A DNA stretch of 64,000 nt. Source: Seohaeicola zhoushanensis (GTDB lineage Bacteria; Pseudomonadota; Alphaproteobacteria; Rhodobacterales; Rhodobacteraceae). The notes below the pieces were generated by a model. The model did no database searches. It worked only from the letters and a program-made list of their open reading frames with translations, and was not told the origin of the DNA. Positions within the stretch are counted from its first letter, which is position 1. Each line of letters opens with the position of its first letter. The stretch is taken from NCBI RefSeq assembly GCF_014656415.1, contig NZ_BNCJ01000003.1:234075-298074 (forward strand). The letters are read 5' to 3'. The translations under genes and the position numbers were made by a program. Shown in pieces: positions 1-64,000 of the stretch.

Positions 1-857
1 TCGGCATGGTCGGCGAAAGCGGCGCCGGCAAGTCGATGACCGGCATGGCCATCCTCGGGCTGCTCGAACCGCCGGGGCGCATCGCGGCGGGGTCGATCCA
101 CCTCTCGGGCGACCGGATCGACCAGCTCTCGGACCGCGAGATGCAGGACGTGCGGGGCCGCCGGATCGGGGCGATCTTCCAGGACCCTCTCACCTCGCTC
201 AACCCGCTGTTCCGGGTCGGCGACCAGCTGGTCGAGACCATCCGCCTGCACACCGACCTGACCCGCGCCCAGGCGCGCGAGCGCGCCAAGGCGCTGATGC
301 GCGAGGTCGGCATCCCGGCGGTCGAGGAGCGCATCGACAATTACCCCCACCAGTTCTCGGGCGGGATGCGGCAGCGCATCGTCATCGCACTCGCGCTCTG
401 CGCCGAGCCCGAGCTGATCGTGGCCGACGAGCCGACTACCGCGCTCGACGTCTCGATCCAGGCGCAAATCACCGCGCTGCTCAAGCGGCTCTGCCGCGAG
501 CGCGGCACCGCGGTGATGCTGGTAACGCACGACATGGGGGTGATCGCCGAAACCGCCGACCGGGTCGCGGTGATGTATGCTGGCCGCCTCGCCGAAGTGG
601 GCCGCGTCGAGGACGTCGTGCAGCGTCCGCGGCACCCCTATACCGTCGGCCTCATGGGCTCGATCCCAAGCCTGCGGTCGGACGCCGAGGAACTGCAGAT
701 GATCCCCGGCGCCATGCCGCGCCTCGACGCCATCCCGCCGGGCTGCGCCTTCAACCCGCGCTGCGCCCATGCCGGCCCGAAATGCCGCCAGGACGTTCCG
801 CGCATCGACGGCCCCGGCGCCGCCTGCTGGCTTGCCATGGAAGGAGCAACCGCATGA
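1..857 (+). CDS. ABC transporter ATP-binding protein, DppD/OppD type (5' end cut by window)
   Basis: This is the first ATPase of a dipeptide/oligopeptide/nickel-type ABC importer and would energise uptake at the inner membrane. The visible reading frame opens directly on the Walker A motif (GESGAGKS), which normally lies about 35 residues from the N-terminus, so the true start is left of the window; the ATG at 6 is internal. Visible motifs are the Q-loop ([11 protein letters not shown]), the signature FSGGMRQR, Walker B ([12 protein letters not shown]) and the H-loop (LVTHD). The C-terminal oligopeptide-transporter extension is present with its cysteines (GCAFNPRC...C), which often bind an Fe-S cluster or metal in this family. 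The TGA overlaps the next ATG (ATGA), so it is coupled to the partner ATPase. Permease and binding-protein genes are presumably upstream, outside the window. Substrate cannot be read from the ATPase. Confidence 0.93.
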
Positions 858-1810
858 CCGCAATCCTCGAGGTCGACGCGCTGGAGCGCCGCTTCGACGT
901 CTCTGCCCCCTGGCTGAACCGCGTGATCGAGCGCAAGCCACGCCGTACCCTGCGCGCCGTCGATGGCGTCGACTTCACCATAGAACGCGGGCAGACCCTG
1001 GCGCTGGTAGGTGAATCCGGCTGCGGCAAGAGCACCATCGCACGGCTGGTGACGGGGCTGCATTCGCCGTCCGGCGGGTCGATCACCTTCCACGGCGACC
1101 GGGACCGGATGCAGATGATCTTCCAGGACCCCTACGCCAGCCTCAACCCGCGCTGGCGGGTCGGGCGCATCGTCGCCGAGCCGCTGCGCACGCTGCGCCC
1201 CGACACGCCGGACAGCATGGTCTCGGCCCGCGTCGACGAGCTGCTGCGCACCGTGGGCCTCTCGCCCTCGGACGCGTCCAAGTTCCCGCACGAATTCTCG
1301 GGCGGTCAGCGGCAACGTATCTCCATCGCCCGCGCGCTGGCGGGCGAGCCCGAGTTCCTGGTCTGCGACGAACCCACCTCGGCGCTCGACGTCTCGGTTC
1401 AGGCTCAAGTGCTGAACCTGATGAAACGGCTGCAACGCGAGATGGGTCTCAGCTATCTGTTCATCAGCCACGACCTTAGCGTGGTGCGGCACATGGCCGA
1501 TGTCATCGCCGTGATGTACCTGGGCCGCATCGTCGAGATTCAGCCAACCGCCGATCTATTCGCCAATCCGCTGCATCCCTACACGCGGCTGTTGCTCGAA
1601 ACGATCCCCGATCTCGAAGCGCCCAAACGCGACCGCGCCCCGATGGGCGGCGAAGTCCCCTCGCCCGTCTCACCGCCGTCGGGCTGCAGTTTCCACCCGC
1701 GCTGCCCGCTCGCCTTCGACCGCTGCAAGGCCGAGCGCCCGCTACGCCGCGCCGAGGTGCACGACCGCCGCGTCGCCTGTTTCGCCTGCGAGGAGAAGGC
1801 CCATGTATGA
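854..1810 (+). CDS. ABC transporter ATP-binding protein, DppF/OppF type
   Basis: Second ATPase (318 aa) of the same oligopeptide-family importer. A longer open frame begins upstream, but the ATG at 854 is chosen because it overlaps the TGA of the preceding gene and gives the normal family N-terminus ([14 protein letters not shown]). It has Walker A (GESGCGKST), the Q-loop ([14 protein letters not shown]), the signature FSGGQRQR, Walker B ([12 protein letters not shown]), the H-loop (FISHD) and the C-terminal Cys-containing extension ([15 protein letters not shown]). DppD and DppF form a heterodimer on two permeases. Its last codons overlap the following deaminase gene by 8 bases, which suggests one transcript and hints that the imported compound could be, or release, a nucleobase; that link is inference. 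Confidence 0.93.
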
Positions 1811-2300
1811 AGAGCGCTTCATGCGCCGCGCCATCGAGATCTCGGCACAGGCGCTCGAAACCCCCGGCACCGAGCCGTTCGGCTCGGTCGTGGTCAAGGG
1901 CGGCAGGATCGTCGGCGAAGGGATTAACCGCTCGGTGATGAACCACGACCCGACCTCGCATGGCGAGACCGAGGCCATCCGCGACGCCTGCCGCAACCTG
2001 CAGACGGTCGATCTGCGCGGCTGCGAGCTCTACACCAGCTGCGAGCCCTGCGCGCTCTGCGTGGCCGCGATGGGCATCGCCGGGATCTCGGCGCTTTACT
2101 ACGCCGCCGACATGGCCCAGGCCGGCGCTGTTCTGACCGGCCTGCCCGAGGCGGCGCGTTTCCCGATCGACCCCGACCAGCTGACCCGCGAATGCAGCCT
2201 GCCGGTCGCCAAGCGGCAGATGCCCTCCGAACAGCATCTCGATCGCCCCGCGGCCGATATCCTGGCCGAATGGGCGGCACGGGCCCGCAGCAGGGTCTGA
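1803..2300 (+). CDS. nucleobase/nucleoside deaminase (guanine deaminase-like, CDA fold)
   Basis: A 165-aa cytoplasmic deaminase of the cytidine/deoxycytidylate deaminase superfamily. The zinc site is intact: HGE (His ligand and catalytic Glu, in DPTSHGETEAIRDAC) and PCxxC (TSCEPCALC). The spacing and the words around both motifs most resemble bacterial guanine deaminase (GuaD of the Bacillus type) rather than tRNA adenosine deaminase TadA, which would lack the long C-terminal tail seen here. The likely reaction is hydrolytic deamination of guanine to xanthine, or of a related base or pterin. It overlaps the upstream transporter ATPase by 8 bases, so it probably acts on what that transporter imports. 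An xanthine dehydrogenase operon lies 44 kb away in the same window and could use the product. The exact substrate is uncertain. Confidence 0.8.
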   Translation: MYEERFMRRAIEISAQALETPGTEPFGSVVVKGGRIVGEGINRSVMNHDPTSHGETEAIRDACRNLQTVDLRGCELYTSCEPCALCVAAMGIAGISALYYAADMAQAGAVLTGLPEAARFPIDPDQLTRECSLPVAKRQMPSEQHLDRPAADILAEWAARARSRV

Positions 2301-2349
2301 GCACAGGTTTCGGCCCGGATCTGTCATGAAACTGTCACTGGCGCGGACT

Positions 2350-2377
2350 CCATATTTCTATTAATCGGGAAATATGG
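2350..2377 (+). promoter_or_regulatory. probable ArsR operator (perfect inverted repeat over the start codon)
   Basis: CCATATTTC, ten bases, then GAAATATGG: a perfect 9-bp inverted repeat in an otherwise GC-rich region. The right arm covers the ATG (2374) of the ArsR-ArsC fusion gene. ArsR/SmtB repressors bind AT-rich dyads of this size near their own promoters, so this is the expected autoregulatory site. Binding is inferred. Confidence 0.7.
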
Positions 2378-3216
2378 ATATAAACACCGCCACCAGTGCA
2401 TTCGCCACGCTCGGCCATCCCGGCCGTCTCGCCGTCTTCCGGCTGCTGATGCGACACGCCCCCCACGGCGTGCGCCCAACCGAGATTGCCGAGACGCTGG
2501 GGCTCAAGCAGAACACCCTGTCGCACCACCTGTCCGACCTCGCGGCCTCGGGCCTGGTCCAGGTCGAACGGCAGGGCCGCTCGCTGCTCTACTCCGTGAA
2601 CCTCGACCAGACCGAGGGCCTGATCGGCTACCTCGCCCTCGATGTCGGCCGGGGTCGCCCCGACCTCCTCTCCTCCCTCCTCGCCTCTGCCAAGGAGCCC
2701 TCCGCCATGGGGGACAAGACCTACAACGTGCTCTTCATATGCTCCGGCAACTCGGCCCGGTCGATCTTTGCCGAGGCGCTGTTGCGCGATCTCGGACGCG
2801 GCAAGTTCCACGCCTTCTCGGCCGGGGTGCGCCCCGGCAGCAGGCTGAACCCCTTCGCACTCGCGGTGCTGGACCGCAACGGGCACGACGTTCACGACCT
2901 GCGCGCCAAGCATGTCGCCGAATTCCAGCAGCCCGGCGCGCCGGTGATGGATTTCGTCTTTACCGTCTGCGACACCGCGGCGGGCGAGGAATGCCCGCCC
3001 TGGCCGGGTCAGCCGATCACCGGCCACTGGGGCCTGCCCGACCCGGTCAAGGCCACCGGAACCGACGCCGAAAAGGCGCTGCTCTTCGCCCAGACCTATG
3101 GCGCGCTCCAGCGCCGCATCGCCGCCTTCGTCGAACTGCCCTTCGCCAGCCTCGACCGCATCTCGCTGCAATCGCATGTCGACGAGATCGGCACCCAGGC
3201 CCTGCAAGAGGACTGA
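2374..3216 (+). CDS. ArsR-type repressor fused to arsenate reductase ArsC (LMW-phosphatase fold)
   Basis: A 280-aa two-domain protein. Residues about 1-100 are a winged helix of the ArsR/SmtB family ([22 protein letters not shown]...). Residues about 115-275 are a thioredoxin-coupled ArsC with the P-loop C123-S-G-N-S-A-R129, the redox pair C199 and C207 (CDTAAGEEC), and the catalytic DP motif at D223. All catalytic residues of arsenate-to-arsenite reduction are therefore present. The ArsR half contains no cysteine, so it lacks the usual As(III)-binding thiols; ligand sensing may be done by the fused reductase domain (inference). The ATG at 2374 fits the family N-terminus and lies inside a perfect dyad operator. 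It is followed after 5 bases by the GAPDH gene and then arsJ. No Acr3 or ArsB arsenite pump is in the window. Confidence 0.92.
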
Positions 3217-3221
3217 CCCCC

Positions 3222-4229
3222 ATGCCCCGCATTGCCATCAACGGCCTTGGCCGGATCGGAAAACTCGTGCTGCGCGGCCTGATTGACAGCGGCGCCGGCG
3301 GCGAGATCGTGCTGCTGAACGACCCGGTGGGCGACGCCGAACAGCATGCGCTGCTGATGGAGTTCGACTCGGTCCATGGCCGCTGGCGCACCCCGGTTGC
3401 CGCCGCCGAGGGCGCGCTAGTGCTGGACGGCCGGACCATCCGCCTGACCCACGAGAAGTCCATCGAGGCGCTACCCCTGGCCGAGCTGGGCGTCGACCTG
3501 GTGGTCGACTGCACCGGCGTCTTCAAGACCGCCGCCAGGGTCGCGCCCTATTACGCCGCCGGTGTGAACAAGGTCGTGGTCAGCGCCCCGGTCAAGGACG
3601 GCGGCGCGCTGAACCTGGTCTACGGGGTCAACCATCACCTTTACGACGGCTCGCAAGCCCTTGTAACCGCGGCCTCCTGCACCACCAACTGCCTCGCCCC
3701 GCTGGTCAAGGTCATCCACGAGAGCCTGGGCATCCGTCATGGCTCGATCACCACGATCCACGATGTCACCAACACCCAAACCATCGTCGACCGCCCGGCC
3801 AAGGACATGCGCCGGGCGCGTTCCGCGCTGATGAACCTGATCCCCACGACCACCGGAAGCGCCACCGCGATCACGCTGATCTACCCCGAGCTCAAGGGCC
3901 GGCTGAACGGCCACGCCGTCCGCGTGCCCCTGCTGAACGCCTCGCTCACCGACTGCGTCTTCGAAGTCGAGCGCGCCACCACCGCCGAAGAGGTCAACGC
4001 GCTCTTCGCCGCCGCCGCCGAGGGGCCGCTCAGGGGCATCCTCGGCTTCGAGACCCGCCCGCTGGTGTCCTGCGACTATACCAACGATCCGCGCTCCTCG
4101 ATCATCGACGGGCCGTCCACCATGGTGACCAACGGGACCCAGGTGAAGGTCTACGCCTGGTATGACAACGAATGGGGCTATGCCTGCCGCCTTGGCGACA
4201 TCACCCGGCTGGTCGCGGGGTCGATGTGA
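3222..4229 (+). CDS. glyceraldehyde-3-phosphate dehydrogenase, arsenate-resistance (ArsJ-associated) type
   Basis: A 335-aa NAD-dependent GAPDH with the Rossmann start ([15 protein letters not shown]), catalytic Cys153 in SCTTNC, and the C-terminal signature WYDNEWGY. The open frame extends far upstream, but the ATG at 3222, five bases after the ArsR-ArsC stop, gives the normal N-terminus and length. In operons with arsJ this enzyme uses arsenate in place of phosphate and makes 1-arseno-3-phosphoglycerate, which ArsJ exports (established for the GAPDH/ArsJ pair). Its position between the ArsR-ArsC fusion and arsJ argues for that role rather than central glycolysis. The stop overlaps the GTG start of arsJ (GTGA), so the two are translationally coupled. 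Confidence 0.92.
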
Positions 4230-5479
4230 CCACGACCACGGCGAATCCGCTGCGGGCCTATGGCGCGGTGACGGCGGCCTACTGGGCCTTCATGCTCTCG
4301 GACGGCGCGCTGCGGATGCTGGTGCTGCTGCACTTCAACGCGCTCGGCTTCTCGCCGGTGCAGCTCGCCTGGCTGTTCCTGCTCTACGAGGTCGCGGGCA
4401 TCGTAACCAACCTCGCCGCCGGCTGGCTGGCGGCAAGGTTCGGCCTGGCCTCGACCCTCTACGCTGGCCTCGCGCTCCAGATCGCCGCGCTGATCGCCCT
4501 GGCCCAGCTCGATCCGGGCTGGAGCGTCGCTGTCTCGGTCGCCTTCGTCATGACCGTGCAGGGCCTGTCGGGCGTCGCCAAGGACCTCGCCAAGATGTCC
4601 TCCAAATCGGCGGTCAAGCTGCTGGCCCCTAGCGGCGACGGCGGCCTGTTCCGCTGGGTCGCGGCACTGACCGGGTCGAAAAACGCGGTCAAGGGGCTGG
4701 GTTTCTTCCTCGGCGCGGCCCTGCTCGGCCTTGCCGGGTTTCGCACGGCGGTCTGGAGCATGGCGGCGGTGCTTGCCGTGATCCTGGTCGCCGTCATTCT
4801 GTTCCTTCCCGCGGGCCTGCCCGGACGGATGAAATCCGAGGAGACATGGAGCGGCTGGCGCTCGAAGGACAGCCGCATCGACAGCCTCTCGCTGGCGCGC
4901 ATGTTCCTCTTCGGTGCGCGCGACGTCTGGTTCGTGGTCGGAATCCCGGTCTATTTCCAGGCTGTCTTATCGGATGGCACCGCCGAGGGCCGGCGCGAGG
5001 CCTTCTTCCTGGTCGGCGGCTTCATGGCGCTCTGGATAATCGCCTATGGCGCGGTGCAGGCGCTGGCGCCGCGCCTGCTGGGGGCGCGAGGCCAGCCGGA
5101 ACAGGCGATCACCCAAAAGGCGATCCGCTGGGCCGGCCTACTTGCACCACTGCCCTTCGCGCTGGCCGCCGCCGCGTGGATCGCGGGCGAACCGTCACCC
5201 TGGCTGACAACGACTCTGGTCGCAGGCCTGCTGCTCTTCGGCTTCGTCTTCGCGGTAAATTCCTCGGTGCATTCCTACCTGATCCTCGCCTTCGGTTCGG
5301 CGGAGCGCATCACCCGCGACGTCGGCTTTTACTACATGGCTAATGCCGCCGGCCGCCTGCTCGGCACGCTGCTCTCGGGTCTCAGTTTCCAGGTCGGCGG
5401 GCTGCCGCTCTGCCTCGCCACCGCCGGTGCGATGGCGACGGCCAGCTGGCTGGCCGCACTCCGCCTTTCGGACGCATAG
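4226..5479 (+). CDS. arsJ: ArsJ, organoarsenical (1-arseno-3-phosphoglycerate) efflux MFS permease
   Basis: A 417-aa major facilitator protein with about 11-12 hydrophobic segments and the ArsJ-type N-terminus ([20 protein letters not shown]). The characteristic motif [19 protein letters not shown] follows the fourth segment. An ATG at 4172 is in frame, but a GTG at 4226 overlapping the GAPDH TGA is preferred because the extra residues are not family-like and would sit inside the GAPDH gene. ArsJ exports the unstable arseno-sugar phosphate made by the upstream GAPDH, removing arsenate from the cell without reduction. Together with the ArsR-ArsC fusion the operon encodes both an arsenate reductase and a reduction-free arsenate exit route. 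Confidence 0.92.
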
Positions 5480-5579
5480 CCAGGACGAATACCCCACTTC
5501 GGTTTCTCCTATGACGCATCCAGCGGCCTTTTGTGCCAAAAGGGGTCAAGGAAGTTGTGACAAGCTGGGACCAGGACAT

Positions 5580-6722
5580 ATGGGCGACCTTTCGGGCATA
5601 CTCGTCGTATCGATCGAACAGGCGGTCGCAGCCCCCTATCTCTCCGGACGGCTGGCCGAGGCCGGCGCCCGTGTCATCAAGATCGAACGCGACCAGGGCG
5701 ATTTCGCGCGCGGCTATGACCGGCTGGTGCACGGCGAAAGCGCCTATTTCGTCTGGCTGAACCGGGGCAAGGAAAGTGTCTGCCTTGATCTGAAGTCGCC
5801 CGATGACATGGCCATCCTGACCGAGATGCTGGACCGCGCCGACGTCTTCATCCAGAACCTAGCCCCCGGCGCGGCCGACCGGCTTGGCCTCTCGCCCGAA
5901 ACCCTGCGGGGCCGCAATCCGCGCCTCATCACCGTGACGATCAACGGCTATGGCGATACCGGCCCCTATGCCGAGCGCAAGGCCTACGACCTGCTGGTCC
6001 AGGCCGAGAGCGGTCTGTCGGCGATCACCGGGAACGAGGCCGGCACCGCTCGCGTCGGCGTCTCGGTCTGCGACATCGCCACCGGCATGACCGCGCATCA
6101 GGCGGTGCTGCAGGCGCTATTCGCCCGCCAACGGAGCGGACAGGGACGGCACATCTCGGTCAGCCTGTTCCACGCGCTGGCCGACTGGATGAACGTGCCC
6201 TACCTGCAATATGCCTATGGCGGCAAGGTCGCCGAACGGCAGGGCCTGCGTCACCCGACGATCGCGCCCTATGGCGTCTTCGCCGCCGCCGATGGCAAGG
6301 AGATCCTGCTGTCGATCCAGAACGAACGCGAATGGGTCCGCCTCTGCGAGCAGGTGCTCGACGCCCCCGCGCTCGCCACCGACCCGCGTTTCGCCAGCAA
6401 CTCCGACCGGGTCGCCAACCGGCCCGAGCTCGACGGAATCGTTGCCGAGACCTTCGCGCAGTTCTCCCGCGACGAGATTTTCGCGCGGCTCTCGGCGGCG
6501 GATATCGCCTGCGGCCAGGTCAGCAGCCTCGCCGATCTCGCCGAGCATCCGCAGAACCGATATGTCGAAGCCGACACGCCCAGCGGCCCCGTCCGCCTGC
6601 TTGGCCCCGGCGCGTTGGTCGATGGCGCGCTGCCGCAATACGGCCCGGTCCCGGCGCTTGGCCAGCACACTGATGCCGTCCGGGCCGAATTCACCCCGCA
6701 TCGCGACGAACAGGCCGGCTGA
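5580..6722 (+). CDS. CaiB/BaiF family (family III) CoA-transferase
   Basis: A 380-aa family III CoA-transferase. The frame is open further upstream, but the ATG at 5580 yields the standard N-terminus (GDLSGILVVSIEQAVAAPYLSGRLAEAGA). Visible signatures are the CoA-binding strand IKIERDQGDFAR, the NRGKESVCLDLK segment, and the catalytic aspartate in the YDLLVQAESGL segment (residues about 138-148). These enzymes move CoA from a donor such as succinyl-CoA to an organic acid in the cytoplasm. The acyl-CoA dehydrogenase and MaoC-type hydratase that follow form a three-step set: activation, oxidation, hydration. The same gene combination occurs in itaconate/mesaconate-type pathways, but the acid used here is not determined by sequence. 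Confidence 0.9.
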   Translation: MGDLSGILVVSIEQAVAAPYLSGRLAEAGARVIKIERDQGDFARGYDRLVHGESAYFVWLNRGKESVCLDLKSPDDMAILTEMLDRADVFIQNLAPGAADRLGLSPETLRGRNPRLITVTINGYGDTGPYAERKAYDLLVQAESGLSAITGNEAGTARVGVSVCDIATGMTAHQAVLQALFARQRSGQGRHISVSLFHALADWMNVPYLQYAYGGKVAERQGLRHPTIAPYGVFAAADGKEILLSIQNEREWVRLCEQVLDAPALATDPRFASNSDRVANRPELDGIVAETFAQFSRDEIFARLSAADIACGQVSSLADLAEHPQNRYVEADTPSGPVRLLGPGALVDGALPQYGPVPALGQHTDAVRAEFTPHRDEQAG

Positions 6723-6766
6723 CCGGCACGACGATCAAACCGCACAACAGGAACAGGATTGCCCCC

Positions 6767-7936
6767 GTGACCATACCCACCACCACCTCCGGACAATTCG
6801 CCGACCTGCGCGACGCGCTGCGCGCGCTCTGCGCCGAGTTCCCGGCGGAATATCACCGGACCCACGCCCGCAACGACACCTACCCGGTCGAGTTCATCGA
6901 CGCGCTGACCCGCGACGGCTGGCTCGCCGCGATGATCCCCGAGGAATACGGCGGCGCGGGTCTCGGCCTCGCCGAGGCCTCGGTGGTGATGGAGGAGATC
7001 AACCGCAGCGGCGGCAACGCCGGGCACTGCCACGGCCAGATGTACAACATGGGCACGCTGCTGCGGCACGGCTCGGACGCGCAGAAGGCGGCCTACCTGC
7101 CCGGAATCGCCTCGGGTGAGCTGCGCCTCCAGTCCATGGCGGTGACCGAACCGACCACCGGCACCGACACCACCAAGATCAAGACCGTCGCGGTGCGCAA
7201 GGGCGACCGCTATGTCGTCAACGGCCAGAAGGTCTGGATCTCCCGGATCGAGCATTCCGACCTGATGATCCTGCTCGCCCGAACCACCCCGCTGGACGAG
7301 GTCAAGCGCAAGTCGATGGGCATGTCGATCTTCATCGTCGAGCTGTCCAAGGCGCTCGGGCACGGCATGGAAATCCGCAAGATCCGGAACATGGTCGGCC
7401 ACGAGACATACGAGGTCTTCTTCGACAACCTCGAAATCCCGGTCGAGAACATGATCGGCGAAGAGGGCATGGGCTTCCGCTACATCCTCGACGGTCTGAA
7501 CGCCGAACGGACGCTGATCGCGGCGGAATGCATCGGCGACGGCTATTGGTTCGTCGAGAAGGCCGCCGCCTACGCCAAGGAGCGCGTGGTCTTCGGCCGT
7601 CCCATCGGCCAGAACCAGGGCGTGCAGTTCCCGGTCGCCAAGGCCTATGTGAACCTCGAGGCCGCCAACCTGATGCGCTTCGAGGCCTGCCGCCGGTTCG
7701 ATGCGCACGAGGACTGCGGCGCGCAGGCGAACATGGCCAAGATGCTGGCCGCCGATGCGTCTTGGGAAGCGGCCAACGCCTGCCTGCAGACCCATGGCGG
7801 CTTCGGCTTCGCCGAGGAATACGACGTCGAGCGCAAGTTCCGCGAGACCCGCCTCTACCAGGTCGCGCCGATCTCGACCAACCTGATCCTGTCCTATGTC
7901 GCCGAGCACGTTCTCGGCATGCCGAGGTCGTTCTGA
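6767..7936 (+). CDS. acyl-CoA dehydrogenase
   Basis: A 389-aa FAD-dependent acyl-CoA dehydrogenase, GTG start, 44 bases after the CoA-transferase. Family marks are IPEEYGGAGLGLAEAS, the flavin-binding MAVTEPTTGTDT, KVWIS, and the C-terminal LQTHGGFGFAEEYDVERKFRE. The catalytic base common in short- and medium-chain enzymes (Glu in the YEGT segment near the C-terminus) is absent: the aligned sequence is YQVAPIST. A glutamate is instead found at E247 before R248 (GLNAERTL), the place of the base in isovaleryl- and long-chain acyl-CoA dehydrogenases, so activity is expected with the alternative geometry. It probably oxidises a branched or short acyl-CoA. Its TGA overlaps the ATG of the hydratase gene (TGATG). 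Confidence 0.92.
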   Translation: MTIPTTTSGQFADLRDALRALCAEFPAEYHRTHARNDTYPVEFIDALTRDGWLAAMIPEEYGGAGLGLAEASVVMEEINRSGGNAGHCHGQMYNMGTLLRHGSDAQKAAYLPGIASGELRLQSMAVTEPTTGTDTTKIKTVAVRKGDRYVVNGQKVWISRIEHSDLMILLARTTPLDEVKRKSMGMSIFIVELSKALGHGMEIRKIRNMVGHETYEVFFDNLEIPVENMIGEEGMGFRYILDGLNAERTLIAAECIGDGYWFVEKAAAYAKERVVFGRPIGQNQGVQFPVAKAYVNLEAANLMRFEACRRFDAHEDCGAQANMAKMLAADASWEAANACLQTHGGFGFAEEYDVERKFRETRLYQVAPISTNLILSYVAEHVLGMPRSF

Positions 7937-8769
7937 TGTCGGTGGCGGATCAGGCCCGCGCATGGATCGGCCGGCAACGCCACGCGACCGATCTGGTGAC
8001 CGCGCGCCTCGCCGATGAGTTCCGGGTGACACTCGGCGCGATGCATGCGCAGGTGCCGGAAAGCCCCGGCCTGCAGTGGTGCCTGGCGCCGGATATCTAC
8101 CCGAAGGACGAGCTGGGCCGCGACGGCCATCCGCGCACCGGCCTTGTGGTGCCCGATCTCGGCCTGCCGCGCCGGATGTGGGCGGGGGGCGAGGTCGAAT
8201 GGTGCGGCGCGCTGAGGCCCGGTGACGCGGTCAGCGTCGAAACCACCGTGCGCGACGTCGCCTACAAGGAAGGCCGCAGCGGCAAGCTCGGCTTCCTGAC
8301 GCTGGATATCCGCTATCTCGTCGCCAATGACCTCCGGGTCGCCGAACGGCGCGACATCGTCTACCGCGAAGACCCCGCCCCCGACGCACCGAAACCCGCG
8401 CTGCCAGAGGCCGCGGCCTGGCCCGAGGCCGCGGGGCGCGAGGTCCTGCCGGACCCGACCCTGCTGTTCCGCTACTCGGCCATCACCTTCAACGGCCACC
8501 GCATCCACTACGATCACCCCTATGCCACTACCGTCGAAGGCTATGCCGGGCTGGTCGTGCATGGCCCGATCCAGGCCATCTGGATGCAGCACCTTGCGAC
8601 CGACCTGCTGGGCCGCATCCCATCGCGCTTTTCCTATCGCGGGGTGTCGCCGTTGACCGTCGGCAACACGGTGCGCGTCGAGGCCCGTCCCGGCGCCGAA
8701 GGGTTGGAACTGCGGGTCCGCGACATCGGCCGCAACGTCGTCACGATGATCGCGACCGCGCAGGGCTGA
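7936..8769 (+). CDS. MaoC/HTD2-like (FAS1-like) acyl-CoA hydratase/dehydratase
   Basis: A 277-aa double hot-dog protein. The N-terminal half carries LPRRMWAGGEVEWCGALRPGD and the C-terminal half the hydratase signature FRYSAITFNGHRIHYDHPY with GLVVHGP, typical of mesaconyl-C4-CoA or itaconyl-CoA hydratase-like proteins. The ATG at 7936 overlaps the stop of the acyl-CoA dehydrogenase, so it belongs to the same operon and would hydrate the enoyl-CoA made there. A longer frame upstream is rejected because it lies in the dehydrogenase gene. The last 29 bases overlap the convergent LysR gene. No CitE-like lyase, which would complete an itaconate route, is in the window. Confidence 0.88.
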   Translation: MSVADQARAWIGRQRHATDLVTARLADEFRVTLGAMHAQVPESPGLQWCLAPDIYPKDELGRDGHPRTGLVVPDLGLPRRMWAGGEVEWCGALRPGDAVSVETTVRDVAYKEGRSGKLGFLTLDIRYLVANDLRVAERRDIVYREDPAPDAPKPALPEAAAWPEAAGREVLPDPTLLFRYSAITFNGHRIHYDHPYATTVEGYAGLVVHGPIQAIWMQHLATDLLGRIPSRFSYRGVSPLTVGNTVRVEARPGAEGLELRVRDIGRNVVTMIATAQG

Positions 8770-9718
8770 CAGCTTCCGAGGGTTGCCAGACCAGGCGGCC
8801 CTCCCATATCCCCCGCCCGACCATCTCTGCCGCGACATTCAGCGTCGCGGCCTCGATCGCCGCGCAAGCGCGGCTTTGCGTCATCGCCGGATTGCGCACC
8901 AGGTAGACCGGACGCGATATCTCGGGCGCGATGATCGGAGCCTTGAGCAGCCGCCCCGCCGCGACGAAATCGTAGCAGGCTGCCGGGGTGAAGATCGAAA
9001 ACCCCGAACCGCGTGCCACCAGTTCCTTGATCTGCGTCATCGCGTCCAGCTCGGTGACCACGTTCAGCGACACCCCGGAATCCGCCGCCGCCGCCTCGAT
9101 GATCCGGCGCAGGCCATGCGGTTCGCCCGGCAGCACCAGTTCGATCTCGGCCAGGTCGCGCAGCGGCACCGGCGTTCCCGGCTCGGTCTTCAGCGGCCAG
9201 GTATCGGGCGCCGAGAAGAAATAGAGCTGTTCGTTCAGCACATGCGTGGCGTGGAAATGTTCCACGCCGTTCAGGTCGTAGAGAAAGCCGATCTCGACCG
9301 TGCCGTCGTCGATCCAGGCCTTGATAAAACCGCTCATCGCCTCGCTCACCCGCAGGCGGACGTTGGGCAGGTCGATCCGCACCGTCTCGGCCAGCGGCAC
9401 CGACATTACCATCGAGACCGAGGGCGGCATCCCGAAGCGGACATTGCCGGTGACATCCTGCGACAGCGCGCGCATCTCGGCGACGCAGGTGGTCAGCATG
9501 TCGCAGATCTGCCGGGCATGGGAGAGCAGCACCTCCCCCTCTGCCGTCAGTGTCGAACCCCGCGGAGAACGCTCGACGAGGCGCAGGTTCAATTCTTGTT
9601 CCATCGCGGCAAGATGCTGCGACAGCGAGGGCTGGGCGATGTGCAGACGCTGCGCCGCGGCCGAAAGCGACCCCGCCTCGGCGATGGCAATGAAATAGCG
9701 TAACTGCCGGATATCCAT
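8741..9718 (-). CDS. LysR-family transcriptional regulator
   Basis: A 325-aa LysR regulator. The N-terminal winged helix is clear (MDIRQLRYFIAIAEAGSLSAAAQRLHIAQPSLSQHLAAME, split over residues 1-40), followed by a substrate-binding domain starting near residue 90. The ATG at 9718 is chosen over an upstream in-frame start because the family N-terminus begins exactly there. The 3' end runs 29 bases into the convergent hydratase gene. It probably controls the adjacent CoA-transferase/dehydrogenase/hydratase operon, the alcohol dehydrogenase, or both, in response to a carboxylic acid; this is inferred from position. The gene is 167 bases downstream of the alcohol dehydrogenase on the same strand, and that gap shows no feature I can support. 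Confidence 0.92.
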   Translation of the reverse strand: MDIRQLRYFIAIAEAGSLSAAAQRLHIAQPSLSQHLAAMEQELNLRLVERSPRGSTLTAEGEVLLSHARQICDMLTTCVAEMRALSQDVTGNVRFGMPPSVSMVMSVPLAETVRIDLPNVRLRVSEAMSGFIKAWIDDGTVEIGFLYDLNGVEHFHATHVLNEQLYFFSAPDTWPLKTEPGTPVPLRDLAEIELVLPGEPHGLRRIIEAAAADSGVSLNVVTELDAMTQIKELVARGSGFSIFTPAACYDFVAAGRLLKAPIIAPEISRPVYLVRNPAMTQSRACAAIEAATLNVAAEMVGRGIWEGRLVWQPSEAVSPARSRSS

Positions 9719-9885
9719 CGCTTCCTCCGCCCGGTGCCCGAACATGCGGACTGCCACGCGCGGGGTCAAGCAGGATGCCGCCGGCCGGGCCGGGGGGGCG
9801 GTGGAATTGGCGGCCGCCGACGCGCGAATAGACGTCAACGGCCAGCCGTCATGCCGGATAACCTGCCAGGTTCCCTAACCCAAGC

Positions 9886-11013
9886 TCAGGAAAAGTCGAT
9901 GACCTGTCGTATCGCCTTCCCCGCATGGAGCAGGTCGAAGCCGGCGTTGATCTCTTCCAGCCGGATCCGCGAGGTCATCAGCTTCTCGACCGGCAGCCGG
10001 CCCTGCGCATGGAGGCCGAGAAAGCGGGGAATGTCCCGCGACGGCACGCCCGAGCCAAGATAGCTGCCCTTGATCGTGCGCTCCTCGGCGGTCAGGCCGA
10101 CGGCGGGGATCTGGAACATCGCCTTTGGGTTCGGCAGGCCCGCAGTGATCGTCGTCCCGCCGCGCCGCGTGCTGTCATAGGCAAAGCGCAGCGCGTTAAC
10201 GTTGCCGGTGAAGTCGAGCGCCGTATGCACCCCGCCCGCAGTCAGGTCACGCAGCTCCTCCAGCGCGCCTTCGCGCGAGGAGTTGATCGTGTGCGTGGCC
10301 CCAAGCTGGCGCGCAATCTCGAGCTTGTCGTCCAGCACATCGACCGCGATGATCGTCTCGGCTCCGGCTGCATAGGCCGCCATGACCGCCGAAAGGCCGA
10401 CTCCACCCAGGCCGACAACGGCGGTCGAGCAACCGGGACAGACATCTCCGGAATTGAACACCGCCCCCGCCCCGGTCAGCACCGCGCAGCCCATAAGCGC
10501 GGCGATATGCAGCGGGATCTCCGGATCGATCCGCACCAGCGAGTTCTGCGAGATGGTCGCGTATTCGGCAAAGCAGGCGACACCCGTCATGTGATAGATC
10601 GGTTGCCCGTCCCGGCTCAGCCGCGTGCCGCCACCAATCATCTCACCTTTGCCGTTGGCCACCGCGCCCGGCTCGCAAAGGGCTGGCCGGCCACTGCGGC
10701 AGGGCGCGCAATGTCCGCACGACGCGACGAAAACCGTAACCACGTGATCGCCCGGCTGGAACCGCTGCACACCCGGACCCACGGCGCGGACGATACCCGC
10801 GCTTTCATGGCCCAGTACCATCGGCAACTGACGCGGCCTGTCGCCGTTGACCACCGAGAGATCCGAATGGCAGAGCCCGGCCGCCGACATCTCGATCAGC
10901 ACCTCTCCTTCGCGAGGGCCCTCCAGGTCGACCTCGCAGATCGAGATCGGCGTGGTTTCGGCGTAGGGGCCGGGCCGACCTATTTCCTCGAGAACGGCTG
11001 CCTTGATCTTCAT
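9886..11013 (-). CDS. zinc-dependent alcohol dehydrogenase (class III-like MDR family)
   Basis: A 375-aa medium-chain dehydrogenase. Catalytic zinc ligands are visible (AAGLCHSD and GHESAGIV), as is the four-cysteine structural zinc lobe (CGHCAPCRSGRPALC). The nucleotide-binding motif is VVGLGGVGLSAVMAAYAAGA, and an acidic residue at the end of the next strand (AVDVLDDKLEIA) favours NAD over NADP. It oxidises an alcohol or, as in some class III relatives, an adduct of an aldehyde. It lies between the LysR gene and the divergent tct transporter operon and may supply or remove an aldehyde or alcohol related to the imported acid. The specific substrate is unknown. Confidence 0.9.
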   Translation of the reverse strand: MKIKAAVLEEIGRPGPYAETTPISICEVDLEGPREGEVLIEMSAAGLCHSDLSVVNGDRPRQLPMVLGHESAGIVRAVGPGVQRFQPGDHVVTVFVASCGHCAPCRSGRPALCEPGAVANGKGEMIGGGTRLSRDGQPIYHMTGVACFAEYATISQNSLVRIDPEIPLHIAALMGCAVLTGAGAVFNSGDVCPGCSTAVVGLGGVGLSAVMAAYAAGAETIIAVDVLDDKLEIARQLGATHTINSSREGALEELRDLTAGGVHTALDFTGNVNALRFAYDSTRRGGTTITAGLPNPKAMFQIPAVGLTAEERTIKGSYLGSGVPSRDIPRFLGLHAQGRLPVEKLMTSRIRLEEINAGFDLLHAGKAIRQVIDFS

Positions 11014-11647
11014 GAATTCCTCCCTCCGCGGGCTCTTTGTCCGCCGCGCGCATTATGTTTCCTTCCAATGTCACTTCAACGGCGAATTCGCCGCCGACAT
11101 GCTCGGGCCCAATTCGGCACAACCCGCGATATTGGCGAACGCCTGCACGTGGTTCCAACCGCCAAGACCACGCCGATTTGAACGCCGCGACACCCCTCCC
11201 GCGCAAAAACACTGGACTGGTGCGAAACCTTCGCCATTCTGTCGGTGCAATACCGGCATTTCCCGCCGGGTCTCGACCATCGACTGAACCGCGTTTCACT
11301 GGGACTGGGTCATGGAAGCAAGACAGACGCGCACTTCCTTTCCCGGCTTGCCCTGGCGGCAACGAACGCGGCCCATGCAAGGCGGAGAAGAACTCGCGAA
11401 TTATCTGAAATCAATAACCAATCCAACGATATGCGGTCGTGCCCTGCCAGTGGCCCGTCCGGCGGCGAACCACCGGGGGGTGGTGGGCCGCACCATTCCC
11501 TGAACACGGGGAAACCGCACATGACCAGGCGGGGAAGGGAGGCCCCGCCGGTCGTTCAGCCACAGGAGGAAGAAGCTTCAGGTGCCCGAGGACGCACCTG
11601 TCGAAGGAGTGAATGGAAAGACGATTCTATCTAGGGAGGAAGACAGA
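11014..11647. other. 634-base intergenic region between adh and tctC
   Basis: No reading frame here has protein-like composition; several frames are open only because of high GC. The region must hold the divergent promoters of the alcohol dehydrogenase (leftward) and tctC (rightward). A small hairpin, ACCACC-GGGG-GGTGGT, lies at 11469-11484. A purine-rich ribosome binding site (about 11634-11641, GGGAGGAAG) precedes tctC. The length suggests regulation or a lost gene, but I cannot identify a specific operator. Confidence 0.5.
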
Positions 11648-12634
11648 ATGGACAGACGCACTACCTTGAAGACCCTCGCCCTTGCGGCCCTCGCAACCGG
11701 CGCGATGGGCGTCGCGGCCCCGGCCATGGCGGAATACCCTGATCGGCCGATCACCTTTGTCGTGCCTTGGGGCGCGGGCGGCGGTACCGATGCGGTGGGA
11801 CGGATGATCGCCTCGCTGCTCGAAAAGGACCTCGGCCAGCCGGTCAACGTGGTCAACCGCACCGGCGGCTCGGGCGTGGTGGGGCACAGCGCCATCGCGA
11901 CGGCCACGCCGGACGGCTATACCATCGGCATGGCGACGGTCGAAATCTCGATGATGCACTGGGCCGGTCTGACCGATCTCACCTACCAGAACTACACGGT
12001 GCTCGCGCAGGTGAACCTTGACCCCGGCGGGCTGATGGTGCGCAAGGACTCGCCCTACCAGACCGCCGCCGACCTGCTCGCGGCGATCAAGTCGGGCGCG
12101 GACGGGGCCTTCAAGGGCTCGGGCACCGGCCAGGGTGGCATCTGGCATCTCGGCGCGGCCGGCTGGCTGCTGTCGGAAGGGGTTGAACCCGCCAAGTCGC
12201 CCTGGGTGCCCTCTCAGGGCGCTGCCCCGGCGCTGCAGGACATGGTGGCGGGCGGTGTCGACTACGTGACCTCGTCGCTGCCCGAGGGGCGCGCACTGAT
12301 CGAGGCGGGTGAGGTGCGCCCGCTGGCCACGATGGGCGAGGCGCGGCTCGGAATCTTCCCGGACGTGCCGACACTGAAGGAAGCCACCGGCTCCGACTGG
12401 ACCGTCGGCGCCTGGCGGATGGTCGCCGGCCCTGCGGGCCTGCCTGACGAGGTGACCGCCAAGCTGATCCCGGCGCTGGAGAAGGCCTATAACTCGGCCG
12501 AGTTCCAGGAATTCATGACCGGCCGCGGCTTTGGCATGGTCTGGCGCCCCGGCGCCGAGGCGGCCGCCTTCATGCAGAAGGCCGACGAGGACTTCGGCAA
12601 GGTCATGAAGGCCGCGGGCCTCACCGCAAACTGA
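11648..12634 (+). CDS. tctC: TctC-type periplasmic binding protein of a tripartite tricarboxylate transporter
   Basis: A 328-aa exported solute-binding protein of the TTT (Bug) family. The first 29 residues are a signal peptide with a twin-arginine-like start (MDRRTTLKTLALAALATGA) and an AMA-E cleavage region. The mature part opens with the family signature YPDRPITFVVPWGAGGGTD, then NRTGGSGVVGHSAIATATPDGYTIG. An earlier in-frame ATG (11582) is rejected because it would bury the signal peptide. It captures a carboxylic acid and delivers it to TctAB. A strong hairpin right after the stop separates it from tctB, which would let this subunit be made in excess. The neighbouring CoA-transferase cluster suggests what happens to the ligand. 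Confidence 0.93.
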   Translation: MDRRTTLKTLALAALATGAMGVAAPAMAEYPDRPITFVVPWGAGGGTDAVGRMIASLLEKDLGQPVNVVNRTGGSGVVGHSAIATATPDGYTIGMATVEISMMHWAGLTDLTYQNYTVLAQVNLDPGGLMVRKDSPYQTAADLLAAIKSGADGAFKGSGTGQGGIWHLGAAGWLLSEGVEPAKSPWVPSQGAAPALQDMVAGGVDYVTSSLPEGRALIEAGEVRPLATMGEARLGIFPDVPTLKEATGSDWTVGAWRMVAGPAGLPDEVTAKLIPALEKAYNSAEFQEFMTGRGFGMVWRPGAEAAAFMQKADEDFGKVMKAAGLTAN

Positions 12635-12638
12635 CAGG

Positions 12639-12671
12639 AAACGCCCCGGACTGACGACGTCCGGGGCGTTT
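12639..12671 (+). terminator. strong hairpin between tctC and tctB (partial terminator/attenuator or mRNA-stabilising)
   Basis: A perfect 13-bp stem (AAACGCCCCGGAC at 12639-12651 and its complement at 12659-12671) with a 7-base loop, four bases after the tctC stop and ending in TTT. With tctBA directly downstream on the same strand it most likely reduces read-through or protects the tctC message, a common arrangement for binding-protein genes. Confidence 0.8.
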
Positions 12672-12694
12672 CACCACTTCTCGGGGAGGGTCAC

Positions 12695-13168
12695 GTGAAA
12701 GTCAGCGACGCGATTTCCGGCGCCGTGTTCCTGCTGCTTGCGGCAGCGGTGTTCTGGTTCACCAAGGATTTCCGCCACATGCCGGGTCAGAACTATGGCG
12801 CGTCCTTCTTTCCGCGCACCATCGCCACCTGCATGGCCGGGCTCGGTCTGCTGCTGGTGATCCGCGGCCTTCGCTCCGGCGGCCCCTGGGCCGTGCCCTT
12901 CGACTGGCTCCGCTCGCCTCGCCATGTCGCCAACTTCGCGCTCGTGGTGGCGGTACTGGTGCTCTACATCCTGTTCTCCGACTGGCTGGGCTTCCCCATC
13001 GCAGGTTTCGCTGCACTGCTGGTTCTGCTGCTCTGGCTGAGGGGACCCGCGCACTGGCTGCAGGCGCTGGTCGTCTCGGCAGTTTGCGTCGTGGGAATGC
13101 AGGCCTTCTTCGGCGAGGTGCTGCGGGTGCCGCTGCCTTGGGGCCTCCTGCAATCGGTGGCCTGGTAA
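12695..13168 (+). CDS. tctB: TctB-type small membrane subunit of tripartite tricarboxylate transporter
   Basis: A 157-aa protein with about four hydrophobic helices (for example [13 protein letters not shown] near the N-terminus, FALVVAVLVLYILF near residue 90) and the short conserved GASFFPRTIA motif after helix 1. The start is GTG at 12695 with a purine-rich Shine-Dalgarno (GGGGAGGG) just upstream. TctB is the poorly conserved small integral-membrane component that works with TctA and the binding protein TctC, using the ion gradient. It sits between tctC and tctA, one base from tctA, which is the standard order. Confidence 0.9.
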   Translation: MKVSDAISGAVFLLLAAAVFWFTKDFRHMPGQNYGASFFPRTIATCMAGLGLLLVIRGLRSGGPWAVPFDWLRSPRHVANFALVVAVLVLYILFSDWLGFPIAGFAALLVLLLWLRGPAHWLQALVVSAVCVVGMQAFFGEVLRVPLPWGLLQSVAW

Positions 13169-13169
13169 G

Positions 13170-14651
13170 ATGGAGACCTTTCTCACCGCCCTGCCCCTGG
13201 TCTTCGACCCCTACGTGCTGATGGTCATCGTGTTGTCGGGCCTGTTCGGCCTGTTCATGGGCGCGATCCCCGGCCTTTCGGCCACCATGGCGACCGCGCT
13301 GCTGGTGCCGGTCACCTTCTTCATGGCGCCGGTCCCGGCGCTCGCCGCGATCGTGACCGCGACGGCCATGGCGATCTTCGCCGGCGACCTGCCCGGCGCG
13401 CTGCTGCGCATTCCCGGCACCCCCGCCTCGGCGGCCTATACCGACGAGGCCTTCGCCCTGACCCGCAAGGGCAAGGCCGAACTCGCCCTCGGCACCGGGC
13501 TGGCGGCCGCGGTCATCGGCGGGCTCTTCGGCTCGGCGGTGCTGATGTTCACAGCCCCGATGCTGGCCCAGGTCGCCAAGAACTTCTCCTCGGTAGAATA
13601 TTTCTGGCTCGCCTGCCTCGGCCTGACCTGCGCCGCCTTCATCTCGGGCTCGGACCCGGTCAAGGGCGCGATCTCGCTGCTGCTCGGCCTGCTGATCGCC
13701 ACCATCGGCCTCGACCCGATGTCGGGACAGGCGCGGTTCACCTTCGGCTCGGTCGAGCTGATGGGCGGGATCAGCTTCATCCCGGCGATGATCGGGATGT
13801 TCGCCCTCGCCGAGGTGCTGCGCGCCGTGACCGCAACCACCCCGCCCCCGGAGGTGCCGCAGGTCGCCATCGGCAACGTGTTCCGAGGCCTCGGCGGCGT
13901 GCTCTCGCGCTATCGCAAGAACCTGATGCGCGGCTCGCTGATCGGCGCGGCGGTCGGCGCGCTGCCCGGCGCCGGTTCGGACATCGCGGCCTGGATCTCC
14001 TACGCCGTCTCAAAGAAGTTCTCGCGCGAGCCCGAGAAGTTCGGCACCGGCCATGTCGAGGGGCTGGTGGACGCCGGCGCCTCGAACAACGCGGCCCTTG
14101 GCGGCACCTGGGTTCCGGCGCTGGTCTTTGGCATCCCCGGCGATTCGATCACCGCCATCGTGATCGGCGTGCTCTACCTCAAGGGCATGAACCCCGGGCC
14201 GACCGTCTTCCTGCAACAGCCTGAGCTTATCTACGCCATCTTCATCACCTTCATCCTGGCCAATATCCTTTTGCTTCCATTGGGTTTCATGGCGATCAAG
14301 ACCTCCAAGCAGCTGCTCCGGATCCACCGCATGGTGCTGATGCCGGTGATCCTGCTGTTCTGCATGGTCGGCACCTTCGCCATCAACAACACCGTCTTCG
14401 GGATCGGCATCCTCCTGGTGCTCGGCCTGATCGCCTACCTGATGGAGGAACACGGCTTCCCCATCGCCCCGGCGATCCTGGGCCTGGTGCTCGGGCCGCT
14501 GCTCGAGGATTCCTTCATGACCACGATGATCAAGAACGACGGCAACCCGCTGGGCTTCTTCGAACGTCCCATCGCCGCCGTGCTCGGCCTCGTGACCATC
14601 GCGATCTGGTTCTCGGCGTTCCGAACCCGGCGCAAGCGCGCGCCCGCCTGA
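13170..14651 (+). CDS. tctA: TctA-type large permease of tripartite tricarboxylate transporter
   Basis: A 493-aa inner-membrane permease with about 11-12 transmembrane segments. Family marks include GLFMGAIPGLSATMATALLVP near the N-terminus (positions 25-45), GDLPGALLRIPGTPASAAY, and the second glycine-rich loop GAAVGALPGAGSDIAAWISYA. It carries the substrate through the membrane, driven by proton or sodium. It follows tctB with one base between the genes and ends the tct operon; the next gene is 99 bases on. Substrates of TTT systems range over citrate, other dicarboxylates and aromatic acids, so the ligand is undetermined; the nearby CoA-transferase operon points to a short carboxylic acid. 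Confidence 0.94.
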   Translation: METFLTALPLVFDPYVLMVIVLSGLFGLFMGAIPGLSATMATALLVPVTFFMAPVPALAAIVTATAMAIFAGDLPGALLRIPGTPASAAYTDEAFALTRKGKAELALGTGLAAAVIGGLFGSAVLMFTAPMLAQVAKNFSSVEYFWLACLGLTCAAFISGSDPVKGAISLLLGLLIATIGLDPMSGQARFTFGSVELMGGISFIPAMIGMFALAEVLRAVTATTPPPEVPQVAIGNVFRGLGGVLSRYRKNLMRGSLIGAAVGALPGAGSDIAAWISYAVSKKFSREPEKFGTGHVEGLVDAGASNNAALGGTWVPALVFGIPGDSITAIVIGVLYLKGMNPGPTVFLQQPELIYAIFITFILANILLLPLGFMAIKTSKQLLRIHRMVLMPVILLFCMVGTFAINNTVFGIGILLVLGLIAYLMEEHGFPIAPAILGLVLGPLLEDSFMTTMIKNDGNPLGFFERPIAAVLGLVTIAIWFSAFRTRRKRAPA

Positions 14652-14750
14652 CGCCCGCCCCGCCGGGGGCCAACCGGAGCCAAGCGCGCTTGAGCTTGCC
14701 CGACAGCCCCCGTACAACCCCGGTCAAGCGAAGGCGGGAGGAGCACCAGT

Positions 14751-15032
14751 ATGACCGTTAGCCTGACAGGCCATGTCGACGTGCCCGCCGATCGGCTCGA
14801 CGCCGTGCGCGCCGCCCTGCCCGAGCACATCCGCCTGACCCGCGCCGAAACCGGCTGCCTGCACTTCAACGTGACCGAAAGCGCGGAACTCCCCGGCCGG
14901 CTGCTGGTCTCTGAATCCTTCACATCGCCCGAAGCCTTCCGCGCGCATCAGGCCCGGCTTGCCGCAACCGCCTGGGCCGAGGTCACGAAGGGCCTGGAAC
15001 GGCATTACACGATAACGGGCCTCGGGGCATGA
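14751..15032 (+). CDS. antibiotic biosynthesis monooxygenase (ABM/YgiN-like) small protein
   Basis: A 93-aa single-domain protein of the dimeric alpha+beta barrel (ABM) family: VDVPADRLDAVRAALPEHIRL then TRAETGCLHFNV and LLVSESFTSPEAFRAHQ. Members act as cofactor-free monooxygenases on quinol-like compounds, or have unknown roles. A good ribosome binding site (GGGAGGAG) precedes the ATG. The TGA overlaps the ATG of the EamA transporter (ATGA), so the two are co-translated. No substrate can be named. Confidence 0.82.
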   Translation: MTVSLTGHVDVPADRLDAVRAALPEHIRLTRAETGCLHFNVTESAELPGRLLVSESFTSPEAFRAHQARLAATAWAEVTKGLERHYTITGLGA

Positions 15033-15916
15033 GTGCCTCGCTGCGCGCCGCCCTCTGGATGATCGGCGCAATCGTCTCCTTCTCGGCCATGGCGGTCTCG
15101 GGGCGCGAGCTGAAGGGCGTGCTCGACACCTTCGAGATCATGACCTTCCGCAGCATCATCGGACTCGTGATCGTCGCCGCAATGCTGACCTTCACCCGCC
15201 GCTGGAAGGATATCCGAACCCAGCGCATCGGCACCCATGTTCTGCGCAACGTGGCGCATTTCACCGGCCAGAACCTGTGGCTCTTCGCCGTCGGGGTGGC
15301 GCCGCTGGCCCAGGTCTTCGCGCTGGAATTCACCGCCCCGCTCTGGGTCATTGTGCTCTCACCGCTGTTCCTCGGCGAGACGCTCACCCGCCGCCGCGTG
15401 CTCTGCGCGCTGGCAGGCTTCGGCGGCATCCTGATCGTGGCCCGGCCGGGTGTCGCCGAGTTGAACCCCGGCCTGGTCGCCGTGGCTATCGCGGCGGTGT
15501 TCTTCGCCATCACCCTCATCGCCACTAAGCGGCTGACCCGGCACGAGACCATCGGCGGCATCATGTTCTGGTTGACCTCGATCCAGCTGGTCCTCGGCCT
15601 CGTCGTCGCCGGCCATGACGGTCATATCGCCCTGCCCGACGCCACTGCCCTGCCCTATGTGCTGATCGTCGGCATTGGCGGACTGGTCGCGCATTTCTGC
15701 ATCGCCACCGCGCTCTCCATCGCGCCGGCCTCGATCGTGGTGCCCTTCGACTTTGCCCGCCTGCCGGCAATCGCGATCGTCGCCGCAATGATCTACGGCG
15801 AGATACCCGACATCTGGGTACTGGTCGGGGCCCTGGTCATCTTCGCCGCCAACTACGTGAACGTCCTCGGCGAAACCCGCAGGAACCGGGTCGCGACGGC
15901 CGGTGAAGCCGGATAG
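15029..15916 (+). CDS. EamA/DMT-family transporter (first of two)
   Basis: A 295-aa inner-membrane protein with about ten hydrophobic segments in two EamA repeats, typical of the drug/metabolite transporter superfamily. The first repeat begins RAALWMIGAIVSFSAMAVSGRELKG; the conserved closing strand of each repeat ends in a promoter-like PLFLGETLTRRRVLCALAGFGGI segment (about residues 110-132). It overlaps the ABM gene by four bases and is 9 bases before a second EamA gene. DMT proteins export or import amino acids, nucleobases or other small metabolites; no specificity can be read here. Confidence 0.9.
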   Translation: MSASLRAALWMIGAIVSFSAMAVSGRELKGVLDTFEIMTFRSIIGLVIVAAMLTFTRRWKDIRTQRIGTHVLRNVAHFTGQNLWLFAVGVAPLAQVFALEFTAPLWVIVLSPLFLGETLTRRRVLCALAGFGGILIVARPGVAELNPGLVAVAIAAVFFAITLIATKRLTRHETIGGIMFWLTSIQLVLGLVVAGHDGHIALPDATALPYVLIVGIGGLVAHFCIATALSIAPASIVVPFDFARLPAIAIVAAMIYGEIPDIWVLVGALVIFAANYVNVLGETRRNRVATAGEAG

Positions 15917-15925
15917 GTCCGCTCC

Positions 15926-16834
15926 ATGAGCGAACAAAAGACATTGTCGGGCCGGGCGACGGCGGAACTGGTCCTGCTGGGGCTGATCTGGGGCGGCTCC
16001 TTCCTCTCGGTGCATATCGCGCTGCGGGAACTGCCGGTACTGACCCTCGTGCTGCACCGCACCGGCTGGGCGGCGCTGGCGCTCTGGATGGTGGTGCTGG
16101 CGCTGCGCCTGCCGCTGCCGCGGGATCTGCGCACCTGGGGTGCCTTCCTGGTGATGGGGCTTGCGAACAACGTCATACCCTTCGGCCTTCAGGCCTGGGC
16201 GCAGCACAGCATCGAATCCGGCCTGGTCTCGATCCTGAACGCTACCACGGCGATGTTCGGCATCATCGTCGCCGCCATCGTCTTCCCCGACGAACGCCTG
16301 AGCGCGCGCAAGCTCATCGGCGTCGGCACCGGCTTTGCCGGTGTGCTGACCATCGTCGGCCCCGCCGCGCTGGCGGGCCTCGACCCGCGAAACGTCGCAC
16401 AACTGGCCGTCCTCGTCTCGACCCTCAGCTACGCCCTCGCCGGGGCCTGGGCCCGCAAGCAGCTTGGCCACCTGCACCCGATGATTGCCGCAGCCGGAAT
16501 GCTGACCGGATCGACCCTGCTTCTGCTGCCCGCTGTGCTGATTGTCGATGGACCGCCGATCCTGAACCTCCAACCGGTGACCTGGATGGCCATCGCGCAT
16601 TACGCGCTGATCGCAACCGCCGGCGCCTACCTGCTCTATTATCGTGTGCTGGGCATGGCAGGCAGCGGCAACCTGATGCTGGTCACCCTGCTGGTGCCGC
16701 CGGTGGCCATTGCCTTGGGCGCCGTCTGGCTGAACGAGGCGCTGCATCCCCGCGCCTACGGCGGTTTCGCGTTGCTGGCGCTTGGCCTGCTGATCCTCAA
16801 CGGCACCATTCGTATCCCCGCCCGGCGCGCCTGA
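15926..16834 (+). CDS. EamA/DMT-family transporter (second of two)
   Basis: A 302-aa ten-helix transporter with the two-repeat EamA layout. It opens with ELVLLGLIWGGSFLSVHIALRE-type sequence (about residues 13-34), contains FGLQAWAQHSIESGLVSILNATT in the middle helix, and ends repeat 2 with AVWLNEALHPRAYGGFALLALGL. It is 9 bases downstream of another EamA gene but is not a recent copy, since the two proteins differ over most positions. Tandem DMT genes may make separate homodimers or a heteromer. Role unknown; probably metabolite efflux. Confidence 0.9.
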   Translation: MSEQKTLSGRATAELVLLGLIWGGSFLSVHIALRELPVLTLVLHRTGWAALALWMVVLALRLPLPRDLRTWGAFLVMGLANNVIPFGLQAWAQHSIESGLVSILNATTAMFGIIVAAIVFPDERLSARKLIGVGTGFAGVLTIVGPAALAGLDPRNVAQLAVLVSTLSYALAGAWARKQLGHLHPMIAAAGMLTGSTLLLLPAVLIVDGPPILNLQPVTWMAIAHYALIATAGAYLLYYRVLGMAGSGNLMLVTLLVPPVAIALGAVWLNEALHPRAYGGFALLALGLLILNGTIRIPARRA

Positions 16835-16884
16835 TTGACCCTGCACGCGCGGCTGAGTAGCAAGGGCAAAAAGGGGAACGGGTC

Positions 16885-17757
16885 ATGCTCTATTCATCCG
16901 CCAGCGAATGGCGCGCGGCCGCGCAGAAGCGGGTTCTGCTGTTCGGCATGTCCGGGCTGGGCAAGACCTATCTGTCGAACATGCTCCGCTCGGGCGGCGA
17001 CTGGTTCCACTATTCCATCGATTACCGCATCGGCACCCGCTACATGGGCGAATACATCGCCGACAACGCCAAGGCCGAGGCGATGAAAGTGCCCTTCCTG
17101 CGCGAGCTGCTGCTGACGGATTCGATCTACATCGGCTCCAACCTCACCTTCGCCAACCTGACCCCGGTTTCGGCCTATCTCGGCAAGCCCGGCAATCCCG
17201 CCAAGGGCGGTCTGCCGATGGAGGAATACCGCCGCCGCCAGGAGCAGTTCCGCCAATCCGAGATCCACGCGCTGATGGACACCGCCTATTTCATCGAGCG
17301 CGCGCAGCGGCTCTACAACTACCCGCATTTCATCTGCGACACCGGCGGATCGATCTGCGAATGGGTCGATCCCTCGAACCCCGAAGACCCGATCATGGCG
17401 GAACTCGACCGGCATACTCTGATGGTCTGGATCAAGGGCAGCGAGGCCCACACCCAGGAGCTGGTCCGCCGCTTCGACAAGGCGCCCAAGCCGATGGCCT
17501 ATCAGGCCGCGTTTCTCGCCGAGGTCTGGGCCGCCTATCTCGCCGAAAAGGGCCTGACCGAGGCCGAGGTCGACCCCGATACCTTCATCCGCTGGACCTA
17601 TGCCAAGGCGTTGGCCCACCGCCAGCCGCGCTACGAGGAGATGGCGCGCAACTGGGGTGTCACCGTCACCGCAGACGCGGTGTCCCAGGTCCGCACGCCC
17701 GACGATTTCGAGGACCTGATCGCCGAGGCGCTCGACACCAGGGCCGCCGAGGGCTGA
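16885..17757 (+). CDS. P-loop ATPase of unknown function
   Basis: I do not recognise a named family for this 290-aa soluble protein. It has a clear Walker A motif at residues 21-28 (GMSGLGKT) after a short strand (RVLLF), and a possible Walker B or acidic strand near residue 150 ([13 protein letters not shown]). The middle is rich in Tyr and polar residues, with a charged [21 protein letters not shown] helix (residues about 113-133). There is no signal peptide or membrane segment. Size and layout resemble a small-molecule kinase or nucleotide-dependent switch. It is followed by a Rho-independent terminator and preceded by the two EamA genes (50-base gap). Closely similar proteins are, from memory, common in Rhodobacterales; function undescribed to my knowledge. 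Confidence 0.75.
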
Positions 17758-17760
17758 GCC

Positions 17761-17783
17761 GGGCCGGACCGCTCCGGCCCTTT
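17761..17783 (+). terminator. Rho-independent terminator after the P-loop ATPase gene
   Basis: GGGCCGGA, loop CCGC, TCCGGCCC, then TTT: a perfect 8-bp GC-rich stem four bases after the stop codon. It separates the ATPase gene from metA. Confidence 0.75.
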
Positions 17784-17842
17784 CCCTTGGCATCGTCCCG
17801 ATCCCGGACTATCTACGGCTCTCAGCAAACGGAATAGTTCAG

Positions 17843-18766
17843 ATGCCGATCAAGATACCAGCCAACCTGCCCGCCTACGACGTCCTCACGCGCGAGGGCG
17901 TCATGGTGATGTCCGAGGACGTCGCCGGCCGCCAGGACATCCGCCCGCTGCGCATCGGATTGCTGAACCTGATGCCGAAGAAGATCCAGACCGAGAACCA
18001 GTTCGCCCGGCTGATCGGCGCGACGCCGCTGCAGATCGAGCTCTCGCTGATCCGCATGAGCGAGCACCAAACCAAGAACACCGCCGCCGAGCACATGGAA
18101 GAGTTCTACCGCCCCTTCTCGGAAGTGCAGGCCAGCGGTGAGAAGTTCGACGGTCTCATCATCACCGGCGCGCCGATCGAACACCTGGAGTTCGAGGACG
18201 TGACCTATTGGGACGAGCTGGTCCAGGTCATGGACTGGACCCAGACCCATGTGCATTCCACCTTCGGCGTCTGCTGGGGCGGGATGGCGATGATCTATCA
18301 CTTCCACCGGGTCAAGAAGCACATCCTGGATGCCAAGGCCTTCGGCTGCTTCCGCCACAAGAACCTCGCCCCCGCATCGCCCTACCTGCGCGGCTTCTCG
18401 GATGACTGCGTGATCCCGGTCAGCCGCTGGACCGAGATGCGCCAGGACGAGATCGAGGCCGCCGGCGGCCTGACCACCCTGCTCGGCAGCGACGAGGTCG
18501 GCCCCTGCCTGGTCGAGGATCCGGGCCATCGCGCGCTCTACATCTTCAACCACTTCGAATACGACCGCGATACGCTCAAGCAGGAATACGACCGGGATAT
18601 CGCCAACGGCACCCCGATCAACGTGCCGATCAACTACTACCCGGACGACGACCCCTCGCGCCCGCCGCTGAACCGCTGGCGCAGCCACGGGCACCTTCTT
18701 TACGGTAACTGGATCAACGAGATCTACCAGTCCACCCCCTTCGACATGGCCGAGATTGGCAGTTAA
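17843..18766 (+). CDS. metA: homoserine O-acetyltransferase (MetA family)
   Basis: A 307-aa enzyme of the MetA fold, first committed step of methionine synthesis: acylation of L-homoserine in the cytoplasm. The catalytic Cys is C144 (FGVCWGGMA), with H237 and E239 in the NHFEYD motif. The residue that sets acyl-donor choice in the family (Gly for succinyl-CoA in E. coli, Glu for acetyl-CoA in Bacillus) is Glu here, E113 in [10 protein letters not shown], so acetyl-CoA is predicted. Length is normal. The 62 bases between the upstream terminator and the ATG do not fold into a SAM riboswitch that I can recognise. The stop codon overlaps the start of the alpha/beta hydrolase gene. Confidence 0.93.
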
Positions 18767-19709
18767 CCTGCTGATATCCTTGGGCCTCGGGCTGCTTCTG
18801 CTGGCCGGCGTCACCCATTGGGCCGCCGCCCGGCACGAAACTAGGGCCGAGGCCGCCTTTCCGCCCGAAGGCCAGTTGATGGAGATCGACGGCGTGCAGG
18901 TCCATGCCGTCGTCGCCGGCCAGGGGCCGGACCTGGTGCTGATCCACGGCGCCAGCGGCTCGACGCGCGACATGACCTTCGGCCTCGCTCCGGCCCTGGC
19001 CGACCGCTACCGCGTCATCGCCATCGACCGCCCCGGCCTCGGCTATACCGAGCGCCTGAACGAGAGCGGCGCGACCATCACCCAGCAGGCCGCGCTGCTG
19101 GCCGAGGCCGCCCGCCGGCTCGGCGCTGAACGCCCGCTGGTGCTGGGCCACAGCTATGGCGGCGCGGTGGCGCTGGCCTGGGCGGTAAACCACCCCGACC
19201 GCCTCGCCGGGCTGGTCGCGCTCTCGGCCGCCTCGCAGGTCTGGGACGGCTCGCTGCCGCTCTTCTACCGCATCACCTCCTCGCACCTCGGCAGCGCGCT
19301 GGCAGTGCCGCTCATCACCGCCTTCGTGCCCGACAGCGTGGTCGAGAAGGCGGTGGCCGAGGTCTTCGAGCCGCAACAAGAACCCGCCGGCTATGCCGAC
19401 TACTTCGGCCCCGCCCTGACCCTGCGCCGCGTCTCGATGCGCGCCAACGCGGCGCAGCGGGCCAACCTGCTGGTCGAGATCGAGGCGCTGGCACCGCAAT
19501 ACGGCGAGATCGCCGTGCCCACCGAGATCGTCCACGGCACTGCCGACACCACTGTCGGCATCCACATCCACTCGGAGAAACTGGTGAACCAGATCCCCGG
19601 CGCCATCCTCACCCGCCTCCCCGGAATCGGCCATATGCCGCACCACGTCTCCCCCGAGGATGTGATCGCCGCCATCGACCGTGTCGCCGCACGGGCGGGT
19701 TTGCGTTAA
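18756..19709 (+). CDS. alpha/beta hydrolase, membrane-anchored or exported
   Basis: A 317-aa alpha/beta-hydrolase. The start appears to be TTG at 18756, inside the end of metA, because the following residues form a hydrophobic signal-anchor ([16 protein letters not shown]); the next ATG (18879) would remove it. The oxyanion strand ([13 protein letters not shown]), the nucleophile elbow GHSYGG, the acid region (VHGTADTTV) and a late His (GIGHMPHH) are all present, so the Ser-Asp-His triad is intact. Substrate unknown. The overlap with metA suggests co-transcription, but a direct role in methionine synthesis is not implied. Confidence 0.85.
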
Positions 19710-19761
19710 TCCTTGTACCATCCCATATTGGCCTGGTCCGGTCAGGCAAAGGAACGGCAAG

Positions 19762-20631
19762 ATGGATCTTCCCTTCGGTGGTGCGATCAGCACCTACTTC
19801 ACCAAGGAAGCCCCGAAAGAGGTGCGCGAGTCGATCAAGCGCGCCGATGGCGACGACATCCTCAATCCGACCTTTCCCTATACCGAGGAGATGAAGCGCA
19901 AGGCCTACGAGGCCGAGATGAAGGCGCTCCAGATCGAACTCGCCAAGATGCAGAGCTGGCTCGGCGAGGTGGGCCAGCGCGTCGTCGTTGTGATGGAGGG
20001 GCGCGACGCCGCCGGCAAGGGCAGCACCATCAAGCGCTTCACCGAGAACCTGAACCCCCGTCGCGCCCGGATCGTCGCCCTCGGGAAGCCAACCGAATCC
20101 GAGCGCACCCAGTGGTATTTCCAGCGCTACATCGACCACCTGCCCTCCGGCGGCGAGATCGTCTTCTATGACCGTTCCTGGTACAACCGCGGCGTGGTCG
20201 AGAAGGTCTTCGGCTTCTGCACCGACGGCGAACGCGAACGCTTCTTCGAACAGGTCGGCCCCTTCGAGCAGTCGCTCGTCGGCGATGGCATCCGCCTCTT
20301 CAAGTTCTGGCTTAACGTCGGCCGGGCCGAACAGCTGCGCCGCTTCATGGACCGCGAAAACGACATGCTGAAGCAGTGGAAACTCTCGCAGATCGACGTC
20401 GACGGCCTGAAGAAATGGGACGAATACTCGGACGCGATCCGCGAAACGCTGACCCGCAGCCATTCCACCGTCGCGCCCTGGACCATCATCCGCTCGGACG
20501 ACAAGCGCCGCGCGCGGCTGGCGGCGATCCGCACGGTGCTGCACAACCTCGATTACGCCCGAAAGGACAAGAAGGCGCTCGGCAAGATCGACAAGTCGAT
20601 CTGCGGGGGGCCCGACCTCTGGGATGGTTAA
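19762..20631 (+). CDS. ppk2: polyphosphate kinase 2
   Basis: A 289-aa single-domain PPK2 that transfers phosphate between polyphosphate and nucleoside diphosphates. Walker A is [13 protein letters not shown], and the family motif [17 protein letters not shown] includes Walker B and the lid start. The helical N-terminal extension (about 60 residues) and the overall size fit class I enzymes that phosphorylate ADP or GDP. An earlier in-frame ATG at 19681 is rejected; the ATG at 19762 has a Shine-Dalgarno (AAAGGAAC). The last 8 bases overlap the TetR gene, so the regulator may be coexpressed with the kinase. Confidence 0.93.
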
Positions 20632-21241
20632 ACGCGGATACCACCACGGCAACCTGCGGCAGGCGCTCGTCGATGCCGCGCTCGACCTCATCCGCGAGAA
20701 GGGGCCGACAGGCTTCACATTGTCCGAGGCTGCCAAGCAGGCCGGCGTCACCCCCGCCGCTGTCTACCGCCATTTCGAGGGCCGCGAGGACCTGATCGCC
20801 GAGGCCGCCCGCCAAGGCTACGAGATCTTCGCCGATCTGATGCAATATGCCTATGACAAGGGCCAGCCCTCGGCGCTGGCGGCTTTCGAGGCCACGGGCC
20901 GCGCCTACCTCGCCTTCGCCCGCAAGCACCCCGGCCACTACATCGCGATGTTCGAAAGCGGCATATCGGTCAACCGCACCCCGGAACTGGCCGCCGTCGC
21001 CAAACGCGCCTGGGACGTGCTGGAAAAGGCCGCCAGTGATCTCTCGCAGCACATCCCGCCCGAGAAACGCCCGCCCGCCTCGATGTTCTCGGCCCATATC
21101 TGGGCCATGAGCCACGGCGTGGTCGAACTCTTTGCCCGCAACTCGCCCGGCACCCAAAGCCCCTTCCCGCCCGAGGACCTGCTGGAATCCGGCATCGGGG
21201 TCTACCTGCGGGGCCTCGGGCTGATCCCGCCCGACAGCTGA
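20624..21241 (+). CDS. TetR-family regulator with WHG-type C-terminal domain
   Basis: A 205-aa repressor. The N-terminal helix-turn-helix is typical ([22 protein letters not shown] ... [25 protein letters not shown]), and the C-terminal ligand domain contains the [13 protein letters not shown] stretch that gives the WHG group its name. The ATG lies inside the end of ppk2 with an 8-base overlap, so it is in the same transcript. The convergent selO gene ends 6 bases downstream. Its target may be the ppk2 operon or a distant gene; the ligand is unknown. Confidence 0.9.
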
Positions 21242-21246
21242 CGCCC

Positions 21247-22665
21247 TCAGGTGCCGCAGAAGGTTGCCGGCACCACTTCCTCGGGCAAGGGCGCACGTGC
21301 CAGGTCGGCCGCTTCCGGCTGGTCGTCATAGGGGCGCGCCAGCACCGCGTTCAGCCGGTGGAAGGGCGCATAATCGCCCTGCACCGCCGCCGCGATCATC
21401 TCTTCCATCCGGTGGTTGCGCGGAATGACCGCAGGGTTGGCCGCTCGCATCACCGCCTCGGGATCGGCCTCTTCCGCCAGACGCGCGCGCCAGCCCTCGG
21501 CCCATTGGTCAAAGGCGGCAGGATCAGTGAACTGGTCCCGCGCCTTGCCCGCCGGCAGCGCCCGGAAGGTATTGGTGAAATCGGCCCGGTTCTCGGCCAT
21601 CCGGTTCAGCAGGTCGCCGATCAGCCCGGCATCCTCCTCGCGCGCCTCCGCGATCCCGATCTTGGCCCCGAACCGCCGCAGCCAGGCCCGGTGAATCTGC
21701 CCTGGCATCGCGTGCACGATCCGGGTCGCCTCTTCCACCACCACCTGCGGATCCTCGTATTGCTGGATCAGCGCGGTGGCGAGCTGCGCCAGGTTCCAGA
21801 CCGCGATATCAGGCTGGTTGGCATAGGCATAGCGACCGCCCCGGTCGATCGAGGAGAACACCGTTTCGGGGTGGTACACATCCAGGAAGGCACAGGGGCC
21901 ATAGTCGATGGTCTCGCCCGAGATCGAGGAATTGTCGGTGTTCATCACGCCGTGGATGAAGCCGACCGACAGCCAGGAGGCGATCAGCTCGGCCTGCGCC
22001 GCGCCGACCGCCGAGAGCAGGCCCATCGGCCCATCCGCCTCGGGGTAATGCCGCGCGATGCCGTAGTCGGTCAGCTGCTTGAGGCTGGCGACATCGCCCC
22101 GCGCCGCGAAGACCTGGAAGGTGCCCACCCGCAGGTGGCTGCGCGCCACCCGCGTCAGCACCGCGCCCGGCAGGATCGACTCGCGCCAGACCTCCTCGCC
22201 GGTCTCCACCGCCGCCAGCGCCCGCGTGGTCGGGATGCCAAGCGCGTGCATCGCCTCGCTCACCACATATTCGCGCAGCACCGGCCCCAGCCAGGCCCGC
22301 CCGTCGCCGCCCCGGCTGAACGGCGTGCGCCCCGCGCCCTTGAGCTGAATGTCACGCCGGACGCCGTCCAGGCCCACCACCTCGCCCAGCAGGATCGCCC
22401 GGCCGTCGCCCAGCTGCGGGTTGTACTGCCCGAACTGGTGTCCGGAATAGAGCTGCGCCAGCGGCTCAGCCCCCTCGGGCAGGCGGTTGCCGGCAAAGAC
22501 CTCGGCGAATTCCGCCTCGGACTGCTCGGGAAGCCCCAGAAGCCCCGCCAGCCTAGCATTCCAGGCGACAAGGCGCGGCGCCTTCACCGGATGCGGCTTC
22601 TGCGCGGCATAGAAGCCCGACGGCAGGCGGGCGAAGGAATTGTCGAAGGGGATGTGCAGGCTCAT
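21247..22665 (-). CDS. selO: SelO / YdiU protein adenylyltransferase (pseudokinase fold)
   Basis: A 472-aa SelO-family protein. These have an inverted-nucleotide pseudokinase fold and transfer AMP to Ser, Thr or Tyr of partner proteins, with a role in redox stress. Visible family blocks are [23 protein letters not shown] (ATP loop), [17 protein letters not shown], and [19 protein letters not shown] with the metal-binding Asn and Asp. The conserved C-terminal Cys (selenocysteine in some relatives) is present as C470 in TFCGT. The ATG at 22665 is chosen; the frame stays open upstream, but the added residues are low complexity. The gene is divergent from the DUF985 cupin, with a dispersed repeat copy between them. 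Confidence 0.94.
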
Positions 22666-22730
22666 GGGCCACAACATAGAGAGGGCGGGCGCAAATGCCA
22701 GAGGGCGCGCGGCCGGCACGGGCAGGACGG

Positions 22731-22753
22731 GAGTATTTGGAAAGAGAAGAAGC
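22731..22753 (+). repeat. dispersed repeat, copy A (core GAGTATTT..GAAAGAGAAGAAG)
   Basis: A purine-rich core that recurs four more times in the window (25895-25917, 42645-42667, 49150-49172, 52924-52949). This copy lies in the 133-base divergent gap between selO and the DUF985 gene, so it sits in the leader or promoter zone of one or both. Confidence 0.75.
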
Positions 22754-22798
22754 GCAGGGTGGTTTCCAGGGCCTTGACCGCGCGCTAGTCTGATCGCC

Positions 22799-23218
22799 AT
22801 GACCGCAGATGAGATCATATCGAGGCTCGACCTCGCCCCGCATCCCGAGGGCGGCCATTACCGCCAGACCTGGGTGGCGGCGAACGAGGGCCGGCCGAGC
22901 GGCACCTGCATCTACTTCCTGCTGAAGGCGGGCGAGCGCAGCCACTGGCACCGGGTCGACGCCACCGAGATCTGGCTCTGGCACGCCGGCGCGCCGCTGG
23001 TGCTGTCGCTCAGCCCGACCGAGGCCGGGCCCGCCAGCGACCATCTGCTGACACCCGACCTGGACACCGGCGAGCCGCAGCTGATCGTTCCGGAAAACCA
23101 TTGGCAATCCGCGCGATCCACCGGGGAGTTCACCCTGGTCAGCTGCACCGTCTCGCCCGGCTTCCGCTTCGAGGGCTTCACCCTCGCCGCGCCGGGCTTC
23201 GACATTCCCCGCGGCTAG
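22799..23218 (+). CDS. DUF985 cupin-fold protein
   Basis: A 139-aa single-domain cupin of the DUF985 family. Characteristic blocks are [14 protein letters not shown] near the N-terminus, [27 protein letters not shown] (cupin metal-like His residues) and [13 protein letters not shown] near the end. The biochemical role is not established. It is transcribed away from selO and its TAG overlaps the TAG of the convergent anmK in a shared CTAG, so neither gene has room for a terminator before the end of the other. Confidence 0.88.
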
Positions 23219-24324
23219 GCCCCCGGCACCGAGACGATGCCGCCCCCCACCGCCGCGCGCACGCCCGTGGTGCCGGGGCACGAGGTGGGCAGGCCCCGCG
23301 CCACCCGCACCGCGAGATAGGCGAAGGCCTGCGCCTCGAGCATGTCGCCGTCCAGCCCCGCGGCCTCGACGGGCTCGACCGGGCAGTCCAGCCCCGCCGC
23401 CAGCATCCGCATCAGCACCGGGTTGCGCCGCCCGCCGCCGGTGACCAGCACCCGCGCCGGCGGCTGCGGACAATGCTCCATCCCGCGCGCCACGGCGGCG
23501 GCGCTCATTGCGGTCAGCGTCGCGGCGGCATCGGCGTCGCCCAGCGGCTCGACCAGCTTCGAGGCGAAGGCAAAATCGTTCCGGTCCAGGGACTTCGGCG
23601 GCATTCTTGCGAAGAAGCGCGCGGCCAGGAACTCCTCGAGCATCCCCTCGGCCACCGTGCCCTGCGCCGCCAGCGCCCCGCCCGCGTCCATCTCGAGCCC
23701 CAGCCGGGCCGACATCAGGTCGTTGACCGGCGCATTGGCCGGGCCGGTGTCGAAGGCCAGCAGCGCGCCCGGCACCTCGGGCGCGGGCTGGGACGGGTCG
23801 ATCCAGGTCAGGTTGCCGACGCCGCCGAGGTTGAGGAAGGCCAGCGGCGCGGTCGCGCCCATCCACTTCGCACAGGCGAAGTGGAAGAAGGGCGCCAGCG
23901 GCGCGCCCTCGCCGCCCATACGCACGTCCTGGCTGCGGAAGTCCCAGACCACCGGCAGCCCCAGCGCCTCGGCCAGGGCCGCGCCATCGCCCACCTGCAG
24001 CGTGCCGTGCCCCCTGGGATCATGCGCCAGCGTCTGGCCATGGAAGCCGACCAGGTCGATCCCCTCGAACCTGCGCAACGCCTCGAAATGCGCGACATCC
24101 ACCACGTCGCCCGCCAGTTCGACCTCGGCCCCCTGCCAGCGCCCCAGCCCGGCGCGCAGGATCGCCCGTTCCTCGGGCAGGTAGGCCCGGTAACCGCTTG
24201 GCCCGAAAGCTGAAATGGTGATCCCGTCGGTTTCGACAACCGCCGCGTCCACCCCGTCCAGCGACGTCCCGCTCATCGCCCCCAGCGCCCGCAGCACGCC
24301 GGTCCGCGCAATGGCCCCATTCAT
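23215..24324 (-). CDS. anmK: anhydro-N-acetylmuramic acid kinase
   Basis: A 369-aa AnmK that phosphorylates and opens 1,6-anhydro-MurNAc during peptidoglycan recycling in the cytoplasm. The phosphate-loop signature is [20 protein letters not shown] (about residues 15-34), with the catalytic aspartate region [12 protein letters not shown] and the C-terminal [10 protein letters not shown]. The frame is open far upstream over tyrS, but the ATG at 24324 gives the family N-terminus. It is divergent from tyrS with a 63-base gap. The recycling enzyme nagZ, which supplies this pathway, is at 37.2 kb in the same window. Confidence 0.94.
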
Positions 24325-24387
24325 GGCCTTTTCCTTTGCCCGCCCCACCCATATACACTGCCCCGCGAACTCAAGCAGAGGCAAGCC

Positions 24388-25698
24388 ATGACCTATCACC
24401 CGAAATCGGATTTCATCGCAATCATGATGGAACGCGGCTATCTCGCCGACTGCACCGATTACCAGGGTCTCGACGAGGCTCTGATGGTGCCAGGTCAGCC
24501 CGCCTATATCGGCTATGACGCGACCGCCAAGTCGCTGCACGTCGGCCACCTGCTCAACATCATGATGCTGCGCTGGTTCCAGAAGACCGGGCACAAGCCG
24601 ATCACCCTGATGGGCGGCGGCACCACCAAGGTGGGCGATCCCTCGTTCCGCTCGGACGAGCGCCCGCTGCTGACGGCCGAGGCGATCGACGACAACATCG
24701 CCAGCATGAAGAACGTCTTCGCCAAATACCTCGCCTATGGCGACGGCGCGTCGGACGCGATCATGCTGAACAATGCAGAATGGCTCGACGGCCTGAACTA
24801 CCTCGAGTTCCTGCGCGACATCGGCCGGCACTTCTCGGTGAACCGGATGCTGTCCTTCGAGTCGGTGAAATCCCGGCTCGACCGCGAACAGTCGCTGTCG
24901 TTCCTCGAATTCAACTACATGATCCTGCAGGCCTATGACTTCCTCGAGCTGAACCGCCGCTATGGCTGCATCCTGCAGATGGGCGGCTCGGACCAGTGGG
25001 GCAACATCATCAACGGCATCGACCTGACCCGCCGGGTGCTCGACCACGAGATCTACGGGCTGACCTCGCCGCTGCTGACCACCTCGGACGGCCGCAAGAT
25101 GGGCAAAAGCCAGGGCGGCGCCATGTGGCTGAATGCCGACATGCTCAGCCCCTACGAGTTCTGGCAGTTCTGGCGCAACACCACCGATGCCGATGTCGGC
25201 CGCTTCCTCAAGCTCTACACCGAGCTGCCGGTCGACGACTGCAACCGCCTCGGCGCGCTGGCCGGCTCCGAGATCAACGAGGCCAAGGTCATTCTCGCCA
25301 ACGAGGTGACGAAGCTCTGCCACGGGGCCGAGGCGGCGGCGACCGCCGAGGCCACCGCGCGCGAGGTCTTCGAGAAGGGCGGTATCGGCGAGGATCTCCC
25401 GACGCTGAACCTGACCGCCGAAGAGGTAGGCGAGGGCATCTCGATCGTGCAGGTGATCGTGCGCGCCGGGCTCGCCAAGTCGGGCAAGGAGGCCAAGCGC
25501 CTGATCGCCGAGAACGGCGCCCGGATCGACGGAACGGATATCTCTGACGCTGGCTTGATTGTTCAAGTATACAAAACTTCTGAAGGTGAAATTCGAGCCC
25601 GATTAATCGCTTCAAACGGGGCGGTTATCGAAGAAGGGAACCTAAAGTTAAAGCTCTCCGCCGGGCGCAAGCGCCACGCGCTGGTTCAGATCGGCTGA
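24388..25698 (+). CDS. tyrS: tyrosyl-tRNA synthetase
   Basis: A 436-aa class I synthetase charging tRNA-Tyr. HIGH appears as HVGH at 51-54 and KMSKS as KMGKS at 237-241. Tyrosine-binding words ([26 protein letters not shown]) are intact, and an S4-like RNA-binding domain closes the protein. Codons 386 to about 425 (25543-25660) are unusual: rich in TTA, TTG, CAA, AAA, CGA and CTA and about 42% GC over 25561-25620 against a GC-rich background. The stretch between SDAG and [13 protein letters not shown] is also longer than I expect for the family, as though about 20 residues had been added in frame. The gene is followed by a clear terminator. Confidence 0.95.
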
Positions 25699-25722
25699 CA
25701 CCCACCATTGCGGAAAACGAAG

Positions 25723-25760
25723 GCGCCGCGGCCCAGCAGGGTCGCGGCGCTTCTCGTTCT
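25723..25760 (+). terminator. Rho-independent terminator of tyrS
   Basis: GCGCCGCGGCC at 25723-25733, loop CAGCAG, then an 11-base complement with one G-U pair at 25740-25750, followed by the T-rich TTCTCGTTCT. It lies 24 bases after the tyrS stop. Confidence 0.8.
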
Positions 25761-25894
25761 GCCCGTGGACATGTCGTGTCGATGCCCAAGGATATTAGCA
25801 GCGCAAAGAGTTAAGATTGGGTTAATCGTCGCAATATTCGCCCCATAGCCCGCTCAGGGCGACGACCGAGGAAATGAAGAACAGGCCCCATGCC

Positions 25895-25917
25895 CTTCTT
25901 CTCTTTCAAAAATACTC
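25895..25917 (-). repeat. dispersed repeat, copy B (reverse strand)
   Basis: On the minus strand the sequence reads GAGTATTT, TTGAAAG, AGAAGAAG, matching copy C except for one extra A. It is 30 bases beyond the 3' end of the Uup-like gene, in the convergent gap with tyrS. The rest of this gap (25761-25946) is relatively AT-rich and shows no gene. Confidence 0.75.
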
Positions 25918-25946
25918 AAAAAATTGCGCAACAGCTCCGAAGGCGT

Positions 25947-27755
<1,809 letters not shown>

Positions 27756-27795
27756 GGCCGCGAGCTACCCTGCCGCCGAGGGGCCGTCAACGGGG

Positions 27796-28536
27796 CTAAC
27801 CCTGCGCCACCGCCCGCAACAGGCGTTGCCGCGCCGGGGGAATCGCGCCGATCTCCAGCCCGGTGAAGACGTGCAGCGTGTTCATATTCCGGTCGATCAC
27901 CGCGTGGTCGCTGACCCAGCCGCCCATGGTCAGGTAGGTGCGCAGCAGCGGCGGCATCCGCGACATCGCCTTCTTCGGGTCAGGCCGGCGCCGCAGCCGC
28001 GCGGCAAAGCGGAAGACATCCGGCGCCTTGACGCGCGGCCACCAGCGCGGCGGCGCCAGGTGGCGCGCCTTCAGCATGGCGAAGGTGTCGAGGTAATCTT
28101 CGGTCCGCGTGCCCGCGAAAGAGGAACAGCCGAACAGCATCTCGACCCGATGCTCGTCGACGTAACGGGTCAGCGCGCCCCAGGCTACCCGCAGGATATC
28201 GCCGTCGCGCCAGTCGGGGTGGATGCAGAACCGACCGATCTCGGCCATCCGCCCCGGAAAACCGGCCAGCGCCCCGAGATCGTAGAACTGCGCGGAATAG
28301 CTGCCGCCGATACCGGCCCCGCCCTCGAGCAGCAGCAGCCGGCAGCAGGCCACCAGCGCACCGGAACAGGTGTCGCGCACAAGGATATGGGTGCAGAGCG
28401 CATCGAAGGAATCGGCATCCGGCCCGGCGGTGGCAAAGCACAGCCCGCGCAACGCCTGCGCTTCGGCGATCTCCTCCGTACTTTCCGCCGAAGTGGCCGC
28501 ATAGCGGCCACGAAGAAACGCAGGCGTATCTGGCAC
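27796..28536 (-). CDS. olsB: L-ornithine N(alpha)-acyltransferase OlsB (GNAT family)
   Basis: A 246-aa acyl-ACP-dependent acyltransferase that makes lyso-ornithine lipid, the first step of phosphorus-free ornithine lipid synthesis. Recognised from the OlsB-type blocks LRGLCFATAGPDADSFDALCTHILV (about 28-52), SYSAQFYDLGAL and EIGRFCIHPDWRDGDILRVAWGAL. The start is GTG at 28536, with GAGAGG upstream. The OlsA partner is not in the window. Ornithine lipids are common in Rhodobacterales and rise under phosphate limitation, but I see no pho box I can defend in the 97-base gap upstream. Confidence 0.88.
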   Translation of the reverse strand: MPDTPAFLRGRYAATSAESTEEIAEAQALRGLCFATAGPDADSFDALCTHILVRDTCSGALVACCRLLLLEGGAGIGGSYSAQFYDLGALAGFPGRMAEIGRFCIHPDWRDGDILRVAWGALTRYVDEHRVEMLFGCSSFAGTRTEDYLDTFAMLKARHLAPPRWWPRVKAPDVFRFAARLRRRPDPKKAMSRMPPLLRTYLTMGGWVSDHAVIDRNMNTLHVFTGLEIGAIPPARQRLLRAVAQG

Positions 28537-28633
28537 GGGCTCAAACCTCTCGGGGTCCTGCCGGAATGGTAGATGCCCCGGCCCCTACCCTCAAGAGATG
28601 ACAGGCCGGCGACAGGGCACCGTCAGACCCGCG

Positions 28634-29104
28634 TCATTCGCCGATAAGCTGGCCCGGTCCGATCCGGCCGAGGTTGCCAAGCAACTGGCGCAGGAAGCTC
28701 TTGTCCGTCTCGCCCGACTCGGTGATCCGGCGTTCAAGCGGAATCACCCGGCCCTGCTCCAGCCCGAAGCGCTCGATATTGCTGACGCGGCCATTCTTGT
28801 CGAAGCTGATCGCGACCAGCTCGCGCGAGATGGTCTGCGGCGCGCGTGCACCGTAATGGCGCACCCGCGAGGAGATGTAGTAATAACCACCATAGTTCAG
28901 CACGCCCGAGGCACCCGGCGTCCCGATCGCCTCGGCCACGCTCTCGCGCGTGTCGCGTCCAACCTGGATCTTGGCAAGGTCCTCTTCGGGCGGCACGTAG
29001 CCATGCTCGCGATAGGTCGCCACGCAGGCTGCGGTCGACGCCACGAGGGCCCCGGCCAGGGCCAACCGGCTCAACCGTTTGAACTGAAACGCGCGCAGAA
29101 CCAT
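28634..29104 (-). CDS. bamE: outer membrane assembly lipoprotein BamE (SmpA/OmlA)
   Basis: A 156-aa lipoprotein of the beta-barrel assembly machinery. The signal peptide ends in a lipobox (ASTAAC, Cys about residue 27). The SmpA/OmlA domain follows, with YVPPEEDLAKIQVGRDTRESVAEAIGTP and the conserved strand YYYISSRVRHYG. The ATG at 29104 is preferred over an in-frame upstream start because it places the signal peptide at the N-terminus. It anchors at the outer membrane and supports BamD/BamA. It is divergent from the yceD-rpmF-plsX-fabH block, with 83 bases between the starts. Confidence 0.92.
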   Translation of the reverse strand: MVLRAFQFKRLSRLALAGALVASTAACVATYREHGYVPPEEDLAKIQVGRDTRESVAEAIGTPGASGVLNYGGYYYISSRVRHYGARAPQTISRELVAISFDKNGRVSNIERFGLEQGRVIPLERRITESGETDKSFLRQLLGNLGRIGPGQLIGE

Positions 29105-29187
29105 GTATGCCCTCTTGCCTTGGCCTCCATCGGCTTCTATCCGATTATCGGCTCTGCGCCATCTGTTCAAGAAACGAAAGCGGCGAA

Positions 29188-29724
29188 ATGACCGGCTTCC
29201 CAGTTTTCCGCGTCGCGGACCTCGACCAGAACGCCCCGACTCGCTTCGATCTGCGCCCCGATGCAGAGATGATGTCGGGCCTTGCCGACGAGCTCGGCCT
29301 GCTTGGTCTGCGCAAGCTCTCCTTCGCCGGAGAGATCACGGCCAGCGGCAAGCGCGACTTCGTGCTGACCGCCCGACTCGGCGCCACCGTGGTGCAGCCC
29401 TGCGTCGTGACGCTCGATCCCGTGACCACGCGGATCGACACCGAGGTGCGGCGCACCTATCTCGCCAACATGCCCGAACCCGCAGGGGAAGAAGTCGAGA
29501 TGCCCGAGGACGACACGATCGAGCCTCTGCCCGTCACCATCGACCCGGCCGCAGTTATGGCCGAGGCGCTGGCGCTCGCACTGCCGCTCTATCCCCGCAA
29601 GGACGGAGTCGCGCTGGGAGAGGCCAATTACGCGGCTCCGGGCACCGAGGCGATGACCGACGAAACCGCCCGACCCTTTGCCGGCCTGGCCAATCTGCGC
29701 GACCGGATGAAGGACAAGAACTAG
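29188..29724 (+). CDS. yceD: DUF177 (YceD-like) protein, 23S rRNA accumulation
   Basis: A 178-aa DUF177/YceD family protein, required in other bacteria for normal 23S rRNA accumulation and almost always next to rpmF. It shows the family's central motif VLTARLGATVVQPCVVTLDPV (residues about 60-80, with a conserved Cys) and the C-terminal NPFAGLANLRD-like closing motif (RPFAGLANLRDRMK). The ATG at 29188 is selected; the in-frame ATG at 29107 lies next to the bamE start and adds non-family residues. The rpmF gene starts 173 bases downstream. Confidence 0.9.
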   Translation: MTGFPVFRVADLDQNAPTRFDLRPDAEMMSGLADELGLLGLRKLSFAGEITASGKRDFVLTARLGATVVQPCVVTLDPVTTRIDTEVRRTYLANMPEPAGEEVEMPEDDTIEPLPVTIDPAAVMAEALALALPLYPRKDGVALGEANYAAPGTEAMTDETARPFAGLANLRDRMKDKN

Positions 29725-29897
29725 GGGCGCGACCGAATAGCCCTTGCGCAGGCGAAGATTCGCAGTATTTTCGCGCGCTCATCGGTTTTTCGGTTGGACA
29801 TTGCGCGGCCCCCGGCCTAAACGCACGTCACGCCGCAGGAAATGCAACACAGTGGGTAACGGCAGTCTAGCCGGCCCGATCAGACAAGGGTTGAGAC

Positions 29898-30104
29898 ATG
29901 GCTGTCCAACAGAATAGAGTTTCGAAATCGCGCCGCAACAAGCGCCGTTCCCACGACGCACTGGTTGCCGCGAATCCCAACGAATGCCCGAACTGCGGCG
30001 AACTGAAACGCCCGCACCACGTCTGCGCCGCCTGCGGCCATTACGACGACAAGGAAGTCGTCGCGCAAGCGGACGAGATCGACCTGGACGAAGACGCGGC
30101 CTGA
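29898..30104 (+). CDS. rpmF: ribosomal protein L32
   Basis: A 68-aa L32 with the usual basic N-terminus ([22 protein letters not shown] read in two parts) and a full zinc ribbon, CPNCGE and CAACGHY. This is the C+ form. It is a structural component of the 50S subunit and is linked with the phospholipid genes plsX and fabH that follow after 21 bases, as in most proteobacteria. The 173-base gap upstream contains a possible promoter (TTGGAC at about 29793, 17 bases, CTAAAC), which I treat as weak. Confidence 0.96.
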
Positions 30105-30125
30105 TCGGGCGCGGCTGGTTAGGGA

Positions 30126-31250
30126 ATGACGCCCCAGCCTGATACCGACGGTGCGCTCGCCCGCCGCATCCTGATTTCGGTGGACGCCATGGGTGGCGAT
30201 AACGGCGCTGAGGCCGTTATTGCCGGCATGGCCAAATCCGCCGAGAAGAATCCAGACATAGGCTATATCCTGCACGGCCCCCGCGCCGAGCTGGAACCCC
30301 TTGTCGCGCGCACTCCCGGCCTCTCCGACCGAATCCACGCCTGGCACGACGTCTCCGAGGTCGTGACCATGGAGGACAAGCCCAGCCACGTGGTGCGCCA
30401 CGGCTCGGGCACCTCGATGTGGTCGGCGATCGATTCTGTGCGCGACGGCGAGGCCAAGGCCGCCGTCTCCTGCGGCAATACCGGCGCACTGATGGCGATC
30501 TCGACCATCCGCTTGCGCCGCCTGCCCGGCGTCAACCGTCCCGCCATCGCGATTCTCTGGCCCTCGCGCAATCCGCAGGGGTTCAACGTCATGCTCGACG
30601 TCGGCGCCGATGTCCGCGCCGATGCCCGCGACCTGCTGCAATTCGCGCTGATGGGCGCCTCCTATGCCCGCAACGGCATGAATTTGGCCCGCCCCCGGAT
30701 CGGCCTGCTGAACGTCGGCACCGAAGAGCACAAGGGCCGCCCCGAGCTCAAGGAAGCGCATACGCTGATCGCCCGCTACGCCGAGACCGGCCGCTTCGAT
30801 TTCGTCGGATTCGTCGAGGGCAGCGACCTGCCCGGCGCCACCGCTGACGTGATCGTGACCGACGGCTTCACCGGCAATGTCGCGATCAAGACCGGCGAAG
30901 GCACCGCGACCCTGATCAGCGACCTGCTGCGCGAGGGGTTTCAGTATTCCTTCCTGTCGCGCATCGCGGCTCTGCTTGCCCTGCCCTCGTTGAACCGCCT
31001 GAAAAAGCGGATAGATCCGCGCCGGGTCAACGGCGGGGTCTTCCTCGGGCTGAACGGTACCGTGGTCAAATCGCACGGCCGCGCCGATGCGACCGGAGTC
31101 TCCGCCGCCATCAAGCTCGCCTTCCAGCTCGCGCAGTCCGGTTTCTCGGAAAAACTTGCGGCGCGGGTTGCATCCGTTGACGAGCTTGCTCAAGATGGCG
31201 CCGAACTGCCCGAAAAGGCGGCAGGAACACATAACGAAGGTCAGGAATGA
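30126..31250 (+). CDS. plsX: phosphate acyltransferase PlsX
   Basis: A 374-aa PlsX that converts acyl-ACP and phosphate to acyl-phosphate for phosphatidic acid synthesis at the membrane surface. Family marks are ISVDAMGGDNGAEAVIAGM at the start, AAVSCGNTGALMA, and TDGFTGNVAIKTGEG. The glycine-rich C-terminal segment RVNGGVFLGLNGTVVKSHGRAD is intact. The ATG follows rpmF by 21 bases, and its TGA overlaps the fabH ATG (ATGA), so the two enzymes are made together. Length is slightly long for the family owing to a short C-terminal tail. Confidence 0.95.
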   Translation: MTPQPDTDGALARRILISVDAMGGDNGAEAVIAGMAKSAEKNPDIGYILHGPRAELEPLVARTPGLSDRIHAWHDVSEVVTMEDKPSHVVRHGSGTSMWSAIDSVRDGEAKAAVSCGNTGALMAISTIRLRRLPGVNRPAIAILWPSRNPQGFNVMLDVGADVRADARDLLQFALMGASYARNGMNLARPRIGLLNVGTEEHKGRPELKEAHTLIARYAETGRFDFVGFVEGSDLPGATADVIVTDGFTGNVAIKTGEGTATLISDLLREGFQYSFLSRIAALLALPSLNRLKKRIDPRRVNGGVFLGLNGTVVKSHGRADATGVSAAIKLAFQLAQSGFSEKLAARVASVDELAQDGAELPEKAAGTHNEGQE

Positions 31251-32218
31251 CACTGCGAGCGGTTGTGAAGGGGGTCGGACACCACCTGCCCCAGCGGGTA
31301 GTGCCCAATTCCGAATTCGAATCGAAACTGGATACCTCTGACGAATGGATTCGCTCCCGCTCCGGGATCGAGCGGCGCCATTTCGCCGCCGAGGACGAGA
31401 CCACCTCGGATCTCGCCACCAAGGCCGCCGAGGCAGCCCTTGCCGATGCTGGCCTGCAGGCCGATGACATCGACGCGATCATCCTTGCCACATCGACCGC
31501 CGACCTGACCTTCCCCTCGGCCGCCACCATGGTGCAGGCCCGCCTCGGCATGACCCGCGGCTTTGCGTTCGACGTGCAGGCGGTCTGCGCCGGCTTCGTC
31601 TACGCGCTGGCCAATGCCAACGCGCTGATCCTCTCGGGTCAGGCCAAGCGCGTGCTGGTGATCGGCGCCGAGACCTTCAGCCGTATCCTCGACTGGAACG
31701 ACCGCTCCACCGCCGTGCTCTTCGGTGACGGCGCCGGCGCGCTGGTGCTCGCGGCCGAAGAGGGCACGGGCAACGCCAACGACCGCGGCATCCTGTCGAC
31801 CGACCTGCATTCCGACGGCCGTCACCGCGAACTGCTCTACGTCGACGGCGGCGTATCGACCCAGAGCACCGGCTTCCTGCGGATGCAGGGCAACCAGGTC
31901 TTCCGCCACGCAGTCGAGAAACTCGCCGCCACCGCCGAGGCGGCACTCGACAAGGCCGGGCTGACCAGCGCCGATGTCGACTGGATTGTCCCGCACCAGG
32001 CCAATATCCGCATCATCCAGGGCACTGCCAAGAAGATGGGCCTGCCGATGGAACGGGTGGTCGTGACCGTCCAGGACCACGGCAACACCTCGGCCGCATC
32101 GATTCCCCTCGCGCTCTCGGTCGGCAAGGCGCGCGGCCAGATCAAGCCGGGCGATCTGCTCGTCACCGAGGCAATCGGCGGCGGCCTGGCCTGGGGCGCG
32201 GTGGTCCTGCGCTGGTAA
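31247..32218 (+). CDS. fabH: 3-oxoacyl-ACP synthase III
   Basis: A 323-aa condensing enzyme that starts fatty acid elongation from acetyl-CoA and malonyl-ACP. The catalytic Cys is C114 (QAVCAGF), with the His in PHQANIRI and the Asn in GNTSAAS, so the triad is complete. The ATG overlaps the plsX stop. Just downstream, 111 bases separate it from ihfA, which has its own promoter, so the lipid block probably ends here even though the order rpmF-plsX-fabH-ihfA is conserved in the group. Confidence 0.95.
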   Translation: MTLRAVVKGVGHHLPQRVVPNSEFESKLDTSDEWIRSRSGIERRHFAAEDETTSDLATKAAEAALADAGLQADDIDAIILATSTADLTFPSAATMVQARLGMTRGFAFDVQAVCAGFVYALANANALILSGQAKRVLVIGAETFSRILDWNDRSTAVLFGDGAGALVLAAEEGTGNANDRGILSTDLHSDGRHRELLYVDGGVSTQSTGFLRMQGNQVFRHAVEKLAATAEAALDKAGLTSADVDWIVPHQANIRIIQGTAKKMGLPMERVVVTVQDHGNTSAASIPLALSVGKARGQIKPGDLLVTEAIGGGLAWGAVVLRW

Positions 32219-32273
32219 TTCGGGTCCCGGCTGGCATTTAACTGTCATTTCAAGGCCATTGGATTCATTCACA

Positions 32274-32303
32274 TTGACAGCGAATTTCGCCAGACCCTAT
32301 TGT
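32274..32303 (+). promoter_or_regulatory. probable sigma-70 promoter of ihfA
   Basis: TTGACA (32274-32279), 18 bases, TATTGT (32298-32303), 27 bases before the ihfA ATG. The region is markedly more AT-rich than its surroundings. Confidence 0.6.
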
Positions 32304-32329
32304 CTTCGAGCAAACAAGGGGATTTGGCG

Positions 32330-32632
32330 ATGGGCGAAAAGACTCTCACCAGGATGGACCTGAGCGAAGCGGTGTTCCGCGAGGTTGGACTGTCGCGGAA
32401 CGAAAGTGCCCAACTGGTCGAGCGGATGCTCGAACATATGTCCGACGCCCTGGTGCGCGGCGAACAGGTCAAGATCTCGTCCTTCGGCACCTTCAGCGTG
32501 CGCGAGAAATCCGCCCGGGTCGGCCGCAACCCGAAGACCGGCGAAGAGGTTCCGATCCAGCCGCGCCGCGTGCTGACCTTCCGCCCGTCGCACCTGATGA
32601 AGGACCGTGTTGCCGCCGGCAACAAGAAGTAA
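32330..32632 (+). CDS. ihfA: integration host factor alpha subunit
   Basis: A 100-aa HU/IHF-family DNA-bending protein. The alpha subunit is indicated by [22 protein letters not shown] at the start and by the DNA-arm motif [23 protein letters not shown], with the intercalating proline. An in-frame start ten codons upstream is rejected because it lies within the promoter/leader and the family begins at MGEKTLTR. It pairs with IhfB (not in the window) and shapes promoters and recombination sites. It is followed by the MerR-like gene after 15 bases. Confidence 0.95.
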
Positions 32633-32647
32633 GCGGAAAACAGCCTC

Positions 32648-33379
32648 ATGACCAAATCGCCTGATGCCTTTCGCACCATCAGCGAGGTGGCCGACTGGCT
32701 CGGCGTTCCCGCCCATGTCCTGCGCTTCTGGGAAAGCAAGTTCACCCAGGTGAAGCCGGTCAAGCGCGCCGGCGGCCGCCGCTATTACCGCCCCGCCGAC
32801 ATGCTGCTGCTCGGGGGTATCAAGGCGCTGCTGCACAACGAGGGCATGACCATCAAGGGCGTGCAGAAGATGCTGCGCGAACAGGGCATTGGCTCGGTTT
32901 CTTCAAAGTCGCAGCCGCTCGATTCCGAAATCGACGTCACCATCGAGGCCACCGCCGAACCCGAAGTGGTCGACACCGCCATTACCGAAACCCGCGTGGT
33001 TCCCTTCAAGACCCGCGACGCCGGTGCCTCGGCCCCCGGCCTGCCGGACGAGGAACACCCCGAGGCCGCCGTGGAGCCCGAAGGGACGCCGCAAGCAGAA
33101 TCGCCGGCGGCCAAGCCCGAATCGGATTCGCCCCGCCTGCCCTCGTTCCTGCACCGCGTCCGGCCCGCCGCGGAAGAGGCCGAACCGGCCCGCCCGCGCG
33201 CCCTCGTCGTCGATGCGCCCGATCCGGCGCCCGATTCCGAGCTGACGGTCGCGCCCGGCATCCTGGGCCGCCTGTCCACCCTGAACCGCCTCACGGACGC
33301 CCAGGCACGCGATCTGGCCCCCGTGGCGCAGGCCCTGCGCGCCTGGCTGGACCAGTCCGGCGGCGCCCGCGCAACCTGA
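32648..33379 (+). CDS. MerR-family regulator with long disordered tail
   Basis: A 243-aa protein. Residues 1-85 are a MerR winged helix ([25 protein letters not shown] then [14 protein letters not shown]), a type linked to ihfA in many alphaproteobacteria. Residues about 90-200 are rich in Pro, Glu and Ala and look disordered, and the last 35 residues form an amphipathic helix ([27 protein letters not shown]). No ligand-binding Cys cluster is seen. It is 15 bases after ihfA and ahead of tRNA-Pro. The target genes are unknown. Confidence 0.9.
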
Positions 33380-33442
33380 CGGCAATTTGCGCGTGATTCC
33401 CTCTTGTTCCCGGCTTCAAAACCGGTATGTAACGCCCATCGT

Positions 33443-33519
33443 CGGGCTATGGCGCAGCCTGGTAGCGCGTCCGTCTGGGGGACGGAAGGTCGCAGGTTCA
33501 AGTCCTGCTAGCCCGACCA
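33443..33519 (+). tRNA. tRNA-Pro (anticodon GGG)
   Basis: A 77-base tRNA with encoded CCA. The acceptor stem is CGGGCTA paired with TAGCCCG, then ACCA. The anticodon arm TCCGT-CTGGGGG-ACGGA gives a 7-base loop with anticodon GGG, which reads CCC. The T arm is GCAGG-TTCAAGT-CCTGC. All stems pair fully. It lies 63 bases after the MerR-like gene and 55 bases before the dCTP deaminase gene. No integrated element follows its 3' end. Confidence 0.97.
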
Positions 33520-33574
33520 AATCACACCGACGATACCGCCGTCGCGCCAACCCGCCCATCAAAGGGGGATTGGC

Positions 33575-34645
33575 GTGACCGGTGTGTTTGCAAATCAGGC
33601 AATAGTTGAGATGATCGCCGATGGCGCGATTGTCGCGACCCAGTCCATCGACGCCGCGCAGGTACAACCTGCAAGCCTCGACCTGCGGCTCGGCCATGTC
33701 GCCTACCGCGTCCGCGCCTCCTTCCTTGCCGGCCACGGTCGCACCGTCTCCAGCCGGCTCGAGGAATTCGAGATGCACCGCATCGACCTCGGCGGCGGCG
33801 CGGTGCTGGAAAAGGGCTGTGTCTACCTCGTCCCGCTGATGGAATCGCTCGCCCTGCCCGCCGGCGTGCTGGCGGTGGCCAATGCCAAGAGCTCGACCGG
33901 ACGGCTCGACCTGCTGACCCGCACCATCACCGACGGCGGCACCGAGTTCGACCGCATTCCCAACGCCTATCACGGCCCGCTCTACGCCGAGATCTGCCCG
34001 CGCTCCTTCTCGGTGCTGGTCCGGCCCGGAATGCGCCTGAACCAGATCCGCTTCCGCAAGGGCCAGGCCGTGCTCTCCGACGCCGAGCTGCGCGCGCTCC
34101 ACGCCGAGACGCCCCTGGTCGACGGCGAAGCGGTCATCCAGGACGGCCTCGGCTTCTCGGTCGACCTCGCGCTCGATGGCGGTCTCGTCGGCTATCGCGC
34201 CAAGCCGCATACCGGGGTGATCGACCTCGCGAAGATCGGCCATTACGACCCGGCGGAATACTGGGAAGAGATCCGCACCCAGAACGGCCAGATCATCCTC
34301 GACCCCGGCGCCTTCTACATCCTCGTCAGCCGTGAGGCGGTGACCATCCCGCCGCAATACGCCGCCGAGATGGCGCCCTATCTCGCCATGGTCGGGGAAT
34401 TCCGCGTGCATTACGCCGGATTCTTCGATCCGGGCTTCGGCTATGCCGCCGCCGGCGGTGCCGGCTCGCGCGGGGTGCTCGAGGTGCGCTGCCACGAGGC
34501 ACCCTTCGTGCTGGAACACGGCCAGGTGGTTGGTCGGCTGGTCTACGAACGGATGGCCGCCGTGCCGACCCAGCTCTACGGCTCTGGAATCGCCTCGAAC
34601 TACCAGGGTCAGGGCCTGAAGCTCGCCAAGCATTTCAAGGCGTAA
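33575..34645 (+). CDS. dcd: 2'-deoxycytidine 5'-triphosphate deaminase, two-domain form
   Basis: A 356-aa protein about twice the length of E. coli Dcd. It consists of two dUTPase-like halves: residues about 1-175 contain IQPASLDLRLG-like VQPASLDLRLGHVAY and the active-site words NAKSSTGRLDLLTRTITDGG, and the second half contains IILDPGAFYILVSREAV and YAGFFDPGFGY. This long form is known in alphaproteobacteria and turns dCTP to dUTP for thymidylate supply. The start is GTG at 33575 with a strong Shine-Dalgarno (AAAGGGGGA). It stands alone between tRNA-Pro and an exported SH3 protein. Confidence 0.88.
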   Translation: MTGVFANQAIVEMIADGAIVATQSIDAAQVQPASLDLRLGHVAYRVRASFLAGHGRTVSSRLEEFEMHRIDLGGGAVLEKGCVYLVPLMESLALPAGVLAVANAKSSTGRLDLLTRTITDGGTEFDRIPNAYHGPLYAEICPRSFSVLVRPGMRLNQIRFRKGQAVLSDAELRALHAETPLVDGEAVIQDGLGFSVDLALDGGLVGYRAKPHTGVIDLAKIGHYDPAEYWEEIRTQNGQIILDPGAFYILVSREAVTIPPQYAAEMAPYLAMVGEFRVHYAGFFDPGFGYAAAGGAGSRGVLEVRCHEAPFVLEHGQVVGRLVYERMAAVPTQLYGSGIASNYQGQGLKLAKHFKA

Positions 34646-34791
34646 GCGGGCAAAGCTTAAGCTCGGCCGCGCCCGCAGCGCGGCAAACTCCCGCGCATGT
34701 CGCAGGGCCGCCGGAACTGCCGTGTGGCCCCGTCCGTTTACTCCCCAAGACGCCGCAGTCCCTGCGGCGCGCAATGTGAGGAGTAAGTGAC

Positions 34792-35400
34792 ATGACCTTT
34801 ACACGCCCCCTTACCGCCACCGCGGTCCTGCTCGCGCTCGCGGCTCCGGCTTCGGCCCTGACGGCGAACGCGACCACCGACCTGAACCTGCGCGCGGGCC
34901 CCGGCGCGCAATACCCGGTCGAAGGCGTCATCCAGACCGCCGACGCCGTCGACGTGCAGGGCTGCATCGCGGGTTCGGAATGGTGCAAGGTGATGTATGA
35001 CGGCAAGGAAGGCTGGGCCCATTCCGCCTACCTGACCGCCAGCTACCAGGCCAAGCCGGTCGTGGTCTACGAGAACTTCCAGCAGCTCGAAGTGGCGCCG
35101 CTCGACTACGTGACCGACGACAAGAACCCGGCCAGGACGTTCCAGCCGGTCGGCGACCTCATCATCGGCCAGCCGACCAACATGCCGATCGTCGTCGATG
35201 ACAACGTCACCCTGCAATATGTGACGGCGAACCCGGTGCAGCCGGTCTACCTGAACGGCGAGGTCGTGGTGGGTGCCGGCATCCCGGCAGCGGTCGAGGT
35301 CTACCCGGTCCCCGATACCACCTACCAGTATCTGAACGTGAACGATCAGCTGGTGGTGATCGAACCGCAGACCCGCCAGATCATCCGCGTCGTCCGTTAA
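34792..35400 (+). CDS. exported SH3b-domain protein (DUF1236-like tail)
   Basis: A 202-aa secreted or periplasmic protein. The first 22 residues are a Sec signal peptide ending in ASA-L. Residues about 25-82 are a bacterial SH3 domain (TTDLNLRAGPGAQYPVEGVI ... EGWAHSAYL), and residues about 140-200 resemble the DUF1236 repeat (VYLNGEVVVGAGIP ... YQYLNVNDQLVVIEPQTRQIIRVV). Such proteins probably bind cell wall or periplasmic ligands; the function is unknown. A perfect 8-bp hairpin (CGCCGCAG-TCC-CTGCGGCG, 34751-34769) precedes the GAGGAG ribosome binding site, and a strong terminator follows. It is likely monocistronic. Confidence 0.85.
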   Translation: MTFTRPLTATAVLLALAAPASALTANATTDLNLRAGPGAQYPVEGVIQTADAVDVQGCIAGSEWCKVMYDGKEGWAHSAYLTASYQAKPVVVYENFQQLEVAPLDYVTDDKNPARTFQPVGDLIIGQPTNMPIVVDDNVTLQYVTANPVQPVYLNGEVVVGAGIPAAVEVYPVPDTTYQYLNVNDQLVVIEPQTRQIIRVVR

Positions 35401-35419
35401 AGCGGTTCAAACAAGGACG

Positions 35420-35450
35420 AAGGCCCCGGCGAAACCGCCGGGGCCTTTTA
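35420..35450 (+). terminator. Rho-independent terminator, possibly bidirectional
   Basis: AAGGCCCCGGCG, loop AAAC, CGCCGGGGCCTT, TT: a perfect 12-bp stem 19 bases after the SH3 gene stop. It touches the 3' end of the convergent small gene, and the A-run on the other side means it can serve both. Confidence 0.88.
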
Positions 35451-35744
35451 CTTGCCGTTCTCCCGCGCCGCCCGCCGCGCCTGCCGCACCGCGCGGCGCT
35501 CGGCCCTGCGGCGAGCCTCGTCGTCCTGCGGGCCCGGTGGCTGCTGCGCAATCGGCGTATCGTCGAAATCCGGGTCCGGCAGCGGCACCGTCCGGGCCGG
35601 CGGCGGCATCCGGTCGGCATCCTGCTGACGCTTGCCGCCCTTCTTCTTGCCCGTCGCCGCATTGATCCCGGCATTGATCCCGGTGTGGATCGCCCGCCGC
35701 AGCACGGTGTTGACGATCATCCTGATGATCTGGTCAATGTTCAT
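35448..35744 (-). CDS. small hypothetical protein, basic and disordered tail
   Basis: A 98-aa protein I do not recognise. The N-terminal 30 residues (MNIDQIIRMIVNTVLRRAIHTG then INAGINAATG) could form an amphipathic helix and contain a repeated INAG pattern. The remainder is rich in Lys, Arg, Pro and Asp and looks disordered. The ATG at 35744 is chosen because an upstream extension overlaps scpB in a non-protein-like frame. It is 40 bases downstream of scpB on the same strand, so it may be the last gene of the dgt-argS-nagZ-scpAB run. It ends at the shared terminator. Confidence 0.6.
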   Translation of the reverse strand: MNIDQIIRMIVNTVLRRAIHTGINAGINAATGKKKGGKRQQDADRMPPPARTVPLPDPDFDDTPIAQQPPGPQDDEARRRAERRAVRQARRAARENGK

Positions 35745-35784
35745 CTCAGCTCTCTCCCGCCCCCGGTTCTGCTGGCAAACGGCC

Positions 35785-36453
35785 TCACTCGTCGAACAGT
35801 TCCGGCTGCCCGATGATCTCGTCGTCTTCTTCGTCCGGCTCCTGTGGCCCGAGGCTGAACGCCCCCGGAGGCGGCCGGTTCTCCAGCAGCCCGGCCGCAC
35901 GCAGCTCCTTGAGCCCCGGCAGATCCCGCGCGCTCTCCAGCCCGAAGTGATCGAGGAAACTCGGCGTCACCACGAAGGTCACCGGCCGCCCCGGCGTCAT
36001 CTTGCGCCGCCCGAGCCGGATCCACTCCATCTCCATCAGCTGATCGATGGTCCCACGCGAGACCGACACGCCGCGAATCTCCTCGATCTCGGCCCGCGTC
36101 ACCGGCTGGTGATAGGCGATGATGGCCAGCGTCTCGATGGCGGCCCGGCTCAGCTTGCGGGTCTCGACGGTTTCCTTCTGCATCAGGAACCCGAGGTCAG
36201 GCGCCGTGCGGATCGCCCAGGCGTCATCCACCTTGACCACCCGAACCCCGCGCCCCTCGTACCGCTTGCGCAGCCTCACCAGCGCCTCGGCGGCATCGCA
36301 GCCGATCGGCATCCGCGCTTCCAGGTCCTTCACCGTGACCGGCTCGGCCGAGGCAAAGAGCATGGCTTCGACCATGCGCTCCTGTTCGCCTTCGGGCGGC
36401 GCGGCGAAAAGGCTTTTCTCTTCCTCCTCAAGGGGCTCGGTCACGTCGTTCAT
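35785..36453 (-). CDS. scpB: segregation and condensation protein B
   Basis: A 222-aa winged-helix protein of the SMC-ScpAB complex, which compacts and separates chromosomes. ScpB-type blocks are MVEAMLFASAEPVTVKDLEARMP, ETLAIIAYHQPVTRAEIEEIRGV and LGRRKMTPGRPVTFVVTPSFLDHFGL. The ATG at 36453 is selected; the upstream extension overlaps scpA in another frame. Start and scpA stop overlap by four bases. The acidic C-terminus (EPDEEDDEI) is typical of the alphaproteobacterial form. Confidence 0.94.
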   Translation of the reverse strand: MNDVTEPLEEEEKSLFAAPPEGEQERMVEAMLFASAEPVTVKDLEARMPIGCDAAEALVRLRKRYEGRGVRVVKVDDAWAIRTAPDLGFLMQKETVETRKLSRAAIETLAIIAYHQPVTRAEIEEIRGVSVSRGTIDQLMEMEWIRLGRRKMTPGRPVTFVVTPSFLDHFGLESARDLPGLKELRAAGLLENRPPPGAFSLGPQEPDEEDDEIIGQPELFDE

Positions 36454-37232
36454 GTCCTCTTGCGGACCTCGATGGGCGCAAAGATCGCGCTCTGGCGAAT
36501 TTCCAGCTGACCCTGCTTTACCAGTTCCAGCGAGGCGGCAAAAGTCGCGGCGGTGGCCGACCGCCGCTTCACCGGATCGGTTTCCCACCCCTCGGGCAGA
36601 TACGAGACGATCTCGGTCCAGTCACCGGCAAAGCCGATCAGCCCGCGCATCCGGTCCAGAGCCTCCTCCATGGTGTAGACCGATTTGCGGTCCATCACGA
36701 AGGGGCGAAAGTCGTCACGCGTGCGGATGCGGGCATAGCCCTGCATAAGGTCGAGCAGCGTCGCGGTGAACTTCACCGTGCGGATGCGCAGCACATCCTC
36801 GCTCTGCCCCCGCGCGAAGACATCGCGCCCCAGCCGGTCGCGCGCCATCAGCCGAGCCGCCGCCTCGCGCATCGCCTGCAACCGCTCCAGCTGGAAGGCC
36901 AGGTGGGCGGCAAGGTCTTCGCCGCTCGGCCCTTCCTCGGTCGGGTCCGGCGGCAGCAGCAGGCGCGACTTCAGGAAGGCCAGCCAGGCCGCCATCACCA
37001 GGTAATCGGCCGCCAGCTCGATCCGCAGCGCCTTGGCCTTCTCGACGAAGGCCAGGTATTGCCGCGCCAGCTCCAGCACCGAGATCTTGCGCAGGTCCAC
37101 CTTCTGGGTGCGCGACAGCGTCAGCAACAGGTCGAGCGGCCCCTCGAAGCCCTCGACGTCGACGATCAGCGCCTCGGCGGCGAGACGGTCGGCGACCGAA
37201 ACCTTGTCTTCCTGGAACTCGTCGTCACCCAT
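36450..37232 (-). CDS. scpA: segregation and condensation protein A
   Basis: A 260-aa kleisin of the SMC-ScpAB condensin. The N-terminal SMC-binding motif is FEGPLDLLLTLSRTQKVDLRKISVLELARQYL (residues about 28-60), then LVMAAWLAFLKSRLLLP; the C-terminal winged helix contains EIVSYLPEGWE and AATFAASLELVKQGQLEIRQ, which contacts the SMC head. It overlaps nagZ by 8 bases at its start and scpB by 4 at its end, so it is within a tightly packed operon. Confidence 0.95.
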   Translation of the reverse strand: MGDDEFQEDKVSVADRLAAEALIVDVEGFEGPLDLLLTLSRTQKVDLRKISVLELARQYLAFVEKAKALRIELAADYLVMAAWLAFLKSRLLLPPDPTEEGPSGEDLAAHLAFQLERLQAMREAAARLMARDRLGRDVFARGQSEDVLRIRTVKFTATLLDLMQGYARIRTRDDFRPFVMDRKSVYTMEEALDRMRGLIGFAGDWTEIVSYLPEGWETDPVKRRSATAATFAASLELVKQGQLEIRQSAIFAPIEVRKRT

Positions 37233-38229
37233 AGACCTGTCCGCGCATCAGGCGGGCAAGCTCCGCTTCTGCGGCGTCAATGTCAAGCGGCGCAGGGGCG
37301 CGACGCGTGGCCAGCGCCGCCTCGGCGCGGGCCTGCGCGGCCTCGCCCATGCGCCCAGCGGCCTCGGCCACCTGCGCGCGCTCCTCCAGCGTGGCGTTGC
37401 ACAGCAGGACCACGTCGCAGCCCGCGGCGATGGATTGCTCCGAGAGCTCGGCCAGCGAGCCCGACAGCGCCTTCATCGAGATATCGTCGGTCATGATGAG
37501 GCCGCCAAAGCCGATCTGCTCGCGGATCAGCGCCATCATCCGGGGCGAGATCGTCGCCGGCAGATCGTCGATCGCGGAATAGACGAGATGCGCGGTCATC
37601 CCCATCGGCAGGTCGTTCAGCGCCCGGAAGGCGGCAAAGTCGGTATCGTCCAGCGCCTCGGGGTCGGCATCGACATGGGGCAGCTCGTGGTGGCTGTCCA
37701 TCGTCGCGCGGCCGTGGCCCGGAATGTGCTTGAGCACCGGCAGCACGCCGCCGTCCAGCATCCCCTGGGCCACCGCCCGCCCGATCCGCGCCACCGCGCC
37801 CGGCTCGGTGCCATAGCAGCGGTTGCGCAGGAAATCATGCGTCCGCGGTCCGGCCAGATCGACCATCGGCGCGCAATTGCCGTCGATGCCAAGCGCCAGC
37901 AACTCGTCCGCGATCAGCCGATAGCGCAGGTACATCGCCCGCTCGGCGCCCTCGCCCGCCAGCGCCACGTGGTCCAGCGGCGGATGCCATACCCTTGCCA
38001 GCGGCGCGCGCAGGCGCTGCACGCGCCCGCCCTCCTGGTCGATCAGGATCGGCGCCGCACGCCCCACCGCCGCCCGCATCTCGTCGCAAAGCGCGCGGAT
38101 CTGGTCGGGCGTATCGAGGTTGCGAGCGAACAGGATGAACCCGAAGGGATCGGCCTCGCGGAACAACGCCTTTTCGTTCGAGGTCAGCCGCAGCTCCTCG
38201 GCATCGATGATCGTCGCGCCGAAACTCAC
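37225..38229 (-). CDS. nagZ: beta-N-acetylhexosaminidase NagZ
   Basis: A 334-aa GH3-family glucosaminidase that removes GlcNAc from anhydro-muropeptides in the cytoplasm during wall recycling. The motif VLKHIPGHGRATMDSHHELP carries the catalytic Asp-His pair, and the nucleophile Asp is in GLIMTDDISMKAL. GTG at 38229 overlaps the stop of the SPOR gene (GTGA) and gives the family N-terminus (VSFGATIIDAEELRL); the longer upstream frame is rejected. Its product feeds AnmK, whose gene is at 23.2-24.3 kb. Confidence 0.94.
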   Translation of the reverse strand: MSFGATIIDAEELRLTSNEKALFREADPFGFILFARNLDTPDQIRALCDEMRAAVGRAAPILIDQEGGRVQRLRAPLARVWHPPLDHVALAGEGAERAMYLRYRLIADELLALGIDGNCAPMVDLAGPRTHDFLRNRCYGTEPGAVARIGRAVAQGMLDGGVLPVLKHIPGHGRATMDSHHELPHVDADPEALDDTDFAAFRALNDLPMGMTAHLVYSAIDDLPATISPRMMALIREQIGFGGLIMTDDISMKALSGSLAELSEQSIAAGCDVVLLCNATLEERAQVAEAAGRMGEAAQARAEAALATRRAPAPLDIDAAEAELARLMRGQVYG

Positions 38230-39158
38230 CTTGTGGTCACCGGGATGCAGTCGGCCTTCTCGGCGGCCAGCACGGCGCAGAAGCGGCGCGCATCGGCCAT
38301 GTCGTTGAAGCCCATCGCCCGCAGCCGGTAGAAGGTCCGCCCGCCACTGGTGGCCTTCTGCACCACGCGGGTCTTGTCGCCCAGGTAGTCGCCGAAACGG
38401 ATGTTCAGCTTGTCCCACTCCGACCGCGCCGTATCGGGCGAGTCAAAGGCACCGAGCTGCGCCAGCTTCGCGCCCGACGGCACGCTCTCGGGGTCGGCCT
38501 CGCGCACCTTGCCGGTATAGCGCACCGAGTCGCCCTCTTCGATCTCCTCGGCAGCCAGCGCCGCCAGCTTCTCGGGCCGCGCACGCGGCCGCAGCGAGCG
38601 CGACAGGCCCGGACCGTCAAACGCCTTGACCTCGGGCACATCGGCCGCGTTCAGCCGCGCGGGCTGCACGATGGCGCCCGCGTCAGAGGCGGGCTCCTCG
38701 GCATCCTCGGCATTGCCGTTGATCAGTTGCTGCACCAGCGAGTCGACCGAAGCCTTGGTCAGCTCTTCCTGGCTGCGCGGCTCGGCGGCCGCGGCGGTCT
38801 CTTCGGTCATCGGCCGGTCTTCTTCGGTCAGCTCGACCGCTTTCGGCGCCAGCTTGATGCTCTCGGCCACCGGGGCCGCCGTGCCCTGCGCCGCGACCGC
38901 GTTCACCGCCAGGCCCTGGTTGCCGGCCATCTCGCCGCCCGGTTCCTTGGGGGCAACCCGCATCGGCCCCTCGATGGCGCGCACCACCGGCACCCCGCTG
39001 ACATCGCGCACCCAGAGCTTGTAGCCCCAGACGCAGATCCCGGCGATCAGCACCAACGAGGCCAGAGCCCCCGCGATGTTGACAAGTTTGCCAAGCCCGC
39101 CCGTTGCCGGCCCGGAATCCGGGCCTGCCACCGCATCGGTGTATTCGATATCCGCCAT
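38226..39158 (-). CDS. SPOR-domain membrane protein
   Basis: A 310-aa bitopic protein. A single transmembrane helix lies at residues about 27-46 (NIAGALASLVLIAGICVWGY), followed by about 180 residues of Ala/Glu/Pro-rich linker and a C-terminal SPOR domain (AKLAQLGAFDSPDTARSEWDKL ... FYRLRAMGFNDMADARRFCAVL). SPOR domains bind denuded peptidoglycan at the division site. Lying between argS and nagZ, with a 4-base overlap with nagZ, it links division and wall turnover. The two Cys near the end (FCAVLAAEKADC) are common in SPOR domains and may form a disulphide. Confidence 0.9.
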   Translation of the reverse strand: MADIEYTDAVAGPDSGPATGGLGKLVNIAGALASLVLIAGICVWGYKLWVRDVSGVPVVRAIEGPMRVAPKEPGGEMAGNQGLAVNAVAAQGTAAPVAESIKLAPKAVELTEEDRPMTEETAAAAEPRSQEELTKASVDSLVQQLINGNAEDAEEPASDAGAIVQPARLNAADVPEVKAFDGPGLSRSLRPRARPEKLAALAAEEIEEGDSVRYTGKVREADPESVPSGAKLAQLGAFDSPDTARSEWDKLNIRFGDYLGDKTRVVQKATSGGRTFYRLRAMGFNDMADARRFCAVLAAEKADCIPVTTR

Positions 39159-39242
39159 GTCCGCCTCGCTGCCCGTTTCGTGCGGTTTTCCGCATCATGG
39201 GTCGTCTTGTCTTCTGCCTCGGACCGGCGTTCGGGCGATTTT

Positions 39243-40988
39243 CTACCGCATCTCCTGCGCCGGCTTGACGCCAAGAATAGCAAGACCTGCGGAAATGACA
39301 ACGGAAACGGCACGCGCCAGGGCCAATTTCGCTTGACTCGTGGTCACGTCGTCCTCCTGCAGGAATCGCAGCGAACTGTCGTCATTGCCCCGGTTCCACA
39401 GCGCGTGGAAATCGCCGGCCAGCTCGTAGAGGTAGAAGGCCACGCGGTGCGGCTCGTTGGTGCGCGCGGCGATCTCGACCAGCCGCGGCCATTCGGCCAG
39501 CTGCTTGGCGACCTTGATCTCGGCCTCGTGGTTCAGCGCCGAAAGGTCGGCCTTCGCGCAAGAGGTCAGGTCGGCGTCGATGCCGGCATCCTCGGCCTTG
39601 CGGATCACGCTCATGATCCGCGCATTGGCATATTGCACGTAGAACACCGGGTTCTCGCGGCTCTGCTCCAGAACCTTGTCGAAATCGAAGTCCAGCGGCG
39701 CATCGTTCTTGCGGGTCAGCATGACGAAACGGGTGACATCGGGGCCGACCTGCTCGACCACGTCGCGTAGGGTTACGAAATTGCCGGCCCGCTTGGACAT
39801 CTTGAACGGCTCGCCGTTCTTGAATAGCCGCACCAGCTGGCAGAGCTTGATGTCGAGCGGCACCCGCCCGTCCGACAACGCGCTCACCGCCGCCTTCATC
39901 CGCTTGACGTAACCACCGTGGTCGGCGCCGAAGACGTCGATCAGGGCGTCGAAGCCGCGGGTGATCTTGTCATAATGATAGGCGATATCCGGCGCGAAGT
40001 AGGTCCAGGACCCGTCCGACTTCATCACCGGGCGGTCGACGTCGTCGCCATGCGCGGTCGAGCGGAACAGCGTCTGCTGGCGCGGCTCCCAATCCTCGGG
40101 GGTCTTGCCCTTGGGCGGCTCCAGCACGCCCTCGTAGATCAGCCCCTTGGCCTTCAGCGCCTCAAGCGCCGCCTCGATCCGGCCGGTGCCATAGAGCGAC
40201 TTCTCCGAATAGAAGACGTCCATCTTGACGCCCAGCGTCAACAGGTCCTCGCGGATCAGGTCCATCATCGCGTTGGTGGCGAATTCGCGCACTGGCGCCA
40301 GCCAGACCTCTTCCGGTTCCTCCAGATAGGCATCGCCCACCTTGTCCTTCAGCGCCTCGCCCACCGGGATCAGGTAGTCGCCGGGATAGCTGCCCTCGGG
40401 CCAGTCGACGCTCAGGTCATGCGCCTCCTGATACCGCATGTAGACCGACCGGGCGAGCACATCGACCTGCGCGCCGCCGTCGTTGATGTAATACTCGCGC
40501 GTCACGTCATAGCCGGCATAGGCCAGCAGGCTCGCCAGCGCATCGCCGAAGACCGCGCCACGGGTGTGGCCCACGTGCAGCGGCCCGGTCGGGTTGGCCG
40601 AGACATATTCGACGTTGACCTTCGCGCCCTTGCCCATGGTCGAGCGGCCATAGTCCGCACCGTCCTCCAGCACCGCGCCCACCAGTTCCTGCCAGATCGA
40701 GGGCGCCAGCCGCAGGTTCAGGAACCCCGGCCCGGCCACCTCGGCGCTGACAACCCGCGCGTCGTCGATCAGCTTCTTCGCCAGCAACTCGGCAATCGCG
40801 CGCGGCTGCATCCCCGCCGGCTTGGCCAGCACCATCGCGGCATTGGTCGCCATGTCCCCATGCCCGGCATCGCGCGGCGGTTCGACCGCGACGGCATCGG
40901 TCGCCAGGCCCGAGGGGATTGCCCCTTCATCGGCCAGGGCGGCGAGGCTTTCGATCACCAGCGTGCGGATATCGGCAAAGAGGTTCAT
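39243..40988 (-). CDS. argS: arginyl-tRNA synthetase
   Basis: A 581-aa class I synthetase. The HIGH-like motif is [15 protein letters not shown] after VSANPTGPL, the KMSKS-like segment is KMSKRAGN, and the C-terminal anticodon-binding DALR domain has [16 protein letters not shown]. The N-terminal additional domain (residues 1-110) is present with [17 protein letters not shown]. It follows dgt by 58 bases and precedes the SPOR gene by 84, all on the minus strand. Confidence 0.96.
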
Positions 40989-41046
40989 GTCGTGTGTCCT
41001 TTCGATCCAGCGGGTCTACCATGCGCGCGGGCAAGGTCAACGCCGT

Positions 41047-42213
41047 TCAGATCGGGGCCTGTTCTTCCAGTTCGATGCCGCCCAGAAGCCGGGCATGTTC
41101 CTGCAAGGCGAAGCGGTCGGTCATGCCCGAGATGTAATCCGAGACGATCCGCGCCAGCGCGGTTTCGCCCTCGGCTTCGGCCACATCCTTGCGCCACTGC
41201 TTGGGCAGTTGGTCGGGATGCGCCATGAAATAGGGGAACAGCTCGTTGACCACCTGCGTCACCTGCGCCCGCACCACCACCACGCTCGGCGCGCGATACA
41301 TGCGCTGGAACAGGAATGTGCGGATCACCTTTAGATCCTCGAACAGCGGATCCGAGAAGCGGATCAGCCCCCGCACCGCATGGCGCACCTCCTCGACCGA
41401 CTGCGGGTCGATCTCGGCCAGGCGCACGCGGGCAAAGCCGATCACGTCCTCGACCAGAACCCCGAAGAAACGCCGCAGCGCCTCGTGCCGGCGGCGGTAA
41501 TAGTTCAGGCCGGGATACTTGCGGTCGACCTCGCCGAAACAGGCATCCAGGATCGGCAGCGCCGCCAGCTCGTCGGTCGAGAACAGCTCGGCCCGCAGCC
41601 CGTCGTGCAGGTCGTGGTGGTTATAGGCCACGTCATCGGCAATCGCCGCCACCTGCGCCTCGGCGCTGGCATAGGTGCCCAGTTCAAGGTCGTTCACCTT
41701 GATGTATTCCGCCATCGCCCAGGGCAGCTCTCCGGTGACCGGCCCGTTGTGCTTGGCCAGCCCCTCCAGCGTCTCCCAGGTCAGGTTCAGCCCGTCGAAC
41801 TCGGCATAGTGCCGCTCCAGATGGGTGACGATGCGGATCGCCTGCGCGTTGTGATCGAAGCCGCCATAGGGCGCCATCAGCGCGCTCAGCGCATCCTCGC
41901 CGGTATGGCCGAAGGGCGGATGCCCCAGGTCATGCGCCAGCGCCACCGCCTCGGTCAGCTCGGGGTTCAGCCCCAGCGCGCCCGAAATCGTCCGCGCCAC
42001 CTGCGCCACCTCGATCGAATGGGTCAGCCGGGTGCGATAATAGTCGCCCTCGTGCTCGATGAAGACCTGTGTCTTGTGCTTCAGCCGCCGGAAGGCGCTG
42101 GCATGGATGATCCGGTCCCGGTCGCGGTGAAAACACGAACGGAAAGAACTTTCTTCCTCGGGCACCAGCCGCCCGCGCGAACGCGCGGGATCCGATGCAT
42201 AGGGCGCGGTCAT
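41047..42213 (-). CDS. dgt: dGTP triphosphohydrolase-like HD protein
   Basis: A 388-aa HD-domain phosphohydrolase of the dGTPase family, type 2 (shorter than E. coli Dgt). It removes triphosphate from dNTPs and so limits pool size. Motifs are RDRIIHASAFRRLKHKTQVF, TRLTHSIEVAQVARTI, the metal site ALAHDLGHPPFGHTGEDAL, and a later Asp in ADDVAYNHHDLHDGLRA. ATG at 42213 is preferred over TTG at 42240. It is divergent from the Fe-S carrier gene, as in many alphaproteobacteria, and leads the run dgt-argS-SPOR-nagZ-scpAB. Confidence 0.93.
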   Translation of the reverse strand: MTAPYASDPARSRGRLVPEEESSFRSCFHRDRDRIIHASAFRRLKHKTQVFIEHEGDYYRTRLTHSIEVAQVARTISGALGLNPELTEAVALAHDLGHPPFGHTGEDALSALMAPYGGFDHNAQAIRIVTHLERHYAEFDGLNLTWETLEGLAKHNGPVTGELPWAMAEYIKVNDLELGTYASAEAQVAAIADDVAYNHHDLHDGLRAELFSTDELAALPILDACFGEVDRKYPGLNYYRRRHEALRRFFGVLVEDVIGFARVRLAEIDPQSVEEVRHAVRGLIRFSDPLFEDLKVIRTFLFQRMYRAPSVVVVRAQVTQVVNELFPYFMAHPDQLPKQWRKDVAEAEGETALARIVSDYISGMTDRFALQEHARLLGGIELEEQAPI

Positions 42214-42292
42214 GTTGCTGATCCTTGTCGCCTGTCCCAAGGCTTTCTATATTCACTTGCAGGAACGAATGAAACCGCCCGGAGCCAATGCA

Positions 42293-42616
42293 ATGCAGCT
42301 TCCCCCCAAGGTCACCGAACGCGCCTTCGACCGCCTCGCCGAAATCGGCGCCGCGGATCAGGGCAAGGCCCTGCGCGTCGCGGTCGAAGGCGGCGGCTGC
42401 TCGGGCTTCCAATACGAGATACAGCTCGACACCCCCGCCTCTGACGACCTCGTGCTCGAAGGCAAGGGCGAGAAGGTGGTGGTCGACTCGGTCTCGCTGC
42501 CCTTCCTGTCGAACGCCACCATCGACTTCGCCGACGAACTGATCGGCGCGCGCTTCGTCATCGAGAACCCGAACGCCACATCGTCCTGCGGCTGCGGCAC
42601 CTCCTTCTCGATCTGA
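42293..42616 (+). CDS. A-type iron-sulfur carrier (IscA/ErpA family)
   Basis: A 107-aa carrier with the three conserved cysteines in GGGCSGFQY and SSCGCGTSF, which hold and pass on Fe-S clusters. The start could be ATG 42269 or ATG 42293; the latter (MQLPPKVTERAFDRLAEIGA) matches the family N-terminus best and has GGAG nearby. It is transcribed away from dgt. IscA and ErpA cannot be separated by sequence alone, so no symbol is assigned. A dispersed repeat copy lies 28 bases after the stop. Confidence 0.92.
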   Translation: MQLPPKVTERAFDRLAEIGAADQGKALRVAVEGGGCSGFQYEIQLDTPASDDLVLEGKGEKVVVDSVSLPFLSNATIDFADELIGARFVIENPNATSSCGCGTSFSI

Positions 42617-42644
42617 CGCCGCGCCCGGCGGCGCGGGTGCAGGT

Positions 42645-42667
42645 GAGTATTTTTGAAGAGAAGAAGC
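42645..42667 (+). repeat. dispersed repeat, copy C
   Basis: GAGTATTTTTGAAGAG then AAGAAGC. It is preceded by a GC-rich dyad (CGCCG-CGCC-CGGCG, near 42618-42631). It occupies the 86-base convergent gap between the Fe-S carrier and dnaE. Confidence 0.75.
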
Positions 42668-42702
42668 AGCAGGTTGCGCGCCAAAGCTGATCCGGCGCGC
42701 GG

Positions 42703-45700
42703 CTAGAGTTCTTCCACCATGACCACGCCTTCCAGGCTCTTGAGCGCGCCCTTGATCGCCGGGTTGATCGCGAAATCCTGACCGAGGTCGATCTCCACCT
42801 CGCCCGGCAGGTCAGGGTCCAGCAGGCAGAGCTGCACCGGCCCCTTGGCGGCATTGCGCGCGGCGGCCTTGGCCTCTTCCAGCACGGTCGCGATGGTCCC
42901 GACCGCCCCCGCTGCGCCGACGAAGACGCGCAGGCCCGAAGTGCCGGCATCGGCCACCGCGTTGTCGATCGGGCCAATGGCGCGCGCCAGCAGCTTGAGC
43001 TGGTCCGCCTCCATCGTCGCCTCGACAGTGAGCACGACCTTGGAGCCGGTCTCGAGATATTGCCTCGAGGCTTCAAGGGTTTCCGAGAAGATCGTAACCT
43101 CGTAGGCACCCGTCGCATCGCTCAGCTGGGCAAAGGCGAAACGGTTGCCACGCGCCGATTTGCGTTCCTGCCGCCCGGCAACGACGCCGGCGAGCTTCGC
43201 CACCTGCGCCCCGCCCGACGCCCGCGCGCGCAGCTCGTCCAGCGTCAGCACCCCCTTGCGCCGCAGCGGCGCCATGTAGTCGTCGAGCGGGTGGCCCGAG
43301 AGGTAGAAGCCGATCGCCTTGAACTCTTCCGCCAGCCGCTCGGCCGGCAACCAGTCCGAGGTCGAGGGCAGCCGCGGTTCCGGCAGGTCGTCGCCTGCCT
43401 CGCCAAAGAGCGAGACCTGCGCCGAGGCCTTCTGCTCGTGGATCGCCGCCGAATAGGCCACCAGCGCATCCAGGCTCTCGAATACCCGCTTGCGGTTGCC
43501 GTCAAGCTGGTCGAAGGCGCCGGCGCGGGCCAGCATCTCCATCGGCCGCTTGCCGACCCGCTTGAGATCGGCCCGCCGGGCCAGGTCGAAGAGCGTGACG
43601 AAGGGCTTGTCCTGCCCGCTCGCATGTCGCGCGTCGGTGATGATCTTCATCGCCTCGACGCCGACGTTCTTTAGCGCGCCCAGCGCATAGACCAGCGCGC
43701 CCTTGTCGACGGTGAACTTCGCCTCCGAACGGTTGACGCAGGGCGGGATCACTTCGATCCCCAGCCCCTTGCGCACCTCCTCGCAATAGATCGCCAGCTT
43801 GTCGGTGAGATGGATATCGCAGTTCATCACGCCGGCCATGAACTCAACCGGGTGGTTCGCCTTCAGCCAGGCGGTCTGATAGCTCACCACCGCATAGGCG
43901 GCGGCGTGCGACTTGTTGAAGCCGTAGTTGGCGAATTTCTCCAGTAGGTCAAAGACTTCGCTGGCCTTCTTCTTGTCGACGCCCTTCTCGAGCGAGCCCT
44001 TCTCGAACTTGGGCCGCTCCTTGGCCATCTCGGCAGCGATCTTCTTGCCCATGGCGCGGCGCAAAAGGTCGGCGCCCCCAAGGGAATAGCCGGCCATCTC
44101 CTGGGCGATCTGCATCACCTGTTCCTGGTAGACGATGATGCCCTGGGTCTCTTCCAGGATATGGTCGATCAGCGGATGGATGCTTTCGCGCGGCTTCAGC
44201 CCGTTCTTCACCTCGCAATAGGTCGGGATGTTCTCCATCGGACCGGGGCGGTAGAGCGCCACCAGCGCCACGATGTCCTCGATGCAGGTCGGCTTCATCC
44301 GCTTGAGGGCATCCATCATGCCCGAGCTTTCCACCTGGAACACCGCCACTGTCTTGGCCGCGGCGTAGAGCTTGTACGAGGCCTCGTCATCCAGCGGGAT
44401 GGCGTTGATGTCATCCTCGGTCCCGGCGGCGGGCGTATAGAGCTCGCGCCCGTCGGCCGCCACATGCAGGTGCCGCCCCGAGGCGCGGATCAGATCGACC
44501 GCGTTCTGGATCACGGTCAGCGTCTTGAGGCCGAGGAAGTCGAACTTCACCAGCCCCGCCTGTTCGACCCATTTCATGTTGAACTGGGTCGCCGGCATGT
44601 CGGACCGCGGATCCTGGTAGAGCGGCACCAGCGCATCCAGCGGCCGGTCGCCGATCACCACGCCGGCGGCGTGGGTCGAGGCGTTGCGCAGCAGCCCCTC
44701 GACCTGCTGGCCGTATTCCAGCAGCCGCGCCACCACCTCCTCGGCCTTGGCTGCCTCGCGCAGGCGCGGCTCGTCTGCCAGCGCCTTCTCGATGCTGACG
44801 GGCTTCACGCCCTCGACCGGAATCATCTTCGACAGCCGGTCCACCTGCCCATAGGGCATCTGCAGCACCCGGCCCACGTCGCGCACCGCCGCCTTCGACA
44901 GCAGCGCCCCAAAGGTGATGATCTGCCCCACCCGGTCGCGGCCGTATTTCTCCTGCACATAGCGGATCACCTCCTCGCGGCGGTCCATGCAGAAGTCGAT
45001 GTCGAAGTCGGGCATCGAGACCCGCTCGGGGTTGAGGAAGCGTTCGAACAGCAGCGAATAGCGCAGCGGGTCGAGGTCGGTGATGGTCAGCGCATAGGCC
45101 ACCAGCGACCCCGCGCCCGACCCCCGCCCCGGCCCGACCGGAATGCCCTGGTCCTTGGCCCATTTGATGAAGTCGGCCACGATCAGGAAGTAGCCGGGAA
45201 AGCCCATCTGCTCGATGATGCCCAGTTCGAACTCCAGCCGCTTCTCGTAGTCCTCGACCGGCGCCGAATGCGGGATCACCGCCAGGCGCGCGGCCAACCC
45301 CTCGACCGCCTGGCGGCGCAGTTCCACCACCTCGTCATCGGCAAAGCGCGGCAGGATCGGCGCGCGCTTCTTCGCCATGAAGGCACAGCGGCGCGCGATC
45401 TCGACGGTGTTCTCGATCGCCTCGGGCAGGTCAGCGAAGAGCACCGCCATCTCCTGCCCGCTCTTGAAGTAATGCTGCGGCGTCAGACGGCGGCGCGAGT
45501 CCTGCTGGTCGACATAGGCTCCCTCGGCGATGCAGATCAGCGCGTCATGCGCCTCGTACATGTCCGACTTCGGGAAGTAGACGTCGTTGGTGGCCACCAG
45601 CGGAATATCCATCGCATAGGCCATCTCGACATGGCCCCGCTCGGTCAGCCGCTCGGCCTCGGTCGGGTTGCCGTCCTCGCCGGGGTGGCGCTGCAACTCG

Positions 45701-46218
45701 ATGTAGAGCCGGTCGCCGAAGGCCGCGTGCAGGCGCCGCACCAGCGCCTCGGCAGCGGGCCGCTGACCGGCCTGCAGCAGCATCCCCACCGGCCCTTCCG
45801 GCCCGCCCGAGAGGCAGATCAGCCCGCCCGAATGCGCCTCCAGCTCCTCGACCGTCACCTGCGGCAACTGCCCGCCCTTGCCGATATAGAGGCAGGAGTT
45901 CAGCTTCATCAGGTTCTCGTAGCCCGCCTCGGACTGCGCCAGCAGCACCAGCGGCGCGGGGTGCCGCGCCTTGTCTCCCGGCTGCACCTCGACATAGGCA
46001 AGGTCGACCTGGCAGCCGATGATCGGCTGCACCCCCGCCCCGCTGGCATAGACCGAGAATTCCAGCGCCGCGAACATGTTGTTCGTATCGGTCACCGCCA
46101 CCGCAGGCATCGCCGCCGCCTTGCAGAGCTTGGGCAGCTCCTTGAGCCGCACCGCGCCTTCCAGCAGCGAGTATTCGGTATGGACGCGAAGATGGATGAA
46201 TCGGGGGGACTGGCTCAT
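42703..46218 (-). CDS. dnaE: DNA polymerase III alpha subunit
   Basis: The 1171-aa replicative polymerase. The N-terminal PHP domain starts [18 protein letters not shown]; the catalytic aspartates are in [16 protein letters not shown] and the third lies further on, after the [16 protein letters not shown] nucleotide loop. The thumb/finger motif [27 protein letters not shown] and the OB fold near residue 1000 ([18 protein letters not shown]) are complete. Length and order match DnaE1, not DnaE2/ImuC. No frameshift. It is transcribed alone, convergent with the Fe-S carrier gene. Confidence 0.97.
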
Positions 46219-46580
46219 GCGCGAAACCTACCCAGAGGCACCGCCGGCAGCAATGCGCGAAAGCGGCCGCGCGGGCGCGGCAGCAAGGCGAACCCCTCGA
46301 CCAACGCACGAAGAATAAGCCACGATTATTCTGAAAAACCAAAAGCTGCTTCGCCCAGCCCGCCCCGAACCAGCCCGCCATCGCCCGCGCGGGCTTGCTT
46401 ATTTTCAGGTCGGGCAGCGCTTTGGCCCATGCCCTCGCGGCAAGGCGGCCAAGCTTTCGCTTGCCAGATCCCCCGCCCCCTTTCTAACCTGACTGCAACA
46501 ATATTTGGCCGGCGCCTCTCTACGTCGCATCGAGAGACGCCACACCGGGCCGCAACAGGGGTAAGGCGACGGGTTTTGAA
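46219..46580. other. 362-base divergent intergenic region, dnaE / xdhA
   Basis: It holds the promoters of dnaE (leftward) and xdhA (rightward). No plausible coding frame. The stretch around 46313-46345 is AT-rich and is the likeliest place for the dnaE promoter; AACAATATTTGG near 46496-46507 is the only AT-rich tract close to xdhA. I see no palindrome clear enough to call an operator. Confidence 0.4.
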
Positions 46581-47960
46581 ATGAACATCACCTTTCTTCT
46601 GAACGGAGAGAGCGTGGAGCTGACAGCCGTGTCCGCGACCGACACGCTGCTCGACTGGCTGCGCGAGACGCGCGGCCTGACCGGCACCAAGGAAGGCTGC
46701 AACGAGGGCGACTGCGGCGCCTGCACGGTGATGGTCTCCGACGCCACCGGCACCCGCGCGCTCAACGCCTGCATCCTGCTGCTGCCGCAGCTGCACGGCC
46801 GCTCGGTGCGTACGGTCGAGGGTCTCTCGGACGACGGCGCCCTGCACCCGGTGCAGGACGCGATGATCACCCATCACGGTAGCCAATGCGGCTTCTGTAC
46901 CCCCGGATTCGTCATGTCGATGGCCGTGGCCCATGCCAATGGCGCCACCGACCACGACGACCAGCTGGCCGGCAACCTCTGCCGCTGCACCGGCTACGCC
47001 CCGATCCTGCGTGCCGCCCGCGCCGCCGAGGGCGCGCCCGCGCCCGAATGGCTGGAAACCGACCGCGGCTTCCGCCTGCCGCAGGATCCGCCAGCCAAGG
47101 CACCCCTGCCCGCCGCACCGCGCAACTCCGACGCGCTCGCGGCGCTCTACGCCGCCCACCCGCAGGCCACGCTGGTCGCCGGGGCCACCGACGTCGGCCT
47201 CTGGGTCACCAAGCAGCTGCGCGACCTGCCCGAGGTGATCTTCCTCGGCCAATGCGACGACCTGAAGACCATCGAGACCACCGAGGCCGCCATCCGCTTC
47301 GGCGCCATGGTCGACATGAACCGCGTGCGCGCGGCGGTGGCCCCCCTGCACCCCTCCTATGCCGAGATGATCCGCCGCTACGGGTCCATGCAGGTCCGCA
47401 ATGCCGCCACCATCGGCGGCAATATCGCCAATGGCTCGCCCATCGGCGACAACCCTCCGGCGCTGATCGCGCTCGGCGCGACGCTGCACCTGCGCAAGGG
47501 CGACACCCGCCGCGACCTGCCGCTGGAAGACTTCTTCCTCGACTACGGCAAGCAGGACCGCGCCCCCGGCGAATTCGTCGAGGCGGTCAGCATCGCGCGC
47601 CAGCCCGACCGGCTGAAGGTCTACAAGCTGTCCAAACGGTTCGATCAGGATATCTCCGCCCTCTGCGGCGCCTTCAACATCACGGTCGAGGATGGACGCG
47701 TGACGGCCGCCCTAATCGCCTTCGGCGGCATGGCCGGCATCCCGAAACGCGCCACCCATGTCGAAGCCGCGCTGACCGGCCAGCCCTGGACCGCCGAAAC
47801 CGTGGCTCGGGCGCAATCCGCCTTCGCGCAGGACTTCACCCCGATGAGCGACATGCGCGCCTCGGCCGCCTATCGCCTCGACAGCGCCAGGGCCATGCTC
47901 GCCCGCTGCCACGCCGAGACCACCGGCGCAGCCGTATCCGTGCTGGAGGTGCACCCATGA
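46581..47960 (+). CDS. xdhA: xanthine dehydrogenase small subunit (2Fe-2S and FAD)
   Basis: A 459-aa subunit that passes electrons from the molybdenum site to NAD. The plant-type ferredoxin cluster is CNEGDCGAC plus a later Cys (ALNAC), the second cluster is CGFCTPGF and CRCTGY, and the FAD domain has [17 protein letters not shown] and [17 protein letters not shown]. All eight Cys ligands are present. The stop overlaps the ATG of xdhB (ATGA). Together with XdhB it forms the alpha2beta2 enzyme of the Rhodobacter type that oxidises hypoxanthine and xanthine to urate. Confidence 0.96.
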
Positions 47961-50377
47961 GCGTCGCCAGCCCTCTGCCCCATGACGCCGCCCGCCTGCA
48001 TGTGACCGGCACAGCGCGCTACATCGACGACATCCCGGTGCCCAGGGGCTGCCTGCACCTCGCCTTCGGTCTCTCGACCATCGCGCGCGGCCGCATCACC
48101 GCGATGGACCTGGCGGCGGTGCGCGCCGCCCCCGGCGTCGTCGCGGTGCTGACCGCCGAAGACCTGCCCTTCGCCAACGACGTCTCGCCCTCGGCCCATG
48201 ACGAGCCGCTGCTCGCCACCGGCACGGTGCATTACGTCGGCCAGCCGATCTTCTGCGTCATCGCCACCAGCCACCTCGCCGCCCGCAAGGCGGCACGGCT
48301 GGGCAAGATCGCCTATGACGAGGCACCCCCGATCCTCACCTTCGACGAGGCGCTTGCCGCGAATAGCCGCTTCGAGGAAGGACCGCGCATCTACCAGAAA
48401 GGCGACCCGGCCGCCGCCATCGCCAGCGCGGCGCATGTGGTCGAAGGCCGCCTCGAACTCGGCGGGCAGGAGCACTTCTACCTCGAAGGCCAGGCCGCCC
48501 TCGCCCTGCCGCAGGAAGGCGGCGACATGCTGGTGATGAGCTCGACCCAGCACCCGACCGAGATCCAGCACAAGGTGGCCGAGGCCATCGGCGTGCCGAT
48601 GCACGGCGTGCGCGTCGAGACACGCCGGATGGGCGGCGGCTTCGGCGGCAAGGAAAGCCAGGGCAATGCGCTGGCGGTGGCCTGCGCCGTGGCTGCGCGG
48701 CTTACCGCCAAACCCTGCAAGATGCGCTATGACCGCGACGACGACATGGTCATCACCGGCAAGCGCCACGACTTCCGCATCGACTACCGCGCCGGTTTCG
48801 ACGCCGAGGGGCGAATCGCCGGGGTCGAATTCGTGCATTACACCCGCTGCGGCTGGGCGATGGACCTCTCGCTGCCGGTCGCCGACCGCGCGATGCTGCA
48901 CGCCGACAACGCCTACCTGCTGGAGAATGCCCGGATCGAGAGTCATCGGCTCAAGACCAACACCCAATCCGCCACCGCCTATCGCGGCTTCGGCGGCCCG
49001 CAGGGCATGGTCGGGATCGAACGGGTGATGGACCATGTCGCCCATGCCCTGGGCCTGGACGGGGCCGAGGTGCGCCGGCGGAACTATTATGCGGAGATGT
49101 CCGAGGGGGGGCCGTCTGCCCCCCCGACGGCTCCGCCGTCCCCCCCCGAGAGGATTTCCGAAGAGAAGAAGCATGAAGATCTCGCCAGCCGGGGGGCCGT
49201 TGGCGAAACCACCCAGGCGGCTCCGGCGGCACCCGCCGGCGCGCAGACCACGCCCTATGGCATGGAGGTCTCGGACTTCATCCTGCACGGGCTGACGCGG
49301 AAGCTGCTGGAAACCAGCGACTATGCCGCCCGCCGCGCGGCGATCGACGCCTGGAACGCCGGCAACCCGATCCTCAAGCGGGGCATCGCCTTCTCGCCGG
49401 TGAAGTTCGGCATCTCGTTCACCCTGACCCACCTGAACCAGGCCGGCGCGCTGGTGCATGTCTACCAGGACGGCTCGGTCCACCTGAACCACGGCGGCAC
49501 CGAGATGGGCCAGGGCCTGTTCCAGAAGGTGGCCCAGGTGGCGGCGGCGCGCTTCGGCATCCCGCTGGAGATGGTGAAGATCACCGCCACCGATACCGGC
49601 AAGGTGCCCAATACTTCGGCCACCGCCGCCTCCTCGGGCAGCGACCTGAACGGCATGGCGGTCAAGGCGGCCTGCGACACCATCCGCGACCGGATGGCGG
49701 TGCATCTGGCGCAAGAACACCAATGCGCCCCCGAGGACGTCCGCTTCGAGGGCGGCCGCGTGCTGGTCGGCGGCGAGAGCATGAGCTTTGCCGAGGCGGC
49801 GCAGCGCGCCTATGTCGCCCGCATCAGTCTTTCGGCCACCGGCTTCTACAAGACGCCGAACGTGGCCTGGGACCGCATCAAGGGCCAGGGCCGGCCGTTC
49901 TTCTACTTCGCCTATGGCGCGGCGGTGACCGAGGTGGCGGTCGATACGCTGACCGGCGAGAACCGCATCCTGCGCGCCGACGTCCTGCACGATGCCGGCG
50001 CCTCGCTGAACCCGGCGCTGGACATCGGCCAGGTCGAGGGCGGCTATGTCCAGGGCGCCGGCTGGCTCACCACCGAGGAACTGGTCTGGGACGGCAAGGG
50101 GCGGCTGCGCACCCATGCGCCCTCCACCTACAAGATCCCTGCCTGCTCGGATCGGCCGGAGGTCTTCAACGTGGCGCTATGGGACGGGGCCAACCGCGAG
50201 GAGACGATCTATCGCTCCAAGGCGGTGGGCGAGCCGCCCTTCATGCTGGGCATCTCCGCCTGGCTGGCGCTTGGCCAGGCGGTGGCGGCCTGCGGCCCGC
50301 ACTACCCCGCCCTGAACGCGCCGGCGACGGCGGAAGAGGTTTGGCGGGCCATCGGGAGGGCGCGCCATGGCCTTTGA
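47957..50377 (+). CDS. xdhB: xanthine dehydrogenase large (molybdopterin) subunit, with translated repeat insertion
   Basis: An 806-aa molybdenum subunit. Cofactor-binding blocks are [22 protein letters not shown] and [12 protein letters not shown]; the catalytic Glu is in [11 protein letters not shown] near the C-terminus. ATG at 47957 overlaps the xdhA stop; the longer frame upstream is rejected. Residues about 380-429, between RRRNYY and QTTPYGMEV, are extra: Pro/Ala/Glu-rich ([26 protein letters not shown]) and encoded by a copy of the dispersed repeat. The reading frame is kept. The insertion falls between two conserved blocks and probably forms a surface loop, so the enzyme may still work. 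Without it the length would be about 760 aa, near the usual size. Confidence 0.94.
49103..49200 (+). repeat. dispersed repeat, copy D, inside xdhB and translated
   Basis: A GC-rich part with a GACGG-CTCCG-CCGTC hairpin (49125-49139), runs of C, then the core GAGGATTTCCGAAGAG plus AAGAAGC (49150-49172). The core matches the four intergenic copies at most positions. It is read in frame as part of XdhB and contains no stop. Confidence 0.75.
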
Positions 50378-51299
50378 TCTCGACGACCTGCGCGCGGCGG
50401 TTACCGCCCATGGCCGGGTCGCCCGCGTCCTGGTGGCCGACCTGCGCGGCTCGGCCCCGCGCGAGGTCGGCGCTTCGATGCTGGTCTGGGACAGCGGCCA
50501 GTCCGGCACCATCGGTGGCGGCGCGCTGGAGTTCGAAGCGGCTCGCGTGGCGCGCGGCCTCGATGCGGACCGGCTGAGCCAGCACCCCCTCGGCCCCGCG
50601 CTCGGCCAATGCTGCGGCGGTGCGGTCACCCTGCTGACCGAGATCTATGACGCCGAGCGCGTCGCGCAGCTGGACAGCGCCGTCATCGCCCGCGCCACGC
50701 CCGGCGCCGGGCCGATGCCCCTGGCGGTCAAGCGGGTGCTGGCGCAGGCGCGCGGCACCGGTATCCTGCCGGAACCGCGCCTCACCGGCGGCTGGATGGT
50801 CGAGCCGCTGGCCCGTCCCGAGCGCGAGCTCTGGATCTGGGGCGCGGGCCATGTCGGCCGCGCCCTGGTCGCGGTGCTGGCGCCCCTGCCCGGGCTGCGC
50901 CTCACCTGGATCGACACCGCGCCGGACCGTTTCCCGGCCGAGGTTCCCGAAGGCGTCACCGCCCTGCCCGCCGCCGAACCGGCGCGCCTCGTCGCCCACG
51001 CCCCGGCACGGGCCGAGCACCTGATCCTCACCTATTCCCACGCGCTCGACCTGGAACTCTGCCACCAACTGCTGAACCACGGCTTCGCCAGCGCCGGGCT
51101 GATCGGCTCGGCCACCAAATGGGCGCGCTTCCGGTCACGCCTTGCACAGCTGGGCCATACCCCTGACCAGATCGCGCGCATCCGTTGTCCCATCGGGGAC
51201 CCAGCCTTGGGAAAACATCCGCAGGCCATTGCGGTCGGTGTCGCTGCCGACATATTGCGAACCCGGACCGGCATCGAGAGGAGGAACCTGCGGGCATGA
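50367..51299 (+). CDS. xdhC: xanthine dehydrogenase accessory protein XdhC
   Basis: A 310-aa chaperone that inserts sulfurated molybdenum cofactor into XdhB and is not part of the final enzyme. The N-terminal part has VLVADLRGSAPREVGASMLVW and TIGGGALEFEA, with GQCCGGAVTLL; the C-terminal Rossmann part has LWIWGAGHVGRALVAVLAPL. The ATG lies 11 bases inside xdhB. Its TGA overlaps the ATG of the BMP transporter ATPase, so enzyme maturation and purine uptake genes share one transcript. Confidence 0.93.
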   Translation: MAFDLDDLRAAVTAHGRVARVLVADLRGSAPREVGASMLVWDSGQSGTIGGGALEFEAARVARGLDADRLSQHPLGPALGQCCGGAVTLLTEIYDAERVAQLDSAVIARATPGAGPMPLAVKRVLAQARGTGILPEPRLTGGWMVEPLARPERELWIWGAGHVGRALVAVLAPLPGLRLTWIDTAPDRFPAEVPEGVTALPAAEPARLVAHAPARAEHLILTYSHALDLELCHQLLNHGFASAGLIGSATKWARFRSRLAQLGHTPDQIARIRCPIGDPALGKHPQAIAVGVAADILRTRTGIERRNLRA

Positions 51300-52813
51300 C
51301 CAGAACATTGCTCAGCATCAATGGCTTGACCAAGGCCTACCCCGGCGTGGTCGCCAATTCCGAGGTCTCCTTCGAGATCGGTGAAGGTCAGGTCCATGCC
51401 CTCCTGGGCGAGAACGGCGCCGGCAAGTCGACGCTGGTCAAGATGATCTACGGGCTGGTCAAACCCGACAGCGGCACCATGACCCTGCGCGGCGCGCCTT
51501 ACGCCCCGCCCGAGCCACGCGCCGCCCGCGCCGACGGCATCGCCATGGTGTTCCAGCACTTCTCGCTCTTTGACGCGCTGAACGTGGCCGAGAACATCGC
51601 GCTCGGGATGGAGACCCCGCCGCCGATGCGCGACCTCGCACGCCGGATCCGCGAGGTCTCGGAGACCTACGGCCTGCCGCTCGATCCCTACCGCACCGTC
51701 GGCGACCTCTCGGCCGGCGAACGCCAGCGGGTCGAGATCATCCGATGCCTGCTGCAGGACCCGAAACTCCTCATCATGGACGAGCCGACCAGCGTGCTCA
51801 CCCCGCAGGAGGTCAACATCCTCTTCGGCACCCTGCGCAAGCTCTCCGCCGAGGGCACCGCCATCCTCTACATCAGCCACAAGCTAGAGGAGATCCGCGC
51901 ACTCTGCGATCATGCGACCGTGCTGCGGCTCGGCAAGGTGGTGGGCGAATGCACCCCCAGGGAGACCACCGCCCGCGAGATGGCCGAACTGATGGTCGGC
52001 ACCGCTCTGCAGACCCCGACGCGGGCGGGCCGCGACATGGGCGGCGTCGCGCTTGACGTGAGCGGGCTCTCCGCCGCCTCGCCCTCGGCCTTCGGCACCG
52101 CGCTCAAGAACATCCATCTCGCCGTGCGCGAGGGCGAGGTGCTGGGCATCGGCGGCGTCGCCGGCAACGGCCAGGACGAACTGCTGGCGGTACTCTCGGG
52201 CGAGATCCTGACGCCGGCCGACGCGGTCAAGCTCAAGGGCCGCCCGATCGGGCGCATGGGCCCGACGGCGCGCCGCGCCCTCGGCCTGCTGACCGCCCCC
52301 GAGGAACGCCTCGGCCATGCCGCCGCGCCGGACATGAGCCTGACCGAGAACGCGCTGCTTACCGGCTCGATTCGGGAGAACCTGGAAAGCAACGGCTTCC
52401 TCAAGTGGTCCGCCGCCGAGACCTTCGCCAGGAAGATCATCAAGTCCTTCGATGTGCGCACCCCCGGCCCCGGCACCGCGGCGCGGGCGCTCTCGGGGGG
52501 CAACCTGCAGAAGTTCGTGATCGGCCGCGAGGTGCTGCAGCGCCCCGAGGTGCTGGTGGTCAACCAGCCGACCTGGGGCGTCGACGCCAGCGCGGCCGCC
52601 GCGATCCGCCAGGCGATCCTCGATCTCGCCGCCAGCGGCGCGGCGGTGATCTGCATCAGCCAGGACCTCGACGAGCTGATGGAAATCGCCGACCGCTTCG
52701 CCGCCTTGAACGAAGGCCGCCTCTCCGAGCCGCGCCCGACCCAGGGGCTGAGCGTCGAGGAAATCGGCCTGATGATGGGCGGCGCCCACGGGATGGAGGT
52801 TGCCCATGTCTGA
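51296..52813 (+). CDS. ABC transporter ATP-binding protein, BMP (nucleoside/purine) family
   Basis: A 505-aa ATPase with two ABC domains in one chain, the layout of sugar and BMP-type importers. Domain 1 has GENGAGKST, LSAGERQRVEI and LIMDEPTSVL. Domain 2 has the degenerate Walker A GVAGNGQDE, the signature LSGGNLQKFVIGRE and LVVNQPTWGVD, as usual in this group. ATG at 51296 overlaps the xdhC stop; the earlier frame start is rejected. It energises the two permeases downstream. Joined to xdhABC, the likely cargo is a purine base or nucleoside. A repeat-bearing 270-base stretch separates it from the first permease. Confidence 0.92.
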   Translation: MTRTLLSINGLTKAYPGVVANSEVSFEIGEGQVHALLGENGAGKSTLVKMIYGLVKPDSGTMTLRGAPYAPPEPRAARADGIAMVFQHFSLFDALNVAENIALGMETPPPMRDLARRIREVSETYGLPLDPYRTVGDLSAGERQRVEIIRCLLQDPKLLIMDEPTSVLTPQEVNILFGTLRKLSAEGTAILYISHKLEEIRALCDHATVLRLGKVVGECTPRETTAREMAELMVGTALQTPTRAGRDMGGVALDVSGLSAASPSAFGTALKNIHLAVREGEVLGIGGVAGNGQDELLAVLSGEILTPADAVKLKGRPIGRMGPTARRALGLLTAPEERLGHAAAPDMSLTENALLTGSIRENLESNGFLKWSAAETFARKIIKSFDVRTPGPGTAARALSGGNLQKFVIGREVLQRPEVLVVNQPTWGVDASAAAAIRQAILDLAASGAAVICISQDLDELMEIADRFAALNEGRLSEPRPTQGLSVEEIGLMMGGAHGMEVAHV

Positions 52814-53087
52814 CTCTGCCATCTCTGACCGGATCAAGGCGTCCCAGCTGGGACGGGGGGTCAACACATTGAAATCGAACGATATCCTTCGGGAGTGGTT
52901 TCCGGGACACCCCGCCCCCCCTGCCTTTCTCTTGTTTCCAAATACCTCCGGGGGTGAATTGGCCGCAGGCCAAGAGGGGGCGGCGCCCCCTGCCCGCCCC
53001 TTCCGCCGGCGCCAGGCCGGGGCGGGCGTAGGGCGGGGTTCACCCCGCCGCGCCGCCGGGACGAACCGCAAGGATATCCGCGCATGA
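52807..53087 (+). other. 270-base repeat-bearing insert between ATPase and permease genes, spanned by a 93-codon open frame
   Basis: The region between the ATPase stop (52813) and the permease start (53084) contains dispersed repeat copy E and very GC-rich runs. An open frame of 93 codons starts at 52807, inside the ATPase end, and its TGA overlaps the permease ATG (ATGA). The product (MSDSAISDRIKASQLGRG... then Pro/Arg/Gly-rich) does not look like a folded protein. It may be fortuitous, or may keep ribosomes moving into the permease gene. In related operons I would expect the genes to be nearly adjacent. Confidence 0.45.
52924..52949 (-). repeat. dispersed repeat, copy E (reverse strand)
   Basis: On the minus strand: GGAGGTATTTGGAAAC, then AAGAGAAAGG. 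It is the most divergent copy, flanked on its 5' side by CCCCC as in copy D. It lies in the intergenic insert of the BMP transporter operon, opposite to transcription. Confidence 0.65.
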
Positions 53088-54163
53088 TCGTGCTCGAGAA
53101 ACGGCCGCAGCCCTCGCGCGGCTGGTCGATGTCGACGCCGGTGCTCGCCGTGCTGGCGACCATGGTGGCGGGCGGGCTGCTCTTCGGGCTGCTGGGCAAG
53201 AACCCCTTCCTCGCCATCGAGACCATCTTCTGGGAGCCACTCTTCGGCGAATTCGCCTCCTACTACCGCCCGCAGCTGCTGGTGAAGGCCGCCCCGCTGG
53301 TGCTGATCGCCATCGGCCTCTCACTCGGCTTCAAGGCGGGCATCTGGAACATCGGCGCCGAGGGGCAGTACATCATCGGCGCGATCTGCGGCGCCGGGGT
53401 GGGCCTGGCCTTCTACCCGCTCGAAGCCTGGTACATCTTCCCGCTGATGGTCATCGGTGGCGCGCTTGGCGGCTGGGCCTGGGCGATGATCCCGGCCCTG
53501 CTCAAGGTGCGCTTCGGCACCAACGAGATCCTGGTCTCGCTGATGCTGGTCTATGTCGCCGAGAAGCTGCTGGCCTCGATGGCATTGGGCCTGCTGAAGA
53601 ACCCGCAGGGCTTCGGCTTCCCCGGCAGCCGCAACCTCAACGACTATGCCAGCGCCACCAGCTGGATCAGCCAGGACGTCGGGCTGCACTGGGGCATGGC
53701 GGCGGCGCTGATCGCGGTGATCTTCGCCTATATCCTGCTGAACCGGCACATGCTGGGCTTCCAGATCCGCCTGACCGGCGAGGCGCCGCGCGCGGCGCGC
53801 TTTGCCGGGGTCAACCCGTCGCGGCTGATCCTCTTCTGCCTCGGCGCTTCGGGGATGCTCGCCGGGCTTGCCGGCCTCTTCGAGGTCGCCGGTCCCTCGG
53901 GCCAGATCACCATCGACTTCAACGCCAATTACGGCTTCACCGCGATCATCGTGGCCTTCCTCGGGCGGCTGCACCCGATCGGCATCCTGCTGGCGGGCCT
54001 GTTGATGGCGCTCACCTATATCGGCGGCGACATCGCGCAGGGCAATCTCGGGCTGCCGGCCGCCGCCGTGCAGGTGTTCCAGGGAATGCTGCTGTTCTTC
54101 CTGCTGGCCTTCGATTTGCTGACCAATTACCGCATCCGGCTGAAAACGCGCGAGGTGGCCTGA
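53084..54163 (+). CDS. ABC transporter permease, BMP (nucleoside/purine) family, first subunit
   Basis: A 359-aa inner-membrane permease of the branched-chain/ribose superfamily, with about eight to ten helices. Family words include LVLIAIGLSLGFKAGIWNIGAEGQY, ALLKVRFGTNEILVSLMLVYVAEKLL and the cytoplasmic coupling loop GEAPRAARFAGVNPSR. It pairs with the next permease. The ATG overlaps the end of the 93-codon open frame described above. The second permease starts 3 bases after its stop. Confidence 0.93.
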   Translation: MIVLEKRPQPSRGWSMSTPVLAVLATMVAGGLLFGLLGKNPFLAIETIFWEPLFGEFASYYRPQLLVKAAPLVLIAIGLSLGFKAGIWNIGAEGQYIIGAICGAGVGLAFYPLEAWYIFPLMVIGGALGGWAWAMIPALLKVRFGTNEILVSLMLVYVAEKLLASMALGLLKNPQGFGFPGSRNLNDYASATSWISQDVGLHWGMAAALIAVIFAYILLNRHMLGFQIRLTGEAPRAARFAGVNPSRLILFCLGASGMLAGLAGLFEVAGPSGQITIDFNANYGFTAIIVAFLGRLHPIGILLAGLLMALTYIGGDIAQGNLGLPAAAVQVFQGMLLFFLLAFDLLTNYRIRLKTREVA

Positions 54164-54166
54164 GCC

Positions 54167-55087
54167 ATGGACCTGTCCCAGATCAACCCCGTCCTGCTGA
54201 TCGCCTCGCTGATGGTCGCGGCCACGCCCCTCCTGCTGGCCACCATCGGCGAGCTGGTGGTGGAACGTGCCGGCGTGCTGAACCTCGGGGTCGAGGGCAT
54301 GATGATCGTCGGCGCCATCTCGGGCTTTGCCGTGGCGGTCGAGACCGACTCGGCCTGGCTCGGCTTTCTCGCCGCCGCCGTCGGCGGCGCGGTGCTCTCG
54401 CTGCTCTTCGTGCTGCTGACCCAGGTGGCGCTGGCCAACCAGGTCGCCTCGGGCCTGGCGCTGACGCTCTTCGGTCTCGGCCTCTCCTCGCTGATGGGCC
54501 AGTCCTATGTCGGCATAAAGCCCCCGGCGATGGCGCGGCTCGACATTCCGGTGCTGTCGGACCTGCCGGTGATCGGCCCGATCCTGTTCCGCCACGACCC
54601 GCTGCTTTACATCGCCATCCTGATCATCGCCGGCGTCTGGGCGGTGCTGACCTTCACCCGCGCCGGGCTGATCCTGCGCGCGGTGGGCGAGAACCACGAC
54701 GCCGCCCATGCGCTCGGCTACAAGGTGGTGCGGATCCGGATCATGGCGATCCTCTTCGGCGGCGCCTGCGCGGGCCTGGGCGGCGCCTATATCAGCCTGA
54801 TCCGGGTGCCGCAGTGGACCGAGGGCATGACCGCCGGCGTCGGCTGGATCGCCCTCGCCCTGGTGGTCTTCGCCAGCTGGAAGCCCTGGCGCGTGCTGCT
54901 CGGCGCCTATCTCTTCGGCGGCATCACCGTGTTGCAGCTGAACCTGCAGGCCGCCGGCGTCGCCATTCCGGTCGAATACCTGGCGATGTCGCCCTATGTC
55001 GTCACCATCGTGGTGCTGGTGATCCTCTCGGCCGACAAGAGCCGCGCCCCGGCCTCGCTGGGCCGGCCGTTCCACGCCACCTCGTGA
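54167..55087 (+). CDS. ABC transporter permease, BMP (nucleoside/purine) family, second subunit
   Basis: A 306-aa permease with about eight helices. Marks are ATPLLLATIGELVVERAGVLNLGVEGMMIVG, ANQVASGLALTLFGLGLSSLMG and the coupling loop GENHDAAHALGYKVVRIRIMAI. It forms the heterodimeric channel with the preceding permease. It starts 3 bases downstream of that gene. The binding-protein gene follows after 183 bases. Confidence 0.93.
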   Translation: MDLSQINPVLLIASLMVAATPLLLATIGELVVERAGVLNLGVEGMMIVGAISGFAVAVETDSAWLGFLAAAVGGAVLSLLFVLLTQVALANQVASGLALTLFGLGLSSLMGQSYVGIKPPAMARLDIPVLSDLPVIGPILFRHDPLLYIAILIIAGVWAVLTFTRAGLILRAVGENHDAAHALGYKVVRIRIMAILFGGACAGLGGAYISLIRVPQWTEGMTAGVGWIALALVVFASWKPWRVLLGAYLFGGITVLQLNLQAAGVAIPVEYLAMSPYVVTIVVLVILSADKSRAPASLGRPFHATS

Positions 55088-55114
55088 CCGAGGCCGTTGG
55101 ATAAAAAGGATTTT

Positions 55115-55138
55115 CGGGGGCGGCCCGTGCGGCCCCCG
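55115..55138 (+). other. intergenic hairpin before the BMP binding-protein gene
   Basis: CGGGGGC (55115-55121) and GCCCCCG (55132-55138) with a 10-base loop. No T-run follows, so it is not a classical terminator. It may limit read-through or protect RNA ends. The rest of 55088-55270 shows no gene; it includes the leader and ribosome binding site (ACAGGA) of the binding-protein gene. Confidence 0.4.
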
Positions 55139-55270
55139 GCAAGATGCACATTTGACGGGCAGGTGCGAGCCTTTTGGGCAGGCCGCGATCGCACAGGCTT
55201 GAACACGCCCGTTGGATCGGGGAAACTCGCGGCCGGTCCAACCCATTACTCACACAGGGGATAAACAGGA

Positions 55271-56356
55271 ATGAACATCAAACGCAGAAGTCTGCTCGGC
55301 ACCGCGGTGCTGGCACTTTCGCTCGGCCTCGGCGGCGCCGCGCTGGCGCAGGACAAGACCAAGGTCGGCTTCATCTACGTCGGCCCGATCGGCGACGGCG
55401 GCTGGACCCACGAGCATGACCAGGGCCGTCTCGCGGTCGAGAAGGAATTCGGCGACAAGGTCGAGACCGTCTATGTCGAGAACGTCCCCGAGGGACCGGA
55501 CGCCGAGCGCGTGATGACCCAGATGGCGCTGAACGGCGCCGACCTGATCTTCACCACCTCCTTCGGTTTCATGGATGCGACCATCAACGTCGCCAAGAAG
55601 TTCCCCAAGGTGAAGTTCGAGCACGCCACCGGCTACAAGCGCGCCGACAACGTCTCGACCTATTCCGCCCGCTTCTATGAAGGCCGCGCCGTGCAGGGCA
55701 CCATCGCCGGCCGCATGACCAAGTCGAACGTGGTGGGCTACATCGGCTCCTACCCGATCCCGGAAGTGATCCGCGGCATCAACTCGGCCTATATCCACGC
55801 CAAGAAGGTGAACCCGGACGTCCAGTTCAAGATCGTCTGGGCCTATACCTGGTTCGACCCGGCGAAAGAGGCCGACGCCGCCAAGGTGCTGATCGAACAG
55901 GGCGCCGACGTGATCCTGCAGCACACCGACTCGACCGCGCCCCATGCCGCGGCCAAGGAGAAGGGCGGGGTCTATACCTTCGGCCAGGCCTCGGACATGT
56001 CGGAATACGCACCGATGCCGCGCATCAGTTCGATCATCGACAACTGGGCGCCCTATTACATCGAGCGCACCAAGGCGGTGATCGACGGCACCTGGGAATC
56101 GACCGACACCTGGGCCGGCATCGGGCCGGGCATGGTCGGGATCGGCGAATTCTCCAGCGAGATCCCGGCGGATGTGCAGGCCGAGGCCAACGCGCTCAAG
56201 GACAAGATCGCCAGCGGCGAATACCACCCCTTCACCGGCCCGCTGAAGAAGCAGGACGGCTCGGACTGGCTGGCCGAGGGCGAGACCGCCGATGACGGCA
56301 CGCTGGCCGGCATGAACTTCTACGTCGAGGGCATCGTCGGCGACATTCCGCAGTGA
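55271..56356 (+). CDS. BMP-family purine/nucleoside-binding periplasmic protein
   Basis: A 361-aa exported binding protein. The signal peptide covers residues 1-25 (MNIKRRSLLGTAVLALSLGLG, cleavage after ALA); there is no lipobox Cys, unlike TmpC/Med lipoproteins. The Bmp domain begins TKVGFIYVGPIGDGGWTHEHDQG and continues with NGADLIFTTSFGFMD, NVVGYIGSYPIPEVIRGINSAY and ADVILQHTDSTAPHAAAKEKG. It delivers ligand to the permeases just upstream. The link with xdhABC makes a purine the best guess. A terminator follows. Confidence 0.92.
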   Translation: MNIKRRSLLGTAVLALSLGLGGAALAQDKTKVGFIYVGPIGDGGWTHEHDQGRLAVEKEFGDKVETVYVENVPEGPDAERVMTQMALNGADLIFTTSFGFMDATINVAKKFPKVKFEHATGYKRADNVSTYSARFYEGRAVQGTIAGRMTKSNVVGYIGSYPIPEVIRGINSAYIHAKKVNPDVQFKIVWAYTWFDPAKEADAAKVLIEQGADVILQHTDSTAPHAAAKEKGGVYTFGQASDMSEYAPMPRISSIIDNWAPYYIERTKAVIDGTWESTDTWAGIGPGMVGIGEFSSEIPADVQAEANALKDKIASGEYHPFTGPLKKQDGSDWLAEGETADDGTLAGMNFYVEGIVGDIPQ

Positions 56357-56377
56357 GGCCACGGCCCCTGTAGCGCG

Positions 56378-56405
56378 AAAGGCCCCGCCCCGGCGGGGCC
56401 TTTTT
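56378..56405 (+). terminator. Rho-independent terminator of the xdh-BMP transporter run
   Basis: AAAGGCCCCG, loop CCCCGG, CGGGGCCTTT followed by TT: a 10-bp stem and a run of five T, 21 bases after the binding-protein stop. Confidence 0.88.
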
Positions 56406-56532
56406 GCATGGCGCGACCGATTGCCCTGCCCCGCGCGCGGCCAAAACCGCCGGATAAGCGCCGGCGCGGACTTCCCCCGGGCCGCTGGCTCTGCCATACT
56501 CGCCCGAACCAACAAGAACCGAGCAGCTGCCC

Positions 56533-58488
<1,956 letters not shown>

Positions 58489-58517
58489 TTCACGCCGCCT
58501 GCGCCGACTTGGAACAG

Positions 58518-58658
58518 CCGGGCGAGCGCCGGACCGGGGGCTGGCGCTGGAACGCCCGAGCGGCGCGCTTTATCTCCGACACGTCATTGCAACCTTGGCG
58601 GGGGTAGTGCCCCGCCCCCAAAGCGCCAGACCGGGGGGCCGGTCCGGCGCTCGCCCGG
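58518..58658. repeat. long inverted repeat between parE and lexA
   Basis: Perfect 20-bp arms (CCGGGCGAGCGCCGGACCGG at 58518-58537 and its complement at 58639-58658) with 101 bases between; pairing resumes inside with CTGGCGCT (58541-58548) and its complement. The loop contains GGCGGGG-TAGTG-CCCCGCC, a further hairpin (58597-58615). This is likely the parE transcript end or a dispersed GC-rich repeat element; no T-run is present. Confidence 0.7.
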
Positions 58659-58743
58659 CGCCTTCGGCTTGATTCCGGGCGGTTGGCGCCCTTGGCACCT
58701 GTCGCAACACAGGGCCGCGCGCCTTGGTTCCGGGCAAAGAGCG

Positions 58744-58772
58744 TTGACACAAAACGTGAACAACGATAGAAC
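58744..58772 (+). promoter_or_regulatory. lexA promoter with LexA (SOS) box
   Basis: -35 TTGACA (58744-58749), 17 bases, -10 TAGAAC (58767-58772). GAAC-N7-GAAC at 58758-58772 is the alphaproteobacterial LexA operator, and it overlaps the -10, so LexA would repress its own gene. Confidence 0.82.
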
Positions 58773-58804
58773 AAAAAAAACATCTCAAGCGAGGGCGCGA
58801 GCAT

Positions 58805-59497
58805 ATGCTGACCAAGAAGCAACTGGATCTGCTGACCTTCATCCAGAAGCGCGTGGCGCGCGACGGGGTGCCGCCGAGCTTCGACGAGATGAAGCTGGCG
58901 CTCGATCTGCGCTCGAAATCGGGGATCCATCGGCTGATTACGGCTCTGGAAGAACGCGGCTTCATCCGCCGCCTCGCCCATCGCGCCCGCGCCATCGAAA
59001 TCGTCAAGCTGCCCGAGACGCTGGGCGGCGAGGCTGCGGGCTTCCAGCCGCGGGTGATCGACGGCGACCGGCCGGCCTCGCGCCCTGCCGCGGCCGAACA
59101 CGTCGTCGCCAGCGCGATGGAACTGCCGGTGATGGGCCGCATCGCCGCCGGTGTCCCGATCGAGGCGATCAGCCATGTCTCGCATCACGTCGCAGTGCCC
59201 GGCGCGATGCTCTCGGGACGCGGCGAGCACTACGCGCTGGAGGTCAAGGGCGACTCGATGATCGAGGCCGGGATCAACAACGGCGACATCGTGGTGATCC
59301 GCGAGACCGAGGTGGCCGACAACGGCGATATCGTCGTGGCGCTGGTCGAGGACCAGGAAGCGACGCTGAAGAAGTTCTACCGTCGCGGCGGCGCCATCGC
59401 GCTCGAGGCGGCGAACCCGGCCTATGAAACCCGCGTCTTCCCCGAGGACAAGGTCAAGGTGCAGGGCCGCCTTGTCGGGCTGATCCGCACCTACTGA
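58805..59497 (+). CDS. lexA: LexA repressor
   Basis: A 230-aa SOS repressor. The N-terminal winged helix ([20 protein letters not shown] ... [18 protein letters not shown]) binds the GAAC-N7-GAAC box; self-cleavage would occur at A115-G116 (IAAGVP). The catalytic Ser is S151 (KGDSM) and the Lys K189 (ATLKKF). The linker between domains (about residues 68-104) is long, as is usual in alphaproteobacteria. The stop overlaps the convergent comEC by 7 bases. The operator over its own promoter indicates autoregulation. Confidence 0.96.
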
Positions 59498-61518
59498 GTC
59501 CAGAGCCGGCGGCCCTGGCTTTCGCGCGCGGTCGTCAGGCCCTGCGCGCCAAGGGCGAGGCTGCCGGTGTGGCGCAGGCGTTTCGGGCCATAGACCTCGC
59601 AGCCCCCCGCAACCACCACCTCCACCGAGGCGATCACCAGTTGCCCCGGCGCGCAGGCGGTGAAGCCCGCCGCCGCCTTCTTGCCGATCACGTGCACGAT
59701 CTCGCGCCCCTGGGCGGTGAAGCTGCGGATGCCGCGCGGCTGGTCGGGCCAGCGCAGCGCGGCCTCGGCCTGGCTGGCGGCGTCGCCGTCGTTCTCAAGC
59801 CAGACCTGGGCGATGAAACCCGCGCCCTTGGCCTTGGACAGCGCCCGCCCCTCGCCCGTCATCACCCCGACCAGCCCGCCGGTATCGGCGATCAGCACGG
59901 CGGGACGTTCGGCCAGGCTCCAGAGCACCAGCGCCAGCGCGGTGACCGGCAGGCCAGCCAGCCGAAGTCGCCCCTGCCAGAGGAACAGCCAGAGCATCCC
60001 CAGCGCCAGCAGCGGCAGCACCAGGGGCCCTGGCGTCGGCACAAGGGCGCGCGCCCCCTCGAACCCCGCGACCCAGCGGCCGACGAAGAGGATCCAGTCG
60101 AGGCCGAGGCCCATCGCCCAGAGCCCGATCCAGTCGAGCCCGAAGGGGGCGAGCAGCAGCGCCAGCACCGCCGAGGGCACCACCACAACGCCCATGACCG
60201 GCACCGCCAGCAGGTTGGCGATCAGCCCGTATTGCGAGAGCGTGTTGAAATGCGCCGCCCCGATGGGCGCGGTGGCGGCCCCGGCGATGGCCGAGGAGGT
60301 CAGCACCGCCGCAACCGGCACCAGCCAGCGTGGCAGGCGGGGCAGATTGGCGCTGCCGATCCAGCCATAGACGGCGATCAGCGCGGTGGTGGCGGCGAAG
60401 GACATCTGGAAACCGGGGCCAAGCAGGCTTTCCGGGCGGAAGACCAGCACCACCAGCGCGGCCAGCGCCACCGAGCGCAGCGAGAGGGCGCGGCGGTCGG
60501 CCATCACCGCGAGCAGGATCACGGCGGCCATGACGAAGGCGCGCTCGGTGGCGACATTGCCGCCCGAGAGCGCGTAGTAGCAGGCCGCCGCGATCAGCGC
60601 GCCGACGGCGGCGAGCTTTCGGACCGGCAGGCGCAGGGCGACATAGGGCACCAGCGCCAGCGCCAGGCGCAGGGCGGCGAAGACAAAGCCAGAGAGCAGC
60701 CCCATGTGCAGCCCCGAGATGGCCAGCAGATGCGCGAGGTTCGAGACACGCAGCGCAATCAGCACATCCGCCCCGAGACCGCTGCGGTCGCCGGTGGTGA
60801 CGGCGGCGGCGACGCCGCCACTCTCGCCCGGCAGCACGGCGCGGATATGGCGCGAGATGGCCATGCGCAGGTCGAAGATCCGCAGCGCCAGACCCTCCAT
60901 CCGGGGCGGCGCCACGGTTTCCACCGGCTTGCGGGTATAGCCCACCGCGCCGGTGCGCAGGAACCAGGCATGGCGGCGGAAGTCGAAGCCGCCGGGTTCC
61001 ACCGCGCCCTGCGGCGGCACCATATGGCCCAGGGTGCGGATGCGCTGGCCCGGCAGGATCACCGCCTCGGGGCCGTGCAGCGAGAGGCGCACCCGCTCGG
61101 GCGTGCGACCGGGCGAGATGGGGCCAAGCAAGACCTCGTCGAGCAGGATGCGCAACGCGTCCGAGGCCGAGCGGTCGATATCCACCACCCTGCCCTCGAT
61201 CGTCCCGTAATAGCGCCAGCCCAGAACGGGTGCGGCGACACTGTTGGCACGCAGACCCGCGAGTGAAAGACCCGCAGCCAGCAGCGCCGCCGCCCAGCCC
61301 AGCACCATCCAGCCCCCTGGGTGGCGCCAGGCCAGTACCGCCGCCAGTGTCCCGGCAAGCCCGACGGCGGCATAGGTTGCGCGGCCCGGCTCGAAGGGCA
61401 GCGCGAAGTAGATCCCGATCCCCGTGGCAAGGGCCACCGGCGCCCAGGGGAAGAGATGACCGCGCTGGCCCAGCAGCCCCGCGTCCATTCCGGCCATCAA
61501 ACCCATCAGGGCGCGCAT
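59491..61518 (-). CDS. comEC: ComEC/Rec2 family DNA-uptake membrane channel
   Basis: A 675-aa polytopic protein. After an N-terminal pair of hydrophobic segments there is an OB-like soluble region ([25 protein letters not shown]), then the Competence domain with [19 protein letters not shown] and many helices. The C-terminal metallo-beta-lactamase domain of the longest ComEC proteins is degenerate here: the segment after residue 540 ([21 protein letters not shown]) lacks the HxHxDH motif. It transports single-stranded DNA into the cytoplasm in competent cells. It is convergent with lexA and divergent from gltX, the usual order in Rhodobacteraceae. Confidence 0.9.
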
Positions 61519-61598
61519 ACTTGCCCCCCGCCTTTCGGATCGTTAGACAGGCCCCAACTCTACGCTCCGCATGGTTACCAAACGGTAAATTCCGCTAC

Positions 61599-62999
61599 AT
61601 GGCATCAGACATCGTCACCCGTTTCGCCCCCTCGCCGACCGGCTACCTGCATATCGGCGGCGCCCGCACGGCCCTGTTCAACTGGCTTTACGCCCGCGGA
61701 CGGGGCGGCAAGTTCCTTCTGCGGATCGAGGATACCGACCGGGAACGCTCGACCCCCGAGGCGACCGCGGCGATCCTGCAGGGCCTGACCTGGCTCGGCC
61801 TCGACTGGGACGGCGATGTCGTCAGCCAGTTCGACCGCGCCCCCCGCCACGCCGAGGTCGCGCGCGAGCTGCTGGCCCAGGGCAAGGCCTACCAGTGCTT
61901 CTCGACCCAGGATGAAATCGCCGCCTTCCGCGAAGAGGCCAAGGCCGCCGGGCAAAGCACCCTGTTCCGCTCGCCCTGGCGCGATGCCGACCCGAGCACC
62001 CACCCGGACGCGCCCTATGTCATCCGCATCAAGGCGCCGCAGGACGGGGTCACGGTGATCCGCGACCGCGTGCAGGGCGATGTCACCATCCGCAACGACC
62101 AGCTCGACGACATGGTGATGCTGCGCTCGGACGGCACCCCGGTCTACATGCTGGCGGTGGTGGTCGACGACCACGACATGGGCGTCACCCACGTGATCCG
62201 TGGCGACGACCACCTCAACAACGCCGCGCGGCAGATGATGATTTATGACGCCATGGGCTGGGATGTCCCGGTCTGGGCGCATATCCCGCTGATCCACGGG
62301 CCGGATGGCAAGAAGCTGTCGAAACGGCACGGGGCGCTTGGCGCGCAGGAATACCAGGCGATGGGCTATCCCGCGGCGGGGATGCGCAACTATCTCGCCC
62401 GGCTCGGCTGGAGCCACGGCGATGACGAGTTCTTCTCGGACGAACAGGCGAAGGAATGGTTCGATCTCGACGGGATCGGCCGCAGCCCGGCGCGCTTCGA
62501 CCTCAAGAAGCTCGAGAACCTCTGCGGCCAGCACATCGCCGTCACGGACGATGCCGCACTGCAGAAAGAGCTGGAAGCCTACCTGGCGGCCGCTGGGCTG
62601 CCCGCCCTGACGCCGGGCCAGGCCGAAGGCATGGGCCGAGCCATGCCCTTTCTCAAGGAGCGGTCCAAGACCTTTCCTGAACTGATTGAAAAAGCCCGCT
62701 TTGTGCTGGCGTCGCGCCCCATCGAGATGGACGAGAAGGCCGCCAAGGCCCTGACGTCGGATGCGCGACAGATACTGTCGGAATTGACGCCGCATCTGCA
62801 AAATGCTAGCTGGAACCGAGACGATCTGGAGACGGTCCTTGGCGGCTTTGCCGCCGCGCGCGGCACTTCCTTTGGTGCTTTGGCCGGCCCGCTTCGGGCA
62901 GCGCTCGCCGGACGTGCGGTGACGCCGTCTGTCTACGACATGATGCTTGTATTGGGGCCCGAGGAAACTCTGGCCCGTATCGCCGAGGCTGCGGCCTGA
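61599..62999 (+). CDS. gltX: glutamyl-tRNA synthetase
   Basis: A 466-aa class I synthetase. HIGH appears as [17 protein letters not shown] after FAPSPTGYL, and KMSKS as KLSKRHGA. The N-terminus begins [13 protein letters not shown] at the ATG at 61599; a much longer upstream frame is in the comEC region and is rejected. The intergenic gap with comEC (61519-61598) contains a TTACC-AAAC-GGTAA dyad (61575-61588) close to the start. Rhodobacterales often have two GltX proteins, one possibly misacylating tRNA-Gln; whether this is that copy is not decidable here. Confidence 0.95.
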
Positions 63000-63115
63000 C
63001 GTTCATCGTCGGTCAATGCAGCCCTGGTAACGGATCTGCCGCGCGCCCGGCGCGCGTTAACATGTACGAGCGGGCCGGACACTCCGGTTCCGCCATGCAG
63101 GAGGAAGTGACGATC

Positions 63116-64000
<885 letters not shown>

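Follow-up and report, generated by a model that had tools for sequence, protein, structure and literature searches.

An ArsR-ArsC fusion with a cysteine-free repressor half, an operator-like dyad and a predicted Pho box heads an arsenate-efflux operon in Seohaeicola zhoushanensis

The region described here lies in a 64,000-nucleotide stretch of Seohaeicola zhoushanensis DNA, referred to throughout as the window. A deaminase-like gene is followed by arsRC, in which an ArsR repressor and an ArsC arsenate reductase are encoded as a single polypeptide, and then by gapdh and arsJ. A predicted Pho box precedes arsRC and a perfect dyad extends over its start codon (Table 1).

Table 1. Features of the arsRC-gapdh-arsJ locus (window coordinates)
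Feature	Position	Strand	Evidence
Deaminase-like gene preceding arsRC	1803-2300		
Pho box CTGTCAT-GAAA-CTGTCAC, predicted PhoB site	2321..2338	+	14/14 repeat letters, -53 from ATG
Perfect dyad (two 10-bp arms around 10 bases), predicted operator over start codon	2349..2378		Complementarity, conservation
CATATT, alternative -10-like element	2351-2356		
TATTAAT, putative -10-like element within dyad	2359..2365	+	Conserved asymmetric tATTC centre in all three relative groups
arsRC, ArsR-ArsC fusion, 280 aa, ATG start	2374..3216	+	ORF translation, family models, AlphaFold2 model, Foldseek
ArsR half, residues 1-103, without Cys, AfArsR-like fold	2374..2682	+	Pfam, model, Foldseek (6j05_B)
Site of lost triad, V91, G92, L99 (C, C, C in 91/196 relatives)	2644..2670	+	Alignment
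ArsC domain, residues 117-251, with C123, R129, C199, C207, D223	2722..3126	+	Pfam, alignment, Foldseek
ArsJ-associated glyceraldehyde-3-phosphate dehydrogenase (gapdh)	3222..4229	+	NF033735 533.6 bits, cut-off 450
arsJ, MFS efflux permease, GTG start, overlaps preceding gene's stop	4226..5479	+	NF033734 521.2 bits, cut-off 400

Both halves of the protein are recognised by family models. The winged helix-turn-helix of the ArsR/SmtB family is detected by HTH_metalloreg (NF033788, NCBIfam; 61.7, cut-off 55) and by the Pfam models HTH_20 (residues 13-64; 40 bits, cut-off 27) and HTH_5 (28.1 bits, cut-off 22), while LMWPc covers residues 119-251 (50 bits, cut-off 23.2). The hallmarks of a thioredoxin-linked ArsC of the LMW-PTP fold are present in the second half, namely the Cx5R loop, the redox Cys pair and the catalytic Asp; its score against the curated equivalog model arsC_pI258_fam (TIGR02691), 64.6 bits, lies far below the cut-off of 174.3. 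An AlphaFold2 model built from 67 sequences (mean pLDDT 87.5) consists of an ArsR fold and an ArsC fold, the last ArsR helices spanning residues 77-94 and 96-103 and a low-confidence linker residues 105-111. In Foldseek searches the ArsR half pairs with AfArsR of Acidithiobacillus ferrooxidans (6j05, chain B, TM 0.92 by target length, rmsd 1.1) and the ArsC half with D. indicus ArsC2 (8p6m, TM 0.93 by target) and B. subtilis ArsC. The first-pass annotation had described a repressor half devoid of cysteine, and hence of the usual As(III) site, joined to an ArsC domain retaining C123, R129, C199, C207 and D223. Translation confirms this description: the five residues occur at exactly these positions, residues 1-122 contain no Cys, and thiol As(III) sites of the AfArsR, E. 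coli or C. glutamicum type are consequently absent from them. Retention of the redox residues leaves the idea of the ArsC half as a dead sensor unsupported.

Similar proteins are frequent in the host family, with a match at E 1e-20 or better in 276 of 394 genomes and, among the matches listed, aligned places that span nearly the whole arsRC protein. They occur in Rhodobacter, Paracoccus, Tabrizicola, Gemmobacter and Ruegeria, and on plasmids of R. capsulatus and C. sphaeroides. The 229 matching loci yielded 210 fused proteins, 196 of which are distinct. Occurrence of the fusion in 196 distinct proteins, together with conservation of the dyad, the Pho box and the ArsC residues, rules out chance or misannotation.

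The gapdh and arsJ genes are adjacent, exceed the cut-offs of their models and directly follow arsRC, the arrangement of an arsenate-efflux operon. GAPDH also adjoins 181 of the 196 fused relatives, accompanied by ArsJ in 171, and is present in 177 of the 190 relatives having at least 1100 nt of downstream sequence. The operon thus serves arsenate, not arsenite, and we infer that arsRC is the autoregulator of arsRC-gapdh-arsJ. Elsewhere in the host genome an ACR3 arsenite pump gene scores above its cut-off (G000:C6:14293-15273); inspection by eye of the main ORFs in the 9 kb around it revealed no ArsR or ArsC. The ArsC half is not the sole arsenate reductase of the genome, as a glutaredoxin-type ArsC is also encoded (TIGR00014, 117.6 against a cut-off of 106.05).

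The absence of cysteine from the ArsR half is secondary: of the 196 fusions in the family, 91 retain an As(III) triad of the AfArsR type. At positions 91, 92 and 99, between the final long ArsR helix and the linker, the sequence is CCC in these 91 proteins (for example DCCRGRPDLC), contains one or two cysteines in 15 and none in 90. Aligned to the solved structure, the CC pair of the triad-bearing relatives falls on the CC of AfArsR (Cys95/Cys96), the third Cys being one residue further on than in AfArsR. Sixty-seven of the 196 fusions are entirely free of Cys over residues 1-113, and all 67 keep C123, C199 and C207; a cysteine-free repressor and a full redox set are therefore retained together. 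Across the whole set C123, R129 and C199 are invariant (196/196), and C207 and D223 are each present in 195, the exceptions, L231 and L226, both lying outside the clade of arsRC. The first-pass annotation was therefore correct as to the cysteine-free repressor half but overlooked the secondary nature of the loss, the Cys-keeping relatives, the gapdh-arsJ pair and the Pho box. Fusion as the simple cause of Cys loss is ruled out by the 91 fusions that keep CCC. At 12 loci where arsR and arsC are adjacent and unfused, all 12 ArsRs have CC followed, four to six residues later, by a third Cys; neither gapdh nor arsJ was seen in their short flanks. From these sequence comparisons we read an order in which an AfArsR-type sensor encoded beside arsC would have been fused to it with the triad intact, gapdh-arsJ would then have been joined, and the triad would have been lost last.

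A FastTree tree, constructed without the triad region and rooted by choice on L170, places arsRC in an 86-row clade (support 95) comprising 84 triad-less rows, one partial and one CCC row, with a Pho box in 84 of the 86. The 20 non-CCC rows outside this clade are scattered over several places (L179; L182; L212; L183 with L098 and L151; L176; L099; L097; L117; L221; L137/L138/L230; L231; L033/L092; L175; and the distant L166 and L170), and a minimum of 13 changes between CCC and not-CCC is required on the tree. A triad-bearing ancestor of every fusion is made less certain by L166 and L170, distant fusions that lack both gapdh and the triad and lie at the base of this arbitrarily rooted tree. 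Several individual proteins depart from the general pattern. L091 (5001-5816) is the only CCC protein inside the triad-less clade, reflecting regain, recombination or misplacement. The L097 fusion has CCL in place of CCC, and downstream of arsJ at the same locus is a second, stand-alone ArsC-like ORF (5724-6209), 54% identical to the ArsC half. Plasmid pRCB133 of R. capsulatus SB1003 carries a triad-less arsRC-gapdh-arsJ with TGTCATGAAAGCTTCAC upstream, and the ArsR half of its ArsRC (L378, 3974-4819) has three Cys elsewhere, two near the N-terminus and one in CGL. These are possibly a new As(III) site resembling that of C. glutamicum, described as Cys15, Cys16 and Cys55 (PMC13236881). Plasmid pDE of Cereibacter sphaeroides 2.4.1 carries a one-Cys version (CGM-like) of the triad-less arsRC-gapdh-arsJ.

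The perfect dyad that the first-pass annotation had drawn over the ATG (2374) is present and is one pair longer than the 2350-2377 given there, TCCATATTTC (2349-2358) being the exact reverse complement of GAAATATGGA (2369-2378) across 10 bases. In 2000 dinucleotide shuffles of 2301-2385, 10-bp arms were never obtained and 9-bp arms were obtained in three. Arm length alone is nevertheless weak evidence, because perfect 10-bp arms with spacers of about 2-14 occur at 13 places in the 64-kb window. Conservation provides the stronger support for a predicted operator role: the TTC/GAA pairs at -18/-3, -17/-4 and -16/-5 (numbered relative to the ATG) show complementarity in 181, 186 and 181, respectively, of 191 relatives (of the 196 rows, L166, L170, L198, L216 and L231 were left out). 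The start-region consensus is atatTTCC..tAtTC.GGAA.tATGGAA in the triad-less group with the box and atAtTTC.a.tATTCatGAAaTATGGAA in the triad group without it. The asymmetric tATTC in the middle of the dyad resembles a -10 element, from which we infer that transcription would begin at the ATG itself or beside it.

Recognition helix and operator are both conserved in the triad-less group. Mean HTH entropy is 0.70 bits in this group versus 1.50 bits in the triad group, which is also more diverse; L166, L170, L179, L212, L175 and L092 (triad-less) and L091 (CCC) were dropped from this comparison. Residue 51 of the recognition helix associates with operator bases -6 and -15 (Fisher 1.7e-22 and 3.6e-16, with only 3 independent pairs). 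This fits binding to the dyad but was rejected as proof of it, the association being mostly a single lineage split, since the independent pairs are so few and bases -33 and -32, outside the dyad, also associate with residue 51 at about 1e-13.

Upstream of the dyad, at -53 from the ATG, CTGTCATGAAACTGTCAC matches all 14 letters of the two Pho-box repeats, scored against a consensus that we take to be the standard one. Its perfect score and conserved placing before the promoter would fit a member of the Pho regulon. When a box was called in relatives at 9 or more of the 14 letters at -54 to -51 from the ATG, triad-less relatives had one in 86 of 90 cases, partial relatives in 9 of 15 and CCC relatives in 26 of 91, compared with 30 of 1372 control windows. 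The strict pattern TGTCAYNNAAMNKTCAY occurs once in the 5.5-Mb host genome, at arsRC. With up to two mismatches CTGTCATNNNNCTGTCAT is found at 18 genome sites and the reversed pattern at 6. One of the 18 sites starts 87 nt before the ATG of the PhoX phosphatase gene, which supports the reading of this motif as a PhoB site in the host organism; most of the others have no recognised Pho-type neighbour gene. Another exact match (C1, L232), from a separate search, was dropped; it adjoins an ORF that we take to be malate-dehydrogenase-like. Within the window, CTGGCATTTAACTGTCAT (32231-32248, + strand) differs from the Pho box by one mismatch and precedes a small gene at about 32330, presumably, from its appearance by eye, an IHF alpha subunit gene. 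The Pho box before arsRC suggests PhoB, acting at a predicted site, as a second input to the operon. A Pho box is described as two 7-bp repeats with a 4-bp spacer, and PhoB controls another arsenic operon, aioBA of Halomonas (PMC4563254). In phosphate-depleted Nodularia, reported log2 changes are 1.57 and 2.41 for GAPDH, 0.29 and 1.20 for arsJ and -1.21 and -1.14 for arsR, in a text that speaks of little change in the majority of arsenate-related genes (PMC9846622). The Pho box and triad loss are associated when counted by rows (Fisher 6e-20), mostly through one big clade, and not significantly over 8 independent pairs. As a cause of Cys loss the box was rejected, this being an association only, without significance in the independent-pairs test and opposed by the fusions of reversed domain order.

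Those reversed fusions emerged from gapdh-arsJ operons in the wider phylum, in which GAPDH matches at E 1e-140 or better in 119 of 398 genomes. We surveyed 90 gapdh-arsJ loci (30 and 60 from separate searches), 53 of which contain 54 stand-alone ArsRs, 53 with at least two Cys and one (L295) with a single Cys; no ArsR was found in the flanks of 34 loci. Four loci (L285, L301, L304 and L320) encode a mirror fusion, ArsC first and ArsR second, so that gammaproteobacterial gapdh-arsJ operons can also bear a fusion. Searching 244 genomes of the order to which L301 belongs, with L301 as query, and adding L304 and L320 gave 24 mirror fusions (L348-L370 without L363, L304 and L320; L285 and L301 are the same places as L349 and L348), 16 with GAPDH in the locus. 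Many retain an E. coli-type LCVC motif, and 18 of the 24 have at least two Cys in the ArsR half. As 91 of the 196 fusions in the present order likewise keep their ArsR cysteines, fusion alone does not remove the triad. The remaining six (L348, L349, L366, L367, L369 and L370), about four lineages judged by similarity, have one Cys or none. This proportion, 6 of 24, compares with 1 of 54 for stand-alone ArsRs beside gapdh-arsJ (Fisher 0.003, uncorrected for relatedness). Three mirror fusions with 3 Cys, L350-L352, have Pho boxes some 11 nt upstream of TATTAT, with scores of 13, 13 and 11 out of 14, whereas the Cys-poor L348 and L349 have none. The predicted boxes of L350-L352 show that Pho boxes arose before such operons elsewhere too, and their location at fusions other than the Cys-poor ones disfavours the view that Pho box and Cys loss generally go together. 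The stand-alone ArsR of L295/L363 shares an LCVYELT motif with L348 and L349 of the same genus, with no ArsC match in its frame, as if a fusion had come apart.

The fused architecture itself is not new. ArsR-ArsC fusions, compared here by description, are known as single chains from Leptospirillum, Microbacterium, Sinorhizobium and Actinobacteria (PMC6205960, PMC4443643, PMC6514093), the Actinobacteria paper speaking of ArsC-ArsR fused proteins (PMC6514093), and from Paracoccus (PMC9479143). The L. ferriphilum operon differs, being arsU-arsRC-arsB (PMC4443643), and the gapdh-arsJ route of arsenate efflux was also known (PMC6205960). ArsRC of Paracoccus sp. (Chen, Galvan, Nadar, Yoshinaga, Rosen 2022, doi 10.1111/1462-2920.15957), a translational fusion from a related genus said to sharpen arsenic sensing, is described as reducing arsenate and then binding As(III) on the ArsR of the same protein (PMC9479143). 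The protein studied here likewise unites ArsR and ArsC but lacks Cys in its ArsR half, so that, judged from its sequence, the Paracoccus model fits the triad-bearing relatives and not arsRC as it stands. AfArsR, the closest solved fold and sequence to the ArsR half, is a stand-alone As(III) sensor with the ligands Cys95, Cys96 and Cys102 (PMC13236881), where arsRC has V91, G92 and L99. The As(V)-inducible arsR-varG-varH-arsJ operon of V. cholerae shares arsenate efflux, GAPDH, ArsJ and an ArsR altered at the As(III) motif (E to K, C to A); it differs in its stand-alone ArsR, without ArsC fusion, and in an extra phosphatase gene (PMC9601151). Among open-licence PMC papers, our searches brought up none that deals with an ArsRC lacking ArsR cysteines, with a Pho box upstream of arsRC-gapdh-arsJ or with ArsC-ArsR fusions of mirror order next to gapdh-arsJ.

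Direct reading of the sequence gives the fusion and its operon, a conserved operator-like dyad with a Pho box upstream, an intact ArsC active site and, for the clade, loss of the As(III) triad. The reading that we favour, at a probability of roughly 0.45, is of a repressor whose ArsC half would read arsenate, with PhoB as second input. The ArsR half would sit on the dyad as a dimer and block its own promoter, which PhoB bound at the Pho box would drive in phosphate-starved cells. Stand-alone ArsC forms a C123-arsenate adduct (arsRC numbering), passes through C123-C199 and C199-C207 disulphides and is reset by thioredoxin. Arsenate would be read by the ArsC half through such a cycle, which would shift the conformation near the hinge, at the former triad site, and detach the ArsR half from DNA. 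In the ancestor, As(III) formed by reduction of arsenate was probably passed to a triad at the hinge, as described for Paracoccus ArsRC, and the arsRC clade would have dropped this second, As(III)-binding step. As the ArsR half has none of the known Cys sites with which to bind As(III) from ArsC, the published hand-over does not apply here as it stands; arsenic would then have to be detected by a different route, possibly through the enzyme half. Indirect support for ArsC as sensor, the proposal of the first-pass annotation, comes from retention of the ArsC residues in 196 fusions while the ArsR triad was lost several times, and from the Cys-poor ArsR half of 6 of the 24 mirror fusions. Loss of ArsR cysteines and retention of those of ArsC in two domain orders would be expected if ArsC took over the input. 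We hold more tentatively, and with some doubt, a broader proposal, that a one-component repressor-enzyme, in which the catalytic or disulphide state of ArsC and not a metal-binding Cys site would control DNA binding and arsenate would be sensed by turnover, arose at least twice in gapdh-arsJ operons, in opposite domain orders, followed in both by decay of the As(III) site.

Much the same picture would result from drift after acquisition of PhoB control, or from an enzyme that is simply tethered. The ArsR half could be an autorepressor that senses no arsenic and only sets the level of an operon induced by PhoB, with ArsC as the tethered enzyme. The 14/14 Pho box and its presence in 86 of 90 triad-less versus 26 of 91 triad-bearing relatives agree with this, as an arsenic sensor may be dispensable under PhoB control and its triad would then decay; strong conservation of the repressor half and operator in the triad-less group, evident in the HTH entropies, and Cys loss in mirror fusions without a clear Pho box make it unlikely. 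Arsenite, made in place or derived from the cell, could still be the signal if C123, C199 and C207 held it, in a displaced form of reduction followed by sensing. The three cysteines of ArsC do meet during catalysis, and the As(III) sensed by Paracoccus ArsRC is described as a product of that protein itself (PMC9479143), yet stable As(III) on ArsC, able to shift the ArsR half, would be required, and we regard this as similarly improbable. Least probable among these alternatives is recognition by the ArsR half of a non-thiol ligand such as arsenate, phosphate or 1-arseno-3-phosphoglycerate. The V. cholerae ArsR, altered at the As(III) motif in an As(V)-inducible operon, is a possible precedent (PMC9601151), and a stand-alone ArsR beside gapdh-arsJ (L338) has SVSVGDLSVAL where the E. 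coli-type motif sits; against it, among 54 stand-alone ArsRs from gapdh-arsJ loci just one has fewer than two Cys, so that Cys poverty goes mainly with fusion to ArsC.

Arsenic biosensors are built on ArsR proteins, the textbook sensors of As(III), and arsenate is thought to be felt only after its reduction. The unfused pair with the triad, the fusion with the triad, the fusion without it and the mirror fusion form a natural series in which an enzyme domain may be taking the place of a metal site in providing a repressor with its input, a proposal testable by swapping halves; an arsenate-specific sensor, if true, would also be useful. The Pho box would couple arsenate efflux to phosphate starvation, the condition under which arsenate is the strongest competitor for uptake, in a family with a match in 276 of 394 sampled genomes.
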